Part shown: positions 1-62,993 of the stretch, in pieces
Layout of the letters: each line of letters opens with the position of its first letter
Position numbering within the stretch: position 1 is the stretch's first letter
Origin: Candidatus Aenigmatarchaeota archaeon
GTDB lineage: Archaea > Aenigmatarchaeota > Aenigmatarchaeia > CG10238-14 > SCSR01
Direction of reading: 5' to 3'
Length of the DNA stretch: 62,993 nucleotides
Assembly (NCBI GenBank): GCA_016187415.1
Contig: JACPJT010000005.1
Span: 1-62,993, forward strand
Position numbers and translations under genes: made by a program
Notes under the pieces: generated by a model
The model's database searches: none
Seen by the model: the letters and a program-made list of their open reading frames with translations, nothing else
Told to the model about the DNA's origin: nothing

Positions 1-2
1 AT

Positions 3-1373
3 GAAAAAGGTTTGTGTACATTGTGCAATAATGAAACAGATTTACGTTGGAAGGATGTCAAATCTGGTAACAAAATATGCAACTCTTGCTATTATAGGAA
101 CTTAGGAAAGAGGATGATAAGAAAGAAGTTTGTACCCACTTCGAAAAGAAAAGTTGAAAATGATTTTAATGTAAAAAATGTTGGAAATATTTCGAAGACA
201 CATTATCATTTGGCTCTAAAAGATGCAGCCGAATTAATCGACGCTCTAGAGAAGCAAAGAAAAGAGAAAATTAGAGGGTTAATGTTCGATAAAAAAAGGC
301 AAAAAAGATTTAGAGAAATTCTTGAAGATAGCTCTAAAAGAATTGAGTTACCTCTCCAAAAAGGGCAAAGAATAATTAGATACGTGCATATCGAAGACAA
401 AGATAAAAATCTAAGAGGCTGGAGTCTGAGAAAATTACAGTCGTATGTTAAAGACCTCGATAAGAAAATAGAACATAGAAGAAAATCTCTTATTAACAAT
501 AATCCAGAATCTAAGGGCAGTAAGATATCTTTGCATAACAATACTGTTTTTGATATTAAAGAGAATAAAGTTAGGATTACTTTATGGGAGAAAAAGTGGT
601 ATAAGTTCAGTGGCTCAAATATCGTGAACAAAAAAGGCAAAGAATACGTTATAGGCAAACTTTCTAAGATACGACCCAACAAGTATGGTATGCTAATTAG
701 AAAATTACTAAAGGACGGTGATTATGACTATTTTCTTCAATACCCCATTGAGGAGTCTATTCAGAAAAGAAATCTCGATAACATAATGGGTATAGATATA
801 GGCTTGAATAAACTAGCAGCTTTCTCTATATTTCAAATTAATGATGGATCAAAGCCTCTGATAGTCAAAATATACCGCAACCAGATTATGTCTATGAAAA
901 TTTCCCACAGGAAACATTTGTATTTTCTAAAAGGAGTTCATAATAAAAACAGAAAAATAAGAAACATACGTCCGATTTCTAGACGCATAGATCTTTATTT
1001 ACATGAGATTAGTAGCGAAATTGTAAAGAAAGCAGATGAATTTAATGCAAAAATATCCATGGAACTTCTCAAGGATATGAAGATAAAATCAAAAGCTAGT
1101 CAGAGTGCAAAACAAAAATACAGCCTGTCCTTATTCGAATACAAAAAGTTAAGAAGTTTAATTGAATATAAAGCTCACCGTTTGGGTATACCTACTATTT
1201 TAGTCGATCCTGAAGGAACAAGCTATACATGTAGTAAATGCGGATCTACAAACACAACGAGGCCAAAACAGGCGATATTCAGATGTAATGATTGCAGCGT
1301 GGAGTTGAATGCAGACTATAATGCTTCGGTTAACATAGCAAGGAAAGCTTTAAGTAATCGAATCGGCAATTAA
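3..1373 (+). CDS. cas12f: Cas12f (Cas14-like) type V-F CRISPR nuclease, 5' end outside window
   Basis: RNA-guided RuvC nuclease of the miniature Cas12f/TnpB superfamily. The frame is open to the left edge, so the N-terminus is missing. Counting from the TTG at position 12, the RuvC acids are D262 (in GIDIGLNK), E351 (in ISMELLKDMK) and D435 (in ELNADYNAS). A target-nucleic-acid-binding zinc ribbon, C407-x2-C410 and C425-x2-C428, sits between the last two. A second Cys pair set lies at the N-terminus (C2/C5, C23/C26). In Un1Cas12f1, as I recall it, the same acids lie 64-75 residues further in, which predicts a full length near 515-520 residues. The gene is AT-rich. The tracrRNA-like region and repeat array that follow separate it from a plain IS605 TnpB. 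The ATG at position 1 is in another frame and stops early. Confidence 0.88.
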   Translation, partial: EKGLCTLCNNETDLRWKDVKSGNKICNSCYYRNLGKRMIRKKFVPTSKRKVENDFNVKNVGNISKTHYHLALKDAAELIDALEKQRKEKIRGLMFDKKRQKRFREILEDSSKRIELPLQKGQRIIRYVHIEDKDKNLRGWSLRKLQSYVKDLDKKIEHRRKSLINNNPESKGSKISLHNNTVFDIKENKVRITLWEKKWYKFSGSNIVNKKGKEYVIGKLSKIRPNKYGMLIRKLLKDGDYDYFLQYPIEESIQKRNLDNIMGIDIGLNKLAAFSIFQINDGSKPLIVKIYRNQIMSMKISHRKHLYFLKGVHNKNRKIRNIRPISRRIDLYLHEISSEIVKKADEFNAKISMELLKDMKIKSKASQSAKQKYSLSLFEYKKLRSLIEYKAHRLGIPTILVDPEGTSYTCSKCGSTNTTRPKQAIFRCNDCSVELNADYNASVNIARKALSNRIGN

Positions 1374-1375
1374 AA

Positions 1376-1596
1376 ATTGTTATGTGAGCACAGTTAGTGT
1401 TAATTGTGCTTTAAAGCAAACTATATGCCAGACGGCTATACGCTTTCTGGTGAACTCCCTAGAGGAGCAAATGGCGGCGTTGCACCGCAAAGGAATAAAA
1501 TCCAAAAAGTCTTACAAGACTTATACTAGTTTCGGCTAGTATATTTCGACGGACTAATTTAAGGTTCGGTTCAACGGTTACTGGAATTTCTTTTTA
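1376..1596 (+). ncRNA. Putative tracrRNA of the Cas12f system
   Basis: Non-coding stretch between the nuclease and the array with a chain of hairpins: AGCACA 1387-1392 with TGTGCT 1405-1410; CCAGA 1428-1432 with TCTGG 1446-1450; CTCC 1455-1458 with GGAG 1464-1467; GCGG 1474-1477 with CCGC 1485-1488; and the 8-bp TATACTAG 1522-1529 with CTAGTATA 1536-1543 (loop TTTCGG). The loop GTTGCA at 1479-1484 is complementary to the repeat's 3' TGCAAC. CGGTTACTGGA at 1575-1585 pairs over 11 bp (one G-U) with TCCAGTAGCCG in the repeat. A T-rich run at 1587-1595 may end the RNA. Two separated anti-repeats, one in a hairpin loop and one near the 3' end, match the Cas12f1 guide design. The ends are estimates. 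Confidence 0.78.
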
Positions 1597-1677
1597 AACC
1601 ATGTTACAAAAAGTAAATATCCTAAACCTAACAGTAAAATTACTAGAAACTGGGGCAATAGCGTAATTACAACGGCT

Positions 1678-1789
1678 CATCCAGTAGCCGAATCAACGAA
1701 TCGAGAAATGCAACTTGTTCCTGTAGAACTTGCTCTTGACTGACGGGATAATCATCCAGTAGCCGAATCAACGAATCGAGAAATGCAAC
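1678..1789 (+). CRISPR. Minimal CRISPR array: two repeats, one spacer
   Basis: Two direct repeats are identical over 39 bases (1677-1715 and 1752-1790). Taking a 37-nt unit ending in GCAAC gives repeats at 1678-1714 and 1753-1789 and a 38-nt spacer at 1715-1752. The repeat contains CCGAAT, ACGAAT and the 3' end AATGCAAC, which resembles the Un1Cas12f1 repeat as I remember it. No further copy is visible downstream before the next gene at 1823. The repeat's 5' part pairs with the anti-repeat at 1575-1585 and its 3' end with the loop at 1479-1484. The 80 bases before the first repeat are AT-rich and may hold its promoter. Confidence 0.9.
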
Positions 1790-1822
1790 TATGATAAAAG
1801 CATGTTAGAAAGATAAGTGTAT

Positions 1823-2581
1823 ATGCCAATCAAGTTTTTGACAGATTATCCAGCAGCATTTATTTCCGACCAAAAAATATTGGTGATTTCTGATATACAC
1901 ATCGGCATCGAATACGATTTGTCGCAGTCCGGCATCAGAATTCATAAACAAATCGAGAAGTTCAAAGCGACTTTGGACAAACTGATTGAAATGACTAAAG
2001 CAGAAACACTGGTAATCCTGGGCGATGTAAAACATAAAGTGCCGGGTGCATCTATACAGGAGTTGCGGGATATACCCAAATTCCTAGAACATCTGTCGAC
2101 CAAGGTTCAAGTTTTGATAACAAAAGGGAATCACGATGATTTTCTGGAGACACTGATACCGCAAGATGTAAAGCTGTACGATAGCAAAGGTTTCAGAATA
2201 GGCAGGCACGGATTCTTCCATGGTCATGCCTGGCCTGATAAGGATTTGATGCGATGCGATTACCTTTTCATGGGTCACATACAGCCGGCGGTGCAGTTCG
2301 AAGACAAGCTGGGATACAGATCACGCCAGCAGGTTTGGCTTAAGGGTGAATTGAATCAGGATGCGATAAAGAAAAAATACAAGACCAGTTCAACAGGCAA
2401 GCTTCACATGATAGTCGTCCCCGCATTCAATACAATGTCAGGGAGTTTGAACATAGCATCAGACGACGATCTGTCAGGACCATTATTGTCAAAAGCTCTG
2501 AAACTGGACGGGATGAGGACTTATCTTTTAGATGGCACATATCTCGGTTCCCTGAAAAATATCAAGAACAGAATTCAATAA
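1823..2581 (+). CDS. Archaeal ICC-like metallophosphoesterase
   Basis: Predicted calcineurin-type phosphoesterase of the archaeal ICC-like group (COG1407 type). The two-metal motifs appear in order: SDIHIG, LGDVKH, KGNHDD, a GHAW histidine and GHIQP, spread from about residue 25 to 155 of 252. The substrate is unknown; family members are often linked to nucleic acid metabolism and sit near helicases in other archaea, which is not the case here. The ATG at 1823 is preferred; a GTG two codons upstream (1817) is the alternative. The gene starts 33 bases after the CRISPR array and marks the return to housekeeping-type sequence. Confidence 0.85.
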   Translation: MPIKFLTDYPAAFISDQKILVISDIHIGIEYDLSQSGIRIHKQIEKFKATLDKLIEMTKAETLVILGDVKHKVPGASIQELRDIPKFLEHLSTKVQVLITKGNHDDFLETLIPQDVKLYDSKGFRIGRHGFFHGHAWPDKDLMRCDYLFMGHIQPAVQFEDKLGYRSRQQVWLKGELNQDAIKKKYKTSSTGKLHMIVVPAFNTMSGSLNIASDDDLSGPLLSKALKLDGMRTYLLDGTYLGSLKNIKNRIQ

Positions 2582-2613
2582 AGCTTATATATAGCCCAGT
2601 AGAATTTAATCCT

Positions 2614-3519
2614 ATGAGAAAGATTTTCATAATAGGATTGCTGAGTTTCCTGCTCATAATATCGCCTGCATTCGCGCTGAATATTACGGTTTCTACCGAC
2701 AAGACCAAAGTTTTCATGGGCGACACGGTAACTCTAACAGGAAAGATAGCATTCGATAATGGCACGACTACAAGTTTCCAATATCGTGCGGCCTTTGTCG
2801 CGCCAAAAGGAATAATCGTTTGTGACTCCAATAAGACTACAACACCATCTGATGGTACTTTTACTCTGCAGTGCAAACTGCCAACGGCAACCAATGCAAG
2901 CAGTCTAGGCATTCCGGCATCTGACAGCCGTTCAGTCATACCGTATGTGGCAGGCGTAGCTGTCAAAAATCCTGATACGAATCAGACAATCAAGAAGCAT
3001 GCAAAGGAAGTACTGGCTGTGAATCCAGACAAGTTCGGTAAAGAATTGGACAAGATAGCCAAAGATGTAGACGAGTTTGCAAATAACTCCAAAAGATTTG
3101 CACCAGAGTGCGATTCTATAGCAGAAAAAGCGGCCAAATTTAACCTTACCAATATCACTACGCAATGCTTGGAAATTCAGCAAAAATTAAATGATATGCT
3201 GTCAAACGCTACAAATATTTCTTCTCGGGCGATGCAACTGAAAGGTGGTTTGAATGCAACCAGTCTGCAAGATTTTAGAGAATTGCTCAAGTCTATGAAA
3301 GACAGTCAAAAGGATTTGAGAGACGAGTTGAAGAACGTTAAAGAAAACATACAATCCGTAAGATGGGATACTCTGAAAGAAATCAAGAAATCGACGCAAG
3401 AGATAAGGCAAGACATCCAGAAAGAGCGAGAAGAAATAAACAAAACCAGGCACGCAATTAACCAGCAGGAAACAAAATTAGGAACATTGAGAAATATATC
3501 AAAGGGGATTAGCAAATGA
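2614..3519 (+). CDS. Exported protein with Ig-like head and coiled-coil tail
   Basis: Not assigned to a named family. It has a signal peptide (MRK, then a hydrophobic stretch ending SPAFA), a beta-rich region about residues 22-125 that reads as an Ig/CARDB-like module (VSTDKTKVFMGDTVTLTGKI), and a long charged helical region from about 210 to 300 with heptad character. Several N-x-S/T sequons suggest surface N-glycosylation. A TATA-like TTATATATA lies at 2584-2592, about 25 bases before the ATG. The stop overlaps the next start by four bases, so it is co-translated with the small lipoprotein that follows. A role in the cell envelope is inference. Confidence 0.7.
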   Translation: MRKIFIIGLLSFLLIISPAFALNITVSTDKTKVFMGDTVTLTGKIAFDNGTTTSFQYRAAFVAPKGIIVCDSNKTTTPSDGTFTLQCKLPTATNASSLGIPASDSRSVIPYVAGVAVKNPDTNQTIKKHAKEVLAVNPDKFGKELDKIAKDVDEFANNSKRFAPECDSIAEKAAKFNLTNITTQCLEIQQKLNDMLSNATNISSRAMQLKGGLNATSLQDFRELLKSMKDSQKDLRDELKNVKENIQSVRWDTLKEIKKSTQEIRQDIQKEREEINKTRHAINQQETKLGTLRNISKGISK

Positions 3520-3728
3520 ATAGAAATCTTTTAATTATCGGCGCATTATCCATAATGGCAATAGTGTTTTTGGCAGGATGCACATCCGGATCTGCACCAT
3601 CAGCAGCTCCAAATGTATCTAGCCAAAACGTGGAGAATTCGTCATCCACAGTAGAATCGACAGCCAGCAATTTTGTCAACCAGTCGACTCCGACAGCAGA
3701 CCAGGTAGTGCCGGATTTAACTTCCTAG
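3516..3728 (+). CDS. Small putative lipoprotein
   Basis: A 70-residue secreted protein with a lipoprotein-type signal: hydrophobic residues 4-19, then the lipobox LAGC with the lipidation Cys at about residue 22. The rest is a low-complexity Ser/Thr/Ala/Pro/Asn linker. It overlaps the preceding gene (ATGA) and runs 12 bases into the convergent aIF5B gene. It probably anchors to the outer face of the membrane, perhaps with its coiled-coil neighbour. Function unknown. Confidence 0.75.
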   Translation: MNRNLLIIGALSIMAIVFLAGCTSGSAPSAAPNVSSQNVENSSSTVESTASNFVNQSTPTADQVVPDLTS

Positions 3729-5438
3729 TTTATTTAGCAATTCCTTTTCACTGTCACTCAATTTATCATAAATTTCCCCGAGGACTTTCATATCATTGTC
3801 GCTTAGCGCAGAAAATAATTTATCCCCCTCAAAAACATGCCTGCCGATGGTGACATCTTCCATGCTGATGGCCACCCTGTCGCCTTTTTTTGCTTCTTCA
3901 ATGGTCTTGCCTTCTTTCTGAATCTCCTTTATCCTGCCAATGATCCTGCTATTCCTTTTAATCAGTGCGCCGGCCTTCAGGAGACCTTTAACAACTTCAA
4001 CGCCGAAAACGGCAGGGTGCGAAGATCTGAATACGGCATCCTTGAGAAATAACAGTTCAACAGGGTGATTGACGCTCTCCAATTTCTTTTGTATTTCCCT
4101 TTCCTTCAGTTGTGCACACCATTGCTTGTAATCTTCCATCAAGCGATAGATAACAGTGTTTTCAAATATCTCCACACCGAGATCTTTTGCAAGAGCCTTT
4201 GTTTCATTGGGCGACTTTAAGTTGAACACGAGTATGACTTTTTTCAATTCGTCCCTCATGTTCTGGGTTTCAATCAGGTCTTCCCTGTTAATCGGTCCGA
4301 CATCAGCCTTTCTTATTGAGATTCCTTCTTCATTCAACAGTTTTATCATCGCCTCCAGACTTCCCAGCGAATCCGCCTTGATTTCTATGCCTTCAACATC
4401 CTTCTCAAATTCCACCTCGCCGACATCTTTCTGGACCTCTTCCACATATGGCCCTATGTCTTCTTCAGAACCAACCGCAATGACAGGCGAACCGGCTATT
4501 GTATTTTCCAAGCCGGGGGCAGAAATTTTAATGCCCGCAGCAGCCTCAATTTCTTCCACGGTCTCAAACTGTTTTTCCACCCTGAGTTCCTGCAGTTCCC
4601 TCGGTCTTAACAGCGCCTTCACTTTCGTGACTAGCGGCTGCTTCCCGCCGACAATCAGGGTGTCGCCTTTGCGAATCACACCGTCATACAAAATTACATC
4701 TATGGTGGTTCCCATACCTTTAAGTTCCTTTACTTCCAACACAGACCCCTTCGCAATCTTGGATGACAGCAGCCTGTCCTTCAGGAATTGCTGGGACAGT
4801 CCGCACAGCATCATCAGCAGTTCCGGTATGCCTTCGCCTGTAATTCCAGAGCACGGCACAATCGCCACTTGCTTTGTAAAATCATTGATCCTGTCAAATC
4901 TCTCGGATTCGAATCCCTTTTCAGACAGTTGCGAAACCAAGGTGTATAATTTCTTATCAAGTTCGTCTTTTACGTAATCCCTTTGCTTAGCCAAGTTTTC
5001 GACAAACGATGTCAAACCGGAAAACCAGCCTTGTATCTTATCGACCTTGGTCGCCGCGACAACGAAGGGTGTCTTGTATTCTTTCAGGATTGACAGCGAC
5101 TCGTAAGTCTGCTCCTGGAACCCCTCATTGATATCAATTACCAATATGGCCATATCCGATACAGACCCGCCCCTTTTCCTCAAGGACACGAACGCCGCAT
5201 GCCCGGGCGTATCGACCAAAAGAAGGCCGGGAATCGTTAATTTTATTTTAAACTTGTCCAAAAGTTTGCCGCATGTTTTCTTGATTGTCTCCAGAGGGAT
5301 GTAACTGGATCCCACATGCTGTGTTATGCCGCCGCTTTCGCCTTTTGCGACGCTGGTGCCCCTTATTTTATCAAGCAGGGTGGTTTTTCCATGGTCTATG
5401 TGACCAACAGTGACTATTATAGGCGAACGTATTGTCAT
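3717..5438 (-). CDS. infB: Translation initiation factor aIF5B
   Basis: GTPase that promotes ribosomal subunit joining and initiator tRNA positioning. The N-terminal G domain carries GHIDHGKTT (P-loop), DTPGHAAF (G3) and ATKVDKIQGW (G4, NKxD-like). It is followed by the EF-Tu-like domain II, the linker domain III and a C-terminal beta-barrel (RNSRIIGRIKEIQ... VAISMEDVTIGRHV). The 573 residues match the archaeal length, without the long eukaryotic N-terminal extension. The ATG at 5438 is chosen because GAGGG lies nine bases before it; a TTG three codons earlier touches that motif. Its stop overlaps the tail of the lipoprotein gene on the other strand. A divergent gene starts 56 bases away. Confidence 0.96.
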   Translation of the reverse strand: MTIRSPIIVTVGHIDHGKTTLLDKIRGTSVAKGESGGITQHVGSSYIPLETIKKTCGKLLDKFKIKLTIPGLLLVDTPGHAAFVSLRKRGGSVSDMAILVIDINEGFQEQTYESLSILKEYKTPFVVAATKVDKIQGWFSGLTSFVENLAKQRDYVKDELDKKLYTLVSQLSEKGFESERFDRINDFTKQVAIVPCSGITGEGIPELLMMLCGLSQQFLKDRLLSSKIAKGSVLEVKELKGMGTTIDVILYDGVIRKGDTLIVGGKQPLVTKVKALLRPRELQELRVEKQFETVEEIEAAAGIKISAPGLENTIAGSPVIAVGSEEDIGPYVEEVQKDVGEVEFEKDVEGIEIKADSLGSLEAMIKLLNEEGISIRKADVGPINREDLIETQNMRDELKKVILVFNLKSPNETKALAKDLGVEIFENTVIYRLMEDYKQWCAQLKEREIQKKLESVNHPVELLFLKDAVFRSSHPAVFGVEVVKGLLKAGALIKRNSRIIGRIKEIQKEGKTIEEAKKGDRVAISMEDVTIGRHVFEGDKLFSALSDNDMKVLGEIYDKLSDSEKELLNKLGS

Positions 5439-5494
5439 TTCGATCAACCCTCATCTTAATCAATTTTTAAATACATTTAATAATTAGTGATTTA

Positions 5495-5941
5495 ATGGCA
5501 ATAACAATGCAAGAGGTAATCCCGCTGGGGCTATGCATGTCGACACAGGACCTGATAGACGCCAAGCGATTCCAGCAGAATTTCGCAGACAATACGATTT
5601 TGAGGGTGCGCGACAGGGCGCTTGAAATGAAAATCACGCCAATCAAGCGTGAATTGAATTCGCAAACATTCCAGAAGAAGTATCTTGAAGGGCATAAGCT
5701 GGTAATAGTGAACAACATCGATAAAATTATGGGTCTGGTCGCTTCCAGATACTCGGAAATCGATTTGAACCTAGTCGACTCTATAATCTTTAACGGCAAG
5801 CTGATAATGAACAAGGTTTTGAATGCGGAATCGTTCGATCAGATAGCCGAACTGGATTCTGTTTTCAAATCAAAGATAACATTGCCTGTTTACGATTTGT
5901 TCGTCAGGCATTTGAAAAAAACTAAAAACCTGCTTGATTAG
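5495..5941 (+). CDS. Conserved-looking hypothetical protein, 148 aa
   Basis: I do not recognise this family. It is a soluble protein, probably mixed alpha/beta, with no signal peptide or membrane segment, no Cys cluster and no obvious catalytic motif. A short QEVIPLGLCMSTQDLIDAKRF segment opens it. A TATA-like TTTTTAAATA lies at 5463-5472 about 25 bases before the ATG, so the message is probably leaderless. The following 52-codon gene starts one base after its stop, suggesting an operon. Codon use resembles the housekeeping genes nearby. Confidence 0.6.
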   Translation: MAITMQEVIPLGLCMSTQDLIDAKRFQQNFADNTILRVRDRALEMKITPIKRELNSQTFQKKYLEGHKLVIVNNIDKIMGLVASRYSEIDLNLVDSIIFNGKLIMNKVLNAESFDQIAELDSVFKSKITLPVYDLFVRHLKKTKNLLD

Positions 5942-5942
5942 A

Positions 5943-6101
5943 ATGTCTGATATAAAAGACGAGATTGAAAGACTGAAAATGAGGAAAGTAGAGCTGGTAC
6001 ATAAATTAAATCTTGTTGAGTTCATGGATGAAAAGGAAGAATACGAAAAAGAGATAGAAAGAATTCAAAGACAGATTGATATTCTCGAAAAAATGAATTA
6101 G
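5943..6101 (+). CDS. Small coiled-coil protein, 52 aa
   Basis: Begins ATG one base after the preceding stop and ends TAG at 6101. The product (MSDIKDEIERLKMRKVELVH...) is almost entirely a charged amphipathic helix with heptad spacing, rich in Glu, Lys and Ile/Leu. It may act as a small dimerising partner of the 148-residue protein encoded just upstream. No family recognised; the tight coupling is the main support. Confidence 0.55.
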   Translation: MSDIKDEIERLKMRKVELVHKLNLVEFMDEKEEYEKEIERIQRQIDILEKMN

Positions 6102-6104
6102 CTG

Positions 6105-6218
6105 TTATTTCCTTCCAAGCAGCCATTTGAATGTTATGAACACAAACAGGATCACGACCAGTGCAAGGCCGGTTAAAATCCAGAGTGTCGGATTAAGCAA
6201 GTTGAAGAAGTCTGCCAT
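6105..6218 (-). CDS. Single-pass membrane microprotein, 37 aa
   Basis: ATG at 6218 follows the stop of the large surface protein after two bases, so it is likely translated by coupling. The product starts MADFFNLLNP, continues with a 20-residue hydrophobic helix (TLWILTGLALVVILFVFITF) and ends in a short basic tail, KWLLGRK. It may accompany the surface protein in the membrane. Function unknown; support is from position, start and hydrophobic pattern only. Confidence 0.5.
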   Translation of the reverse strand: MADFFNLLNPTLWILTGLALVVILFVFITFKWLLGRK

Positions 6219-6220
6219 GG

Positions 6221-8593
6221 TTATCCCTCAGGCGGTTTTGTTTCCGGTTCCTTCCTATTTTTAAATTTGCCAAGGAAGTTCTTGAGCTTCCCGATGATAT
6301 TATTTTCTTCTTTTGGAGTATTATAAACATACTCTCCGGTCTTCGGCTTATAGCCTTCTTTCACCGGCCAGAAAAGATACGCCAGTGAGCCAACAACCAA
6401 AAGTACTATCGCACCGATGATGATCAACCATACTTTTGTAGGTATGCCGCCGCTTTGACTGGGCGTTTGGATGGCTTTCAGCTGTCCGTCTATCTTATCG
6501 ATTAACGCCTTCATAGGCGAGATGGTCAGCTGTGCTTGGAAGTAGTTATTGGATGTTATATATCCATCAATTTGGCTTAGGGTAGCTTTCAGTTCAGCCA
6601 GGTTTTGTTCTATCGCCGCTGTGTTGTTGCCTTTGGATGTAGTCCCATTAAACCTGTCTTCCAATTTACTTTCCTCAAGCTTGTACAAAGCCAGCGTGTC
6701 GTTGATTTTCAATTTTGTCGCATTTGAAGGAAGCACACGTAGCGTAAAATCCTGGGTTATGGTGCCGTTTATGCTGGTCGCCCCGAATTTGGACGGATAA
6801 TTATTGACGTCGGCGTTTCCGATGTTGAATGTTATGAAATATGTGCCGTTGGTGCCGACGAGTATGTTGGTAAAGGCGGGATTCACAGAATACCAGCTGG
6901 AATCAATGCCCGAGATGTTTAATGTCGTGTTCTGCCCCACGTTGCCGGTATTCTTAATGTCTATCTCATAAGATGCAGATGAATTTTGCACGACCTGCAC
7001 CAGCGACGACCATTGCACAAAACTTAGCGTTGCAGTGGTTTTCGGCTTGATTATCAGCGTGTTTGTAACGCTGTATGTTGTGTAATTTGTGTTTGTGGTG
7101 GTGTTGCACAGGTACAGATATGTGCTATCGGTTGGGAATGTCTGGATATCAGGCGTATTCACAGACGTGCCGTTTCTATACAGATTCGGTGTCACAGCCG
7201 ACGTATCAAGTGTGCATGTAACATTTGTCTGTATTGAGGTATCCAAAACCCATTGCGGCGTTGCATTCAGGCTTATCACGGGTGACGCCCTGTTGATCGT
7301 AAAGGAATTCAGCGGAGTCATGTTGAATGAATAGTTCAGATAAGACCCGAAAATCTTCCAATAATACGTGCCGGCCGGGAAAACAGCGCTATAGTTGTAA
7401 GCCGAGAGGGAGATGTTTGACATGCTGTAATTAACGGCGGTTCCCGACCAGTCGCCCTGCACCGTGACGTTTGTCAAACTCGCCGTCGAATTGAATGTTA
7501 TTGTAATGTTTGCCAGTGTGACATTTGAGAATGTTGACGGGATGTTTGCCGTTGCAGCCGTGTAGCTTGGCACAGTCCCGACAAAATACACCACAGAGCC
7601 GGCGGTATAATTGGTATTGGTTGCTGTTGTGACAGTGTAGTTGTGCAGCCCGACGGATGTTATAACATCATCCGGTTTAATGTACGGAACAGATACGCCC
7701 GAGACGATCGATGTGCCGTCTCTCGATATTGTGACAGGGCAATTTGAACAAGTCGCGTTTACAGTTATGTTTACTGCGGTATTGTTAATCGACGATGTGT
7801 TTCCGTTTAATGTGCCGTTGATGTAGACATAAATCGTGTTATTGGCCTGCTGGACAGTGTACACAAACTGCGATGTCGCATTGACTGTGCTGTTTGTATC
7901 AGTTGCATAAGTTCTCCATACATACGTACCGGCGGCAAGATCGGTCAGATTCCAATAGTAGACGCTACCGGAATTGTTCATCGTTTCATTGTGGGGCGTA
8001 CTGCTGCCAGTAAGGTTGTGCTCTATCAGTACTGTAGAAACAGCCACATTGTCCGTCCATGTAACATTGAACCAGTATGACCGCCTTGGAGTGTAGGTGC
8101 TGTTGGTTGCAGGCGATGTGGTATTGCTTGAATATTGGGGTGCGGTGGTGTCGATAAGCGTTATTGTCACATTGCTCGAAGCAATTGCATTGTTCGCATC
8201 TGCGACTGTTAAATTAACTCCGCTGCTTCCGGTGGAATTCGGGGTATTGACATACAGCCAGAAATATTGCGTCGCGCCATTTCCTATGATGCCTATCGAT
8301 GTGCTGTTTACCCATGATGGTGTTGAAAAGGACGATATGTACGGACTGGATGTGCTTGTGCCGGAGGTGCCGGTAAACACAACCCCTGGCGGCAGAGTGA
8401 TGTTTACTTGGGTTGCATTGACAGCGCCAGTGTCTTGTATGCTGAAATTAAGCAACTGGCTGGATTGCCCGGCTGTTAGGCTGGTCGGGCTGGAAGATGC
8501 GGTGAACGAGACTGCCACGGCAGCGGTGACAAGTATGTTAAACAAAAGAAGAGTTAGAATGAAAGCAGACGCCTCTTTAATCCTGTTCCCCAT
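6221..8593 (-). CDS. Large Ser/Thr/Asn-rich cell-surface protein with C-terminal anchor
   Basis: 790-residue exported protein. A signal peptide (about 1-28, ending VAVS) is followed by a beta-rich ectodomain with many N-x-S/T sequons and several Ig/CARDB-like units, for example DTGAVNATQVNITLPPG and IKNTGNVGQNTTLNISG. A helical segment (about 640-720) precedes one transmembrane helix (VWLIIIGAIVLLVVGSLAYL, about 738-757) and a basic cytoplasmic tail. This is the layout of archaeal S-layer or adhesin-like proteins. Leaderless expression is likely: a TATA-like TTTATATC lies at 8611-8618, 20-25 bases before the ATG. The exact role is not evident; adhesion or envelope structure is inference. Confidence 0.75.
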   Translation of the reverse strand: MGNRIKEASAFILTLLLFNILVTAAVAVSFTASSSPTSLTAGQSSQLLNFSIQDTGAVNATQVNITLPPGVVFTGTSGTSTSSPYISSFSTPSWVNSTSIGIIGNGATQYFWLYVNTPNSTGSSGVNLTVADANNAIASSNVTITLIDTTAPQYSSNTTSPATNSTYTPRRSYWFNVTWTDNVAVSTVLIEHNLTGSSTPHNETMNNSGSVYYWNLTDLAAGTYVWRTYATDTNSTVNATSQFVYTVQQANNTIYVYINGTLNGNTSSINNTAVNITVNATCSNCPVTISRDGTSIVSGVSVPYIKPDDVITSVGLHNYTVTTATNTNYTAGSVVYFVGTVPSYTAATANIPSTFSNVTLANITITFNSTASLTNVTVQGDWSGTAVNYSMSNISLSAYNYSAVFPAGTYYWKIFGSYLNYSFNMTPLNSFTINRASPVISLNATPQWVLDTSIQTNVTCTLDTSAVTPNLYRNGTSVNTPDIQTFPTDSTYLYLCNTTTNTNYTTYSVTNTLIIKPKTTATLSFVQWSSLVQVVQNSSASYEIDIKNTGNVGQNTTLNISGIDSSWYSVNPAFTNILVGTNGTYFITFNIGNADVNNYPSKFGATSINGTITQDFTLRVLPSNATKLKINDTLALYKLEESKLEDRFNGTTSKGNNTAAIEQNLAELKATLSQIDGYITSNNYFQAQLTISPMKALIDKIDGQLKAIQTPSQSGGIPTKVWLIIIGAIVLLVVGSLAYLFWPVKEGYKPKTGEYVYNTPKEENNIIGKLKNFLGKFKNRKEPETKPPEG

Positions 8594-8923
8594 AGATTCT
8601 ATTTAAACTTGATATAAAATATTGCTTCTATCGGCTCCAAATTCGATGAAGATAGATGGGCGGCATGATAAAATATGAATGGTTTGCCGAGTTCTGAGAA
8701 GGAGAATCCCGCATAAGCCGAGTTCTCTCATTTGGCATATAAGGGGGCTAGATATAAAGAAATCTAACAATTTCATAAAAGAATTCTTAGTTTACTAAGC
8801 CGAGATAGACAAGAATTTCAAGAAAGCTTTCAGACAGTTGTAAAAGATAAAAGTTATGGTAATTTATTTAAAATGTGAAATCAGTGAATACTGAGATTTA
8901 AGTTTTATGATATACATCAATTT
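8594..8923. other. 330-base gene-free stretch between divergent genes
   Basis: No coding frame found. It contains the promoter of the surface protein on the left, a repeated GCCGAGTTCT at 8686-8695 and 8717-8726, a third AAGCCGAG at 8797-8804, a CTTAG-TTTA-CTAAG inverted repeat at about 8785-8798 and a GAAAGCTTTC palindrome at about 8822. The right half is AT-rich and leads to the AT-rich membrane protein gene. A small RNA or old mobile-element scar is possible, but nothing here identifies one. Confidence 0.4.
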
Positions 8924-10252
8924 ATGAGAAGTATTTACTTTTTCATATTCTCCCTAATTTTAATCTTATTATTATTCCCCGAAATCTCGAAATCTAATTC
9001 TTTAACCGTTCCTTACCCTAGTAAAGTAGACCAAATAACTGAAAAGGATAGTGTCGAAGGAGATAGCTTATTTACTGATATGATTATTCAATTGGTCATT
9101 CCTAATGACACTTTCGCAAATCAAAATATAACAATTCTTCTTAATCCACGATATATGATTCAAAATTTATTCAATTTGAATAATATAATAATTTGTAAAA
9201 ATTACACAATAACAGGCTATAATTATAGATACAATTCTACCCATATAGGGTGCAATAGTGAAATTAATAACTTTACTAAGACTTTTAATGAAAATGACCA
9301 GTCACTAAGTATCTCAATTCCTACACATGAAATTGTTGGTTCTAATAATCTACTTATTAGAATTCAATATACTATTCCTAATTTTGTCTTAAAAGAAGGG
9401 CACGTTAAATTTCTTTCTGAATGGGTTGGTAATAAATTCCTATATTTCTTTTCACAATGTATCCCAGAAGTGAGTTGTAATATTAAAAATTGGGAAAGAA
9501 CTGTAGTTCTTCCAGAAAGTGCCATACTCGATAATTTTATTGGGAATGCTAAACTTACTGCATATGATGATAAGAATTTAATTTTTGAGATGCAGGGTGA
9601 CGGCAATAATTTTATTACCTATCATGATTCACGAGAAAAAGAATTAGTATTACCTTTATTTTTCACAAGTTTAGGTGTTTTGGGGGGTTTACTAGGAACA
9701 TTTTTATATGATTATATTAAATCCCAAATTAATAAAAGATTAGAGAGTAAAGATATCACTAATATGGTAGGAAATTCTATTTGGAAAATAGTTTTGCATA
9801 CTTTGTATGAAAATGCTACTAATGCGTCTTTCTATAGCAGTGGAATTGGCACTGGGTTTTGGAACAATGAACATCCTCTTGCAAAAGAATTGAAAATTAG
9901 TGGGCAACAATTAGGACAAAGCATGACATTTCTAAGCAATCAAAAATTAATTGATGGTTATTTGGGTAGCGAACAATCATCTATAGATCTTACATTAGAA
10001 GGGTTTAGAACTGCTTTGAAAAATGAAACTTCTGAGAGAGAAGATAAGCAATCTCAAAACGAGAATAAGCTTCATACTACTATAGCTATTTTCACCACTA
10101 TTGTGGGATTAACTTCCATATGGCAAGTTTTAAGAATTACTGAGATAATTTCTAGTCAGAGATTTATAGATTATGGATTCATATTTGTAATGATGATAAT
10201 TTTAGTTTATTGGACTGCGTTGAATTATAAAAATTTTAAAAAAGGATTGTAA
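8924..10252 (+). CDS. AT-rich membrane protein with extracytoplasmic domain and internal winged-helix-like region
   Basis: 442 residues. There is a signal or first membrane helix (about 4-20), then a beta-rich extracytoplasmic domain to about 235 with N-x-S/T sites and several Cys, and a transmembrane helix near 243-263 (LVLPLFFTSLGVLGGLLGTF). The cytoplasmic part around 290-370 reads like a winged helix (LAKELKISGQQLGQSMTFLS, then DGYLGS and LTLEGFRTAL). Two more helices follow near 385-405 and 418-436. I know no named family with this order; a one-component membrane sensor is one reading. Codon use is much more AT-rich than the flanking genes, suggesting recent acquisition. Confidence 0.65.
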   Translation: MRSIYFFIFSLILILLLFPEISKSNSLTVPYPSKVDQITEKDSVEGDSLFTDMIIQLVIPNDTFANQNITILLNPRYMIQNLFNLNNIIICKNYTITGYNYRYNSTHIGCNSEINNFTKTFNENDQSLSISIPTHEIVGSNNLLIRIQYTIPNFVLKEGHVKFLSEWVGNKFLYFFSQCIPEVSCNIKNWERTVVLPESAILDNFIGNAKLTAYDDKNLIFEMQGDGNNFITYHDSREKELVLPLFFTSLGVLGGLLGTFLYDYIKSQINKRLESKDITNMVGNSIWKIVLHTLYENATNASFYSSGIGTGFWNNEHPLAKELKISGQQLGQSMTFLSNQKLIDGYLGSEQSSIDLTLEGFRTALKNETSEREDKQSQNENKLHTTIAIFTTIVGLTSIWQVLRITEIISSQRFIDYGFIFVMMIILVYWTALNYKNFKKGL

Positions 10253-10342
10253 ACTTATTTATCTTCTTCATCCAATAAAAGCTCTTTTAGACATTTACTC
10301 CCCTAAATTTACCTTCTCGTATCCACTACTTATGAAGAGATG

Positions 10343-10813
10343 TTATTGTTTCTGATATACGGCTTCTGCATTATCCGATTTGATTGTAATGTTATTGAAA
10401 TCTCCGGTCCAATTCAGCTCGATAATATATCGATCACCGGCCTTTAGTACAGTCTGATTGTTCAGTATATTGATTTGGTTGCCGTCCACATATGCCGTGA
10501 TGTTCGTAGCATCCGATTGGCCAACATTAGACACTGCCACAAGCAAATTGTTATTGGAATCGCGCGCCACCGTGATTACGTCAATATTGTATGTTAAATT
10601 TTTGAACACATCGATGGCGTTGCCTGTAGTGGGTACAAATCTCCCGATTACAGGGATGCTGTCCAGCTTTGGAAAAGAGCCGACCAGCAGATAGCTTGCT
10701 AAAAATACTATTAGGACAAGCAGGACTCCCAACGCTATGTTTCCCACAATCCTGAATATGATATAGCCGGCTATGGCAAGCAATGCAACGCCGAATAAAA
10801 GCTCCAATACCAT
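10343..10813 (-). CDS. Membrane-anchored protein with CARDB-like outer domain
   Basis: 156 residues with two hydrophobic helices at the N-terminus (about 4-20 and 25-47). They are followed by a beta-rich domain, ITVARDSNNNLLVAVSNVGQ and later NITAYVDGNQINIL, which has the look of a CARDB/Ig-type adhesion module outside the cell. N-x-S/T sites are present. No enzyme motif is seen. It stands alone between the AT-rich membrane protein and tRNA-Arg, which is on the same strand upstream of it. Function unknown. Confidence 0.6.
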   Translation of the reverse strand: MVLELLFGVALLAIAGYIIFRIVGNIALGVLLVLIVFLASYLLVGSFPKLDSIPVIGRFVPTTGNAIDVFKNLTYNIDVITVARDSNNNLLVAVSNVGQSDATNITAYVDGNQINILNNQTVLKAGDRYIIELNWTGDFNNITIKSDNAEAVYQKQ

Positions 10814-10851
10814 GGAATTTATTTCACGTTTAAACTTTAAATTTGAGAGAG

Positions 10852-10927
10852 TGCCCCCGACGGGATTTGAACCCGCAACTTCTTCCTTAGGACGGAAGCA
10901 CTCTAGTCCAAGTTGAGTTACGAGGGC
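10852..10927 (-). tRNA. tRNA-Arg (anticodon CCU)
   Basis: Complete cloverleaf on the minus strand: acceptor GCCCTCG with CGGGGGC plus discriminator A at 10852; D-stem ACTC/GAGT; anticodon stem CTTCC/GGAAG with loop GTCCTAA, giving anticodon CCU (reads AGG); variable AAGTT; T-arm GCGGG-TTCAAAT-CCCGT. There is no intron and no encoded CCA. A TATA-like TTTAAAATT lies about 20-25 bases upstream, in the AT-rich gap shared with uppS. Confidence 0.97.
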
Positions 10928-10994
10928 ATATTTAGTGCTCTAAACTTAATTTTAAATAATTAACTAATAATCTTTGATAATCACGATGGTTTAA

Positions 10995-11690
10995 ATGGAG
11001 ATACCAAAGCACATAGCATTGATTCCTGATGGCAACCGCCGGTGGGCGCGTGGAAGAGGACTGCCTCCATGGCATGGCCACTGGAAGGCTGAAAAGGTTA
11101 TAGACAACTTCTTGAACTGGTGCCTAGAATACAACATCCACCAAATCTCGATTTGGATAGGATCTACAGAAAACTTGGCAGAAAGGCCCAAGAGAGAAGT
11201 TGCAGAGTTGTACAAACTTTACATGAAGCTTTTAGAAGAATGGGGAAGCAAGAAGTCTGTCATCGACAAGTACGAAGTTAAAGTAAGGTTCATCGGCGAT
11301 TTGAACAAGTTGCCGCCAAAGATGGTGAAACTAATGGGAAAGATAATGCAAAGGACGGCCAAGTACCAGAAAAAGCTGTTGAACATTCTTGTCAATTACG
11401 GCGGCAAGTTTGAATTGGTCGAAGTTTTCAAGAAACTGGCAAATCAGGTCATCAAAGCTGGGAAGATTGAAATACGCGAGAGAGACATAGAAAACAACCT
11501 CTTGGTAAAGACACCGGTCGACCTTGTCGTCCGAACAGGAGGTTACAACAGGCTTTCCAATTTCATGCTGTGGCAATCTTCTTATGCAGAAATATACACG
11601 ACAAAAACTTTGTTGCCGGATTTCAACAAAGAGGAATTCGTAAAAGCGCTGGAGTGGTACTCATCGATTAAGAGGAATTTTGGTGCATGA
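10995..11690 (+). CDS. uppS: Cis-prenyltransferase (polyprenyl diphosphate synthase)
   Basis: Condenses isopentenyl diphosphate units in cis onto an allylic primer to give the long polyprenyl carrier used for surface glycosylation. Signature motifs: ALIPDGNRRWARGRG near the N-terminus (catalytic Asp), WIGSTENLAER, VRFIGDL, LNILVNYGG, and the C-terminal VDLVVRTGGYNRLSNFMLWQ with YAEIY. At 231 residues it is near family length. It overlaps the next gene by four bases (ATGA), coupling it to a geranylgeranyl reductase and so making a two-gene isoprenoid unit. It fits the glycosylated surface proteins encoded nearby. Confidence 0.95.
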   Translation: MEIPKHIALIPDGNRRWARGRGLPPWHGHWKAEKVIDNFLNWCLEYNIHQISIWIGSTENLAERPKREVAELYKLYMKLLEEWGSKKSVIDKYEVKVRFIGDLNKLPPKMVKLMGKIMQRTAKYQKKLLNILVNYGGKFELVEVFKKLANQVIKAGKIEIRERDIENNLLVKTPVDLVVRTGGYNRLSNFMLWQSSYAEIYTTKTLLPDFNKEEFVKALEWYSSIKRNFGA

Positions 11691-12766
11691 AAATGGAAGA
11701 AATCTACGATGTTATAATTGTTGGCGGTGCGTTAGCCGGAAGCAGAACTGCGGGCCTGATTGCAAAAAATGGCAGAAAGGTTCTGTTGATCGAAGAGCAT
11801 GAAAACATAGGCGTTCCCTGTAAATGCACAGGGCTAGTCAGTTGGAGAACGCCGGAAATCCTGAAGAACTTGCCCAAGAAACTAATCGTGAATAAATTGG
11901 ATACGGGAAAATTCAATGCACCTGACGGCACGAGTTTCGTCCTGAAATCGAAGAAAGTGGCATATGTTTTGGATAGAACCGGTCTCGATAAATTTTTGTT
12001 TGACCAAGCCATAAAGTCTGGTGTGGAAGTAAGGACAGAACATTTTGAAGATTTCCAATACGTTGATGATAATGTTGAAGTCAGAACTAACAAAGGATCA
12101 CACAAGACAAAAATTCTCATAGGTGCAGACGGTGCGAATTCAATTGTGGCTGAGAAAGCAAATCTGGAAATGCCTAAAAATATTTTTGTCGGCTTGCAAA
12201 CAACAGCAGCTGGTAATTTTCAGCAGCATGCAGAATTGTGGTTCGGAAGAAATACAGCCCCCAATTTCTTTGCGTGGGTCGTGCCTGAAAACAATGAACT
12301 AGCACGAATAGGCGTTTCAACGCCATCAAGTCCGAAACCTTATTATGAAAGGTTTTTAGAGGCACGACTGGGCCACAATGGGCTAAAACCCGATGTCGCA
12401 GGAATTATCAGATATGGTATTATGAAAGATACCGTCAATGACAGGGTCATGCTTGTTGGTGATGCCGCTTGTCAAGTCAAGCCATTCAGTGGCGGAGGAA
12501 TAACTTATGGCTTGATTGCCGCGCAGATATGTGCAGACGCGGTTGAGAAAGCATTTGAAGAAAACAGATTCGATTACGATTTCTTCAAAAAACATTATGA
12601 TACAGAATGGAAAAATAAGCTGTTGCCAGGCATTAGGAAAGGACTCTTGTTAAGAACGGTCTTGTACAATCTGCCGGATTTTCATGTCAATCTTCTCTTC
12701 AAAGGCATTAAATTATTCGGCAATAATATTCTGAGCAATTTTGATTTCGACTTGTTATCCGGATAA
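11687..12766 (+). CDS. Geranylgeranyl reductase family flavoprotein
   Basis: FAD-dependent reductase that saturates isoprenoid chains of archaeal lipids or polyprenyl carriers. The N-terminal Rossmann segment DVIIVGGALAGSRTA has an altered GxGxxG (GGALAG). A CKCTGLVS segment at about 45 matches the family's PxCxG-type active-site loop, GADGANSIVA is the second FAD motif and VMLVGDAACQVKPFSGGGI the third. It is 359 residues, slightly shorter than many members. Translation is coupled to uppS, so its substrate could be the polyprenyl product rather than the diether core; that is inference. Confidence 0.9.
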   Translation: MKMEEIYDVIIVGGALAGSRTAGLIAKNGRKVLLIEEHENIGVPCKCTGLVSWRTPEILKNLPKKLIVNKLDTGKFNAPDGTSFVLKSKKVAYVLDRTGLDKFLFDQAIKSGVEVRTEHFEDFQYVDDNVEVRTNKGSHKTKILIGADGANSIVAEKANLEMPKNIFVGLQTTAAGNFQQHAELWFGRNTAPNFFAWVVPENNELARIGVSTPSSPKPYYERFLEARLGHNGLKPDVAGIIRYGIMKDTVNDRVMLVGDAACQVKPFSGGGITYGLIAAQICADAVEKAFEENRFDYDFFKKHYDTEWKNKLLPGIRKGLLLRTVLYNLPDFHVNLLFKGIKLFGNNILSNFDFDLLSG

Positions 12767-12885
12767 TTTTAGATCGGAAACGCACACGTATCATATTCTC
12801 CAATTGTGTAACATCAAACATCTTTTCTTTAGATTATTCATTTCTATAAAAGCGGTTTCCAGAGAACCACGTCATCAAGCGTCAT

Positions 12886-13116
12886 TTAATACACCCACCT
12901 TTTCGATTCTTTGCAAGTTTGGCAAAGCTTCATCAATTGCATCTGTCCCTGAGTCCATACCTTTTCAACCGTTAGATGGTTCCAACAGGACATCCTTAAA
13001 CAACCGTCACATATGCGGTTACAGTATACGCAGGTGCGGACACCGCATAGGTTGCACGGCCCTCTTTCTTGCTCCTCGAATATTGAAGACTTGCATACTT
13101 TACATTGGTTTGCCAT
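12886..13116 (-). CDS. Small Cys-rich zinc-binding protein
   Basis: 76 residues with repeated C-x2-C pairs: CKVC, CNLC, CVYC, CDGC and LCQTC, plus a lone Cys and His (SCWNHL). This can hold at least two zinc ions in a cross-brace or FYVE-like manner. The ATG lies two bases after the stop of the XRE-type regulator on the same strand, so the two form an operon. It may be a partner or accessory DNA/RNA-binding factor. I do not recognise a named family. Confidence 0.65.
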   Translation of the reverse strand: MANQCKVCKSSIFEEQERGPCNLCGVRTCVYCNRICDGCLRMSCWNHLTVEKVWTQGQMQLMKLCQTCKESKRWVY

Positions 13117-13118
13117 GG

Positions 13119-13541
13119 TTATCGCTTGTACCTCTTTATAATTTCTGAAAATTCTTCTAAGAACTCGCCTCTTTTCTTTTCGGTGAGACTTAAGAAAACA
13201 GTTCTCCCTTCTTCTGCATAACTATTGAGTAACTCTCCCCATTGTCGGTCTCGCAGATATCCACTAGTCAAAAGTGATCTAGAAGTTCGCTTTGGTGCAG
13301 CATAGCCGACCAATCTGTAAGCTTCTTCACCTAGATTTAGGGCATTGTCCAATCTTGCCAGCACTTCATTGGATGGTCTAGAAGGTTTTCCTGTCTTCGG
13401 ATTCACACCAGTTTCTAATGCAATTAAATAAGCTGCCGAAATACCAGCTCTTCTTGCCACTTCTCTACCACTCAATCTAATCTCTTTTCTTCGGGATGTA
13501 ATTAACTTTCCTAAATCTTCACATTGATATCCCATATCCAT
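13119..13541 (-). CDS. XRE-family helix-turn-helix regulator
   Basis: DNA-binding protein with an N-terminal lambda-repressor-like HTH (LGKLITSRRKEIRLSGREVA, then RRAGISAAYLIALETG). The next segment, NPKTGKPSRPSNEVLARLDN, extends the domain, and a charged helical C-terminus of about 60 residues may dimerise. Start ATG 13541 follows GAGGT; a GTG one codon earlier is possible. The TATA box TTATAAAC lies at 13561-13568, read on the minus strand. It is divergent from the Lrp-like gene and operonic with the zinc protein. Confidence 0.85.
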   Translation of the reverse strand: MDMGYQCEDLGKLITSRRKEIRLSGREVARRAGISAAYLIALETGVNPKTGKPSRPSNEVLARLDNALNLGEEAYRLVGYAAPKRTSRSLLTSGYLRDRQWGELLNSYAEEGRTVFLSLTEKKRGEFLEEFSEIIKRYKR

Positions 13542-13544
13542 CAC

Positions 13545-13639
13545 TACCTCACAGTAGTACTTATAAACACTTATAGTTTTACTAAAAAATGGCTTAAAAA
13601 TAAGTTAAATTTAAATATTTGTCTTAAAAAATAAGATAT
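13545..13639. promoter_or_regulatory. Divergent promoter region with operator-like palindromes
   Basis: A 95-base gap between the XRE gene and the Lrp gene. On the Lrp side two near-identical inverted repeats, CTTA-A4-TAAG at 13593-13604 and CTTA-A5-TAAG at 13623-13635, flank the TATA-like TTAAATTTAAATATTT at 13605-13620. The second ends four bases before the ATG. On the XRE side CTTATAAACACTTATAG (13560-13576) holds two CTTATA copies over its TATA box. This arrangement suggests autoregulation by the Lrp protein, which is inference. Confidence 0.6.
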
Positions 13640-14131
13640 ATGGCTACAAAAACTAGGAAACACCCTGTGAAATTAAGGGAAATAGATGATACAGACCGCC
13701 AGATACTGAACATTTTATCTGTAAACGCAAGGACAAGGCTGACCACAATCGCCAGGGAAATAAAACTTTCCGTGGATTCGACCAAGAAGAGACTGGAAAA
13801 ACTGGAGAAAAATGTCATCAAGAAATACACGATTCAGGTCTATGATGAAAATATCGGTCTTAATTTGGGTGTTCACGTGTATGTGAAACTCAAAGACGTG
13901 ACCAAAGAGGCGTATGATGCGCTGATAAAGGAATTCATGACAAACCCGAGAGCGATAGACCTCATAGCTATGCTGGGCGATTATGACCTCTACATCGTTT
14001 TTCTGGCCAAGGACACGTATGAGATGGATGAAATGAAAATGGAATTTAGACAGAAATTCAGCACCATAATAGGAGAATGGAAAGAAGTGGTTGTTTCCAA
14101 GTTGTACAAGCTGGAGGAATATAGATTTTGA
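13640..14131 (+). CDS. Lrp/AsnC-family transcription regulator
   Basis: 163 residues: an N-terminal winged HTH (DDTDRQILNILSVNARTRLT, then TIAREIKLSVDSTKKRLEKLE) and a C-terminal RAM-type alpha/beta domain (VHVYVKLKDVTKEAYDALIK, then LLGDYDLYIV-like and SKLYKLEEYRF). Such proteins are octamer- or dimer-forming activators or repressors sensing amino acids. The start is at the end of the second operator-like palindrome, consistent with leaderless, self-controlled expression. The ligand cannot be read from the sequence. Confidence 0.92.
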   Translation: MATKTRKHPVKLREIDDTDRQILNILSVNARTRLTTIAREIKLSVDSTKKRLEKLEKNVIKKYTIQVYDENIGLNLGVHVYVKLKDVTKEAYDALIKEFMTNPRAIDLIAMLGDYDLYIVFLAKDTYEMDEMKMEFRQKFSTIIGEWKEVVVSKLYKLEEYRF

Positions 14132-14136
14132 TTTTG

Positions 14137-14454
14137 TTAACGGGGTGCGAAAACTTCTCCGAGTTCTTTTAACGCAGCTTGTTCAGGTTCGTTCAATTCA
14201 GAAGCTTGTTTACTTTGTAAGTTCTTATACGCTCCAACTAAACTTCTCAATAATTCCCTTTCAGCTATCTGCATGGTTCGACCTAATACACCAATTCCTT
14301 GACCGATGGAAAATACATAACCTAAATTCTCTGAGAACCACGGATAATCCACATGACCATTATATTGAGCATTTAATGGTTTGAGCATCCTGTAACCGTA
14401 AAGTTGTCTTGGTCTACCATCTTTTCTCGTTGGTTGAATTACGTGTTCATGCAT
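14137..14454 (-). CDS. Hypothetical protein, 105 aa
   Basis: Not recognised. A soluble protein beginning MHEHVIQPTRKDGRPRQLYG, with an aromatic/Gly-rich first half and a helical, charged second half. A TATA-like CTTATAAAG (minus strand, 14475-14483) sits 21-29 bases before the ATG, which supports a real, leaderless gene. It is convergent with the Lrp gene, with five bases between stops. No catalytic motif is apparent. Confidence 0.5.
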   Translation of the reverse strand: MHEHVIQPTRKDGRPRQLYGYRMLKPLNAQYNGHVDYPWFSENLGYVFSIGQGIGVLGRTMQIAERELLRSLVGAYKNLQSKQASELNEPEQAALKELGEVFAPR

Positions 14455-14556
14455 AATGATAGATATGGCATAAACTTTATAAGTTTGATAAAATTACAAA
14501 TCACTCCATGTGGCATTTTCACCCGTATCTGCGACAATACCTTGGGACAACACAAT

Positions 14557-16368
14557 TCACAAGAAAGCTTTAATCTTCTTCTTCCCGACAACGGCTCTTA
14601 AAAGTTCTTTGCCTATGTCGGAATCTTTGGTGATGTTGATGCTGCTTTTCTTTCCCACCGTAGCTGAAAACAGAAACTTGTCTTCAATAAACACACTGGC
14701 AGCCTTGCCGACATAATCCCTGTTGAAGGAAAATTCGAAACTGTTTCCCTTTTCAAACAAATCAAACCTGATTTCATTTCCCAATACACCGGTCTTGGGT
14801 TCAACTTCTATATGTATCCCAAGCTTCTCCTCCAGCGCCTTTACTGTGGCGCCCTCCTTGCCGATCACCCTCGCAATAACATCATTATCAACTTTAACAA
14901 CAGCCTGATTATCGGAAACTATGTCGACATCGACATCAGGGTCGAATTTCCTAAGTTCCTGCACGATTCTTTCGCTGGCTAATTTCTTCATTGGCGATAC
15001 ACTTCCGCCCTCCTTGACAGGTATGATAACATTCTCTTCACCGAACGTGTAAATTTCGTATTCAAGATTTCCGGTTTCAAAATCCTTCACCTCGACCACT
15101 GGCCTTGCCAGATCGGCTTCAACCATTCCTGTCGGGACCTTCACGGTCAGGTTCAATTCATAAACGTTCTTAATCTCGCCGCCTTTGACAAAAATGACAG
15201 TGTCGACAACATGCGGTATCATGCCAAGTTCTATTCTGCTCATGAATCTCTGGATGGCGTCAATAGCATTGCTTGCATGCACAACGCCAATCATGCCGAT
15301 GCCAGACAGTCTCATATCGGCAAAGATTTCAAAGTCTTTGGTTTTTCTTACCTCATCATAAACAGAATGGTCAGGCCTTACCAAGAGCAGTATATCAGCC
15401 GTCTTTTCAAAATCGCCTTCCAACGGGCCGTATTGCGTGATCTCGTCGCTGACCTGCAAGTCCCTAGGGGATTCCAAAGTTTTGACAATTTTACCCTGGT
15501 CTTTATAAAATTCTGCCATGCTTCCAGCAAGCGTAGACTTTCCAGAACCTGGCGGACCAGCAATCAGGACACCTTCCGCCCTTTCTTTCAACCTTTTCAT
15601 CAGTTTCTCAGACAATTTGTAATCCGAAAGCGTCAATTTTATAATAGGTCTTACAACAGTGACTTCCAGCCCGTCAGAAAACGGCGGACGCGCTATCGAT
15701 ATCCTATAGTTGCCCAGCTGAATGACAGTCGCGCCGTTGCGAACTATCTCGACAGTCCCTTCCTCGCTTATTCTTGCAGCTTCCGATATTTCGCGGATTA
15801 AATCGTCGAGTTCGTTTCTTGCCAACGGTTTGTCGCCCAATTTCACCAGTTCAAATTTTCCAGGTCTTCCACGTTTTGCCATCGGTATCACGTCTTCCTT
15901 CAAATGAAGCGACAATGTGTCGGGAGTAAAATAATTTTCAAACCTCAGACCCTCTAATTTGATTTCAGCCGGCATGTGCTGAACTTTCACGCCTTCAGCT
16001 TCGCCAACCAGTGCCTGAACATAATCAGCCGTGTACAATGTGCCGTTTTCTTCCTTTGCGACATCCCTTATAAGCGCATCCATCCTTCCAGATTTCGCAA
16101 GCTTGATGTCTTCAATAGAAGGTCTGCTGCCAGTGAATATCATTTTAATTTTTTTCTTTTCACAAACCTCGCGCAAAATTTTCAGTTCACCCAGACCTGC
16201 AAATCCCGGTTCCCTTCCCTTTGAAGCCTGGGCCTGTAGCTCATCAAGAACAGCATACGGTACGATAATCTCTATATTTTTCAGTTCGTCTCCCTTGAGC
16301 ATTTCCGATATCTTGCCGTCGACAATTATCGAAGTGTCAAGTATTATTTTTTGCAATTTTTCAACCAT
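14557..16368 (-). CDS. PINA: PIN-domain / secretion-type ATPase / KH protein
   Basis: 603 residues with three modules in order. First comes a PIN nuclease-like domain (ILDTSIIVDGKIS, VLDELQ, MDALIRDVA, YTADY). Next is a VirB11/PilT-type ATPase with Walker A AGPPGSGKSTLAGSMAEF and the downstream arginine/acidic motifs (LLVRPDHSVYDEVRKTKDFE, GMIGVVHASNAIDAI). Last is a KH domain (NDVIARVIGKEGATVKALEE). This is the archaeal PINA family (COG1855), reported in Sulfolobus to help Holliday-junction migration; RNA roles have also been suggested. The ATG at 16368 is preferred to a TTG three codons upstream. It stands alone upstream of the VapBC pair. Confidence 0.92.
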   Translation of the reverse strand: MVEKLQKIILDTSIIVDGKISEMLKGDELKNIEIIVPYAVLDELQAQASKGREPGFAGLGELKILREVCEKKKIKMIFTGSRPSIEDIKLAKSGRMDALIRDVAKEENGTLYTADYVQALVGEAEGVKVQHMPAEIKLEGLRFENYFTPDTLSLHLKEDVIPMAKRGRPGKFELVKLGDKPLARNELDDLIREISEAARISEEGTVEIVRNGATVIQLGNYRISIARPPFSDGLEVTVVRPIIKLTLSDYKLSEKLMKRLKERAEGVLIAGPPGSGKSTLAGSMAEFYKDQGKIVKTLESPRDLQVSDEITQYGPLEGDFEKTADILLLVRPDHSVYDEVRKTKDFEIFADMRLSGIGMIGVVHASNAIDAIQRFMSRIELGMIPHVVDTVIFVKGGEIKNVYELNLTVKVPTGMVEADLARPVVEVKDFETGNLEYEIYTFGEENVIIPVKEGGSVSPMKKLASERIVQELRKFDPDVDVDIVSDNQAVVKVDNDVIARVIGKEGATVKALEEKLGIHIEVEPKTGVLGNEIRFDLFEKGNSFEFSFNRDYVGKAASVFIEDKFLFSATVGKKSSINITKDSDIGKELLRAVVGKKKIKAFL

Positions 16369-16399
16369 ACAAATCAATTATATTATTTTAATAAAGAAA

Positions 16400-16768
16400 T
16401 CATTTTACATATTCTACATTTTCTATATCTTTAAACTTTTCATCCCCTGTCAAAAACTTGACTCCTAAGCTCTTAGAAATAATATATCCTATACAATCAA
16501 CCATTGATAACCTCTCTTCCTTTCTATTTAATTTAAGTTTAGCAGCTATAAAAACAATTTCGTTGTCGAAATCTACTACCGAATCCCATACACTTTCTAT
16601 ATACTCTTTAGCTTTATGCTCCCCGTAATCTCTTAGTAGGAAATAACATATCTCAAATAAATTTAGTTTTGTCGTAATTATTTCAGCACTTTTATAATTA
16701 TCATAAGTAGGATTACCCTTTATTACTTCGATTATTGCATAAGAATCAAAGAAAAATCTTTCATCCAT
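16400..16768 (-). CDS. vapC: VapC-type PIN toxin
   Basis: 122-residue PIN ribonuclease. Acidic active-site residues appear in order: FFFDSYAIIEVI (Asp), LNLFEICYFL (Glu), SMVDCIGY (Asp), LTGDEKFKD (Asp). The ATG at 16768 overlaps the end of the upstream antitoxin gene by eight bases (GATGGATGA), typical of coupled toxin-antitoxin pairs. Codon use is AT-rich relative to PINA and HisRS on either side, consistent with a mobile pair. The target RNA is unknown. Confidence 0.88.
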   Translation of the reverse strand: MDERFFFDSYAIIEVIKGNPTYDNYKSAEIITTKLNLFEICYFLLRDYGEHKAKEYIESVWDSVVDFDNEIVFIAAKLKLNRKEERLSMVDCIGYIISKSLGVKFLTGDEKFKDIENVEYVK

Positions 16769-16982
16769 CTTCTTCGCGATCCAATTCATCTAACGCCTTT
16801 TGTGTATCTATTTTCCATCCTTTAAGAGAACCAAAAATCTTTTCCAAAGTTTTGCCCCGATGCAAAATTATTATATCCAGGTTTTGATTTTCTTTTATCT
16901 TCTCTCTTTTAGCAACTGCACTAGGTACGAGTAGACCAAGTGAGTTTCCCCATCTCTTGGCTTTAACTTCAATTATAGGCAT
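16761..16982 (-). CDS. vapB: VapB-type AbrB-fold antitoxin
   Basis: 73 residues with a swapped-hairpin AbrB/SpoVT N-terminus (IEVKAKRWGNSLGLLVPSAV) and a C-terminal acidic, helical tail (KALDELDREEDG) that would bind and block the PIN toxin. It is upstream of and overlaps vapC. AbrB-type antitoxins usually repress their own promoter. The upstream sequence TAGTTATACAATG contains a plausible minus-strand TATA region. Confidence 0.88.
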   Translation of the reverse strand: MPIIEVKAKRWGNSLGLLVPSAVAKREKIKENQNLDIIILHRGKTLEKIFGSLKGWKIDTQKALDELDREEDG

Positions 16983-17006
16983 AATTATACATTGTATAAC
17001 TAATAT

Positions 17007-18248
17007 TTAAAGTTTACTAAAGATTGAAATTATTTGGTTTAGTGATAACTCCCTTTGTTTACCAGTTTTCATATCTTTCAATTCAAACTTTTTCTTTTTC
17101 ACTTCAGTAGGACCGACAATTAGAACATAAGGAATCTGCAAGCTATTCGCATATTCCAGTTGTTTACCGAAGTTCCTTCCCATTAAATCCATCTGAGAGT
17201 TTATATCATTTTCTCTCAACGTTTTTGTTATTTTTATGGCATCATTCAATGCATTTTCATCGACATTTGCCACAAACACTTTTGTAGCCGTTTTTTCTGT
17301 TTTGAACATATTATTTTCTTTCATAACTTCCAGAATCCTGTCCAACCCCAGTGAAATTCCAGTAGCAGGCATGGATTGACCGCCGACTTTCTCTATCAAT
17401 GCATCATACCGTCCGCCACCACCGCAGCTAACATTAGCGCCAAGACTTACCTCAAACACGACAGATGTGTAATATTCAAGTCCGCGCACAAGCGATATGT
17501 CAAATTTCAACCTTTTTTCTATGCCGAACTTCTTGGCGATGGAAAACAACTCTCCCAGTTCCTTCTTACCATCATTGTCTGAAATTTTATCAAGCGAGCC
17601 AATCTTCAAGATATTTAGAACGTCGGTCGGATCAACACCCTTATTTTTCAGTTCGTCTCCGACACCATCAAATCCTATTTTCTCCAGTTTGTCTATAATT
17701 CTGAAAACATCCAAAATCTTTTCTTTCGCGACAATCTTTTCAAATTCATTTTGCAATAACTTCCTGCTATTGGTTCTTATTTTATAATCCGTGAACCCCA
17801 ACTTATCCAGAATTTCGCAGATCGCTGACAGGCATTCCACATCAGACAACAATGAACCACTCCCGACAACATCAATGTCCGCCTGCCAAAATTCCCTCCA
17901 TCTCATAGACTGCGGATTATCATATCTCCATACTTTGTCTATAACGTATCGCTTGAATGGTTTTGGCAGTGACGTGGAAGAGACGACTCTCGCAAGAGGC
18001 ATTGTCAAATCAAATCTCAATCCGAGTTCGCGGTCAGACTTGTCCTTAAAATAATATATCTCATCCTTGACTGCTTCTCCCAGTCCACCCTTCGCTGATA
18101 ATAATTCAAAACTTTCGAATGCAGGAGTGATCAACGGTTCGAATCCATATTTAGTAAAAACACTTCTACAAATTTCCATTATCTTCTGCAGCTTGCTAGC
18201 GTCTTCCGGTAAAAGGTCTCTTGTACCTTTAGGAGGTTGGAATTTCAT
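17007..18248 (-). CDS. hisS: Histidyl-tRNA synthetase
   Basis: Class II synthetase charging tRNA-His, 413 residues. N-terminal FQPPKGTRDLLPEDASKL leads into the catalytic core with motif 2 (VWRYDNPQSMRWREFWQADI), the His-specific VRGLEYYTSVVFEV, and motif 3 (MPATGISLGLDRILEVM). It ends in a Rossmann-like anticodon-binding domain. The ATG at 18248 is chosen because it overlaps the stop of the upstream peptidase (ATGA), indicating translational coupling; a GTG three codons earlier would overlap more deeply. Confidence 0.97.
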   Translation of the reverse strand: MKFQPPKGTRDLLPEDASKLQKIMEICRSVFTKYGFEPLITPAFESFELLSAKGGLGEAVKDEIYYFKDKSDRELGLRFDLTMPLARVVSSTSLPKPFKRYVIDKVWRYDNPQSMRWREFWQADIDVVGSGSLLSDVECLSAICEILDKLGFTDYKIRTNSRKLLQNEFEKIVAKEKILDVFRIIDKLEKIGFDGVGDELKNKGVDPTDVLNILKIGSLDKISDNDGKKELGELFSIAKKFGIEKRLKFDISLVRGLEYYTSVVFEVSLGANVSCGGGGRYDALIEKVGGQSMPATGISLGLDRILEVMKENNMFKTEKTATKVFVANVDENALNDAIKITKTLRENDINSQMDLMGRNFGKQLEYANSLQIPYVLIVGPTEVKKKKFELKDMKTGKQRELSLNQIISIFSKL

Positions 18249-19342
18249 AGGCACCACTTTTTAATTAGATTTTCAAAAATATACTTACTTTTTCTGAGGT
18301 CATCAATTTTAACGTATTCGTTATCTGAATGGGCAGTATCATTGCTAGCTCCAAGTGCAACACATTCTATACCAAGTTTTCTATAATAAAGTTCCATTTC
18401 TGTATAGCCCGAGCTTTTGCCAACCAAGTTTCCAATATTTTGCAGGATTTTGACAATTTCGGAATTTTCCGCTACCTTAACAGCTTCTTTTGGTACATTG
18501 TCAAATTCTATTTTTGCTTCTAACTTCAATTTTTTCAATATTTTTTTGAATTGAGCAACGGCATAAGACGGTGTCTCACCGTATGTCAACCTTCTGTCCA
18601 CTCCGACCACACAGTAATCTGGCACTATATTGACTTTAGTACCACCAGAGATCGTTCCTATGTTGATTGTACCTCTACCTAATAACGGGTCTTCTTCTGA
18701 TGTCAACTTTTTTGTTGATCTATTAATCTCTTGAATAAATTCCGTGGCTTTAGCTATAGCATTTGAGCCTAATTCCGGCTTTGATCCATGGGCAGCCTTT
18801 CCCTTAAAAATAAATCTAAGATGTAATACACCCTTTTGCGCTATTCTAATTTTTAAATCACTGTCAGAGATTACACCGTATCCCACATCTTTAAACAAAT
18901 TTTTTCTATTCTCTATGAGATAGTTTGAACCTCTAAATCCAACTTCTTCATCGCCCACTAATGTAATTAAAAGTTTTCTTTTGAAACTCTGTTTTGCAAA
19001 TTTCTTTACAGCCGACAATATTACAGCTACGTTACATTTGCTATCACAACTGCCTCTACCGTATATCTTACCATTAATGATTTTTCCCGAGAATGGGTCG
19101 TATTTCCAATTTTCCAGTCTACCAATAGGTACTGTGTCAATATGAGAATTCAGCATCAGTCCATTTCCTTTACCGTTAGACGAGATAACATCGAATCTCT
19201 TATCGCCAAATTTGACTAATTCAACCGGACATTTTAAATCATCTAAGAAATCAAAAACATACTTAGCTATCCCCTTTTCATTACCTGGAGGATTCTCAGA
19301 ATTAATTCTAACTAGCTCCCGTGTCAATTGGACTTCATCCAT
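18245..19342 (-). CDS. M20-family metallopeptidase / deacylase (ArgE/DapE type)
   Basis: 365 residues. Di-zinc ligands are visible: NSHIDTVP (His, Asp), GRGSCDSKC (bridging Asp), VGDEEVGFRG (catalytic Glu-Glu), SDSDLKIR and the C-terminal AHSDNEYV (His). The dimerisation domain about 180-290 includes GKAAHGSKPELG. The family covers N-acyl amino acid and peptide hydrolases; the substrate cannot be told. The start follows the stop of a 94-codon gene by one base, and its own stop overlaps hisS, making a three-gene unit. Moderately AT-rich. Confidence 0.88.
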   Translation of the reverse strand: MDEVQLTRELVRINSENPPGNEKGIAKYVFDFLDDLKCPVELVKFGDKRFDVISSNGKGNGLMLNSHIDTVPIGRLENWKYDPFSGKIINGKIYGRGSCDSKCNVAVILSAVKKFAKQSFKRKLLITLVGDEEVGFRGSNYLIENRKNLFKDVGYGVISDSDLKIRIAQKGVLHLRFIFKGKAAHGSKPELGSNAIAKATEFIQEINRSTKKLTSEEDPLLGRGTINIGTISGGTKVNIVPDYCVVGVDRRLTYGETPSYAVAQFKKILKKLKLEAKIEFDNVPKEAVKVAENSEIVKILQNIGNLVGKSSGYTEMELYYRKLGIECVALGASNDTAHSDNEYVKIDDLRKSKYIFENLIKKWCL

Positions 19343-19343
19343 A

Positions 19344-19628
19344 TTAATCACTATCTTTTTCAATAATATCAATTTCACACATATTTCCTAATGTGACTCT
19401 TCTTGTCCTTTCAAATCTTCTTTTGAACTCTTCAGAGCTAAATAGACAATAACGAATAGCTATTCCCATTGTTCCATATGGACCATCATCAATGAAGATC
19501 TTATCTGGAGGATAGCCTAGTTTTGTCAAATATCCATATAATCTACCCACGGCTTCTTTAGTCGGTGTATAACCATCTCTAAAACTGAACTCTTCTGTAT
19601 AACCATTCCACGGCATATTACACACCAT
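19344..19628 (-). CDS. Hypothetical protein, 94 aa
   Basis: Not recognised. A soluble protein with aromatic and Gly-rich segments (PWNGYTEEFSFRDGYTPTKE, then DDGPYGTMGIAIRYC) and a basic middle (FKRRFERTRRV). The stop is one base before the M20 peptidase start, so it belongs to that operon. No membrane segment or known catalytic motif. The ATG at 19628 is used; another at the fifth codon is possible. Confidence 0.5.
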   Translation of the reverse strand: MVCNMPWNGYTEEFSFRDGYTPTKEAVGRLYGYLTKLGYPPDKIFIDDGPYGTMGIAIRYCLFSSEEFKRRFERTRRVTLGNMCEIDIIEKDSD

Positions 19629-19768
19629 CTCTCAACAATTCACTTTTAACAGAAAGTGATACTTTAGAAACAGGACTAACTAAGGTAAGTTCATTCTTTG
19701 ATGTGAAGTAAATCGCTGTTCACTTTAATCACAATCTTTAGAGGAATTTTCACATTTAAATATGCAAG

Positions 19769-20320
19769 TTACGCTCTTTGCGGCATGCCTATTCTAAGTG
19801 CAGTATCATACGCATCAGTGACGGTAATTCCCAATCTAAGTAACATACCCAATATAAGTTTATCCGCCAGAAGATACTTTCTCTCATCTTCTCTGCTTCC
19901 TTTTATCTCAATTTCGGACCTTCTGTCATCTGCCACAGTAAATGCAAATGGCATCTTTGGTAGCAGTTTTCCCGCGCAATACAAAAATCTCCTTTCATGC
20001 CAGTTTTGTGAGACTAAATATAAACAATCTAAACCGCCAAATTCCTCGTTGAGTTTTGGCAACACATGTTCACGAACCATATACAAACTCTCCCCAGTAG
20101 TTCTTGACATCTTTTCATGCCTTATGTCAGTTTCCCTAACATTGAATTGTTCCATTGCTATATCAGCCAATTTTTCAGCTTCGTCTCTACCCGTAAATGT
20201 GACTATGACATGATTCCTGTATAATTTGTTTCTATGATACCTGTCAGCGGCCGCTTCAACCCTCCATAAACCAAGATCTCTGGGATCGGCTCCATGGACT
20301 ACAAAGTTTGTATACGACAT
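19769..20320 (-). CDS. DUF218-like protein
   Basis: 183 residues. The middle (DIAMEQFNVRETDIRHEKMS, then RTTGESLYMVREHVLPKLNE and YLVSQNWHERRFLYCAGKLL) has the order of the DUF218/YdcF/ElyC fold: nucleotide-like strand, T-x-GEA-like turn, then a conserved H-x-R-R-like helix. YdcF-type proteins bind SAM-like ligands or act in envelope sugar metabolism, but nothing here settles a role. There is no membrane segment, so it would be cytoplasmic. It is divergent from a small membrane hydrolase-like gene with a 74-base AT-rich gap. Confidence 0.5.
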   Translation of the reverse strand: MSYTNFVVHGADPRDLGLWRVEAAADRYHRNKLYRNHVIVTFTGRDEAEKLADIAMEQFNVRETDIRHEKMSRTTGESLYMVREHVLPKLNEEFGGLDCLYLVSQNWHERRFLYCAGKLLPKMPFAFTVADDRRSEIEIKGSREDERKYLLADKLILGMLLRLGITVTDAYDTALRIGMPQRA

Positions 20321-20394
20321 AAGGTTTTACTGAAAACTAAATAATTTAAATCCATTATATACTTCGATAAATATCTGTAGAATAAATTCAGATT

Positions 20395-20793
20395 ATGGGA
20401 GGGTTAATTCACCATCTTCTGGCAGCAGCCATATCGCTTATTTTTGTATACATCTTCACCAAGCGAAAAGATTATTCCCTATCCATTTTTATCGGCAATT
20501 TGTTGCCGGATGTGGTCGGTGCAGGATACGCCGCAATTCTTATACGTTCTCTAAATCCAGTTGCAATTCTGCATTCTGCGCCATGGTTCTCTTTCGAGAA
20601 AAGCGTTTTCATAACATCATTCTGGATGATCCTCCAAGTGATTTTTGTCGGTGCTTACCTGTTTTATCACGTCTATTTGAGAAAAAAGGAAGTTCACAAA
20701 GAATTTGAGGCGAATCTTGGTTTTCTATTGGCAGGATTCGTTACGCACATGATAATGGACCTTTTGATAATTGAGAAAGGTTTTCTATACTAG
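20395..20793 (+). CDS. YdjM-like membrane metal-dependent hydrolase family protein
   Basis: 132 residues with four likely transmembrane helices. Conserved polar residues sit at helix ends: HHLL near the N-terminus, GNLLPDVVG, LHSAP and GFVTHMIMDLLI. This His/Asp pattern matches the YdjM/DUF457 group of membrane-bound metal-dependent hydrolases. Substrate unknown. It is convergent with the MBF1 gene and overlaps it by four bases. Confidence 0.65.
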   Translation: MGGLIHHLLAAAISLIFVYIFTKRKDYSLSIFIGNLLPDVVGAGYAAILIRSLNPVAILHSAPWFSFEKSVFITSFWMILQVIFVGAYLFYHVYLRKKEVHKEFEANLGFLLAGFVTHMIMDLLIIEKGFLY

Positions 20794-21251
20794 CTTACTT
20801 TTATCACATCGCCTATTGTCAGTTTCAATTTTTTCTTGCCTTTCTGTTGCACAGCGGGATTCTCATATCTTTCTTTCAATGTTATGTTCAGAAAATCCTC
20901 AATTTTCCTAACCAGTTTGTCGTCAGGCTCCAAGCTCTCTTCCTCAAGCCTTTCTATTACAGATTCCTTCTCATTCAAATTCTTAGAAAACTCGTAGCGT
21001 GACATGCCTTTATTTTGTCTGACTTTGGCAATTAACTTGCCGTATTCCGACACCAACTCCAGTCCGATATCGTTAAAGTTAGTGCCTGATATAATGGGTT
21101 TAACTTGTCTATAACTGTCTTCTTGTGGCATGTCCGCTTTTATGCCGAACTTTACACACTTGTCACAGACTTCTATAACCGCTCCTTCTATCTTCGTTGG
21201 ACTTAATCTTGAGAAATCTTTCCCACAGCACGTGCATTCCGTATTTACCAT
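20790..21251 (-). CDS. mbf1: Multiprotein bridging factor MBF1
   Basis: 153 residues: an N-terminal zinc ribbon (CTCCGKDFSRL and CDKCVKFG), then a linker and a lambda-type HTH (LVSEYGKLIAKVRQNKGMSR, YEFSKNLNEKESVIERLEEE), with the typical C-terminal KKLKLTIGDVIKV. Archaeal MBF1 associates with the ribosome and, in eukaryotes, bridges TBP and activators. Minus-strand TATA-like TTTATAA sequences lie at about 21287-21310. Its stop overlaps the neighbouring membrane protein. Confidence 0.93.
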   Translation of the reverse strand: MVNTECTCCGKDFSRLSPTKIEGAVIEVCDKCVKFGIKADMPQEDSYRQVKPIISGTNFNDIGLELVSEYGKLIAKVRQNKGMSRYEFSKNLNEKESVIERLEEESLEPDDKLVRKIEDFLNITLKERYENPAVQQKGKKKLKLTIGDVIKVS

Positions 21252-21395
21252 CTCTAATTGCTAATGAACATTATTTCTTTACTCAAAGTTTATAAATGTT
21301 GACTTATAAATCAATCAAATGAGTGATAGCCGGATTGCATGTTAACTTATTTACTACACCATTCCTAATTCTAAAATTAGTGCCATGTGATTCCA

Positions 21396-24395
21396 ATGAT
21401 TAAAGAAGTTAGAGGACACTACAATCCAGCTGAGATAGAAACGCGAATAAGAGAATACTGGGAATCAAAAGGTATACCGCAGAGACTGTCCAAACTCGAC
21501 ACCAAAAGGAAGAAATTCTACTTGCTGGATGGTCCACCCTATGTCAACAATGTGGCGCATGTCGGCCATGTGAAGACAACATCTTCAAAAGACATCTGGT
21601 CAAAGTTCAAATTAATGCAGGGGTTCAGCTCATGGTTCCAGCCGGGGTTTGACACGCACGGTTTGCCGATAGAAAACATGGTCGAGAAGAAGATTGGTGT
21701 GAAATCCAAAAAGGATATCGAAAGAATCGGCATCGAGAAATTTATCGAAGAGTGCAAAAGTTTCGCCACAGGCAACGAGAAGATATGGCTTGACCTTTAC
21801 AAAAAATTAGGGGCTTGGAGGGGGTACACAGAACCTTATCTTACATACAAGAACTCTTACATAGAATCCGGCTGGTGGACTGTCAAGAATCTGGCTGAAA
21901 AAGGAATGCTGGTTGAAGGGGAGAAATCCACATTTTGGTGTTCCCATTGCGGCACTGCGTTGTCGGGTTACGAAGTTTCAGACAGTTACGCCGAAGTAAA
22001 GGATCCTTATGTTTATGTCAAATTTCCGGTAAAAGGCAGGCAGCACGAATACATAGTTGCCTTCACGACAACGCCGTGGACATTAGTTAGCAATGTCGCT
22101 TTGGCAGTTCACCCAACGGAATACTATGTCAAGGTCAAAGTTGGGAACGAAGTCTATATCATCGCCGAAAAAAGAGTGGATGCTGTATTAAAAGATCTGA
22201 TAAAAATCGAGAAATACGAAATCCTAGAAAAGTTTTTAGGAAAGGAATTGGATGGCTTGACATATCTGCCTGTATTTAATGTACCGACCCAGGAAAAACT
22301 GAAAAAGGAATCCAATGCCCATAGGGTGATAATGTCGATTCCGGTTCTAAAGTCCAAGTCTTACAAACACGGTGTTCTGGAAAAGGCAAAGAAAATGAAA
22401 GAGTCTTTTTTCGATTTCGTAACTAATGAAGAGGGTAGCGGGATTGTACATACGGCCCCAGGACACGGGCCAGAAGACCATTACATGGGTGAACATTATA
22501 AATTACCAAGCGTTTCTCCGGTGGATGATGAGGGCAAGTTCACAAAGGAAGCGGGCCAGTTTACCGGGATTTTTGTAAAGGACGCAGATAAAATTATTGT
22601 GGATGAACTTGAGAAAAATAATCTTCTATTGCATTTCGGTTGGGTGACACATTCGTATCCATTGTGCTGGAGATGCAAGACGCCTTTAATATATAGGTTA
22701 AGCAAGCAGTGGTTTTTCACCATCGACACGATCAAGGATTTGATGATAAAAGAAAACAAGAAGGTCAGATGGTTGCCAAGCTTCGGTCAGGAGAGGCTTC
22801 GTAATTGGCTTGATGACGCGGTTGATTGGTGCATATCAAGGCAGCGATATTGGGGAATACCTTTGCCGGTCTGGGTATGTGAAAAGTGCGGCAAGAAGGA
22901 AATAATTGGCGGTTTGGATGAGTTGAAAGAAAAAGCCACTAAAAAACTACCGAAGGACATAGATCTGCACAAGCATGTCGTTGATGGGATCGAGCTGACA
23001 TGCGGCGAATGCAAAGCAACAATGAGAAGAGTGCCGGACGTATTGGATGTGTGGTTTGATTCAAGCATTTCGACTTGGGCGTCTTTGGGATATCCGTACA
23101 GGAATAAAGATGTTTTTGAGAAATTATGGCCGGCTGATATGATTTGTGAAAGCCAAGACCAGATTAGAGGTTGGTTTTATGTTCTGATGTTTTCTGGCGT
23201 AGCGACTTTCAAGTCATCTCCTTACAAATCAGTTTCCCTGATGGGTTGGGTTGTTGACGAGAAAGGGGAAAAGATGAGCAAGTCTCTTGGCAATGTCGTA
23301 TGGGCGGAAGAGGCTTTAGCAAAACTGGGCGCGGACATATTAAGATTGTATTATTGCTGGGAAGTTGCGCCCTGGGAAGTTCAGAACTTCAGCTTCAAAA
23401 CGGCGGATGAGATCAGAAAAGCACTGAATATTTTGTGGAATTCCTATTCATTCTTTACCACTTACATAACACGAGGTTTCAAGCCGAGTCTAAGAAAATT
23501 GAAAACAGAAGACAGGTGGATACTCTCGCGATTGAATTCGGTGATAAAAGAAGTAACCAACCATTTAGAGAATTTTGAGTTTCATGATGCCGGAAGAAAA
23601 ATTGTAGAATTTGTAGTCAACGACCTTAGCAGATTGTACATCAAGTTGATTAGGGACAGGGTCTGGGTCAGCGAAGCAGGCGATGATAAGACATTTGCAT
23701 TATCAGTTCTGTACCATTGCTTGCTTATCGTGTCAAAATTATTGGCGCCAATAACGCCGTTCTTGTCTGAAGAGATTTATCATAACTTGGATGGAAAGAA
23801 AGAGTCTGTTTTCATGACCGAATGGCCCAAACCAGAAAATGGTATGATAGACAAAGAGCTCGAAACGCAGATGGGTTTTGTTAGGGAGTTGACAGAAGCA
23901 GTTCTATCGGCGAGACAGCAGGCCGGAATAAAATTAAGGTGGCCTGTATCAAAGGTTCTTGTTCAAACTGAAAATAAGGATCTGGTCAAATCTTTGGGCA
24001 ACTTGGAAAATGTCTTATCGATGATGTGCAATGCAAAATCAATAGAGCGTGTCAAGGATTCTTCCAGCGACGATTTTGTATCGGTGCAGTTCAAAAATGG
24101 TAAAGTGTATGTCAACAAAAAAATGAGCGCTGAACTTCTTGAAGAAGCTTTAATGAAAGAATTGATGAGGGAAATTCAAAATCTTAGAAAAACCAACGGT
24201 TTCAACGTCAAGGAAAGCATATCATTGTTCGTCAAATCCGATGAGGAAACAGAAAAAACAATCAAGAAACATCTTGAAGAAATTAAGAAAGAGGTCGGCG
24301 CCAAGCATATAGAATTGGGCAAATTGGACGGCGAGTACAATGGCAAATTGACTTTCGATGAGAAACCAATAGAAATTGGTTTTAACAGGGTTTGA
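21396..24395 (+). CDS. ileS: Isoleucyl-tRNA synthetase
   Basis: Class I synthetase, about 1000 residues. Catalytic signatures are HVGH (in AHVGHVKTTS) and EKMSKSLGN; the CP1 editing domain carries TTTPWTLVSN and HTAPGHGPEDH. A zinc-binding CEKCGKKEI...CGECKA pair appears in the insert, and C-terminal anticodon domains follow. The ATG at 21396 is preferred over the GTG at 21387. It is the first gene of a run that continues with an OB-fold protein, a TctA-type permease and AlaRS, all on the same strand with gaps of four, zero and ten bases. Confidence 0.97.
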   Translation: MIKEVRGHYNPAEIETRIREYWESKGIPQRLSKLDTKRKKFYLLDGPPYVNNVAHVGHVKTTSSKDIWSKFKLMQGFSSWFQPGFDTHGLPIENMVEKKIGVKSKKDIERIGIEKFIEECKSFATGNEKIWLDLYKKLGAWRGYTEPYLTYKNSYIESGWWTVKNLAEKGMLVEGEKSTFWCSHCGTALSGYEVSDSYAEVKDPYVYVKFPVKGRQHEYIVAFTTTPWTLVSNVALAVHPTEYYVKVKVGNEVYIIAEKRVDAVLKDLIKIEKYEILEKFLGKELDGLTYLPVFNVPTQEKLKKESNAHRVIMSIPVLKSKSYKHGVLEKAKKMKESFFDFVTNEEGSGIVHTAPGHGPEDHYMGEHYKLPSVSPVDDEGKFTKEAGQFTGIFVKDADKIIVDELEKNNLLLHFGWVTHSYPLCWRCKTPLIYRLSKQWFFTIDTIKDLMIKENKKVRWLPSFGQERLRNWLDDAVDWCISRQRYWGIPLPVWVCEKCGKKEIIGGLDELKEKATKKLPKDIDLHKHVVDGIELTCGECKATMRRVPDVLDVWFDSSISTWASLGYPYRNKDVFEKLWPADMICESQDQIRGWFYVLMFSGVATFKSSPYKSVSLMGWVVDEKGEKMSKSLGNVVWAEEALAKLGADILRLYYCWEVAPWEVQNFSFKTADEIRKALNILWNSYSFFTTYITRGFKPSLRKLKTEDRWILSRLNSVIKEVTNHLENFEFHDAGRKIVEFVVNDLSRLYIKLIRDRVWVSEAGDDKTFALSVLYHCLLIVSKLLAPITPFLSEEIYHNLDGKKESVFMTEWPKPENGMIDKELETQMGFVRELTEAVLSARQQAGIKLRWPVSKVLVQTENKDLVKSLGNLENVLSMMCNAKSIERVKDSSSDDFVSVQFKNGKVYVNKKMSAELLEEALMKELMREIQNLRKTNGFNVKESISLFVKSDEETEKTIKKHLEEIKKEVGAKHIELGKLDGEYNGKLTFDEKPIEIGFNRV

Positions 24396-24399
24396 TCAA

Positions 24400-24801
24400 A
24401 TGAAATTAACTAAGAACTTCCTGATTGTTCTTAGTCTAATAGTGTCATTGTCTGGTATGATTATAATCTATATATCCAGCATAAATCTGGAACCAAATCA
24501 GATTAAAATAAGCGACATTACTTCCGATATGGAAGGGAGAAAAATCAGTACGACGGGGTATATCATCGATAGAAAACTTAACAAGGACGGTCATTTGTTC
24601 TTAGTAATTTCCGATAACAAAAGTGCAATTCAAGTTCCATTATTCTCAGATCTCATGGGAAATCTGAAGCAAATCGGAGTTACAGAGCGCGATTTTCATC
24701 TGAATGACAGGATATCCGTCAAAGGTGCGCTTGAAATTTACAAAGACAATCTGCAGATTGTGCCTAGAAAACCAAGCGATGTGAAAATATTGGGTGATTG
24801 A
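24400..24801 (+). CDS. Membrane-anchored OB-fold protein
   Basis: 133 residues: one N-terminal transmembrane helix (FLIVLSLIVSLSGMIIIYIS), then an OB-fold-like domain of the tRNA_anti/nucleic-acid-binding type (ISDITSDMEGRKISTTGYII, FLVISDNKSAIQVPLF, LNDRISVKGALEIYKDNLQI). In archaea similar anchored OB proteins are common, with unknown ligands. The ATG at 24400 lies five bases after the ileS stop; an upstream GTG at 24376 would overlap ileS and is less likely. Confidence 0.7.
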   Translation: MKLTKNFLIVLSLIVSLSGMIIIYISSINLEPNQIKISDITSDMEGRKISTTGYIIDRKLNKDGHLFLVISDNKSAIQVPLFSDLMGNLKQIGVTERDFHLNDRISVKGALEIYKDNLQIVPRKPSDVKILGD

Positions 24802-26051
24802 TGCTCTTAGAAATTTTTATTTTTAGTCTTGTGGGTACGGCTCTGGGGATTATTTTAGGGCTATTGCCCGGCTTGCATCTTAACAACGTGTTGCCGATTC
24901 TCATCTCCTTAAGTTTCTTGATACAAAATCCTTACTATCTGGTAGTTTTAATCGTGGCCACGGTTATTGCGCAGGTATTCACAAGCTTCATACCTTCAAT
25001 ATTCTTAGGTGCGCCGGATGGCGACAGCAACAGCAACAGCCTATCGATACTGCCAGGCCATAGACTTCTTTTAGAAGGAAGGGGATATGAAGCAATTAAA
25101 CTAACTGTGATTGGTGGATTGGGCGCAGTGATGGTAAGCACTATAGTAATCCTGTTGTTCGGAAATTATTTCACAGTCATCCATAATGTCACGCGTCCTT
25201 ACATATCTTACGCCATAATAACTGTTGTGCTATTCATGATATTTTCTGAAAAACAAATCAATAAGATTCTTCTTACAGGCGGGATCATTCTGCTTTCTGG
25301 GATTTTCGGTGTAGTCACATTAAATTCGTCCCTGGTGCAGCAGCAGAATATTTTGTTTCCAGTTTTTACAGGTCTTTTCGCTATAAGCACTTTGCTGGTC
25401 TCTATAACCGAAAAATCCAATATGCCAGAGCAAAAGACAGATTCAAAGTTGGGAATATCAAAATCCGATATAGTAAAAGCAATTGGATTGAGTGTCGTCG
25501 CAGGTATTTTGGTGGGATTATTGCCGGCAATAGGCGTGTCGCAAGCAGCAACATTTATGCAATATCTAGGTGGAATGGGTCAATCCAGGCCGTTTCTCGT
25601 TACGCTTTCTGGCATCAACACAGCCAATGAAGTGGTTTCATTAAATTCACTTTATCTGATATCTAATCCGCGATCGGGCGCTTCCGTAGCTATAGAACGA
25701 ATTCTCCCGCAACTAAGCATGTACGATATGCTGCTTTTTACGGGTGTCATACTTTTTACGACAGGGCTGATAGTCCCAATAACTTTATATTTGGGCAAGA
25801 CGGTGCCACGATTTCTGGTTAAGGTAAATTATAATCTGCTATCATATCTTATTCTGGGTTTTCTGGTCCTTATGATAGGTATTATGACAGGGGGTTATGG
25901 ATTGCTGATAGGAATTACCGCCACTTCGATAGGCGTTTTGTGCGCACATTTAGGAGTAAAACGCAGCAGTTGCATGGGAGTGCTGATCGTTCCAAGTGTA
26001 TTATTTTTCCTAGGGTTAAACCCATTAATTTTTACTATACTAAACATTTAA
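24801..26051 (+). CDS. TctA-family (COG1784-type) membrane permease
   Basis: 417 residues with about ten hydrophobic helices. The N-terminal LGIILGLLPGLHLNNVLPIL and the internal repeat AGILVGLLPAIGVSQAATFM are the paired re-entrant motifs of the TctA/DUF112 family. No TctB or TctC partner is adjacent, as is usual for the archaeal stand-alone branch, whose substrate is not known. The start overlaps the previous stop (TGATG), so it is coupled to the OB-fold gene. It sits between two synthetase genes. Confidence 0.8.
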   Translation: MLLEIFIFSLVGTALGIILGLLPGLHLNNVLPILISLSFLIQNPYYLVVLIVATVIAQVFTSFIPSIFLGAPDGDSNSNSLSILPGHRLLLEGRGYEAIKLTVIGGLGAVMVSTIVILLFGNYFTVIHNVTRPYISYAIITVVLFMIFSEKQINKILLTGGIILLSGIFGVVTLNSSLVQQQNILFPVFTGLFAISTLLVSITEKSNMPEQKTDSKLGISKSDIVKAIGLSVVAGILVGLLPAIGVSQAATFMQYLGGMGQSRPFLVTLSGINTANEVVSLNSLYLISNPRSGASVAIERILPQLSMYDMLLFTGVILFTTGLIVPITLYLGKTVPRFLVKVNYNLLSYLILGFLVLMIGIMTGGYGLLIGITATSIGVLCAHLGVKRSSCMGVLIVPSVLFFLGLNPLIFTILNI

Positions 26052-26061
26052 GAGGAATAAT

Positions 26062-27840
26062 ATGAAGAATATCATTGACTCAAGAAAGCTGAAAGAACTT
26101 TACTTGGAATTCTTTAAACAAAAAAATCATAAGGTCATTTCCAATTCATCGCTTATTCCTGAAGAAGACCCGACTGTTTTATTTACGACAGCTGGCATGC
26201 ATCCGCTTGTCAGATATATTTTAGGTCAGCATCATCCGCTTGGGAAAAGGTTGGCAAATGTGCAGAAGTGCCTGAGGACGGATGACATAGAGGAAGTCGG
26301 CGACAATTCACATTTAACGTTTTTTGAGATGTTGGGCAACTGGTCGCTAGGAGACTATTGGAAAGAGGATGCGATCAAATGGAGCTGGGAGTTCCTGACA
26401 GACAAGAGATACCTCGGCATACCAAAAGAAAAATTGTATATCAGTGTTTTTGCAGGCGATAAGGATGCGCCAAGAGACGATGAAAGCGCTAAAATCTGGG
26501 CGAGTTTGGGAGTACCGAAAGAAAAAATTTTCTACTTCCCAAAGAAGGACAACTGGTGGGGTCCTGCCGGTGACACTGGTCCGTGCGGTCCTGACACGGA
26601 AATGTTTTATGACACTGGGAAGGAGCCATGCGGTAAAGATTGCAAGCCAGGATGTTCATGCGGAAAATATTTTGAGATATGGAATGATGTTTTCATGCAA
26701 TACAGTAAAACTGCGGAAGGCAAGTACGAACTGTTGAAACAGAAGAATGTCGACACTGGAATGGGAGTTGAAAGGACTGTTGTTGCGCTGCAGAATAAAA
26801 AAAGCGTATATGAGATCGAAACTTTCAAACCGATTGTAGACAAGATAAAGGAAATCGCGAAACTTGGATTACACGATGACAAGCGGGAATTGTCTGTAAG
26901 AATAATTGCTGATCATGTAAGAACATCAACGTTTATTCTCGCCGAAGAAATCTCACCAAGTAATGTTGATAGAGGGTATATACTCAGGAGATTGGTAAGG
27001 AGAGCTATACGACATGGTAAATTAATCGGGATTGAACAAGAATTTCTCGACGAGCTAGTGGAAATAGTGATTGATATATATGGGCAGGAGCATCCGCATC
27101 TAAAGAGCAATGAACAGTTTATTTTATCGGAATTAAAAAAAGAGGAGTTGAAATTCAGGAACACGCTTGCTCACGGTTTAAAGAAATTCGAAGAGAGTGC
27201 CAAGCAAGTGAAAAAGATTGATGGAAAGAATGCATTTTTGCTGTTCCAGAGTTTCGGTTTCCCGATAGAGATGACTGTGGAACTTGGAAAAGAAGCTGGC
27301 ATTGAAGTTGATGAAAAAGGTTTCGATGAAGAGTTCAAAAAGCACCAGCAAATTTCCAGAGTCGGTGCTGAAAAGAAGTTCAAAGGAGGATTAAGCGACG
27401 CATCCGAACTGACAACAAAACTTCATACAGCAACGCATCTGTTGAACGAGGCGATACGTAAAGTCTTCAAGAGAAGAGATATCATCCAGAAAGGATCCAA
27501 TATAACTCCGGAAAGATTGCGATTCGATTTCAATTTTGAGAGGAAATTAACCGACGCCGAGATAAGAAAAATAGAAGATCTTGTCAATAAGCAAATCAAG
27601 AAATGTCTGGAGGTTGTCAGAGAAGAGATGACAGTTGAAGATGCAAAAAGGAGGGACGCGCAAGGCGTGTTTGAGCACAAATATGCCGAAAGAGTTTCCG
27701 TCTATTCTATAGGCGATTTTTCCATTGAAATATGCGGCGGACCCCATGTGAAGAATACAAGAGAACTCGGCAAATTTAAGATAATCAAAGAAGAGAGCGT
27801 TGCGGCAGGCATCAGGCGGATAAAGGCAATAGTAGAATAA
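26062..27840 (+). CDS. alaS: Alanyl-tRNA synthetase, short bacterial-type form
   Basis: 592 residues. Class II core with FTTAGMHPLVRYILGQHHPL, NVQKCLRTDDIEEVGD, FFEMLGNWSLGDYW and DNWWGPAGDTGPCGPDTEMF, followed by a Cys-rich insert (CGKDCKPGCSCGK). The tRNA-recognition helices (SVRIIADHVRTSTFILAEEI, RRLVRRAIRHG) and an editing domain with HTATHLLNE and CGGPHV are present. It stops right after the editing domain, so the C-Ala dimerisation domain of standard AlaRS (about 870-900 residues) is absent. The N-terminus lacks the archaeal zinc-containing extension and matches the bacterial/CPR type. Ten bases after the permease gene. Confidence 0.95.
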   Translation: MKNIIDSRKLKELYLEFFKQKNHKVISNSSLIPEEDPTVLFTTAGMHPLVRYILGQHHPLGKRLANVQKCLRTDDIEEVGDNSHLTFFEMLGNWSLGDYWKEDAIKWSWEFLTDKRYLGIPKEKLYISVFAGDKDAPRDDESAKIWASLGVPKEKIFYFPKKDNWWGPAGDTGPCGPDTEMFYDTGKEPCGKDCKPGCSCGKYFEIWNDVFMQYSKTAEGKYELLKQKNVDTGMGVERTVVALQNKKSVYEIETFKPIVDKIKEIAKLGLHDDKRELSVRIIADHVRTSTFILAEEISPSNVDRGYILRRLVRRAIRHGKLIGIEQEFLDELVEIVIDIYGQEHPHLKSNEQFILSELKKEELKFRNTLAHGLKKFEESAKQVKKIDGKNAFLLFQSFGFPIEMTVELGKEAGIEVDEKGFDEEFKKHQQISRVGAEKKFKGGLSDASELTTKLHTATHLLNEAIRKVFKRRDIIQKGSNITPERLRFDFNFERKLTDAEIRKIEDLVNKQIKKCLEVVREEMTVEDAKRRDAQGVFEHKYAERVSVYSIGDFSIEICGGPHVKNTRELGKFKIIKEESVAAGIRRIKAIVE

Positions 27841-27872
27841 AAATGTAATCCTCACTTAAGAATAAGCAGACT

Positions 27873-28724
27873 TCAAAGAAATAGAATTAGAATCACACCG
27901 GCAATCATGATTACCACCCCCAACAATCTTTCCCTGATGTGCTTCTCCTTGAAAAAGTAAAACCCATATAGACTGCTGAATATCGTGCTAGTTCTTTTCA
28001 CAGCTATCACATAGGGTACCAATGTCAATAGTAGCGCATGATATTGGAATATTAGCGTCAATGCTTCGAAAAGGCCGACAGGCAACATGCGCTTCAGTGA
28101 AAATTCACCACCAACCAATTTCTTGATAGCAAACGGCAATACCAAAAGCGCAATAAATACATTGGCTGTAACACCGAAAAAGAATGGGCTCGAGTGTTGA
28201 ATCGCCATTTTATCAACATTTGCACTGACGCTCTGGATCAATGCCACTGCTAGCATAAGCAGAACACCTTTCGTTTTGAACAATTCTTGGAACGGCTTTA
28301 ACAAACCCTTTTTGTAGACTTGTATATTCAACACATAGCTCCCAATGACGATAAGGAATATCCCCAACACTCCAAACAAGCCGGGAAATTCACCCAGAAT
28401 TATTGGCGACGTCAATAAAAGAAACAGCGGAGTGAAATTCTGCATGGGAAGAACCAGAGACAGTGGCGCCATTTTAATGGCCTTCATTACAAGGACACTC
28501 GCTATCGCGTTTAATACAGATGTTATTGATACAGCTATCCAAAAAGTGGAATCGATTGCAGGTATGCCGTAGTAAATCAGCGGTATCGACAAGAAAATTG
28601 CAGAGAAAAAGCTCAGACCAAAGGCCATTGCATACTCGTTAATTTTCTGCAGGCCTCGTTTACTGAAAAATCCTTCGGTGGCTTTTGACAATGATGCCAA
28701 GAGTGAGAGAACAAACCATAGCAT
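27873..28724 (-). CDS. EamA/DMT-family transporter
   Basis: 283 residues, ten hydrophobic helices in two EamA repeats, each with a conserved polar helix end (LSKATEGFFSKRGL; SVSANVDKMAIQHS). Likely an exporter or importer of small metabolites in the drug/metabolite transporter superfamily; the substrate cannot be inferred. Convergent with alaS, with 32 bases between stops. Confidence 0.85.
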   Translation of the reverse strand: MLWFVLSLLASLSKATEGFFSKRGLQKINEYAMAFGLSFFSAIFLSIPLIYYGIPAIDSTFWIAVSITSVLNAIASVLVMKAIKMAPLSLVLPMQNFTPLFLLLTSPIILGEFPGLFGVLGIFLIVIGSYVLNIQVYKKGLLKPFQELFKTKGVLLMLAVALIQSVSANVDKMAIQHSSPFFFGVTANVFIALLVLPFAIKKLVGGEFSLKRMLPVGLFEALTLIFQYHALLLTLVPYVIAVKRTSTIFSSLYGFYFFKEKHIRERLLGVVIMIAGVILILFL

Positions 28725-28854
28725 AATTATAGTATGATGAGATTGGATATTTAATCATGCCACAAAGGATATTTACAAACCGGTCAATCTTTAGGCAAAC
28801 AGAGTCAGCTAATAAGTCGGAAGACGAAGGCTAATGAACAAAAATTGAGAAATC

Positions 28855-29313
28855 CTAGCTTTTAATTTCCTTTGAATCCATTTTCACTTCTATTTCTGCC
28901 AGTTCTTTCAGCAACTCAGAGTATGCAGATTTCAAATCTTCCTCGGATAGTTCCTGCTGATAATACTTGTCCTTGAGTTTGGAGATTATCGATTTTATCT
29001 CTTCTTGCCTTTTCTTAAGGCTCGAAACCTCGTTATTTTTCTGTTGGAATACAGTTAACACCCCAGATGACAGAAGTACCGACCCAGTTCCTACTGTGAT
29101 AAGTACTATGGGAGATGTACCGGGATCTAGCCATATCCTAAACAAGTGCGAGAGTCCAATCAGATTAATGCCCAGCGCCAGGGTGAAAATATTCAGTCCG
29201 ATGCCCTTAGGTCCCGTGCTTCTGCCGAAATAGAATATGGTGTAAGTGGCTATGCTCAAACCGAAAAATGCAAGAAAATTCACAAAAATAGACGGATTAT
29301 ACTCTATTACCAT
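28855..29313 (-). CDS. Three-helix membrane protein with coiled-coil tail
   Basis: 152 residues: three predicted transmembrane helices (about 10-28, 38-60, 68-88) followed by a charged coiled coil (QQKNNEVSSLKKRQEEIKSI to the C-terminus) in the cytoplasm. Not assigned to a named family; comparable membrane/coiled-coil proteins occur across archaea. The ATG at 29313 is preceded by AT-rich sequence. The 130 bases on its downstream side hold no gene. Confidence 0.6.
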   Translation of the reverse strand: MVIEYNPSIFVNFLAFFGLSIATYTIFYFGRSTGPKGIGLNIFTLALGINLIGLSHLFRIWLDPGTSPIVLITVGTGSVLLSSGVLTVFQQKNNEVSSLKKRQEEIKSIISKLKDKYYQQELSEEDLKSAYSELLKELAEIEVKMDSKEIKS

Positions 29314-29341
29314 AATATTAATAACGATTTTTCAATTAAAG

Positions 29342-29791
29342 TTATTGTTTTAATGCGCACGCCACGGGCGGGCTTGACATCAGTTTGCAGAACGAACTTG
29401 TAATTGCCGTATCATTGGCATCAATTAAACTGTCTTCGCCGTAGATGCTTGATATTGTAACTCGTGACTTGTTAAGGGAATTGTCTACGATCTCTTCCAA
29501 ATAAATTTGTTTGTTAAATTCTTTGGCGAATGCTTCCAGAGTGTATTTTTGGTTTATGCAGTCAACGCAGTCTTTTTTGTATTCGAATGTAACAATGGTG
29601 AAACCATATTGCATGAGGGTAGTCTTGAGGTTGCTGTCTAATCTATAGTCAACTATGTTAGATGTGGGCAGTTGCGCATTGGGTCTTGTATTGGAAGATT
29701 GAAGGATTGCATATGCAAAAGTCGATAATAGCATCACGGCTATTAGGAATAGCCCAATCCATGCCGGCTTTATTCTAAGCTTCAATTTCAT
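29342..29791 (-). CDS. Membrane-anchored thioredoxin-like protein
   Basis: 149 residues with an N-terminal anchor (AWIGLFLIAVMLLSTFAYAI) and an outer domain that reads as a thioredoxin-like fold: ...YGFTIVTFEYKKDCVDCINQ with a CxxC pair, then a helix and a strand (IYLEEIVDN). Two further Cys lie near the C-terminus. A redox or metal-linked role in the envelope is plausible but not shown. The ATG at 29791 is preferred; another lies two codons upstream. It is divergent from the SpoIIM-like gene with a gap of 33 bases. Confidence 0.6.
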   Translation of the reverse strand: MKLKLRIKPAWIGLFLIAVMLLSTFAYAILQSSNTRPNAQLPTSNIVDYRLDSNLKTTLMQYGFTIVTFEYKKDCVDCINQKYTLEAFAKEFNKQIYLEEIVDNSLNKSRVTISSIYGEDSLIDANDTAITSSFCKLMSSPPVACALKQ

Positions 29792-29824
29792 AAACATTAA
29801 TTTTTAAATTGCGTATTTAAGATT

Positions 29825-30616
29825 ATGGTACTTGAGAAGATTGTAACAATAAGGGAAGCTGTCAGGCACCCGATTTGGATGTTTGTTATCGGCGGTTTGG
29901 TTTCTGTCATCAGCCTTTTCATAGCATTCTTGATATTCCCCAAGTCAATAGGTCTGTTTACCACGGTTTCCATCACTTTCATCATGACGCCTTTCATGGT
30001 TAACCTTTTAACCTACGAAACTTTCATGACAGAGGTGGAAATCAAAAAGCGTATCACGCAGAACTTCTTCAAACGACACTCTGACATACTCATGGTATAC
30101 GTCGCATTCTTTTCCGGCATGATTTTGGCGCTTTCATTGGTTTTCATATTCCTCCCGGACCAGACAGTGTCGAAACTTTTTGAGGATCAGATAAGCGAAA
30201 TCAAGCTGATTCGCGGCGATTTTCTATTCGGGACAACTTTCCTGAAGATATCCGTGAATAACATAGGCGTATTGATACTGTCAGTGTTGTTCGCTTTCAT
30301 ATTCGGTTCGGGCGCTATTTTTATACTTTCGTGGAACGCTTCAGTCTTGGCGGCAGCTATCGGGCTTACTGCCAAGTCTCTCGGTGGGTTTTCCGGCATA
30401 CCACTGGCATTGGCTACATATTTGCCTCATGGAATGTTTGAAATTGCGGCATATTTCCTCGGTGGTATAGCTGGCGGCATACTTTCGGCGTTGGTCATGC
30501 AAAAGAGGACTGAGTTGTTTGGCGTTATGTTGGCGGATGTCTCCAAAGTGCTTGTTCTGGCAGTGGCGCTGTTGCTGACAGGCGCCGTGATAGAAACTAT
30601 GCTGATAGCGGGTTAA
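29825..30616 (+). CDS. SpoIIM-family (DUF95) membrane protein
   Basis: 263 residues with about six hydrophobic helices. The C-terminal half holds the family pattern NNIGVLILSVLFAFIFGSGA, WNASVLAAAIGL and YLPHGMFEIAAYFLGGIAGG with its conserved PHG-E. In bacteria SpoIIM works in envelope remodelling; archaeal members are widespread and their role is unknown. Its stop abuts the convergent leuS stop. Confidence 0.88.
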   Translation: MVLEKIVTIREAVRHPIWMFVIGGLVSVISLFIAFLIFPKSIGLFTTVSITFIMTPFMVNLLTYETFMTEVEIKKRITQNFFKRHSDILMVYVAFFSGMILALSLVFIFLPDQTVSKLFEDQISEIKLIRGDFLFGTTFLKISVNNIGVLILSVLFAFIFGSGAIFILSWNASVLAAAIGLTAKSLGGFSGIPLALATYLPHGMFEIAAYFLGGIAGGILSALVMQKRTELFGVMLADVSKVLVLAVALLLTGAVIETMLIAG

Positions 30617-33310
30617 TCATTCAAGATAAATTGCAGGTTTGCCGTACTTCGCTCTAGACGCCTTGCCTTCAGGATCGTATTTTTTGGCATCAGATGCTTT
30701 GTATATTTCCAATTTTTTAAAATTGAACAACCCACGCAAATATTCTACCGATTCTTTGAAGTAATCCAATTCCTTATCAGTCACAAAATACAAGTACGCA
30801 TTCTTTTTCTCCCCTGTTAGTTTCAATACGTTATTCAAGTCATCCTGCAATTTCTTGGATATCTGCTCAAGTTCGACTATTGCCCTATCGATTCTCCTTT
30901 CATCATAAGTTGGCCACGGTCCGAGAGAAACGAACTTTTTATTACCAAGTTTTTCCCAGAGTTCTTCGCCAAGGTGGGGCGTAAATGGCGCTAAAAGCCT
31001 TACTGCAGTCGATACAGCTTCTTGCAATAATATCTTGTTGCAATTTTTAATGCTGCCATTCCTTTCAATGTAATGCCTTATTTCACCCAGCAATTGGAAT
31101 GCTACATACTGGATTCCAGATCTAAATTTCAACATTTCGTAATTTTCAGTCGCGCCTTTTATCGACGTTTCTACAACGCTTTCCAGATATTTGTCCAAAT
31201 TATTTACAGATTTTCTCTTAGCCTTTTTATATTCCTTAACAAGATTTTCCAAATATTCCAGCCTTGAAGAAAATGTCTTCAGCGAGTCTTCTTTCCAGTC
31301 GGCATCATCAACATTCTCGTTTGAGGTCGTGATGGTTATTCTGACCAAATCAGCACCGTATTTTTCTATCAGGCTTGCCAATGGCAGTATGTTGCCTTTT
31401 GACTTCGACATCTTCTCTCCAGACACTGTGACGAATCCATTTACAGAATAAGCTTTAGGCCAATATCTAGGATTTTCCCAAATCGCCACATGGTGGAAAA
31501 GTGCATACGTTAAATGATTCGGCACCAATTCTTTCGCTGAGTTTCTCATGTCAAGAGGGTAGAAATATTCAAATTCCTCTCGCATTTCTTCGATCAGCAT
31601 CTCACTTAATTTGGCCGTCTTACCGATCTTTTTTATATCTCCTTCGCCCAAAAACACGTAATCAAAAACATCATCGGTTAATTTTTCATATGGAATCTTC
31701 TTCTTGTTAATTGTTTTTGCAATTGTATAGTACGCCATGTATATTACAGAATCGCTCAGGGTTTCAACAATCCATTCCTTGTCCCATGGCAGTCTTGTTC
31801 CCAGCCCGCTTTTTCTTGCGCATGCCTTGTCATCCAACCAGTCTACGGTATTCAAGAACTGCAATCTTACTTCTTCTGGATAGAATTTCATTTGCGCTAT
31901 GCACTGCTTTACCTTATCTTTCCACGCCTTATCTGAAAATTTCAGGAACCACTGGTTCTCCAAAATCTTTACATGACATTTGTTTGTACACCTGCACACC
32001 ACAGGATTGCTGGTCTCCCACATCGTATCGGCCAACTTATGATTGACAAAATCTTTTATCAGCAAGTCCTTGACTTCAGAAACTTTCTTGCCTTCATATC
32101 GGCCGCAAATACCTTTCAGCACACCAGTATGATATTCTTTTTTATAAATGACAGATGTCGCATCATCCAGCTTTTCCGTTTCTGCGGTAGATTGTATTCC
32201 CATCTTTTCAGAAATTTCAATAGCGGGGTGGTCGCCATACCCTTCCAACTTTATAACTGATACGGGGCCAATGCCTTTTACAACATTCGAGTCCAATCCA
32301 TATTCTTTCATCGCATTTTCATTCCCCTGCAACTCTTTCAGCGCGACATAGTCATACGGTGCATGGGATGGGACTGACATGACTACGCCAGTGGCAGTAG
32401 AAGCGTCTACAAACTTTCCAGGCAGTATAATTATCTTGTTTCCTGTTACAATGTTAGTCACATATTTTCCAATCAAATCAGCACCAGATATCGTAGCACC
32501 TACTTCGACGCTCTTTAACTGGTCTCTGAATTTTTGCACAGATTCCCTGCTTATTATCCAAGTTTCTTTTCCGACTTTAGCACCAACATATTCTGCATCA
32601 GGATTGATCCAGAGGTTCGTAACACCATAGATAGTTTCCGGCCTCAATGTCGCACACGGCAGTATTTCACCTTCATCTAATCGGAACTTCATCAATGCAA
32701 ATTCAGTCGGGCTTTCACCTTCTCCTTTCAACCTGTCATGATCGCCTGTTGGAGATTGGTCATGATGGCACCATATCACAGGATGGGTTCCCTGTATCAC
32801 ATAACCTTTCTTTCTTAGCGTGTTGTATTGCCACTCAATGAAGCGGTTGAACGACGGCGTTATTGCCGTGACAAATCTTCTTCTCCAATCAACGGAATAT
32901 CCCATAGAATTGAAATCCCCAACAAATTTATTCATCCAATAATTTGCCACGAACTTGGGCCCTTTCACTATGAAGTCTTTTATGTCTTTGTCGGTGGCGC
33001 CATACATCTTGAAAGTTTCTATCTGAGTCTTGTCGCCTTTCTTCAGCCGCTCAACGGCTCCGACAATTGGTTCCCCTGTCGCATGAAAACCCACTGCTAA
33101 CAATGTGTTGAATCCTTGCATTCTCTTGAATCTGGCGTAAACATCAGTTCGGGTATTCGTAAAAGAATGTCCTATATGCGGCCTGCCGTTGACATAAGGT
33201 ATGACTATTGATGTGAAGAACTTCTTCTTTTTCTGGTCTACATCGGTCTCGAAAATTTTGGATTTAGACCATTTTTCCCGCCATTTCTTCTCGACTTTCT
33301 TAAAATCCAT
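30617..33310 (-). CDS. leuS: Leucyl-tRNA synthetase, archaeal type
   Basis: 897 residues, class I. Signatures: PHIGHSFTNTRTD (HIGH), VGFHATGEPIVGA, VIWCHHDQSPTGDHD, TLRPETIYGVTNLW (CP1 editing domain), and SGEKMSKSKGNILPL (KMSKS). The layout is archaeal/eukaryotic, with CP1 before the catalytic insert. A C-terminal tRNA-binding domain is present. ATG at 33310 (MDFKKVEKKWREKW) is chosen over an upstream non-ATG start. Alone on its strand between SpoIIM and a small hypothetical gene. Confidence 0.97.
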   Translation of the reverse strand: MDFKKVEKKWREKWSKSKIFETDVDQKKKKFFTSIVIPYVNGRPHIGHSFTNTRTDVYARFKRMQGFNTLLAVGFHATGEPIVGAVERLKKGDKTQIETFKMYGATDKDIKDFIVKGPKFVANYWMNKFVGDFNSMGYSVDWRRRFVTAITPSFNRFIEWQYNTLRKKGYVIQGTHPVIWCHHDQSPTGDHDRLKGEGESPTEFALMKFRLDEGEILPCATLRPETIYGVTNLWINPDAEYVGAKVGKETWIISRESVQKFRDQLKSVEVGATISGADLIGKYVTNIVTGNKIIILPGKFVDASTATGVVMSVPSHAPYDYVALKELQGNENAMKEYGLDSNVVKGIGPVSVIKLEGYGDHPAIEISEKMGIQSTAETEKLDDATSVIYKKEYHTGVLKGICGRYEGKKVSEVKDLLIKDFVNHKLADTMWETSNPVVCRCTNKCHVKILENQWFLKFSDKAWKDKVKQCIAQMKFYPEEVRLQFLNTVDWLDDKACARKSGLGTRLPWDKEWIVETLSDSVIYMAYYTIAKTINKKKIPYEKLTDDVFDYVFLGEGDIKKIGKTAKLSEMLIEEMREEFEYFYPLDMRNSAKELVPNHLTYALFHHVAIWENPRYWPKAYSVNGFVTVSGEKMSKSKGNILPLASLIEKYGADLVRITITTSNENVDDADWKEDSLKTFSSRLEYLENLVKEYKKAKRKSVNNLDKYLESVVETSIKGATENYEMLKFRSGIQYVAFQLLGEIRHYIERNGSIKNCNKILLQEAVSTAVRLLAPFTPHLGEELWEKLGNKKFVSLGPWPTYDERRIDRAIVELEQISKKLQDDLNNVLKLTGEKKNAYLYFVTDKELDYFKESVEYLRGLFNFKKLEIYKASDAKKYDPEGKASRAKYGKPAIYLE

Positions 33311-33355
33311 AAATAACACTATGAAAAGGTAAAAATAAATCTGGATTCGGGAAAA

Positions 33356-33556
33356 TTATTTCGTTTGTTTTTGCAATCTATACACGTCTCGAAAACCTTC
33401 TACAGATCTCGGATCACTTTCATCCACACTTATACTTCTACCATTGTAATGTAATACATCTGGTATAGTCCCTCTCCTTCTTGGGAATCTTGTTTTCTCA
33501 ATACCGCCGTAAGGTTCTCTTCCTTGGTAAGTATCCCAGTATCCACTATCAACCAT
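33356..33556 (-). CDS. Hypothetical protein, 66 aa
   Basis: Not recognised. Hydrophilic, aromatic and Arg-rich (MVDSGYWDTYQGREPYGGIE, then RFPRRRGTIPDV). A strong AGGAGGTG ribosome-binding site lies nine bases before the ATG, which is unusual in this leaderless-leaning genome and is the best evidence that the gene is real. It ends 45 bases before leuS on the same strand. Confidence 0.55.
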   Translation of the reverse strand: MVDSGYWDTYQGREPYGGIEKTRFPRRRGTIPDVLHYNGRSISVDESDPRSVEGFRDVYRLQKQTK

Positions 33557-33872
33557 TTTTATTCACACCTCCTCTTAAAATCGGATTCTTTAGAACAATC
33601 AAATTAGCAAGAAAACAGTTCTGGGTCCTCTGCTGCTTTGCAGAATCCTCCCCTATTGCCCCTTTAGGTTAATTTTAAGGGCAAACAGAGGAAGTGCGAA
33701 TATCTTTACAATTAGGTAAAGAATTCTAGAAAAAACAACATTCAATCCGCTTCTGGCCGATTTAGTCAAATTCATCAACAACACAAAGGTTATTTCTACA
33801 ATTTATTGAAACTTTAAACATTATAAGTATTTTCGCTCTGCGAAAACCCGATGCAGGTCTTAATCCAGAAAG
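33557..33872. other. Gene-free stretch before tRNA-Arg(UCU)
   Basis: No coding frame with support. Contents: the ribosome-binding site of the 66-residue protein, a TCTGC...GCAGA hairpin near 33638-33653, an imperfect GCCC...GGGC hairpin around 33657-33682, and a perfect 7-bp hairpin TTTTCGC-TCT-GCGAAAA at 33830-33846. The last could be a terminator or processing signal for an undetected small RNA; I cannot identify one. Confidence 0.35.
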
Positions 33873-33882
33873 TTTTTATAAT
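33873..33882 (+). promoter_or_regulatory. TATA box of tRNA-Arg(UCU)
   Basis: TTTTTATAAT centred about 27 bases before the first base of the tRNA, the spacing expected for an archaeal TATA element. It supports active transcription of the intron-containing tRNA gene. Confidence 0.7.
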
Positions 33883-33904
33883 CAATAAACTCATTTTAGA
33901 TGTA

Positions 33905-33991
33905 GGCCCCGTAGCTCAGCTTGGATAGAATACCAAAAAGAGCAGCTCCCTTCTAAGGAGAAGGTCGAGGGTTCAAATCCCTCCGGGGTCA
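33905..33991 (+). tRNA. tRNA-Arg (anticodon UCU) with a 12-nt D-arm intron
   Basis: Acceptor GGCCCCG/CGGGGTC with discriminator A at 33991; anticodon stem GCTCC/GGAGA with a G-A mismatch at the top; loop CTTCTAA giving UCU (reads AGA); T-arm GAGGG-TTCAAAT-CCCTC. The D-arm is 12 bases too long. Removing AGAATACCAAAA (33927-33938) restores a normal D-arm, GCTC-AGCTTGGATA-GAGC. The insert can form a bulge-helix-loop: TTGG 33921-33924 with CCAA 33933-33936, followed by a 3-nt AAA bulge; both cuts then fall after the second unpaired base, as the archaeal splicing endonuclease requires. The mature RNA would be 75 nt, with CCA added afterwards. Confidence 0.9.
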
Positions 33992-34027
33992 TAATCTTTA
34001 AACTAATAAAAGTCAAACTAGGATTAA

Positions 34028-34783
34028 ATGACACGGATAATCGGCATAGTCTCCGGAAAAGGCGGGGCCGGCAAGACTACAATAGCTTCTAATCTGTCTT
34101 ATGCTTTAACAGAGTTGGGCAAAGATATCACAACCATCGACACCAATTTAACTACACCGCACCTCGGTCTGCATCTTGGATTTCAACTGGTACCAAAATC
34201 ATTGCACGATTTTTTGCGAGGAGATGCCAAATTACAGGATGTTATCTACTATCATCCATTTGGTTTCAAGATAATACCAGCTGGGTTGTCCGTTAGTGAT
34301 TTGGTTGGAATAGATCCCGACAAATTACAGGACGTGACCCTGAACCTTATCGGTAAAACAGACATCATTATACTGGATTCCGCCCCGTCACTTGGCAGAG
34401 AGGCGACACTGTCGTTAAAACTAGCTGACGAAATTCTGTTAGTGGCGAATCCAAATCTGCCATCGGTCTTAGATGTTCTAAAAGTGGCCAATGTGGCAAA
34501 AAAGCTGAATAAAAATATTTTAGGCATAGTTGTAAATCGTGTCAGCAAGCAAAATGACTTGACATCGGAACAAATTGAAGACATTGTCAAATATCCAGTC
34601 ATAGCCGAAGTACCAGAAGATGTCGATATTCAAAGAGCGCTGTCTGCAAGAACAGCAGTCATCGATTATAACTACAAATCAAAGGCCTCAGTTGAGATTA
34701 GGAGATTAGCACACCATCTTGTTGGTAAAAAGTTCAACTATAATCCAGGATTTTGGAAGAGATTGGTTAGCGCATTCAAATAG
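34028..34783 (+). CDS. minD: MinD/ParA-family ATPase
   Basis: 251 residues. Deviant Walker A at the N-terminus (IVSGKGGAGKTTIASNLSYA), a DTNLTTPHLGLHLG switch segment, and Walker B DIIILDSAPSLGREA. A C-terminal amphipathic end (FWKRLVSAFK) could serve as a membrane-targeting helix as in MinD. Archaeal MinD homologues place surface structures such as archaella and pili or partition cargo; pilin genes occur later in the window. It starts 36 bases after tRNA-Arg. Confidence 0.9.
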   Translation: MTRIIGIVSGKGGAGKTTIASNLSYALTELGKDITTIDTNLTTPHLGLHLGFQLVPKSLHDFLRGDAKLQDVIYYHPFGFKIIPAGLSVSDLVGIDPDKLQDVTLNLIGKTDIIILDSAPSLGREATLSLKLADEILLVANPNLPSVLDVLKVANVAKKLNKNILGIVVNRVSKQNDLTSEQIEDIVKYPVIAEVPEDVDIQRALSARTAVIDYNYKSKASVEIRRLAHHLVGKKFNYNPGFWKRLVSAFK

Positions 34784-34832
34784 GATGCACACTCGCAAAA
34801 GATTTTTAAAGCTTAGGCACTATTTGTGGTTT

Positions 34833-35198
34833 ATGTCATTCGTGGAATATGATTCGGGATTGAAAGATTATTCGGGAAATGAATATATCACGAAATCATG
34901 GTATTCAAGAAACAAAATTGGTATTCTTTCTCTTCTCCTTGAAGAGCGCATGGACACATTGCATATTGTTTATTCGGGGGACAAGGGACAACTTTTCATT
35001 CACGTCTCGCCTAACGGTATAATAGCCGATGGGTACACTCCGAAATTAAACGAGCAAGGCATATTTACAGGCAAGGAACCTACCGACACGTCTGTTTTAA
35101 AAAAATTCAAACTCACTGGTTTACCGGATCATATAGTAAGTCGCTATAAAAAAGCCGTGGAGTTCAAAGACAAAATAAAGCCGTCGTCACCAATATAG
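34833..35198 (+). CDS. Hypothetical protein, 121 aa
   Basis: Not recognised. Soluble, mixed alpha/beta, opening MSFVEYDSGLKDYSGNEYIT. The ATG at 34833 is chosen because a TATA-like TTTTTAAAG at 34803-34811 lies 22-30 bases upstream, giving a leaderless message; an in-frame ATG at 34785 would precede that box. Convergent with pheT (8 bases between stops). No catalytic or metal motif is seen. Confidence 0.55.
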   Translation: MSFVEYDSGLKDYSGNEYITKSWYSRNKIGILSLLLEERMDTLHIVYSGDKGQLFIHVSPNGIIADGYTPKLNEQGIFTGKEPTDTSVLKKFKLTGLPDHIVSRYKKAVEFKDKIKPSSPI

Positions 35199-35206
35199 TT
35201 ATAATT

Positions 35207-36838
35207 TTATAACTTTTCTAATTCTATTTCAAAAGCAGCGCAAGGCATTTCCAATCCCCATTTATCCAATACTTCTGGATTAATTTCACCTAGGAAACCG
35301 ACAATATTATTTTTCACGACAATCGATGCCTGCCTGCCTTCTATGAAGGTCGAACTTGAATTTTCTTTGAATGCATAATCCGTGCCCATTTGTTTCAACA
35401 AAGATTCAACAACACCTTTGATTTCATCATAGCTTGCTTTCGAATGCGACATAGAGCATGATATTTTTCTAACAGTTTTCGACATTGTTTCTTCCTGATA
35501 GTCAGGGATAACAGCATCTCCGACTTCGAATATGTTTTGCGGGTATTCAACATGCTTGTTTGCAGACAGGACCTCCACCAGACTCGGCAATAACCAATTC
35601 CTCAAACATGCATATTCTTCTGACACTGGGTTTTCAAGTTCAATGATGTTCTCTTGTTTGGCACACATCCTATCGAACATATTTCTACGATTAGTCAATA
35701 TGGGTCTGATTATTTCCTGGAATCCAAAACCAATCAACAGATTTCGAACCTTGTTAGAAAGCTTTTCAATCGGGTGCGACCTGCCTACAGTTGCTATGTT
35801 GGGCAAATGCGGAATAAAATTATTAAATCCGTAGCCGATGGCAACATCCTCAAGCAAGTCTATCTTATGAAGAATGTCTGTCCTGTATTGAGGAATGTAA
35901 ATCCTAAGGACATCTTTATTGTCTGTTGCACCATAACCCATTCTACTCAGCGAACCTATCACGTCACTTTTCTTCAGATCCAGTCCAATAAGTTTGTTTA
36001 TCTCACCGATTCCGAGGTCTACGTAACTTGGACTGAGTTCAGGCGTAACCTCGAATTTATCACCGTAAAATATTTTCACAGATTCGATAATGCATCCTCT
36101 TTCTGCGAAATTCGTAACTATTATGTTGAGCGTTTGCAGGACCGCCTTCTTATCAAGTCCTGTGAGTTCGACAAACAAATTTTTAGTTTTTTCAGTCACG
36201 CGTGTCCTGTCAGAGTTTATTATGGGTGGAAAGCTGAAAATACCGTTCGCATCTTTGAATACTGGGAACTTCTCAACACCGGCAAGAAGATGTCCGTATT
36301 CTTTCCCCTTTGGAATCTTTTCCAATACTTCTATCAAGGTCATTTCTTCATTCGTACCCAGAGGAAATATTTTTTCATCCCTGTTGGCTTCAACATAGCT
36401 TATGTTTTGGCTTATTCCATCCAGATCATGGATTCCGATTGCAACTTTCTTCCGCTTTCTGCCAATGCTTTCTGCAAGAATCTCTTGTATGTTCATCAAG
36501 CTTTTTATGAAAGCATCTGTCATAGACACATTTCTAATAACTGCTGCGGCAATGTAGGGTCTTTTAGGTATGTGCGTGGCTTTTATGTTCAATTTCGAAT
36601 TCAATACCTGATAATTTTTAAAACCGCTTAGGCCGAGATACAGCTTAATCGCTCTGGACAATCCTTCTATGCCAAATAAATCAGGCCTTTCCGGCGTTAC
36701 TTCCAACACGATTTCAGTTTCTGTGGAACTTTCGACATTCGGTTTTATAAGACTGATAACTTCTTCCAGTTCCTGCGTCGATAATTTAGTTCCAATCAGA
36801 TTCAACAAGTCTTTTTTATCATGTGTTATTATTGGCAA
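35207..36838 (-). CDS. pheT: Phenylalanyl-tRNA synthetase beta chain
   Basis: 543 residues, the archaeal/eukaryotic length. B3/B4 region (RPDLFGIEGLSRAIKLYLGL, RKRKKVAIGIHDLDGI), B5 (TPELSPSYVDLGIGEINKLI) and the catalytic-like fold (LLEDVAIGYGFNNFIPHLPN, RRNMFDRMCAKQENIIELEN). It forms the alpha2-beta2 enzyme with PheS, encoded immediately upstream with no gap. It ends in PCAAFEIELEKL. Confidence 0.96.
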   Translation of the reverse strand: MPIITHDKKDLLNLIGTKLSTQELEEVISLIKPNVESSTETEIVLEVTPERPDLFGIEGLSRAIKLYLGLSGFKNYQVLNSKLNIKATHIPKRPYIAAAVIRNVSMTDAFIKSLMNIQEILAESIGRKRKKVAIGIHDLDGISQNISYVEANRDEKIFPLGTNEEMTLIEVLEKIPKGKEYGHLLAGVEKFPVFKDANGIFSFPPIINSDRTRVTEKTKNLFVELTGLDKKAVLQTLNIIVTNFAERGCIIESVKIFYGDKFEVTPELSPSYVDLGIGEINKLIGLDLKKSDVIGSLSRMGYGATDNKDVLRIYIPQYRTDILHKIDLLEDVAIGYGFNNFIPHLPNIATVGRSHPIEKLSNKVRNLLIGFGFQEIIRPILTNRRNMFDRMCAKQENIIELENPVSEEYACLRNWLLPSLVEVLSANKHVEYPQNIFEVGDAVIPDYQEETMSKTVRKISCSMSHSKASYDEIKGVVESLLKQMGTDYAFKENSSSTFIEGRQASIVVKNNIVGFLGEINPEVLDKWGLEMPCAAFEIELEKL

Positions 36839-38089
36839 TTATTTCACCATCTCTTTATTTCTCAACCAGTCCAAATTATCCGAAATCAGGTAACGAATGT
36901 CATTGATTCCCAATTTCAGCATAGCCAGCCTGCCGATTCCTATTCCCCATGCCAACACAGGAACTTCAACGCCTAATGGCATAGTGACTTCTGGCCGTAA
37001 TATACCGGATCCGCCGGCTTCCACCCATCCCAAATCTTTGAAATACACGTACATTTCCGTGCTGAATTCCGTGAACGGGAAGTAACTCGGTTTGAATCTA
37101 ACCTGTTCAGCGCCGATAATTTGTGCAAATTCTTTCAAATATCCCAGCAAATGCCTGAATGTCAGCCCTTCGCCAACTACAATTCCTTCGCACTGGTCGA
37201 ACTCAATAAAATGTTTCGCATCAATTACATCCGGCCTAAAGACGCGGTCAATCACAAACATTTTATGCGGTATATCCCCACTTTTCAATTTTGATAATGT
37301 TCTTGCAGAAACAGCGGTTGTCTGACTTCTAAGAACCAGTCTTTTCGCAAGTTCAAAGTCCCAGCTACCCCAACCTTTACTTCCTGTGATCCATCCCTTT
37401 TCGTGCGTATCTCCAACACGCCTCCACAAATCCTTATCAAGAACTTTTCCCTCTTTCGGTTCTTTTACCATATAGATGTCATGGATGCCTCTAGCAGGAT
37501 GGTCGCTTGGCATGAATAACGCATCGGCATTCCAAAAATTCAATTCAACTAACGGTCCTTTAGCTTCTACAAATCCCAAACCAATTAACTTTTCCCTAAT
37601 TTCTTCTATAACTTGCCGATATGCATGCAATTTTCCCGGGTAGATTTTCGCTACAGATGCATTTACATCATATTTCTTGAATTTCACTTTCTTCCACAGT
37701 CCGCTTTTTAATAATTGCGGCGTAAGATTTGTGATTTCTTGACCCACCAATTTATCGGCTTCGCTGACAACGATTTTTTTTATCAGCTTTCTTTGCAACA
37801 GTATATCAACTAAATTCTCATCAACTTCCTCATCCCTATCAATCTTCTCAAGCGCATTTTGTTGAGGTATCTCATTCGGATAAGTTATCAATGTCAGTTC
37901 TTTCCCAGTAGATTTCACCCAATTATTTTTCAGGGTCCACTGTAGTGCTATGTAAAAATTGTCTACGCTAGTCTTGGCTTCATCAAAAGGCAACGACTTG
38001 GATTTTCCCAGTATATCAACAAGGCGTTTTTCAGGAAGACCATTTTTAAGATAATCTTTTCCTTCTTCTGTGAGTTCATATCTTTTCAT
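36839..38089 (-). CDS. pheS: Phenylalanyl-tRNA synthetase alpha chain
   Basis: 416 residues. N-terminal winged-helix-type DNA/tRNA-binding region (MKRYELTEEGKDYLKNGLPE), then the class II catalytic domain with motif 2 (VFRPDVIDAKHFIEFDQCEG), SYFPFTEFSTEMYVYF and motif 3 (GIGIGRLAMLKLGI). The ATG at 38089 is used; an upstream start would overlap trpS by many codons. It lies between trpS and pheT in one transcription unit, trpS-pheS-pheT. Confidence 0.96.
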   Translation of the reverse strand: MKRYELTEEGKDYLKNGLPEKRLVDILGKSKSLPFDEAKTSVDNFYIALQWTLKNNWVKSTGKELTLITYPNEIPQQNALEKIDRDEEVDENLVDILLQRKLIKKIVVSEADKLVGQEITNLTPQLLKSGLWKKVKFKKYDVNASVAKIYPGKLHAYRQVIEEIREKLIGLGFVEAKGPLVELNFWNADALFMPSDHPARGIHDIYMVKEPKEGKVLDKDLWRRVGDTHEKGWITGSKGWGSWDFELAKRLVLRSQTTAVSARTLSKLKSGDIPHKMFVIDRVFRPDVIDAKHFIEFDQCEGIVVGEGLTFRHLLGYLKEFAQIIGAEQVRFKPSYFPFTEFSTEMYVYFKDLGWVEAGGSGILRPEVTMPLGVEVPVLAWGIGIGRLAMLKLGINDIRYLISDNLDWLRNKEMVK

Positions 38090-38090
38090 A

Positions 38091-39197
38091 TTATTTCCCA
38101 TAGACAAGTTTTTCTGCAAGCGGCAGCATCTTGCCCCTTTTCTTTTGGTGATTCTCCAAAAACTTGATGACAATTTCCGTAATGTCCTTCTTCATTTCGC
38201 CATCAAGCAACTTCCCTGATTTGTAATTATCATATACTTTCCTTACTTTATTGTCGTCGTCGACAAAATGATAGTTATACAGCTCATAAACGACAGAATC
38301 TTCAGGCACGCCTCCAAGTCTTCTTTGTTCTTCTACGGTTTTTCTGCCGCCTGTAACGGCCATGTTTATCTTCTTCCGTATAATCTCGGGAGAATCGCCC
38401 AATGTTATCATAGACATAGGATCCCTCTTGCTCATCTTGCTCTCGCCGTTCAACGCCTTGAAAAACTTGTGCACTATGGTCGACGGCCTTATAAAACCAA
38501 ATTCCTTTTCAAACTTTTCTGCTATATCCCTAGTTAAAAATATATGCGGTACCTGATCAGACCCCACGGGCACAAGGACGTTCTTCGGTCCGCCGAATTC
38601 CTCCAATTGGGGCAAGAGTATATCTCCCGCTTGTGTGAATGCCGCGAAATACAACCCAAGTTGCCTTTCACCGTAAAGGTTTTTCATGTGGTTTGTAGTA
38701 ACTCTTCTGCTGAACAAATATGCGAGATTCATTACTCGTCTTTCTTGCGATTGTCTGTAGATGTATGCATTCTTAGGATTCAGTCCCAACGCAAATAAAT
38801 CAGCAACATTATGAACAGCAGTTTTAGCCTGTTGATCCAATGGTAATCCGTTGTCGACATTGCCTTCAAGGTCGGCAACCGCAAAGAAGACTTTGGCCTT
38901 GAATTCTTTCTGGAAATAAATTATCTTTTCCGCTGTAATCTTGCTACCGAGATGAAACTCGTTCGTTGGTTTTATCCCGGTCATTATCGCAAGAGGCTTC
39001 TTTTCTTCATATGCGTCTAGGAACTTGTCGAAATCTATGTGCCCGAAATCTATCCCCCGCCTGAGAAACCTGTTCGGGTTTTTGATTCTGTCCAGGATTG
39101 AATTGTCGACAGGCTTTAATCCGAACTGTTTGACAACTTCGTCATAGTTTTTAACAACAGACGAGCCAAATGGGTCTATGATATTATCATCCGCCAT
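38091..39197 (-). CDS. trpS: Tryptophanyl-tRNA synthetase
   Basis: 368 residues, archaeal/eukaryotic type. Class I signatures: TGIKPTNEFHLGSKITAEKI (HIGH-like) and GESKMSKRDPMSMI (KMSKS). The FADLEGNVDNG-like loop and VPVGSDQVPHIFLTRDIAEK match the family. It is first in a synthetase operon with pheS and pheT. It overlaps no neighbour on the 5' side; 156 bases separate it from eS6 on the other strand. Confidence 0.96.
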   Translation of the reverse strand: MADDNIIDPFGSSVVKNYDEVVKQFGLKPVDNSILDRIKNPNRFLRRGIDFGHIDFDKFLDAYEEKKPLAIMTGIKPTNEFHLGSKITAEKIIYFQKEFKAKVFFAVADLEGNVDNGLPLDQQAKTAVHNVADLFALGLNPKNAYIYRQSQERRVMNLAYLFSRRVTTNHMKNLYGERQLGLYFAAFTQAGDILLPQLEEFGGPKNVLVPVGSDQVPHIFLTRDIAEKFEKEFGFIRPSTIVHKFFKALNGESKMSKRDPMSMITLGDSPEIIRKKINMAVTGGRKTVEEQRRLGGVPEDSVVYELYNYHFVDDDNKVRKVYDNYKSGKLLDGEMKKDITEIVIKFLENHQKKRGKMLPLAEKLVYGK

Positions 39198-39353
39198 ATG
39201 ATCACATTCCTCTTGAAGAGTAATTTAGGGATAGAAGTAAATAAAATCTACAAAAACTCACTGAAACGCGAACCATTGGAGCATATCACTCAAGTTTATT
39301 AAATATCCGCAACAATTTAAACTTTAATATCGCATTAAAATTTCAGTGATTCA

Positions 39354-39782
39354 ATGGCAAATTTCAAAGTGGTCATTAGCGACCCAGCAAGTAAAAAATC
39401 GTACCAGACAGAGATTGAGCAAGATAGAGGTATTTCCCTTATCGGAAAGAAAATCGGCGACGAGGTAACAGGCGATCTGCTCGGATTGAGCGGGTACGCA
39501 CTCAAAATCACTGGCGGCAGTGACAAAGACGGATTTCCTATGCATCCCGGCATATCGGGTCCCGGAAGGAAGCGAACGCTGCTAACGCATCCAAGCGGTT
39601 TTCATCCAAAATTACAGGGCGAGAGAAGAAGAAAAACGGTCCACGGAAATACAATTTCTCAGGATATAGTGCAGGTAAATACAATAGTTGTCAAAAACGG
39701 TGAAAAGGCGTTAGAAGAAATATTCCCTAAGAAAGAGAAATCTGATGGGGGCGATGCAAGTACAAAAGCAAAATCAAGTTGA
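39354..39782 (+). CDS. rps6e: Ribosomal protein eS6
   Basis: 142 residues, small-subunit protein. Family blocks: ANFKVVISDPASKKSYQTEI, LIGKKIGDEVTGDLLGLSGY, LKITGGSDKDGFPMHPGISG and GERRRKTVHGNTISQDIVQV. The tail is low-complexity. A TATA-like TTTAAACTTTAA lies about 30 bases upstream. In many archaea eS6 precedes aIF2-gamma; here one hypothetical gene lies between them. Confidence 0.97.
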   Translation: MANFKVVISDPASKKSYQTEIEQDRGISLIGKKIGDEVTGDLLGLSGYALKITGGSDKDGFPMHPGISGPGRKRTLLTHPSGFHPKLQGERRRKTVHGNTISQDIVQVNTIVVKNGEKALEEIFPKKEKSDGGDASTKAKSS

Positions 39783-39830
39783 TTTCAAACTTTTATAACG
39801 TTTAAATCCTTTACTATCCTTTATTAAATC

Positions 39831-40577
39831 ATGACTACAGCTGTTCAAGCATATTCGCCAAGGATAACAGGAGCAGAACTTCCAAGAAATGGAAAGCCTC
39901 TTCTTATTGTAAGTTATACAGTCCAAGGCAAAGGAGATGGAGATTATCAGGCAGTTTTGCAGGGAGAAAAACCGTTTGTCGAAACGGACTGGCTGAGACA
40001 AAACGGGACAATAACGCCAGAAATGTTAAAATTGCTAGTGCCAAAGAATGCAGTAGGACCGCTAAATGCTGGCAACATATATGTTTGGACAGATCCAAAT
40101 CATAATTATTCTGAAGGTCTAAGAATGCTCCGTTGGGACTTCAGGGACCGTGGGAGGCCATTTCTCTACTCGAACAGGGAGCCTGAGGGCAGGGGCTCGA
40201 TCTGGGGTGTCCTGTTGGGTAGCGTCGCCGAAGGCGGCGGCCGCCTGAAAATAGACGGCGTAGATTATTATGTCCAGCCAGAAATTACCTTGAGAGGAAA
40301 GAATCTTTGGGAAATGAGAGTTTATGCACAAGACAACGGCATGATACATTCTCTTTCACCGGCTGTGAATGCAGCCGCCAGATTCACAAGAGCTGAAGAT
40401 CCTGACAAGGGCTGGGTAAGGTCAGAAGTGGAGAGATTTGAAAAGAATAGGACGGATCTGAAAGAAGTACATGTTGAAGACATGTACAGGCAATTGAGAG
40501 ATTGCATCTGGAAATCATCTGTCGTTATAGCAGGCGAGATGTTGGCATGGCCTATCATGCTTAGCCAAGAGCCATAG
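39831..40577 (+). CDS. Hypothetical protein, 248 aa, with GC-rich centre
   Basis: I recognise no family. Soluble, mostly beta and loop in the first half (KPLLIVSYTVQGKGDGDYQA), helical near the end. Codons 100-145 (about 40128-40265) are strikingly GC-rich and encode RDRGRPFLYSNREPEGRGSI and a Gly-rich LLGSVAEGGGRLK, unlike the rest of the window. It lies between eS6 and aIF2-gamma, genes that are usually close together, so it looks inserted. No signal peptide or membrane helix. Confidence 0.55.
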   Translation: MTTAVQAYSPRITGAELPRNGKPLLIVSYTVQGKGDGDYQAVLQGEKPFVETDWLRQNGTITPEMLKLLVPKNAVGPLNAGNIYVWTDPNHNYSEGLRMLRWDFRDRGRPFLYSNREPEGRGSIWGVLLGSVAEGGGRLKIDGVDYYVQPEITLRGKNLWEMRVYAQDNGMIHSLSPAVNAAARFTRAEDPDKGWVRSEVERFEKNRTDLKEVHVEDMYRQLRDCIWKSSVVIAGEMLAWPIMLSQEP

Positions 40578-40880
40578 AATTTTGTTAATCTCAGAGTGCC
40601 GCGTGCACAGTATGGAAGATTCAAAAGTTGGCTGAAAAAGCTGGTATGACTCTCACAGAGATATAAATCAAGTTTTAATATTCTAATTTACAATTCTATA
40701 TTCCTGGGCAATGCTTGATCAACGATGAAGGCAAAGTCTGGGCTACACGCCGATTCATAGCGCATTAGAGCTTTTTCCGTTTAGCCATGAAATACAGAAG
40801 CGACATGTATTAAAATCTTTCAAAACAATATCTTACCTTATCTATCACATGAAAGCAGGACAAAAACATTTTACGAGGTG
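40578..40880. other. Gene-free leader before aIF2-gamma
   Basis: Contains AT-rich TATA-like segments near 40672-40700 and 40808-40816. A 10-codon open frame (ATG 40849, TGA 40879-40881) ends on the base where a possible aIF2-gamma ATG (40881) begins. A short in-frame tail near 40610-40668 reads like the end of a helix-turn-helix protein, but is too short to call. No RNA gene recognised. Confidence 0.35.
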
Positions 40881-40908
40881 ATGAAAAGTAACTAAAATCG
40901 ACGCAAGA

Positions 40909-42111
40909 TTGATACCAGAAATCAACATAGGGATGGTCGGACACGTTTCTCATGGTAAGACAACCTTAACCAAGGCACTGACTGGTAAACTGACTCTAAC
41001 TCATTCTGAGGAGTTGAAAAGGGGAATAACTATACGGTTAGGGTACGCAGATGTAACTATATACAAGTGCAGAAATTGCGGCAAATACGTGACCAATTCC
41101 AAAAAATGCATTTATTGCCTTTCTGACGCCGAGCCTGCGAGAACAGTGAGTTTTATTGATGCACCAGGACATGAGACTCTGATGGCAACAGTATTGACGG
41201 GCGCCAGTCTGATGGACGGCGCTGTATTGCTTGTAGCCGCCAACGAAAAATGTCCGCAGCCACAGACAATCGAGCATCTGATGGCACTTGAGGTAGTCGG
41301 CATTAAAAATGTGATAATAGTCCAGAGCAAGATAGATCTTGTTACGAAGGAACAGGCCTTGGAAAATTACAGGCAGATAAAAGAATTTGTCAAAGGCAGC
41401 ATCATAGAAAAATCACCAATAATTCCAGTATCTGCGCAACAAAATATCAACATGGACATTTTATTGGATGCTGTGCAAACCTTAATACAAACCCCGAACA
41501 GGGACATGGACACATATCCTTTAATGCGGGTGGCGCGAAGCTTCGATATAAATAAACCTGGTGCCAAACCAAACGAACTAGTCGGTGGCATTGTGGGCGG
41601 TTCAGTAATTCAAGGCAAGTTCAAAGTCGGTGATGAAATTGAAATCAGACCGGGCACCATGCGTAAGAATGCCTATGTTCCGCTCAAAACAAAAATCACT
41701 GGTCTTCAGAAAGGGAAGGCCAACATGGCAGAGGCTGGCGCCGGCGGACTTTTGGGGTTGATGACAGGTCTGGACCCCTCATTAACAAAATCAGACGGTA
41801 CAGTCGGCAATGTGGTGGGTCTGCCAGAAAAACTACCGCCTGTCCTAAAAGATTTGTCACTGGAGCTTCATTTATTGGAAAGAGTAGTGGGCGCCAAGGA
41901 ATTGACATCCATGGAACCGATTAAATTAAATGAACAGCTTTTGATAAACATAGGTACAAGCAGGTCAATAGGCGGTGTCACTTCAATAAAGAAGAATATG
42001 ATGCAACTAAACTTGAAGATTCCGGTATGTGCGGATAAGGATACTAGGGTCGTTATTTCTAGACAGGTTCAGGGAAGATGGCGATTAATCGGTTATGCAA
42101 GCATGAAATAA
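40909..42111 (+). CDS. eif2g: Translation initiation factor aIF2, gamma subunit
   Basis: GTPase subunit of aIF2 that carries initiator Met-tRNA to the small subunit. Motifs: GMVGHVSHGKTTLTKALTGK (G1, Ser where Asp is usual), RGITIRLGYAD, a zinc knuckle CRNC...CIYC, DAPGHETLMATVL, VQSKIDLV, and domains II/III ending RQVQGRWRLIGYASM. From TTG 40909 only four residues precede the conserved EINIGMVGH. ATG 40881 after GAGG would supply a normal N-terminus (MKVTKIDARLIPEINIG) if one A of the run 40884-40887 were absent. The annotated start is therefore provisional. Confidence 0.93.
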   Translation: MIPEINIGMVGHVSHGKTTLTKALTGKLTLTHSEELKRGITIRLGYADVTIYKCRNCGKYVTNSKKCIYCLSDAEPARTVSFIDAPGHETLMATVLTGASLMDGAVLLVAANEKCPQPQTIEHLMALEVVGIKNVIIVQSKIDLVTKEQALENYRQIKEFVKGSIIEKSPIIPVSAQQNINMDILLDAVQTLIQTPNRDMDTYPLMRVARSFDINKPGAKPNELVGGIVGGSVIQGKFKVGDEIEIRPGTMRKNAYVPLKTKITGLQKGKANMAEAGAGGLLGLMTGLDPSLTKSDGTVGNVVGLPEKLPPVLKDLSLELHLLERVVGAKELTSMEPIKLNEQLLINIGTSRSIGGVTSIKKNMMQLNLKIPVCADKDTRVVISRQVQGRWRLIGYASMK

Positions 42112-42131
42112 TTCTAGAATAAAATAAAATC

Positions 42132-42530
42132 TTAAACTCCTGCCGTGGTGCAGGTTACTGGTCCTCTGACAGGTCTTGCATTATTTGCAGTTATGCTTGC
42201 ACTGTAAACTCCTGACGGCTTTCCTGCGTCTCTGTTTATAGAGCAACTAGAGGTTGTAGTCGGGGCAAGATTGCTTATCGTGCAAGCAGCACCCGCTGAT
42301 GTTCCATCAGGTGCCGTAGCTGAAACAGTGACCGTGGTCGCATTTGTCGTGCCATGATTTGATACTGATATTGTTATCGGATCGCCTGTACAATCGGCGC
42401 CAGACAAATCAAGAACAACTGCCGTCTGGCTGGTGAAAACACCCTGAAAATAAAGATAAGCAGTCCCAGCTAGCGCAATAGTTATCATAAGCATAAGAAT
42501 AGTTGCTATTACTGTCGATATGCCTTTCAT
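42132..42530 (-). CDS. Type IV pilin-like protein
   Basis: 132 residues with a class III signal: short basic MKGIS followed by the hydrophobic assembly helix TVIATILMLMITIALAGTAY, cleaved by the archaeal prepilin peptidase. The remaining beta-rich, Ser/Thr-rich domain has four or more Cys (GADCTGD, AACTISN, SSCSINR, VTCTTAG) that could form two disulfides. It is followed upstream by a second pilin gene on the same strand. Likely a surface filament subunit; no assembly ATPase is seen in the window. Confidence 0.8.
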   Translation of the reverse strand: MKGISTVIATILMLMITIALAGTAYLYFQGVFTSQTAVVLDLSGADCTGDPITISVSNHGTTNATTVTVSATAPDGTSAGAACTISNLAPTTTSSCSINRDAGKPSGVYSASITANNARPVRGPVTCTTAGV

Positions 42531-42574
42531 GATGTTCTTATATTTATTTATCTTCCCTGCTTATAAATATTCTT

Positions 42575-42970
42575 TTAGGAGCATGGTACGGGAGCGTTCG
42601 ATGACCTTCCGTTTGGCGGGACAATTCTATAAACGCAAATTCTGGAGCCACTGCCTTCGCATTCATCGTAGACGGTAGCCGTGGCACCCGCCTGAATCGT
42701 GCTCAACCTCCAACGCAATTGGACAGGACTGTTTGGCGGCGATGTTTGTATGACTTGTATGTTTGCCGTATCAACAGGGTTGGTGCCTATGTTTCTTAGA
42801 ATAATAGTCGAGTTTCCCGCGCCGCCTTGGACGCAGAACGCATCAAGCAATTCCAACCCTTGTGTCTGCGCCACATAAGTCTGTGAAATAAACAAGTACG
42901 CCGACCCAGATACAGCGAGCGTAACCATCAGCATTAACAGCGTTGCAATGATTTCGGATATGCCTTTCAT
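42575..42970 (-). CDS. Type IV pilin-like protein
   Basis: 131 residues from the ATG at 42970: MKGISEIIATLLMLMVTLAV, a class III signal and assembly helix like its downstream neighbour, then a beta-rich domain with Cys residues (DAFCVQGG, YDECEGSGSRICVYRI, VPCS). An upstream in-frame start would add 15 residues before the signal and is unlikely. Forms a two-gene pilin unit with the gene 44 bases downstream, and is divergent from the FCF1-type PIN gene. Confidence 0.8.
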   Translation of the reverse strand: MKGISEIIATLLMLMVTLAVSGSAYLFISQTYVAQTQGLELLDAFCVQGGAGNSTIILRNIGTNPVDTANIQVIQTSPPNSPVQLRWRLSTIQAGATATVYDECEGSGSRICVYRIVPPNGRSSNAPVPCS

Positions 42971-43046
42971 TTTATGAATAATTCGCATCCTACCAATATA
43001 AAACAGTGCAAGCAATTAAGAAAAGTCACATAAACAATAATATTTT

Positions 43047-43412
43047 ATGAGAATACTACTGGATACAAACTTCCTTATCGACATCGTCAGGTTCAGGATA
43101 AATCTCGAGGACTTGGCTGATTTGATAGGTTCTTATGAGCTGGCCGCTCCAAGCCCTGTCGAAAAGGAACTATTGAAAATTTCGGAGGCACACTCGCAGG
43201 CAAGCAGATACGCCAGAGCCGCAATCAACCTCCTTAGAGTGAATAATGTCAAGATTCTGCAGTCGGAAGGTCTGGCAGACAATGCAATGCTGAAGTTAGC
43301 AGGCAAGGACGCGCTTGTCGCAACTAACGATATAGAACTCAGGAAAAGATTGATGTCATTGGGACACAGGGTTATTTATTTAAAGTCTAAAAAACATCTA
43401 ACTATAGGTTAG
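43047..43412 (+). CDS. FCF1/Utp24-type PIN-domain protein
   Basis: 121 residues. PIN acids: MRILLDTNFLIDIV (Asp), PVEKELLKI (Glu), DALVATNDIELRKRL (Asp-Asp). The short single-domain form matches COG1412, whose eukaryotic relatives FCF1/Utp24 cleave pre-rRNA; the archaeal role is expected to be rRNA processing. Other archaea keep it next to aIF2-gamma and Rpo7/Spt4, which fits this neighbourhood even though a pyrophosphatase gene now intervenes. Confidence 0.85.
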   Translation: MRILLDTNFLIDIVRFRINLEDLADLIGSYELAAPSPVEKELLKISEAHSQASRYARAAINLLRVNNVKILQSEGLADNAMLKLAGKDALVATNDIELRKRLMSLGHRVIYLKSKKHLTIG

Positions 43413-43418
43413 AAAAAA

Positions 43419-45386
43419 ATGGTAGTTTTATTTGCCTTTCTTGCTAGCGCATTCGCACTTCTATATTCCGCATATCTCATTTTCAATATAACATCCAAAC
43501 CATCCGGAAGCAGACAAATGATTGATATCTCTGATGCAATCAAGAATGGCGCAAATGCATATCTTTTCAGGCAGTACAAAACACTGGTGCCGATTATAAT
43601 TATTTTATCGGTAGTCTTGTTTTTCGCTTTCAAAAATTGGATAACCATAGGCGCATTCCTGTTGGGAGCGGCATTGTCAGGACTGGCAGGCTATATAGGA
43701 ATGAACATTTCTGTCAGGGCGAATGTCAGGACGGCAGAAGCGGCTAAAAAAGGACTGGCAAGCGCTTTGAATGTTGCTTTTAGAGGGGGATCTGTAACAG
43801 GCCTAGTAGTTGCGGGTTTGGCACTGTTTGGTGTAACATTGCTTTATTATCTGACGCAGAATGTTGCTTTAACCGTCGGTTTCGGTTTCGGTGCAAGCTT
43901 GATAAGTTTGTTCATGAGGGTAGGCGGTGGGATATACACAAAAGCGGCTGATGTCGGAACGGATCTGGTTGGAAAGATAGAAAAGGGAATACCAGAAGAC
44001 GATCCTAGAAATCCTGGTGTGATAGCAGACAACGTTGGCGACAATGTAGGCGATTGCGCTGGCATGGCTGCAGACTTGTTCGAATCTTACGCTATTACAT
44101 TAATCGCGGCAATGCTCTTGGGAATATCCGTCGGAGGAAATGCTGTGTTGTTCCCGCTAGCAATCGGTGCTACAGCAATCGGAGCTTCGGTTATCGGCAC
44201 ATTTTTTGTAAGGCTTGGTAAAAGTCAAAATATTTGGAACGCATTATACAAGGGTGTGATAGCAACAGCTATAATCGCAGCAATCTTATTCTATTTTATA
44301 TCAACGGCGCTATTGCAGGATTTAAAATATTTTTTCGCGGCGCTGGTTGGTTTGGCAGTTACAATAATCATAAGCAACATAACAGAATTTTACACGGCGC
44401 GTGACAGGAAGGCTGTCAAGGAAGTCGCAGAGGCTTCTAAGACAGGAGCCGGCACCAATGTTATCGCTGGTTTGGCTCTAGGGATGAGGAGCACATACCC
44501 GACCGCGATATTAATCGTTGCTGCAATTTTTGCGTCGTATTATTTCGCTGGTGTGTACGGCATCGCAATAGCGGCGTTGGGCATGCTGTCTGTAACAGGG
44601 ATGATTGTCGCAGTGGATTCCTACGGTCCCATAACTGACAATGCAGGCGGGATAGCGGAGATGGCGAATCTACCGCCAAGCGTTAGGAAGATTACAGATG
44701 CGCTTGATGCAGTCGGCAACACAACAAAAGCTGTTACTAAAGGATTTGCGATAGGGAGTGCGGCATTAGCAGCATTGTCATTATTTGCTGCGTATGCTGA
44801 AGCGACGCACTTGCAGACAATCGACATTCTGAAAGTGAAGGTTGTCGCAGGTCTGATATTGGGTGGGATGATACCATTTTTGTTCTCATCTTTCTTGATG
44901 CGCGCAGTCGGCAGAGCCGCATTTTCCATAGTTGAGGAAGTCAGAAGACAGTTCAGAACGATTAAAGGGCTTATGCAAGGAAAAGCGAAACCTGATTACG
45001 CAAGATGCGTTGACATAACAACAACTGCGGCATTGAGGGAATTTGTCGTGCCGGGTGTCATTGCGATCATTGCTCCATTGGCGGTAGGATTTATCTTAGG
45101 GCCAGAGGCTTTGGGGGGAATGCTCGCAGGAAGCATCGTCACTGGATTATTGCTTGCGATAACAATGTCTAATGCAGGCGCCGCATGGGACAACGCAAAG
45201 AAATTTATTGAAGCAGGGAATTTCGGCGGCAAAGGTTCGGATGCGCATAAAGCTGCCATTGTCGGTGATACTGTCGGCGATCCGTATAAGGATACTGCAG
45301 GTCCTAGTCTGAATCCTCTGATTAAGGTAATGAATATGGTCGCCTTGTTGGCAGCCGGAATGATTGTCGCTTATACCCTTTTCTAA
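43419..45386 (+). CDS. hppA: Membrane-bound proton-pumping pyrophosphatase
   Basis: 655 residues, about 15-16 helices. It hydrolyses pyrophosphate to pump protons. Catalytic segments: [40 protein letters not shown], and the C-terminal [19 protein letters not shown]. The segment [15 protein letters not shown] has Lys where K+-dependent enzymes have Ala, which predicts a K+-independent enzyme. It starts six bases after the PIN gene and is followed by rpo7. It would use pyrophosphate from tRNA charging and RNA synthesis to energise the membrane. Confidence 0.96.
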
Positions 45387-45448
45387 CCGCCACCTAACTT
45401 ATTTAAACTAAACTGTTTAATTTGATAAAAGCTTAATTTTGTGATAAG

Positions 45449-46006
45449 ATGTACAGGATACTAACAGTCGAAGATAAGATTAGGGTGCCGCCCGATAAAT
45501 TCACTGTCAGAGCTGCTGACGCAGTCAAGCAATCGCTGGAAGACAAATATGAATGCTTATTGGATCCGAAGCTGGGTGTCGTGCTGTCCATTATAAGCGT
45601 TGATAAAATAAGTGAGGGAAAGATATTTCCAGAAGATCCGGGCATCCATTATCCAGTCGTCTTCAAGGCATTGGCATACAAGCCGGAATTGCAGGAGCTT
45701 GCAGTAGGCGAAGTAGTTGACAATACGGAATTCGGCTCTTTTGTCAGATTGGGTCCGCTTGATGGTTTGGTGCACATCTCCCAGTTGATGGACGATTATG
45801 TGAGTTTCGACAACAAAAATTCCCTTTTCCTAGGAAAAGAGTCAAAGAAAACACTGAAAGAAGGCGATATGATAAAAGGCAGGGTGATATCCATTTCATG
45901 GGAAGAAGGCAATAAAATCGGTCTCACAATGAGGCAGCCTCTGCTCGGCGCAGTGCATTGGATTGAAGCTGAAAAGAAGAAACAAAAGAAACCAGAGAAA
46001 GGATAA
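45449..46006 (+). CDS. rpo7: RNA polymerase subunit Rpo7 (E')
   Basis: 185 residues. N-terminal RNP-like domain (MYRILTVEDKIRVPPDKFTV, DPKLGVVLSIISVDKISEGK) and a C-terminal S1 domain (VGEVVDNTEFGSFVRLGPLD, GLVHISQLMDDYV). Forms the stalk with Rpo4 and helps open-complex formation and RNA binding. A TATA-like CTTATTTAAAC lies about 35-45 bases upstream. Followed after two bases by spt4, the conserved archaeal order. Confidence 0.96.
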   Translation: MYRILTVEDKIRVPPDKFTVRAADAVKQSLEDKYECLLDPKLGVVLSIISVDKISEGKIFPEDPGIHYPVVFKALAYKPELQELAVGEVVDNTEFGSFVRLGPLDGLVHISQLMDDYVSFDNKNSLFLGKESKKTLKEGDMIKGRVISISWEEGNKIGLTMRQPLLGAVHWIEAEKKKQKKPEKG

Positions 46007-46008
46007 AT

Positions 46009-46197
46009 ATGGCTAAAAGATTGCAAGTTTGCAGGAATTGCAGGAGGTTCACCAACGAAAAGGCATGTGAAGTCTGCAAGTCGACAAATCTTTCCACAAG
46101 TTGGAAGGGCCTTGTTATAATTGCAGATGCAAACAGCGAAATGGCTAAAATGTTGAACATAAGCGAGCCGGGAAAATACGCTATTTATGTAGGTTGA
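46009..46197 (+). CDS. spt4: Transcription elongation factor Spt4
   Basis: 62 residues with a four-Cys zinc site, CRNC and CEVC, then SWKGLVIIADANSEMAKMLN and PGKYAIYVG, all family-specific. Forms a heterodimer with Spt5 on the polymerase clamp to raise processivity. Two bases downstream of rpo7 and seven upstream of eS24. Confidence 0.95.
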   Translation: MAKRLQVCRNCRRFTNEKACEVCKSTNLSTSWKGLVIIADANSEMAKMLNISEPGKYAIYVG

Positions 46198-46204
46198 TTA
46201 TTCC

Positions 46205-46498
46205 ATGGAAATTACTATAATCGAAGAAAAAGACAATTCGCTTTTCAAAAGAAAGGACTTGAAAATAGGCATAAAACACATCGGAGCGCAGACGCCGTCC
46301 AAGAAAGAACTGGCGTCAGAACTGGCAAAAAAATATGGCGTTGATGAAACACAGGTCATTATCGATTACATTTTTTCCCAAAAAGGCCTTGGAGAATCAT
46401 TTGCGGTTTGCAAGATTTTAAACGAAAAACCTAAGGAAGTAAAGCCCGCAGAAGCAAAAAGTGAGAAAGTTGAAACACAAACAAGTGCTGCAGCATAA
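46205..46498 (+). CDS. rps24e: Ribosomal protein eS24
   Basis: 97 residues. Core EITIIEEKDNSLFKRKDLKI, HIGAQTPSKKELASELAKKY and FSQKGLGESFAVCKI match the family; the last 20 residues are a low-complexity Lys/Glu/Ala tail. The 3' end overlaps the start of eS27ae in another frame. Fourth gene of the Rpo7-Spt4-eS24-eS27ae unit. Confidence 0.95.
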   Translation: MEITIIEEKDNSLFKRKDLKIGIKHIGAQTPSKKELASELAKKYGVDETQVIIDYIFSQKGLGESFAVCKILNEKPKEVKPAEAKSEKVETQTSAAA

Positions 46499-46637
46499 AT
46501 ATTTTACAGTAAAAGAAGGAACTGTCGAAAGAACCAGACGTTACTGCCCCAGATGCGGAACAAGCATTCTTGCACAGCATAAAAACAGGTTTTCATGCGG
46601 GAAATGCACCTATACAGAATTCCTGAAAGCTGGATAG
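46470..46637 (+). CDS. rps27ae: Ribosomal protein eS27ae (eS31)
   Basis: Short zinc-ribbon ribosomal protein of about 55 residues. YFTVKEGTVERTRRYCPRCG, then ILAQHKNRFSCGKCTYTEFL with the Cys-x2-Cys pairs, is diagnostic. There is no ATG: the TTG at 46470 gives MKHKQVLQHKYF, close to the usual K-rich start; GTG at 46461 or 46485 are alternatives. Every choice overlaps the eS24 gene, by 14 to 38 bases, so translation is probably coupled. Confidence 0.88.
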   Translation: MKHKQVLQHKYFTVKEGTVERTRRYCPRCGTSILAQHKNRFSCGKCTYTEFLKAG

Positions 46638-46639
46638 AC

Positions 46640-46867
46640 CTATTCAACTAGTTCGGCGCGCGTAGACTTGTCGTCTTTTATAACCTTTACCCGTATTTTT
46701 GGGGTTTTAATAGCCCATATCTTTTCGTTCATCTTCTGTGAGATTTTTATTTTCTCATCCTTGAGTTCCTTTTTAACCAGTTTGCAAAAAACCATCTGTC
46801 TTCTCCAAACAGGAGTCTTTTTGAACTCTCTTCTAAGGTTTATGGTGACTATCTTCTCTTCAGGCAT
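46640..46867 (-). CDS. rpl31e: Ribosomal protein eL31
   Basis: 75 residues. KIVTINLRREFKKTPVWRRQ, then VKKELKDEKIKISQ and WAIKTPKIRVKVIKDD are family blocks. It lines the peptide exit tunnel mouth. A minus-strand TATA-like TTATAAATC is about 25 bases upstream. In most archaea it is next to eL39; here eL39 lies 1.1 kb away in the exosome operon. Confidence 0.93.
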   Translation of the reverse strand: MPEEKIVTINLRREFKKTPVWRRQMVFCKLVKKELKDEKIKISQKMNEKIWAIKTPKIRVKVIKDDKSTRAELVE

Positions 46868-46951
46868 CTTCTATAGTTTGTATTAAAGATTTATAACCGT
46901 TGCATGAAAAGATATTTAAATCCGTATCCATAGTTTATATAAAGGCAGTAT

Positions 46952-47290
46952 ATGAAAGCTATATCCCCCATGGTAGCAACAGTTCTTTTGATAGCATTTA
47001 CCATCGGCGTTGGCGCTCTAGTCAGCATCTTCGCCACAAGCCTGACAACAAGTTCCACTGGTATAGCGTCAAACCAAAGCGATGCATTAACAACAATAAC
47101 AAGCATTACTCTTATTGCGACTGACGGCAAGTCGACAACGGGATCTTCGAGTTTAGCGCCAGGCGCTTCAGCGGCAACGACATGGACTGGAGGAACAAAT
47201 ACATCTGTTATAGCAAGAGGGTTGTGCCAGTCTACAGTCACGGTCGAGGGCAAATGTACGAATGCCCAGAGTTGCTGGAGTAACACTTAA
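46952..47290 (+). CDS. Type IV pilin-like protein (short copy)
   Basis: 112 residues. Class III signal KAISPMVATVLLIAFTIGVG, then a Ser/Thr-rich domain ending with CQSTVTVEGKCTNAQSCW. The first 46 codons are identical at DNA level to the downstream pilin gene. TATA-like ATATTTAAAT lies at 46911-46920. Stop and next start are adjacent (TAA ATG), so the two are one operon. Likely a filament subunit or minor pilin. Confidence 0.85.
   Translation: MKAISPMVATVLLIAFTIGVGALVSIFATSLTTSSTGIASNQSDALTTITSITLIATDGKSTTGSSSLAPGASAATTWTGGTNTSVIARGLCQSTVTVEGKCTNAQSCWSNT
46953..47093 (+). repeat. 141-bp perfect direct repeat, copy 1 (pilin 5' region)
   Basis: Identical by eye to 47298-47438 (offset 345). 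Covers the class III signal, assembly helix and the following Ser/Thr linker of the short pilin gene. Confidence 0.9.
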
Positions 47291-47800
47291 ATGAGATTGA
47301 AAGCTATATCCCCCATGGTAGCAACAGTTCTTTTGATAGCATTTACCATCGGCGTTGGCGCTCTAGTCAGCATCTTCGCCACAAGCCTGACAACAAGTTC
47401 CACTGGTATAGCGTCAAACCAAAGCGATGCATTAACAATGGCTTCTAATCAAAGCCTAGGCCTAAGCAAATGTGCGGGTGCATGGATAAACGTTTACAGG
47501 GTAACAAACAATACAATATTTTATTCAAACCCAAACGGCCAGACAATAACAGGGCTTGTTGCAGTATATAGCGATGGCAAACAAAGTGCAACGATTTTGG
47601 ATCAGAGCCTGACGGTGGGCGAATCAAATTCTACTGATATATCAAACGGAACAGGTTCGGCCAGCGGTTCAACAGTTTACACTGGAATAACACCCACTGG
47701 TGCAACAGGTAATACATCCGTTACTTTGCGCGGGTTATGCCAATCGACAGTAGTTGTAGAAGGCAAATGTAAATCAGGACAAGTTTGTTGGGAAGCTTAA
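47291..47800 (+). CDS. Type IV pilin-like protein (long copy)
   Basis: 169 residues. Shares the signal and first 46 codons exactly with the preceding gene, then has about 60 additional residues (GLSKCAGAWINVYRVTNNTI...) before a related C-terminus, GLCQSTVVVEGKCKSGQVCW. Two extra codons (Arg, Leu) precede the signal. The stop overlaps the eL39 stop on the opposite strand by two bases. The pair looks like a recent duplication with diversified exposed parts. Confidence 0.85.
   Translation: MRLKAISPMVATVLLIAFTIGVGALVSIFATSLTTSSTGIASNQSDALTMASNQSLGLSKCAGAWINVYRVTNNTIFYSNPNGQTITGLVAVYSDGKQSATILDQSLTVGESNSTDISNGTGSASGSTVYTGITPTGATGNTSVTLRGLCQSTVVVEGKCKSGQVCWEA
47298..47438 (+). repeat. 141-bp perfect direct repeat, copy 2 (pilin 5' region)
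   Basis: Second copy, in the long pilin gene. Sequence diverges at once on both sides, so either a recent partial duplication or gene conversion keeps this block identical. Confidence 0.9.
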
Positions 47801-47964
47801 ACCTTAATTCGAGTTCTTCTCCATCTCTTCACTTTAGTGACTTGTATTCGTCTTCTCTTAGCTCTTTTAATCCCGAATTTTCTAATATCAGCCCATCTGG
47901 GGGAATTCTTAATTTTGCGGATTTTTCCAAGTTTTATCTTTTTACCGACAGTTTTTATTCCCAT
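47797..47964 (-). CDS. rpl39e: Ribosomal protein eL39
   Basis: 55 residues, start ATG overlapping the rrp42 stop (TAATG). MGIKTVGKKIKLGKIRKIKN, then SPRWADIRKF and the C-terminal VKRWRRTRIKV match the eL39 pattern of a basic, Trp-containing exit-tunnel protein. Its place after Rrp42 is normally taken by eL37ae in archaeal superoperons. The stop meets the pilin stop on the other strand. Confidence 0.88.
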   Translation of the reverse strand: MGIKTVGKKIKLGKIRKIKNSPRWADIRKFGIKRAKRRRIQVTKVKRWRRTRIKV

Positions 47965-48725
47965 TATTTCGCCAGCTTTCTCAGTTCTTTTGACTTTTCT
48001 AAAGCGACATCCACCATCTTCTCAAGCGCATCAAACTCAATGCCTTTGATTCCCTGTTTTTGCATCGCGCATATCTTGTCATCTTCTCTAAAAGCTATAG
48101 AAAGCTTGGCGTCTATGACAGCCTCTTCCTCCAATAAAGGATCGACAAAAAGTTTATCGCCAATCTTGCATACCGATACAGTGATTGGTTTGTGAACAAC
48201 AGGAAGCTTCCTTTCATATTCACCCCTTACAATATTTCCATCGGCATCAAGCTTTGGTACGCGTGTATTCAGTAACGCCACCAACGCAGCAAGTGCGGCA
48301 GCATCCAGCAAGTTGCCCTGGTTGTCCAATATGTATATGTCTATGAAGACACTGTACACCTTCTCCCCTGCTGTTATGACTAGCTTTTCCATCTCGATTG
48401 TTTTCGATTCCCTTATCCCACGGTCAACAACTCTCGAAAGTTCAATTGCATTTTCACCCGGTGGTCCGCTCTCGAATTCAGCGGATGCAAGCGGTGTGAA
48501 TTCGGAATTTACACTTAGTATGCCTTGATTTGGTGTATCCGGGAAAGGCGTGCCAACACCCATCTTGATGCCTGCAATAACCTGAGTGTTCCCCAATTTT
48601 ACATAAGCAGAGCCCTCGGCTTTCCCTATAACATTTTCTTTTATTTCGATATTTCTGAATTGCATAAAGTCTCTCTTGTCAATTCTTTTACCGTTCTGTA
48701 TCAATTCAAGCGCAAAATTTTCCAT
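47964..48725 (-). CDS. rrp42: Exosome subunit Rrp42
   Basis: 253 residues, RNase PH fold without full catalysis. Blocks: RIDKRDFMQFRNIEIKENVI, GSAYVKLGNTQVIAGIKMGV, PGENAIELSRVVDRGIRESK and LAALVALLNTRVP. Pairs with Rrp41 into the hexameric ring. Its ATG is one base from the rrp41 stop, and its own stop overlaps the eL39 start. Confidence 0.96.
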   Translation of the reverse strand: MENFALELIQNGKRIDKRDFMQFRNIEIKENVIGKAEGSAYVKLGNTQVIAGIKMGVGTPFPDTPNQGILSVNSEFTPLASAEFESGPPGENAIELSRVVDRGIRESKTIEMEKLVITAGEKVYSVFIDIYILDNQGNLLDAAALAALVALLNTRVPKLDADGNIVRGEYERKLPVVHKPITVSVCKIGDKLFVDPLLEEEAVIDAKLSIAFREDDKICAMQKQGIKGIEFDALEKMVDVALEKSKELRKLAK

Positions 48726-49448
48726 TCATTCTTCACCTTTGTATTTTTCAAGCAAAACATTTCTTTGCATCTCATGGATATCTTTACAGGTCTTCTTTGC
48801 AAGATCAAGAAGGTGCATCAATTCTTCCTTTGTCAATACTCCATCCATCTGCAGCAAAGTGACCAGATTACTTGTCGGCATAATTGCGACAGCGACATCG
48901 GATTCGGAATTGTTATCTTCCTCGCCATTGAGATCAACTATAAGCGTCCCGTTGATTTTTCCTACAGAGCATGCCGTGACCAGATCTTTCATCGGTATTC
49001 CAGCGGAAGCTAATGCCAGTGATAACGCATTGATTCCCGTGACTCTGGTGCTTCCGTCCGCCTGAATCACTTCAACAAAACCATCAACAGTCACTTTCGG
49101 ATAATCATCCAAAAAAATCGCCGGTTCCAAGGCAAGCCTGATCACTTTAGATATTTCTACACTCCTTCTATCGGGTCCCGGGCTTTTTCTATCGTCAACC
49201 GAGAATGGCGCCATATTGTACCTGACTCGAAGAATTCCTGTTTGAGATTCTTGAAGGTGTCTGGGAAACAGTTCCCGCGGCCCGTGGACAGATGACAATG
49301 CAATGGTATTACCGAAACTGACTTCAGCGGAGCCATTGGCGCTGACAATATTGCCAACTTTCATTTTTATTTCTCTAGTCTGCTCGGGCAGTCTTTTATC
49401 TTTTCTCAGTCCGCCGACAATCAATTCAATATCAGATTTCTTTCCCAT
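48726..49448 (-). CDS. rrp41: Exosome subunit Rrp41, catalytic
   Basis: 240 residues, phosphorolytic 3'-5' RNase with RNase PH fold. RKDKRLPEQTREIKMKVGNI, GSAEVSFGNTIALSSVHGPR, RRSVEISKVIRLALEPAIFL, GSTRVTGINALSLALASAGI and the phosphate/active-site region with DNNSESDVAVAIMP are visible. Two bases separate it from rrp4. Confidence 0.96.
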   Translation of the reverse strand: MGKKSDIELIVGGLRKDKRLPEQTREIKMKVGNIVSANGSAEVSFGNTIALSSVHGPRELFPRHLQESQTGILRVRYNMAPFSVDDRKSPGPDRRSVEISKVIRLALEPAIFLDDYPKVTVDGFVEVIQADGSTRVTGINALSLALASAGIPMKDLVTACSVGKINGTLIVDLNGEEDNNSESDVAVAIMPTSNLVTLLQMDGVLTKEELMHLLDLAKKTCKDIHEMQRNVLLEKYKGEE

Positions 49449-49450
49449 TT

Positions 49451-50110
49451 TTATTCACCCAACATTTTTTCTATCTTTTCTGTCAGTCCCGCCAGATGCG
49501 ATTCTCTTTCGATAGTCAAAATTGCCTCAATTGCTTTATCTTTGTTATCGCCTCTTATCCAAACCCATCCATTTTGGCCAGTAACAATTTCACATTTTGT
49601 TCTGTTCTTAATCAACATTATCATGCTGCCTTCCTTCCCGATTATTCGAGGTATTTTTGTCGGCGTAACCTTGACAAGCACACCGTTCCTTAGTTTTCTT
49701 GATTCAAAGTCCCTCATAGACGCTTGTACAAGTTTATTCTTTGTGACTTTAGACAATCTGCAAAATACGATATCACCAATGTCAAAATACCGTGTCAACT
49801 CGGTTCTTTGCAGGTCGACAAATTCGTCAACGGCTTCTGAAAGCGGTAAGAATGCGGAATAAGGACAATTGATACTTACAAACCAGCCAGATACTTCAAC
49901 GGCTTCTATAACACCAATCACCCTGTCGCCGAATCTGGGAAGATAAGTTCCAGAGAGGGGAACAACGCTTATTTCGTTTTCATTTATTCTCGGCATACCC
50001 AAGAATTTTGAGTAAACTTTTTCATTCTCTTCATAAACGCCGCTTCCAAGTTTTTTACCTTCTCTCGGGCCTAGCATGTCTCCGGGCAGAACTATTTCCC
50101 TTGAACTCAT
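49451..50110 (-). CDS. rrp4: Exosome cap subunit Rrp4
   Basis: 219 residues: N-terminal domain (EIVLPGDMLGPREGKKLGSG), S1 domain (YLPRFGDRVIGVIEAVEVSG to ASMRDF) and KH domain (KVTPTKIPRIIGKEGSMIML). Sits on the Rrp41/42 ring and feeds RNA. Start overlaps the SBDS stop (ATGA). Confidence 0.96.
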   Translation of the reverse strand: MSSREIVLPGDMLGPREGKKLGSGVYEENEKVYSKFLGMPRINENEISVVPLSGTYLPRFGDRVIGVIEAVEVSGWFVSINCPYSAFLPLSEAVDEFVDLQRTELTRYFDIGDIVFCRLSKVTKNKLVQASMRDFESRKLRNGVLVKVTPTKIPRIIGKEGSMIMLIKNRTKCEIVTGQNGWVWIRGDNKDKAIEAILTIERESHLAGLTEKIEKMLGE

Positions 50111-50814
50111 ATATCTTCCCTCTTCAAAACTTTTGACTCAAAACTGCCATGCGTCAGATTTGCAACCTTTTGAACAAAATCGTCCATCATCCCAGCAAGC
50201 ATTTCTACATTCGCTTGAAGCGAACCATCATTCAACCATTGTTCATTTATAATTTTACCAGCTTTAATTACCGAATACGCCTTTCCGGCAAATTGCGGCG
50301 GTATTTTCAATTGCAATGTGACATTTTGGAATTTCAACGGAATTATTGGTTTTATCGCCTTTACAGCCTTTTCCATCTGCAATTCCGCATCGACAAAAGG
50401 TTCTATGTTTACACCAGCCTGTTGCATAGCATTCAATATTCTCTGTTCAGGATGCGGCGTGTTGGTTTGGGGGTTTATGCCCCTTTTTGAAATCAATGTC
50501 GCAATAAGATGCCTTTTTTGCTCTATCATTTCTCTCTTTTGTTCGGTGGTTACCTGTATTTCACCTTGCTTCAGGATTATAGGCGCTATTCTGTTGGCTT
50601 CCGTAGTGCCGAAAGTCTTTTGCAGGTCCTTTTCAGGTACAGCTTCCGTGCTTTTTACATCTTTGTAGATTATAGGATACGCGAGTATCTCTTCCATCGG
50701 AATCATCTTACCATTCTTAAAATCCATAGCTTTATTCGGGTCTACAAGTATTTCAAACTTTTGCTGCCCATAATTAAGCCGAGCAACGACTGCTTTTTCT
50801 ATACTTACTGACAA
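50107..50814 (-). CDS. sdo1: SBDS ribosome maturation protein
   Basis: 235 residues. KAVVARLNYGQQKFEILVDP, VPEKDLQKTFGTTEANRIAP and GINPQTNTPHPEQRILNAMQ are diagnostic of the Shwachman-Diamond family. In eukaryotes it works with EFL1 to release the anti-association factor from the large subunit. Start appears to be TTG (50814) after GAGGG. Part of the exosome/proteasome unit. Confidence 0.95.
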   Translation of the reverse strand: MSVSIEKAVVARLNYGQQKFEILVDPNKAMDFKNGKMIPMEEILAYPIIYKDVKSTEAVPEKDLQKTFGTTEANRIAPIILKQGEIQVTTEQKREMIEQKRHLIATLISKRGINPQTNTPHPEQRILNAMQQAGVNIEPFVDAELQMEKAVKAIKPIIPLKFQNVTLQLKIPPQFAGKAYSVIKAGKIINEQWLNDGSLQANVEMLAGMMDDFVQKVANLTHGSFESKVLKREDI

Positions 50815-50841
50815 CAGAATCCCTCAAAATTATTAATTTAC

Positions 50842-51540
50842 TTACTTTATCGATTTAACATAATCTTCATTTATCTTCTTAAATCTTGCGTCTTTCTTGA
50901 TAATTGCCATATCGACGACTAGACCTTCTTTTTTTTCTGCTCTTTCGGTTTTGTCGATTATGTCCAATGCCAATTCAAGAGCTTCCTTTTCGCTTAGGCT
51001 CTCTTTCCATTTCTGGTTGAGTATCTTGTTCGCTAAAATAGCGCCCCTGCCAATCGCTTGTGCCCTCCATTCGAACAGTGTTCCAGATGGATCAGTTTCC
51101 AATAAATGCACACCGGTTTTATCTACACCACCCAAAAGCAATGAGACACCAAAAGGCCTCAAACCGCCATATTGTGTTATCAATTGCATCCTGTTCCCGA
51201 TGATTTTGGCAATGTTCCAAACATCAACTGGTTCGTCATAGGTTATCTTATGCATCTGCGCCTTTACCCTGATCATTTGAGTTAATGTACGCGCGTCTGC
51301 AATGAACCCAGCCGCGACAGCAGCCATGTGGTCGTCCACTTGGAATATCTTTTCACTCGCCTCGGATACAACTAGCTTGCCTGCAGGCTTTACAGTGGCT
51401 AGAACAATGCCATATTTGAATGTGATGCCTAAAGCAGTACTGCCTCTTTTGACAGCTTCCTTTGCATATTCTACTTGGAATAGTCTGCCGTCCGGGCTGA
51501 ACATAGCCATAGTGCGGTCATATCCCATGTATTCAGGCAT
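50842..51540 (-). CDS. psmA: Proteasome alpha subunit
   Basis: 232 residues. The N-terminal gate and H0 helix, YDRTMAMFSPDGRLFQVEYA, and the following KEAVKRGSTALGITFKYGIV are typical alpha-ring features; no processed propeptide or Thr1 is present. It forms the outer heptameric rings of the 20S core. Located between RNase P Pop5 and SBDS as in other archaea. Confidence 0.96.
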   Translation of the reverse strand: MPEYMGYDRTMAMFSPDGRLFQVEYAKEAVKRGSTALGITFKYGIVLATVKPAGKLVVSEASEKIFQVDDHMAAVAAGFIADARTLTQMIRVKAQMHKITYDEPVDVWNIAKIIGNRMQLITQYGGLRPFGVSLLLGGVDKTGVHLLETDPSGTLFEWRAQAIGRGAILANKILNQKWKESLSEKEALELALDIIDKTERAEKKEGLVVDMAIIKKDARFKKINEDYVKSIK

Positions 51541-51598
51541 TATTTCTGGAATTCAAAATCACCTTTATAATACAATAAATTTCTTTCCCTTATTTAAA

Positions 51599-51949
51599 TT
51601 ACTTTAAACTTAAGCTTTTTATAGTTCCCGATATTTTCAATATCTTGAAAATCACTCTGCTTTCTCCAAGTCTTGTTATCAGTCCCAAGCCTGCTATTAC
51701 TTTTGGCACTGATTTGTTGTTGCATCGGATGACACCAATCTGATTTTGGCTGTCATACAAGTTCCTTACAACGCTGACATTCAGTTGCGATACTCCCAAT
51801 TCGCCGTAGAATTCCAGTAGCGTCTGCCAAATGCCCGCTTCCAAATCAGAATATACGATGGGCTCTTCCGAGATTACCTTGAATGATATATAGCGTTCCT
51901 TTTTTCTAAGAGTCGGCGGCAGTATTTTTAATTTTTCTTGTTGTCTCAT
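51599..51949 (-). CDS. rnp2: RNase P protein Pop5
   Basis: 116 residues. LPPTLRKKERYISFKVISEE, an RRM-like alpha/beta fold and the LGLITRLGESRVIFKILKIS end fit Pop5/Rpp14. It binds the catalytic RNA with Rpp30. ATG 51949 overlaps the stop of the upstream hydrolase (ATGA), so the two are coupled. Confidence 0.88.
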   Translation of the reverse strand: MRQQEKLKILPPTLRKKERYISFKVISEEPIVYSDLEAGIWQTLLEFYGELGVSQLNVSVVRNLYDSQNQIGVIRCNNKSVPKVIAGLGLITRLGESRVIFKILKISGTIKSLSLK

Positions 51950-52704
51950 TTTAACCACGTTTTGAACCAGTTTACGGTATAATCAATTAATTGTTTTTCA
52001 TGCTCGTATTTTGAAAACGTATGATCACCACCTTTAATTATTTTTATATTATTAGTAGGATCCTTAAGCACACGATGAATACCCTGATAGAAAATCTCCC
52101 AGTCTTTACTACCACATACAACAGTTTTGGGTATATCTATGTCCGATAAGTTATTCGTCAAATCAGGAAAGTTGTTTTTAACTTCGTTCCACAGAGGTTT
52201 ACCCATAATAAACTCTATACCTTTTCCTTCCCATGACATTGGTGCACGCCCTGAACTTTCAACTTTCCCAATTTTCTTACCGAATAATTTTGTAAAAATT
52301 CTCTTAGGTGTTATAGTTGGTGCCCACAAACAAATTGCAGCTATATCTTTCTTCTCTACTAGTATTACTACAGAACCACCTAAGCTGTGACCAACTAGAC
52401 CAATTTTCCTATAACCCACATTTTTAACAAAACTAATTGCTTTCTCCAAATCAGATACTTCACCAGAAATTGTCATATTCCTAAATAAACCATCGCTGCC
52501 ACCAGTACCACGAAAATCGAATCTTAAAACAGCGAAACCTTCTTCACATAATTTTCTTGCGCAATTTACAATCTGAACTTCTCTTTTGTATCCTGTGAAA
52601 CCATGCGCAATAATTATAGCGGATTTAGTTTTTCTATTTGGTATATGCAGAATACCTTTAATTTTCTGTCCTTGATTTTTGAAAGTTACAGGAATCTCCT
52701 TCAT
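51946..52704 (-). CDS. Alpha/beta hydrolase
   Basis: 252 residues. Nucleophile elbow GHSLGGS, acid near VVCGSKDWEIF and His in GGDHTFSKYE; the HGFTGYKRE oxyanion loop and DFRGTGGSDG also match serine esterase/peptidase-like hydrolases. Substrate unknown. It is more AT-rich than all surrounding genes and is inserted between nudix/Rpp30 and Pop5, while keeping ATGA overlap with pop5 downstream and the nudix gene upstream. Confidence 0.88.
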   Translation of the reverse strand: MKEIPVTFKNQGQKIKGILHIPNRKTKSAIIIAHGFTGYKREVQIVNCARKLCEEGFAVLRFDFRGTGGSDGLFRNMTISGEVSDLEKAISFVKNVGYRKIGLVGHSLGGSVVILVEKKDIAAICLWAPTITPKRIFTKLFGKKIGKVESSGRAPMSWEGKGIEFIMGKPLWNEVKNNFPDLTNNLSDIDIPKTVVCGSKDWEIFYQGIHRVLKDPTNNIKIIKGGDHTFSKYEHEKQLIDYTVNWFKTWLK

Positions 52705-53138
52705 TTTATCAGTTTTCCTTTCAGTATTTTCCTTTGGTCGGGAATTATGTTACTTGGTATTTTCTTGAAAAAATTCAAGGTCTTCCCTCCAAACTTAGGA
52801 TTGCCTTTTATCTTTCCTCTTGTAGGCTCGGCTAAGAAAACCAAATCTATTATATGATTATATCCCGTTTCTTTCCATCTCATAAATTCGAAAATTCCAA
52901 GAAATCTCTTAATTCTTATTTGCAAGCCAGTTTCCATTTTCGCAATTCTCCTGACAGCGTGCAATATCTTTTCCTTGAATTGAACAGTCCCTCCTGGAAA
53001 ATGCCATTTTCCTATATCGGGTTTTATAGTCCTTTTTATCAAAAGGACGCCCCTCCCATCTTTAATGACAATGTCCACAGTAACTCTGGGCACTTTCTTG
53101 AATACTATATTCCAGACCTTTTTAGACAAAAACTTCAT
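52701..53138 (-). CDS. Nudix hydrolase, GDP-mannose hydrolase-like
   Basis: 145 residues. The Nudix region HFPGGTVQFKEKILHAVRRI, then AKMETGL, keeps the first Gly and Glu and the last Glu-x-Gly but has Ile and Met where the usual RE and first EE glutamates stand; GDP-mannose mannosyl hydrolases deviate in the same place. So a nucleotide-sugar or altered activity is likelier than standard MutT action. ATG 53138 overlaps the Rpp30 stop, and its stop overlaps the hydrolase start. Confidence 0.8.
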   Translation of the reverse strand: MKFLSKKVWNIVFKKVPRVTVDIVIKDGRGVLLIKRTIKPDIGKWHFPGGTVQFKEKILHAVRRIAKMETGLQIRIKRFLGIFEFMRWKETGYNHIIDLVFLAEPTRGKIKGNPKFGGKTLNFFKKIPSNIIPDQRKILKGKLIK

Positions 53139-53851
53139 TTGACAATCCTCACCCCGGGTGAAATCCACTTCTCAGATTTCCTCTCATTGGAACATTTTAA
53201 AATATCTTCAGGTATTTTCGAAATAGAACTCTTAGCACGATCCAATTCCAGTCCCAATTGTGTCGCCATAGAAATCATCACTTCAGGCGATCTTAATTCA
53301 AAATGCGATACGCTTCCAGAACAAAGAACAATTGGAGAATGAAATTTCTTTGCAAGTATAATATTTTGCGAGAGGTTTTTCATTATGATATTTCTTGTCC
53401 GCTTGCTCGCCAGCAACAATTCCCTGAAATTGACTTCAATTGCTACGTTATTTTGAGCAGCCAATTTAACCAGTACGTGATTTAACCCGGAATCATTTCT
53501 GTTATTCTCTGGGTGCGTTAAAATATCAACTTGCGGAGTTTCGCATGCCAGTCTGTTCATTTCCAAGTTGCCGCCTTGCGCGAGGAGCAAATCAAACATC
53601 CTTATCTTCCCAGATAATTTCACCAATTCTTTTGGATTGCGTGCTTCGAATCCAAGATAAATTTTAATTCCCGTTTTTTCGCTAATTTTAGCTATGTCGT
53701 CTTTCAATTTTTTTAATTGCTCTTCACTTTCAAAATATTCAGCAAAACAAATCCCAGCATATCCGAGATCTTTTGCAGTCGATGCCAGTTGTTCTAAACT
53801 GCTCTGTCCGCCAGAAAATGCGCTATGAACATGCAAGTCAAAACATTTCAT
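53135..53851 (-). CDS. rnp3: RNase P protein Rpp30
   Basis: 238 residues with a PHP-like TIM barrel: FDLHVHSAFSGGQSSLEQLA at the start, YAGICFAEYFES, IYLGFEARNP, DILTHPENN and AIEVNFRELL. It binds Pop5 and the RNase P RNA specificity/catalytic region. Located between eL15 and a nudix gene. Confidence 0.9.
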   Translation of the reverse strand: MKCFDLHVHSAFSGGQSSLEQLASTAKDLGYAGICFAEYFESEEQLKKLKDDIAKISEKTGIKIYLGFEARNPKELVKLSGKIRMFDLLLAQGGNLEMNRLACETPQVDILTHPENNRNDSGLNHVLVKLAAQNNVAIEVNFRELLLASKRTRNIIMKNLSQNIILAKKFHSPIVLCSGSVSHFELRSPEVMISMATQLGLELDRAKSSISKIPEDILKCSNERKSEKWISPGVRIVK

Positions 53852-53877
53852 AATAGAATTATTCGCTGGGCTTAGAA

Positions 53878-54402
53878 TTAAGCCTTTAAGCTTCTTGACT
53901 TCTTTCCAGAACTAGTTAGGCCATGGAAAACCCTTCTTCTGTTGGCAGGGTTCTTTATCCATTTTATTTTTGGATCGTTTGCGATATTGGGGTGATTGGG
54001 ATCAACCATAATAACCTCGTACCAAGCATGCACACCATCGGATCCGACCCAATATGAGTTCAAAACTTCCAAGTTAGAAAATTTTCTCTGAGCCTTTTCT
54101 TCTGCAATCCACTGCAGTCCTTTCGGAGTAAAATGAACAAGCCCAGCATGAGACGGCGACCTCCCCTTAGCAGGTTTTCTTCTTCTTCTACCGCCACTTT
54201 TAACCCTGACCCGAATAATGTTATACCCGAGTTTGGCGCTGTACCCCAAGCTTCTGGCCTTGTCTGGCCTTGTCGGTCTTTCTGCGCGTACAACAACGTT
54301 CTGGGTTCTCCATTCCAGCAATCTCTGCTTGTAGACAGCTCCCAAGTTTTCCTTGGGTTTCTTCCATACTTCTCTTAAAAATCTGTAAAGGCCCTTTACC
54401 AT
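53878..54402 (-). CDS. rpl15e: Ribosomal protein eL15
   Basis: 174 residues. [40 protein letters not shown], the basic [20 protein letters not shown] and [20 protein letters not shown] are family blocks. The ATG at 54402 is chosen; extra in-frame codons upstream lack support. It is first in the superoperon running to eL39. Confidence 0.96.
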
Positions 54403-54464
54403 AACATTCACTTTCAATAATAACATTTATATTCGTTTTCGTTCATTTAATCTTAGGTGACAAA

Positions 54465-54728
54465 TTGACAACATCACTCCTTAAGATTATAATCGGCGTT
54501 ATTTTTATAGTTGTTAGCGCATGGTGGATAATTGACGGTTCTAGTTATTTGGAACCAATCAAAAGTTCCTTCACGGTTACAAGCAGGCCGGCTTTAGCGG
54601 ATTTGATAACCGTTATAAACGGGAGCTTGCCGTTATTTGTCATTCTTATCGCTCTTTTAATAGTATGGCTTGAATTGGATGGCATGAGAATAAGAAAAGA
54701 AATCAAGACAGAAGATAAGAAAAGCTAG
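54465..54728 (+). CDS. Small two-helix membrane protein
   Basis: 87 residues starting TTG at 54465 after AGGTGA. Two hydrophobic helices (LLKIIIGVIFIVVSAWWIID and LPLFVILIALLIVWLELDGM) and a charged C-terminal tail. No family recognised. It precedes fen by 17 bases on the same strand and may share its transcript. Confidence 0.55.
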   Translation: MTTSLLKIIIGVIFIVVSAWWIIDGSSYLEPIKSSFTVTSRPALADLITVINGSLPLFVILIALLIVWLELDGMRIRKEIKTEDKKS

Positions 54729-54745
54729 ATAACCATACAATTATT

Positions 54746-55774
54746 ATGGGAGTACAAATTTCGGGTTTGATTCCTTCTAGGGAAATAGAATTGGCGGATT
54801 TATCTGGAAAGAAAATAGCGGTGGATGCACTTAATACGCTGTTTCAGTTCCTTGCCATCATAAGAGACAGGATGACAGGTGAACCACTGAAAGACAGCAA
54901 AGGTCGCATTACATCTCATTTATCAGGGCTATTCTACAGGACTTTCAACTTAATCGAAGCCGGCATAAAGCCAGTTTTTGTATTTGACGGGAAGCCGCCG
55001 GCATTCAAAAAAGAGACATTGGAAGAGAGAGAGAACCACAAGCAGGCGGCAGAAAAGAAATGGCAAGAGGCGTTGGAAAAAGGCGAGCCGGCGATGAGAT
55101 ATGCTCAGGCATCTTCTAGGATGACCGATGAAATGATAGAAAGCTCAAAAAAACTCTTGGAATGTATGGGAATACCCCACGTTCAGGCGCCAACCGAGGG
55201 GGAAATGCAATGCGCTTATATGTGCAAGAAAGGCGATGTCTGGTCCGCTGCTTCGCAGGATTATGATTCTGTTTTAGACGGTTCACCACGCCTGGTTAGG
55301 AACATATCGATAAGCGGCAGAAAAAAATTACCTGGGAAAGAAGTTTATGTGGAAGTAAACCCACAGTTGATTGAACTGAAAGAAGTGCTCTCTAAGCTTG
55401 AATTGACGCAGGAGCAATTGGTCATTCTTGGAATACTTGTAGGCACTGACTATAATCCCGGCGGTGTCAAGGGTGTGGGACCGAAAACCGCGCTTAAACT
55501 CGCAAGGGAGCACAAAACATTAGAAAAAGTTTTAGAACATGTGGAATGGACTTCCGATGTGAGCGCCAGCGACATTTACCAATTCTTCCTGAACCCGCCC
55601 GTCTCAGACGATTACAAGCTGGAGTGGAAAGAGTACAATAAGGAGAAGATACTCAAGTTCATGGTCGACGAGCACGAGTTTTCACAAGAAAGAATAGGAA
55701 AAATAGTCGACAAATTGCAGCAGAGCCAAAGCAGAATAAGACAACCCAGTTTAAAGGGCTGGATTAGCAAATAA
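54746..55774 (+). CDS. fen: Flap endonuclease FEN1
   Basis: 342 residues, removes 5' flaps during lagging-strand maturation and repair. Metal-binding acids lie in KKIAVDALNTLFQF, KPVFVFDGKPPAF, APTEGEMQCAYMC, SAASQDYDSVLDG and GTDYNPGGVKGVGPKTALK. The C-terminal IRQPSLKGWIS resembles a PCNA-interaction peptide. Followed after 24 bases by glyS. Confidence 0.96.
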   Translation: MGVQISGLIPSREIELADLSGKKIAVDALNTLFQFLAIIRDRMTGEPLKDSKGRITSHLSGLFYRTFNLIEAGIKPVFVFDGKPPAFKKETLEERENHKQAAEKKWQEALEKGEPAMRYAQASSRMTDEMIESSKKLLECMGIPHVQAPTEGEMQCAYMCKKGDVWSAASQDYDSVLDGSPRLVRNISISGRKKLPGKEVYVEVNPQLIELKEVLSKLELTQEQLVILGILVGTDYNPGGVKGVGPKTALKLAREHKTLEKVLEHVEWTSDVSASDIYQFFLNPPVSDDYKLEWKEYNKEKILKFMVDEHEFSQERIGKIVDKLQQSQSRIRQPSLKGWISK

Positions 55775-55798
55775 ATTTAGAAATACAAGTGATTAATC

Positions 55799-57247
55799 AT
55801 GCCGGTTTCAGAAAAGATAGTTGAACTTGGGAAAAGAAGGGGATTTTTCTTTGTCGGAAGTGAGATATACGGCGGGGTTGCAGGACTGTATGATTATGGC
55901 GCAATCGGTACAATCTTAAAAAGAAAATTGGAGAATCTATGGAGAAAATATTTCTTGGGGTTAAATGAGAACTTTTTTGAAATAGAAACAACGACCATAA
56001 TGCCAGAGAAAGTTTTCGAGGCATCGGGTCATATAACAAATTTTGTTGATCCTGTCGCGAAATGCATCAAATGCGGTACCTTCCATCGTGCAGACCATAT
56101 CATAGAAGAGTTTCTGCATGAAAATTTCGAAGGAAAAAGCGCAGAAGAACTGACATCCGTCATAAGGAAGCATAACATCAAATGCCCGCGATGCAAAGGC
56201 GATCTGACAGAGGTTTCGATATTGAACATGATGTTTCCTATAGGTATGGGCGCGAGCAAGGAAACAACAGCATACCTGCGGCCAGAAACTGCGCAAGGGG
56301 CATACGTCAACTTCCTAAGGCATTTCAATATTATGAGAATGAAATTGCCGTTGGGGTTGGCCATTGTCGGCAAGGCGTACAGAAACGAAATTGCCCCAAG
56401 GCAGCTGCTTCTCCGGCAAAGGGAGTTTACCCAGGCGGAGCTTCAGATATTTTTTGATCCTGCCAAAGCAGACGAGCACGATAATTGGAAGCAAGTTTCT
56501 AAGCATAAACTGATGATATTGTCCGGCAAAAAGATCGAAGAGGTAAGTTGCGACGATGCCGTGAAGAAATTGAAGATTCCGAAGTTCTATGCTTATTATC
56601 TGGCAAAAGTTCAACAATTCTTTTTGGACACATTGAAAATTCCAAAATCAAAATTCAGATTGCGCCGGTTATCTGATGAGGAGAAGGCATTTTACAATAA
56701 GATACACTTCGATATAGAGATTGAGTTGGACGGCATCGGTTTCAAGGAGTGCGGTGGAGTTCATTACAGGACAGACCATGATCTTTCCGGCCACCAGAAG
56801 ATCTCGGGCGAGTCTCAAGAAGTGTTCTACGATGGTAAAAGATTTATCCCTCATGTACTGGAGCTTTCTTTCGGCGTAGACAGGATTTTCTATGCTTTGT
56901 TAGAATTGAACTATGCCGAAGACAAAGACAGGGTTCTTGTTAAACTTCCATTTGATTTGTCGCCATTTACAGTTGCGGTATTTCCATTGGTGAACAAGGA
57001 CAATCTGCCAGAAAAGGCAAAGAAAATATATGCAGAACTGAAGAAATATTATGATGTCGTTTATGATGACAGCGGTAGTATTGGTAAGAGATACTACAGG
57101 CAGGATGAGATAGGCACGTTCCTATGTGTGACAATAGATTATGATACCATCAAAAAAGACACTGTAACTATACGGGATCGAAACACGACAAAACAGGTCA
57201 CCGTAAAAGCAATCAAACTAGTAGAAGAAATTAAAAAGTTAATTTAA
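55799..57247 (+). CDS. glyS: Glycyl-tRNA synthetase
   Basis: 482 residues, dimeric class II (archaeal/eukaryotic type). FFFVGSEIYGGVAGLYDYGA, zinc-like CIKCGTFHRAD...CPRCKGDL, LRPETAQGAYVNFLRHFNIM, motif 2 AYRNEIAPRQLLLRQREFTQ and the anticodon domain (FTVAVFPLVNKDNLPEKAKK) are present. The stop overlaps the sepF stop by three bases. Confidence 0.96.
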   Translation: MPVSEKIVELGKRRGFFFVGSEIYGGVAGLYDYGAIGTILKRKLENLWRKYFLGLNENFFEIETTTIMPEKVFEASGHITNFVDPVAKCIKCGTFHRADHIIEEFLHENFEGKSAEELTSVIRKHNIKCPRCKGDLTEVSILNMMFPIGMGASKETTAYLRPETAQGAYVNFLRHFNIMRMKLPLGLAIVGKAYRNEIAPRQLLLRQREFTQAELQIFFDPAKADEHDNWKQVSKHKLMILSGKKIEEVSCDDAVKKLKIPKFYAYYLAKVQQFFLDTLKIPKSKFRLRRLSDEEKAFYNKIHFDIEIELDGIGFKECGGVHYRTDHDLSGHQKISGESQEVFYDGKRFIPHVLELSFGVDRIFYALLELNYAEDKDRVLVKLPFDLSPFTVAVFPLVNKDNLPEKAKKIYAELKKYYDVVYDDSGSIGKRYYRQDEIGTFLCVTIDYDTIKKDTVTIRDRNTTKQVTVKAIKLVEEIKKLI

Positions 57248-57579
57248 CCCCTAAAAACTGCGGCAGACGGAGGGCATATTATCAACAGGTCTGGATCCAT
57301 TTCTGCGCCGACCATTACTATATCGCCATCATTTGCGTTTATGGTTTTTTTGAGCCTCTCGACAGAGCGCTTCAATTCGTTGATGTCCTTTTCTCGCATC
57401 TCTCTGATTCTTAGGAAAACAAGCTTGCCTTCCCTAACCTCTTGCTGAATACCTTCTATATCTGAGATATCGTTTAGGTTCTTGACAGCGACGTTAAAAC
57501 TTTTCTCTTCCTTAAATACGCTTTCATCAAGTTCTATTCTCTCCTCGTTGTTGTCGTCTGGTTTTCCAAAGAGTGCCAT
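57244..57579 (-). CDS. sepF: Archaeal SepF cell-division protein
   Basis: 111 residues. The N-terminal short sequence MALFGKPDDN could bind the membrane, then an acidic linker and the SepF fold: LVFLRIREMREKDINELKRS, VERLKKTINANDGDIVMVGA, LLIICPPSAAVFRG. In archaea SepF anchors FtsZ to the membrane. Placed downstream of UPF0147 with its own upstream AT-rich gap. Confidence 0.9.
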   Translation of the reverse strand: MALFGKPDDNNEERIELDESVFKEEKSFNVAVKNLNDISDIEGIQQEVREGKLVFLRIREMREKDINELKRSVERLKKTINANDGDIVMVGAEMDPDLLIICPPSAAVFRG

Positions 57580-57650
57580 TTAGTTCACATATTAGATTCG
57601 ATTTATAAATTTAAATAAATGCACTGTAAGTAGGATTCTTTAGAAATTAA

Positions 57651-57914
57651 TCAGGACAACTCTCTTCTCTTCTGTTCCAATGTAGAAACGACATTCCAAA
57701 TCTTTGTCCTGGCATAAAGCGGCATATTGGGATCATTTATTATCTCGTCAAGAACGTGTATCGCCATGCTTATTCTCAATTCCAAATTGTCCTTTTCATT
57801 ACCAAGACTATTCTTCGATTCTTCTGCGGCCGCCCTGATATTCTTAGGCACGGTTCTGTCACTGATAATCTCGTCCAATAGTTTCACAACAAGTTCAAAT
57901 TCTGCACCGACCAT
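57651..57914 (-). CDS. UPF0147 family protein
   Basis: 87 residues, all helical: VVKLLDEIISDRTVPKNIRA and IHVLDEIINDPNMPLYARTK form two related repeats, typical of the archaeal UPF0147 family of unknown function. Eight bases after the prefoldin beta stop. Known family members lie next to prefoldin in other archaea as well. Confidence 0.88.
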   Translation of the reverse strand: MVGAEFELVVKLLDEIISDRTVPKNIRAAAEESKNSLGNEKDNLELRISMAIHVLDEIINDPNMPLYARTKIWNVVSTLEQKRRELS

Positions 57915-57922
57915 AAACCCAC

Positions 57923-58261
57923 CTATTTCATCAATTTCCTAAGTTCGGATTCCATCTCTTTCAATTTGAGAGTTATTTTCTCTTCAGTTTTTTCCATGGA
58001 CTGTATTCTTATTTCCAAGGCTTCCTTGGTTTCCAGCAGTTCCTTCTTGATGTCTTCGACGGGCTTACTGACCATTATCTGGCCGGTAATCTTGTAAGCC
58101 TTCTCATTCTTGCTAGAATCGAGCTCTTCGACAGCCTTGTTCATCTCCATCAATTGCATCTGCAAGGTCTCCTTCTGTATCAAGACCGATTGCAACTGCT
58201 GTTGGTACTGTTGGAATTGCATTACCATGGCTTGCGTCTGTTCTTCATTCAATTTTATCAA
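57923..58261 (-). CDS. pfdB: Prefoldin beta subunit
   Basis: 112 residues. Two long coiled-coil helices around a beta hairpin (AYKITGQIMVSKPVEDIKKE), as in the beta chain that hands unfolded proteins to the thermosome. The start is TTG at 58261 or 58252; both overlap the Pcc1 gene by eight or more bases. No ATG occurs before residue 12. Confidence 0.88.
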   Translation of the reverse strand: MIKLNEEQTQAMVMQFQQYQQQLQSVLIQKETLQMQLMEMNKAVEELDSSKNEKAYKITGQIMVSKPVEDIKKELLETKEALEIRIQSMEKTEEKITLKLKEMESELRKLMK

Positions 58262-58469
58262 CCTCTTCCAGCATGTTTACCGTGGAGATGCACGAGTTTA
58301 TAACGGCTTTCAAATAGTTCAATTTCTTGCTTTTTATAACTATCTCGAGCGCGTCATTTTTGACGTTTAGGGTCGTTTCCACTGTTTCGTCATTCTTAAT
58401 ATCTGGTTCCATGCTCTGCTTGACTAGTTCCGGTCTTGAACACTTTAGAGTTAAAACAGCTTCGTACAT
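58245..58469 (-). CDS. pcc1: KEOPS subunit Pcc1
   Basis: 74 residues: YEAVLTLKCSRPELVKQSME, VETTLNVKNDALEIVIKSKK, LNYLKAVINSCISTVNMLEE. Dimerisation subunit of the KEOPS complex that makes t6A at position 37 of tRNAs reading ANN codons. A minus-strand CTTTTAAGC at about 58494-58502 gives it its own promoter after the inserted glycosyltransferase. Confidence 0.85.
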   Translation of the reverse strand: MYEAVLTLKCSRPELVKQSMEPDIKNDETVETTLNVKNDALEIVIKSKKLNYLKAVINSCISTVNMLEEVDKIE

Positions 58470-58594
58470 GAATTATTGTTTCATAAGAAACGCTTAAAAG
58501 GTTTTTACACACCCATTAAAACGATAAGATGATTTATAATCCAATTGCCTTAGAAAAGGCAGTGGTTAGTCGTTTCATACCGTCAGAAACAGAA

Positions 58595-59617
58595 CTATGA
58601 CCCAATATTAAAATCGTTTCTCAAGTAATATTTGACCAACCAACCTAGTGCCATTATTCTTGCTATCAAAGTAAGTGGTAAATACAAAAATGGATAGAGT
58701 AGCATAAGTTGCAATGAAATTCTTTGATTCCTCAATATTATTGAAGCTAATATGGCCGCATAATTAAATAAACCAAAATAAAGCAAGTTGATATTGTTAG
58801 GGGTTGCAACTAAATTGTATAAAAAGAAGGGGAATAAAATCCAACTGCTTATTTCTAATAACCATAAAAATGAATATCTGTTAAATTCTAAGAGATTTTC
58901 TATATAAAACCCGATTTTCTCAATATAAACTCTTATACCTCCAGATTCCCATCTGACTCTCTGCCTAATTATAGCTGGTATATCAGATGGTATTATAGTA
59001 TTTGTAATTATTTCAGGGAAATACCCTATCTTATATTCATTTTCTAGAATAATAGACGTGGTTTCTAAATCTTCCCCATAGTATTCGCCACTATGTTTAT
59101 CTAAAGTCTTTTCTAGAATGTCACGATTGAATATACTGCCACATCCTGCCAAACATCGAATTTTATTGCATTTAGATGCAAACGAATCAAAAAGATCCTT
59201 AATTTTATATTCTATGTCTAAGATCTTACATAGGATTGATTCTTTATTTTTTACATTTATCTTGAAAGTTGCAGCTTCCAAGCCATGTAACTCTAATTTC
59301 TTGCAAATTTCTGCTAAAGCGCCAATTGAAGCCGTTAAAGTAGTATCTGCATCTAGTAAAATAACATACCTTATACTTTTTGGGAGAGTTTTAATCACCC
59401 TTTTAATAGAAAGTACTTTTTTCCCATTTTCCCTCATTCTGATTTTCTTAAATTTTTGGTCGGGAAAATCATAAGAAAATCGTTTTATTTCATCCCATGT
59501 ATTATCGGTGGATCCATCATCAATTACAATAATTTTTGATGCATGTTTTATATTAGACTTTAATGTTTTGTAAATTATCATGCCTTCATTATAAGCCGAT
59601 ATAAGTATTCTATACAT
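58595..59617 (-). CDS. Family 2 glycosyltransferase, membrane-bound
   Basis: 340 residues from ATG 59617. GT-A fold: ILISAYNEGMIIYKTLKS, KIIVIDDGSTDNTWDEIKRF, VILLDADTT (DxD), GCGSIFNRDIL, GEDLETTSII and the Q-x2-RW motif IRQRVRWESG. The C-terminal 100 residues contain three to four hydrophobic helices. It resembles processive or polyprenyl-linked glucosyl transferases. Its AT-rich codons stand out from rpo12 upstream and pcc1 downstream. It starts eight bases after rpo12, so it is likely transcribed with it. Confidence 0.9.
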   Translation of the reverse strand: MYRILISAYNEGMIIYKTLKSNIKHASKIIVIDDGSTDNTWDEIKRFSYDFPDQKFKKIRMRENGKKVLSIKRVIKTLPKSIRYVILLDADTTLTASIGALAEICKKLELHGLEAATFKINVKNKESILCKILDIEYKIKDLFDSFASKCNKIRCLAGCGSIFNRDILEKTLDKHSGEYYGEDLETTSIILENEYKIGYFPEIITNTIIPSDIPAIIRQRVRWESGGIRVYIEKIGFYIENLLEFNRYSFLWLLEISSWILFPFFLYNLVATPNNINLLYFGLFNYAAILASIILRNQRISLQLMLLYPFLYLPLTLIARIMALGWLVKYYLRNDFNIGS

Positions 59618-59625
59618 ATACAGAT

Positions 59626-59754
59626 TTACCGTGCTAAAACTCTTTTCACAACTTCTGGTCTTTCCTTCACAAAAACCCTGAAACCGCAATAAGGACATCT
59701 TACCTTGTCCTCCAGCTTTGCTACGGGCTTCTTACAATTTGTACACTTATACAC
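59626..59754 (-). CDS. rpo12: RNA polymerase subunit Rpo12 (P)
   Basis: 42 residues from GTG 59754: [20 protein letters not shown], then [20 protein letters not shown] and AR. The two C-x2-C pairs bind zinc and the RPxVVK-AR end is diagnostic of RpoP. The start overlaps the eL37ae stop. It is essential for open-complex stability in archaeal polymerases. Confidence 0.93.
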
Positions 59755-59974
59755 TTACACTACCTCTTGGAAAATATGCTTGTCCGGTAAACTTATTACC
59801 GCATTTCTTACAAATAAAAATGCCTTTCGACAGCCTTTCAGCGTAAAGGAGGCTGCATCTGGGGCATATGTGCCTCTGTTTCTGTATCTTCTCGATATCC
59901 CTGACCAAGTCCCTTTGTTTCTTCCCGTATCTCGGACCGAATCTTCCAGCTGAACCTACTTTTTTCGTTGCCAT
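59747..59974 (-). CDS. rpl37ae: Ribosomal protein eL37ae (eL43)
   Basis: 75 residues. [40 protein letters not shown] and [20 protein letters not shown]; four Cys form the zinc ribbon. It lies between PDCD5 and rpo12, whose start it overlaps, instead of after Rrp42 as in many archaea. Confidence 0.95.
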
Positions 59975-59978
59975 AAAA

Positions 59979-60239
59979 TCACTTCAATATCCTGAACTTT
60001 TGTTTTGAGGATATCTGGTCCAATATCCCTTTCAGTTGCTCGTCTGTAATAACATTCGATATCTTCCCAGATTGATATAGCTGCACCAGGTAAAGTTCCA
60101 ACTGGCCGGCCATCTCGGACTTTACGAGCCTTATCCTTCCCAGCCTTTCATAGGCGTCTTTCGATAAAATTCTAACAAGTATAGTTTTTTTCATCGCTTC
60201 TAGTTTCTGCGTTTCTTCAGTTTCGTTCGCAGCATTCAT
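59979..60239 (-). CDS. PDCD5-family DNA-binding protein
   Basis: 86 residues, all helical: LEAMKKTILVRILSKDAYER, LGRIRLVKSEMAGQLELYLV, NVITDEQLKGILDQISSKQK. Matches the archaeal PDCD5 group (COG2118). In eukaryotes it acts in chaperone and chromatin contexts; archaeal function uncertain. Start overlaps the eS19 stop (ATGA), the usual archaeal order. Confidence 0.93.
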   Translation of the reverse strand: MNAANETEETQKLEAMKKTILVRILSKDAYERLGRIRLVKSEMAGQLELYLVQLYQSGKISNVITDEQLKGILDQISSKQKFRILK

Positions 60240-60658
60240 TGTTTGCTCACTTCGTATGCTATTTTGTCCAGGAACTTTCTTCCGGAAGGCGTAAGCTTTC
60301 TGCCTTTCCTGTCTGCGTTCTTTTCTACCATGCCCGCGGCCTCTAACTGTTGCAAGATTTTTCTCACTATGCTTCCGGATGCTCTTCTAAAATGGGCTGG
60401 TTTGTGCCCCCTTCTTTTCTTTCCCCCGAAATAGCTTCTCATCCTTGCTATACCGACAGGACCATCTAGATAAAGCCTTCTTAAAATAGACGCGCTTCTT
60501 ACATACCAGAAATCGTCCTGCTGCGGCATTCTCTCTCTATGGGCGCCGGACTTGACAAAGTAAATCCAGGGAGGAGGAGCAATTTCCTTAACCTTTTTCA
60601 GCTCTTCTTTCACCGAACTGGTCAATTTTTGCGCATCGACTTCTCTAACCGAAATCAT
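60236..60658 (-). CDS. rps19e: Ribosomal protein eS19
   Basis: 140 residues from ATG 60658, eight bases after GAGGG; a GTG six codons upstream is less likely. PPPWIYFVKSGAHRERMPQQ, FWYVRSASILRRLYLDGPVG, MRSYFGGKKRRGHKPAHFRR and the C-terminal GRKLTPSGRKFLDKIA are family blocks. First gene of the unit ending at UPF0147. Confidence 0.96.
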   Translation of the reverse strand: MISVREVDAQKLTSSVKEELKKVKEIAPPPWIYFVKSGAHRERMPQQDDFWYVRSASILRRLYLDGPVGIARMRSYFGGKKRRGHKPAHFRRASGSIVRKILQQLEAAGMVEKNADRKGRKLTPSGRKFLDKIAYEVSKQ

Positions 60659-60732
60659 ACTATATTCCCTCGTCACTAAGCATATATCCCATATGTGTAT
60701 ATCTCATGTAATCTTAATTTATTGATATTCAC

Positions 60733-60770
60733 AACTTTAATAAAGTTATGGTGAGTCTTGTATAAACAAG
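60733..60770. promoter_or_regulatory. Two palindromes in the eS19-aldehyde dehydrogenase gap
   Basis: AACTTTA-A-TAAAGTT at 60733-60747 is a perfect inverted repeat; CTTGT-ATAA-ACAAG at 60757-60770 is a second. They lie 40-75 bases upstream of the TATA-like TTATAAAA (60810-60817) of the aldehyde dehydrogenase gene and could bind a regulator. No transcription factor gene is adjacent. Confidence 0.45.
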
Positions 60771-60838
60771 ATGAATTATTTTAAGCGACTTGAAGAAATG
60801 ATTGAAACCTTATAAAATTGGCGGTGCAAGATAAAAAT

Positions 60839-62212
60839 ATGGGTAAGCTGGTTTCAACAAATCCGGCAAGGAATTATGAAGTAATTGGGGAAGTGGATAT
60901 CTCTACAGAAGCGGAAATAAAAGAAAAGGTAAACTTAGCAAACAATGCCAAGTCTAAATGGAAGGATCTGGGTGTGGAAAAGAGGATTGAACTTTTAAGG
61001 TCAATTTATGATGAATTTAAGAAAAGAAAGGAAGAATTTGTCCCTCTAATTACTAAAGAAATAGGAAAACCTATAACACAAAGTGTGAAAGAAGTCAATG
61101 GATATCTTGAAGATTTCATGTGGTTTTTAGACAATGGTAAAAAGGCTTTGGAAGACGAAATTACATACAAAGATGAGACATCAATTCATAGAATTGTCTA
61201 TGAACCTTATGGGACAGCCGCAGTGATAACACCTTGGAATTATCCTTTAGGAATGTTCATCTGGGGTGTGATTCCAAACTTAATTGCGGGAAACACAGTT
61301 GTGTTTAAAATTTCAGAAGAGTGCCCTCTTATAGGGGAACTAATCGAGAAAATAATGAACTCAAAGGATCTTCCTGAAGGAGTCTTTTCTGAAGTATATG
61401 GTGCAGGTGATGTGGGACAGAGACTTGCAGAAAGTGATATAAACCTAATTTGGTTTACTGGAAGTTCAAAGGTGGGAAAACTTATCTATAAAATTGCCGC
61501 AGAAAAATTCATAAAAGCAGTTCTTGAGATGGGCGGTTCAAATCCTGGTGTAGTATTTGATGACGTTGACATTTCTGATGTGATTCCTGAGATATACAAC
61601 GAAAGATTCTATAACTGTGGTCAGTCATGCGATTCTCTTAAAAGGCTTATTGTCCACGAATCTATTCTTAAAGAGGTTGTTGAAAAATTAAAAATTGAAG
61701 TCGAAAAAAAGATTTTAGGAGATCCGAATAACGAAAAAACAGAATTGGGAAGCTTAGTTGCCAAAAGGCAGTTAGAATTACTACATAGCCAAGTGAAAGA
61801 TGCTGTAGAAAAGGGCGCGAAGGTAATTACAGGAGGAGAAACGCCAAATGATTTGGAAGGGGCGTATTATAAGCCCACGATTTTAACCAATATTACAAAG
61901 AATATGCGCGTATGGAATGAAGAAGTTTTCGGACCCGTTCTACCAATTATAAGCTTTAACTCAGAAGAAGAAGCTGTTGAACTAAGTAATGATACGCTCT
62001 ATGGTTTGGGAAGCAGAGTTTATTCAAGAGATATTGACCGCGCAGAAAGAGTGGCTTCGAAAATAGAGGCAGGAACTGTTGAAATCAACCATGGAAGTCG
62101 TTGGCTGACTTGCAACCCTTTTGGTGGTTTCAAGCAATCTGGCATGGGTAGGGAACATGGTATAACTGGCTTTCGTGAATTATGTCAAATTAAAGTAATA
62201 TCTAAAAAATAA
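60839..62212 (+). CDS. Aldehyde dehydrogenase (NAD(P)-dependent)
   Basis: 457 residues. ITPWNYPLGMFIWGVIPNLI and FTGSSKVGKLIYKIAAEKFI bind the cofactor, EMGGSNPGVVFDD holds the general base Glu, FYNCGQSCDSLKR the catalytic Cys, and EVFGPVLPIISF and NPFGGFKQSGMGREHG close the fold. Closest in look to succinate-semialdehyde or non-phosphorylating dehydrogenases; substrate not determined. ATG 60839 lies 22-29 bases after TTATAAAA (leaderless); a TTG at 60818 is the alternative. Codons are AT-rich compared with the ribosomal genes. Confidence 0.93.
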   Translation: MGKLVSTNPARNYEVIGEVDISTEAEIKEKVNLANNAKSKWKDLGVEKRIELLRSIYDEFKKRKEEFVPLITKEIGKPITQSVKEVNGYLEDFMWFLDNGKKALEDEITYKDETSIHRIVYEPYGTAAVITPWNYPLGMFIWGVIPNLIAGNTVVFKISEECPLIGELIEKIMNSKDLPEGVFSEVYGAGDVGQRLAESDINLIWFTGSSKVGKLIYKIAAEKFIKAVLEMGGSNPGVVFDDVDISDVIPEIYNERFYNCGQSCDSLKRLIVHESILKEVVEKLKIEVEKKILGDPNNEKTELGSLVAKRQLELLHSQVKDAVEKGAKVITGGETPNDLEGAYYKPTILTNITKNMRVWNEEVFGPVLPIISFNSEEEAVELSNDTLYGLGSRVYSRDIDRAERVASKIEAGTVEINHGSRWLTCNPFGGFKQSGMGREHGITGFRELCQIKVISKK

Positions 62213-62274
62213 TTAGAACGTAAAACAAAATAGCAAATCATACTATATCCTTTAGAATCACAAGGTTTTAATAT

Positions 62275-62442
62275 TTACCTTTTCTTTTTGCTTTTCTGGT
62301 AGAAGTAGGCTATCATGCTTGCCGCGAAGATAAACCCCAACGGGGAAATCAACGCCAATATGACCAGCGCAATGGCGGCATTCTTTCTTCTGGACGATTT
62401 GACCAGCCATTCACCAAGACTGGATACGAGCTTCAAGACCAT
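62275..62442 (-). CDS. Small single-pass membrane protein, 55 aa
   Basis: MVLKLVSSLGEWLVKSSRRK, then a hydrophobic helix (AAIALVILALISPLGFIFAA) and a strongly basic tail, FYQKSKKKR. It starts five bases after the stop of Rpp21 on the same strand, so it is probably co-transcribed. No family recognised; it does not look like Sec61-beta. Confidence 0.6.
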   Translation of the reverse strand: MVLKLVSSLGEWLVKSSRRKNAAIALVILALISPLGFIFAASMIAYFYQKSKKKR

Positions 62443-62447
62443 ACTAA

Positions 62448-62759
62448 TTATTTGTAAGGCCGCCTATAAACCTTTTTACAATTCAGGCAGGTCACTTTGA
62501 TGGTTTTCGTGGACTTGTCCAGCCTTACCTGGCTGGTTGCTCCCGGTTTTAATAATGTGTCGCAGTTCTTGCAGAATTTATCTTTCTCGCCTTTGGATAA
62601 TCTTATATTATAACGCAAACCTATTTTTTTTGCGAGTTCTACGTATCGTCTGCTTCTTTCAGGATGCCCTTTGAATTCCTTTTCAGCTAAAGAGAATAAG
62701 ATTTCGATTCTTTCTTTCGCGATTTTTGTCTGCCATTCAGGCTTTTGTGAGCGTCTCAT
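62448..62759 (-). CDS. rnp4: RNase P protein Rpp21
   Basis: 103 residues. Helical N-terminus (KIAKERIEILFSLAEKEFKG, HPERSRRYVELAKKIGLRYN) and a zinc ribbon CKNCDTLLKPGAT...CLNCKKVYRR, the Rpr2/Rpp21 layout. With Pop5 and Rpp30 earlier in the window, three of the four core archaeal RNase P proteins are present; Rpp29 is not seen. Confidence 0.92.
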   Translation of the reverse strand: MRRSQKPEWQTKIAKERIEILFSLAEKEFKGHPERSRRYVELAKKIGLRYNIRLSKGEKDKFCKNCDTLLKPGATSQVRLDKSTKTIKVTCLNCKKVYRRPYK

Positions 62760-62792
62760 TAAAATAAATTGTTTTATGTTAAACTAAAATAT

Positions 62793-62993
62793 ATGGAAGG
62801 TGACGCTGTTAAAGTATTGTTGGTATACCCACATTATACGGCCGGAGGTTTAGACGGGTTGATACTTTCTCCGCCTTTAGGTCTGCTCTCGATAGGCACA
62901 ATGATAAAAGATTTATGCGATGTGAAAATTTTAGATCTCAAAGCAAACCATCTGGAAAAACATGAAATTGAAAAAGAAATTGAAAAATTTCAA
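62793..62993 (+). CDS. B12-binding domain protein, probably radical SAM (3' end outside window)
   Basis: First 67 codons only. VKVLLVYPHYTAGGLDGLIL, then SPPLGLLSIGTMIKD and VKILDLKANHLEKHEIEKEI match the cobalamin-binding Rossmann domain that opens many radical SAM enzymes (PPLGLL motif). The catalytic part with CxxxCxxC would lie beyond the right edge. Function cannot be set. Confidence 0.75.
   Translation, partial: MEGDAVKVLLVYPHYTAGGLDGLILSPPLGLLSIGTMIKDLCDVKILDLKANHLEKHEIEKEIEKFQ

What the first reader, a model, noticed from the sequence alone, without database searches (positions are those of the whole stretch)
3..1790. Compact type V-F (Cas12f) CRISPR locus in an archaeon
The sequence shows a RuvC nuclease with D/E/D acids and a C-terminal zinc ribbon, then a hairpin-rich non-coding stretch, then two identical 37-39 base repeats around one 38-base spacer. 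The repeat shares CCGAAT, ACGAAT and AATGCAAC with the Un1Cas12f1 (Cas14a1) repeat as I remember it. The protein is diverged, with a double Cys-pair N-terminus, so this may be a new Cas12f ortholog with its own guide RNA.
Basis: partly seen in the sequence, partly recalled or inferred. Interest (0 to 1): 0.93.

Follow-up and report, generated by a model that had tools for sequence, protein, structure and literature searches.

The report
Mosaic archaeal Cas12f2 (Cas14b) CRISPR locus
This is a complete miniature CRISPR system (type V-F2, Cas12f2/Cas14b) in a small uncultured archaeon, split over two contigs; its nuclease and guide-RNA scaffold sit on a repeat and anti-repeat closest to those that a relative from the same family uses with a different nuclease, Cas12f1.

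Summary
The frame at 3..1373 is a Cas12f2 (Cas14b) effector: NCBIfam NF049972 457.2 bits against a cut-off of 450, despite a missing N-terminus. It is followed by a folded non-coding stretch and two identical 37-nt repeats around one 38-nt spacer. The missing 56 residues, preceded by cas4, cas2 and cas1, lie at the left end of contig C3. Three sister species carry HerA next to the phosphoesterase with no cas genes between. This fixes the C3/C9 junction and shows a whole-locus insertion. It is therefore a complete type V-F2 locus, not an IS605 TnpB. The tracrRNA is supported: 1563-1585 pairs with the repeat, with three compensatory changes against genome G012. Its anti-repeat, leader and repeat match G012 (same family), which carries a Cas12f1. 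DNA similarity stops at the cas4 stop codon and resumes at the anti-repeat, so effector plus tracrRNA scaffold appear to have been exchanged as one cassette, with a breakpoint inside the tracrRNA gene. Its cas1 groups with a third locus (G046), and the cas1 tree rejects grouping the two Cas12f2 loci (p-AU 0.00017). New member of a known kind.

The parts
3..1373 (+). cas12f2 (Cas14b) effector gene, 5' end cut by the contig start; the first 56 codons are on contig C3 (L007 169..1, minus strand)
15..91 (+). N-terminal zinc-finger Cys pairs C5/C8 and C26/C29
   Evidence: sequence; C26 and C29 conserved in the G135 Cas12f2
795..797 (+). RuvC-I catalytic Asp (D265 of the fragment)
   Evidence: invariant in alignment A2
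1062..1064 (+). RuvC-II catalytic Glu (E354)
   Evidence: invariant in alignment A2
1230..1295 (+). target nucleic-acid-binding (TNB) zinc ribbon, C410/C413/C428/C431
   Evidence: Pfam PF07282 2.7e-19
1314..1316 (+). RuvC-III catalytic Asp (D438)
   Evidence: invariant in alignment A2
1374..1562 (+). predicted tracrRNA scaffold with several hairpins; no DNA similarity to the G012 Cas12f1 locus
   Evidence: fold z -3.23
1563..1585 (+). predicted tracrRNA anti-repeat: GGTTCG and CGGTTACTGGA pair with repeat CGAATC and TCCAGTAGCCG
   Evidence: duplex -27.1 kcal/mol, best of 3991 tiles of the first 20 kb; 3 compensatory changes against G012
1565..1626 (+). 62-nt block (anti-repeat plus leader) 85% identical to the Cas12f1 locus of G012
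   Evidence: extended match 1565-1716 at 73.5%
1591..1598 (+). TATA-box-like TTTTTAAA, aligned with TTTATAAA (G012) and TTTATAAG (G135); presumed promoter of the array
   Evidence: alignment; function inferred
1678..1714 (+). CRISPR repeat 1 (37 nt)
1715..1752 (+). spacer (38 nt), no protospacer found
1753..1789 (+). CRISPR repeat 2 (37 nt), end of array
1817..2581 (+). metallophosphoesterase, host gene at the right edge of the insertion (27 nt after the last repeat)
   Evidence: next to HerA without CRISPR genes in three sister species

Best explanation
A complete, probably functional type V-F2 CRISPR-Cas locus: cas1-cas2-cas4-cas12f2-tracrRNA-short array, inserted between the host genes herA and a metallophosphoesterase. 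Shown: gene order, family, intact active-site residues, repeats, and a covarying repeat:anti-repeat duplex. Inferred from the family: the array is transcribed, the tracrRNA pairs with the crRNA repeat, two Cas12f2 subunits bind the guide, recognise a T-rich 5' PAM and cut double-stranded DNA with the RuvC domain; Cas1-Cas2-Cas4 adds spacers. The locus is mosaic: the effector gene and the effector-binding part of the tracrRNA appear to have been exchanged as a cassette within a locus whose anti-repeat, leader and repeat stayed.
For: Cas12f2 profile 457.2 bits against cut-off 450 with 57 of 524 positions missing; PADLOC Cas14b. N-terminal 56 residues (profile 1-38 aligned) at the end of contig C3. 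Cas1, Cas2 and Cas4 over their cut-offs just upstream. In three sister species HerA and the phosphoesterase are neighbours, so C3 and C9 abut and the locus is an insertion. Anti-repeat; covariation; fold. Mosaic: G012 effector is Cas12f1 (549 and 382 bits against Cas12f1-type models, 58 for Cas14b); DNA similarity G000-G012 ends at the cas4 stop and resumes at 1565; repeat 29 of 37 identical; cas1 tree rejects G000+G135 (p-AU 0.00017) and G000+G012 (0.0004) in favour of G046; GC3 of cas4 and cas12f2 28-32% against 48-54% for the host genes mpe, IF2 and Rad50.
Against: No expression or activity data. Only one spacer and no protospacer found, so current activity is unproven. The duplex energy alone is not unique: an unrelated tile at 9816 reaches -26.4, and shuffled repeats reach the observed energy in 0 to 3 of 1000 trials. 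In G135 the same energy test is not significant. The cas4 tree is unresolved. The cassette exchange rests on four loci. HerA itself has GC3 39%, so low GC3 alone does not prove foreign origin. The AlphaFold model is poor outside the RuvC part (mean pLDDT 52.6).
Confidence: 0.93

Rival explanations
1. The protein is an IS605/IS607-type TnpB with its omega-RNA, and the repeats are transposon ends.
For: The RuvC half matches TnpB profiles (guided_TnpB 116.7 bits), as for all Cas12f.
Against: The Cas12f2 profile scores four times higher and over its full length; cas1-cas2-cas4 upstream; repeat only twice in the genome; no copy of the repeat motif beside TnpB genes in 27 related loci; the only Y1 transposase is on contig C4.
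Confidence: 0.02
2. A decaying relic: a one-spacer locus that no longer acquires spacers or interferes.
For: Only two repeats and one spacer; no protospacer found; the G135 relative also has one spacer and a broken second repeat.
Against: All cas genes read open with intact catalytic residues; both repeats identical; repeat:anti-repeat covariation; absent from three sister species, so recently gained rather than long decaying.
Confidence: 0.12
3. No cassette exchange: Cas12f1 and Cas12f2 simply diverged in place from one ancestral effector while the rest of the locus stayed alike.
For: cas1, cas2 and cas4 are 57-74% identical between G000 and G012 and effectors evolve fast.
Against: Each effector belongs to a different, separately profiled group, and the cas1 tree rejects grouping the two Cas12f2 loci; similarity stops and starts sharply at the cas4 stop codon and the anti-repeat.
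Confidence: 0.08

Closest known systems
Type V-F2 CRISPR-Cas, Cas12f2 (Cas14b; Mi1Cas12f2, Mi2Cas12f2, AuCas12f2; PMC7229846)
   Same: Effector passes the curated Cas12f2 model; cas1-cas2-cas4 adaptation module; tracrRNA region between effector and array; effector of about 515 residues
   Different: Host phylum Aenigmatarchaeota; 32% identical to the only other Cas12f2 found in that phylum here; repeat, leader and anti-repeat shared with a Cas12f1 locus. Identity to the characterised Cas12f2 proteins could not be measured here
Type V-F1, Cas12f1 (Cas14a1, Un1Cas12f1)
   Same: Repeat type, anti-repeat and leader resemble those of the Cas12f1 locus of G012 in the same archaeal family
   Different: Effector is not Cas12f1 (PADLOC PDLC01672 54.7 bits against 369.5 for PDLC01673); tracrRNA scaffold shows no DNA similarity
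IS605 TnpB with omega-RNA
   Same: RuvC and zinc-ribbon half
   Different: Real CRISPR array, cas1-cas2-cas4, repeat not dispersed, no transposase nearby

Membership tests
Type V-F2 (Cas12f2) | Effector over the curated Cas12f2 cut-off | tested here: met
   457.2 against 450 bits, positions 58-522 of 524
Type V-F2 (Cas12f2) | RuvC D/E/D and C-terminal zinc ribbon intact | tested here: met
Type V-F2 (Cas12f2) | CRISPR array of direct repeats beside the effector | tested here: met
   two identical repeats, 38-nt spacer; unique in the genome
Type V-F2 (Cas12f2) | Adaptation module cas1-cas2-cas4 (present in some V-F loci) | tested here: met
   junction by synteny
Type V-F2 (Cas12f2) | tracrRNA with anti-repeat between effector and array | tested here: met
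   predicted duplex and 3 compensatory changes against G012; expression not tested
Type V-F2 (Cas12f2) | Homodimer, T-rich PAM, dsDNA cleavage | not testable with these tools
   T-rich PAM and dsDNA cleavage reported for characterised Cas12f2 proteins (PMC7229846)
Type V-F1 (Cas12f1) | Effector closest to Cas12f1/Cas14a models | tested here: not met
   Cas12f2/Cas14b models far ahead
IS605 TnpB | Repeat dispersed in the genome as an insertion-sequence end, or adjacent TnpA | tested here: not met

The most novel reading that the evidence does not exclude
In V-F systems the effector gene and the effector-binding part of its tracrRNA move as one exchangeable cassette, while the anti-repeat stays with the leader and array; the recombination breakpoint lies inside the tracrRNA gene, so Cas12f1 and Cas12f2 can use the same repeats.
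Probability: 0.6. Interest if true: 0.62.

Novelty: new member of a known kind. Interest (0 to 1): 0.5.

Why it matters
Cas12f2 is a little-studied group of compact nucleases, and this gives a complete locus with an anti-repeat supported by covariation, enough to design a guide RNA. The mosaic structure suggests how a tracrRNA-dependent effector can be replaced without losing the resident array: keep the part of the tracrRNA that reads the repeat, and swap the part that the protein binds. That makes a direct prediction about interchangeable guide scaffolds.

Tried and rejected
Scans for relatives with the single protein found none in genome contigs or viral contigs; with a two-sequence alignment only the G135 locus was found. 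tblastn against plasmids and phages gave TnpB-like or weak partial hits only, none at 60% identity or more. No Rfam family in window 1-3000. Spacer: no match in IMG/VR or phages, and none in the own genome but itself and one 3-mismatch site. The repeat pattern has no match in IMG/VR. The idea that the solitary repeats of other genomes are TnpB ends was checked and not supported. The AlphaFold model is of low confidence; its first PDB matches are Cas12f structures, which adds little.

Full report
Observation. The window is the whole of contig C9 (62,993 bases) of a 735-kb, 10-contig archaeal genome. Its best-matching relative with a name is a Candidatus Aenigmatarchaeota MAG (L042), and that genome (G135) is ranked in the same class. 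The frame 3..1373 runs off the contig start. Two identical repeats flank one spacer. The repeat is found nowhere else in the genome at up to three mismatches.

What the protein is. NCBIfam places it as Cas12f2: 457.2 bits against a cut-off of 450, profile positions 58-522 of 524. The TnpB subfamily model scores 116.7. PADLOC gives Cas12f 369.5 and Cas14b 344.7 bits. The RuvC acids D265, E354 and D438 are invariant across Cas12f and TnpB-like relatives. An AlphaFold model from six sequences is good only in the RuvC part (mean pLDDT 52.6); its first PDB matches are Cas12f complexes.

The missing half of the locus. A search with the Cas12f2 family hits contig C3 at 8-124 on the minus strand with profile positions 1-38. 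Reading C3 leftwards gives cas1, cas2, cas4 and then METLYTENLPEK...AYRSL, 56 residues, up to the contig end. NCBIfam confirms cas1 (280.7 bits), cas2 (54.6) and cas4 (79.9), all over cut-off. Upstream of cas1 on C3 lies HerA. In three sister species of the same genus, HerA and the phosphoesterase that follows the array in the window are neighbours, with Rad50 and Mre11 beyond HerA where the fetched stretch reaches (two of the three) and IF2 beyond the phosphoesterase, and no cas genes between. This independently shows that C3 and C9 abut and that the complete locus is an insertion in this species. No Cas12f2 was found in the four other genomes of the genus searched.

Guide RNA. The stretch 1374-1590 folds better than 200 of 200 shuffles (z -3.23). 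The best partner of the repeat in the first 20 kb of the window is 1563-1585 (-27.1 kcal/mol). It pairs TCCAGTAGCCG with CGGTTACTGGA (11 pairs) and CGAATC with GGTTCG (6 pairs), with a 6x6 internal loop. Energy alone is suggestive, since an unrelated tile reaches -26.4. The stronger evidence is comparative: against genome G012, three pairs change on both sides and stay paired, two change on one side, and one breaks. Right after the anti-repeat lies a TATA-like element that aligns in three loci, presumably the promoter of the array.

Mosaic structure. G012, a genome of the same family but another genus, has cas1-cas2-cas4, an effector of the Cas12f1 (Cas14a) type (PADLOC 549 and 382 bits; Cas14b 58; NCBIfam Cas12f2 only 82.6) and an array of six repeats. 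Its repeat is identical to the window's at 29 of 37 positions. DNA similarity between the two loci runs through cas2 and cas4 to the cas4 stop codon (68.9% over 1367 bases, starting inside cas1, with a further weaker piece at the start of cas1), is absent over the effector gene and the first 190 bases of the tracrRNA region, and resumes at window 1565 through the first repeat (73.5% over 155 bases; 85% over the first 62). The other Cas12f2 locus (G135) shares no such stretch. So the RNA part that reads the repeat goes with the array, and the part next to the effector goes with the effector.

The adaptation genes have yet another history. cas1 of the window is closest to that of G046 (68% against 56-57%), whose effector is a third, Cas12f1-like type with a different repeat. 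The cas1 tree rejects joining the two Cas12f2 loci (p-AU 0.00017) and the two same-family loci (0.0004); cas4 alone is unresolved. GC at third positions is 31.5% in cas12f2 and 28.5% in cas4, 43.6% in cas1, and 48-54% in the nearby host genes mpe, IF2 and Rad50, though HerA has 39%. This fits recent acquisition without proving it.

Function. By family (PMC7229846), the effector should bind the tracrRNA:crRNA duplex, recognise a T-rich 5' PAM and cut double-stranded DNA. None of this is tested here. No protospacer was found. A relic with a dead array is possible but less likely, because all genes are open and both repeats are identical.

Verdict. The added point of interest is the apparent exchange of effector plus scaffold with a breakpoint inside the tracrRNA gene. 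It rests on four loci and should be tested on more.

Noticed in passing
L045-L054, L058-L063 (genomes G121, G141, G077, G061, G139, G067, G123, G131, G101, G155): Solitary, mostly intergenic copies of a Cas12f-type repeat (GTTGCAnAGCCCGAACAAACGAGTAATGGAATGCAAC), one or two per genome, in about ten Aenigmatarchaeota genomes in which no V-F-type cas1 or Cas12f was found and with no TnpB beside them; the reversed-pattern control gave none. In L050/L051 the upstream 428 bases are 99% identical and the sequence diverges right after the repeat. Could be relic arrays, solitary repeat units of the Racr kind (PMC10651486), or something else.
   Followed up: partly
L007:2102-4636 (G000:C3): HerA ATPase carries an intein-like insert of about 330 residues at FVEEAHQF|CLSSDTEIL...TGN|CP; the three sister species have HerA without it.
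   Followed up: partly
L009:7085-13973 (G000:C4): Solo Cas1 about 3.4 kb upstream of a family B DNA polymerase, with 30-nt direct repeats at 6823 and 15720 (93%): casposon-like element.
   Followed up: partly
L008:3086-4592 (G000:C4): A third cas1 overlapping a small RNase H-like/PolB-type exonuclease gene, without cas2, cas4 or an array found nearby.
   Followed up: no
L072:1600-5780 (G046:C19): A third V-F locus with a divergent Cas12f1-like effector (565 aa) and two repeats of another sequence (TTGCACATTGGATAGTTGAGTTAyyTGTTGTGCAAGT), followed by one sequence that looks like the usual Cas12f repeat.
   Followed up: partly
L041:1514-2349 and window 1790-1817: In G135 too the V-F locus sits next to a related phosphoesterase gene, and in G012 one lies near: possible insertion hotspot.
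   Followed up: no
L041:7067-9532 (G135:C8): Enzyme that looks like an archaeal S-adenosylmethionine synthetase with an intein-like insert (from reading the sequence).
   Followed up: no
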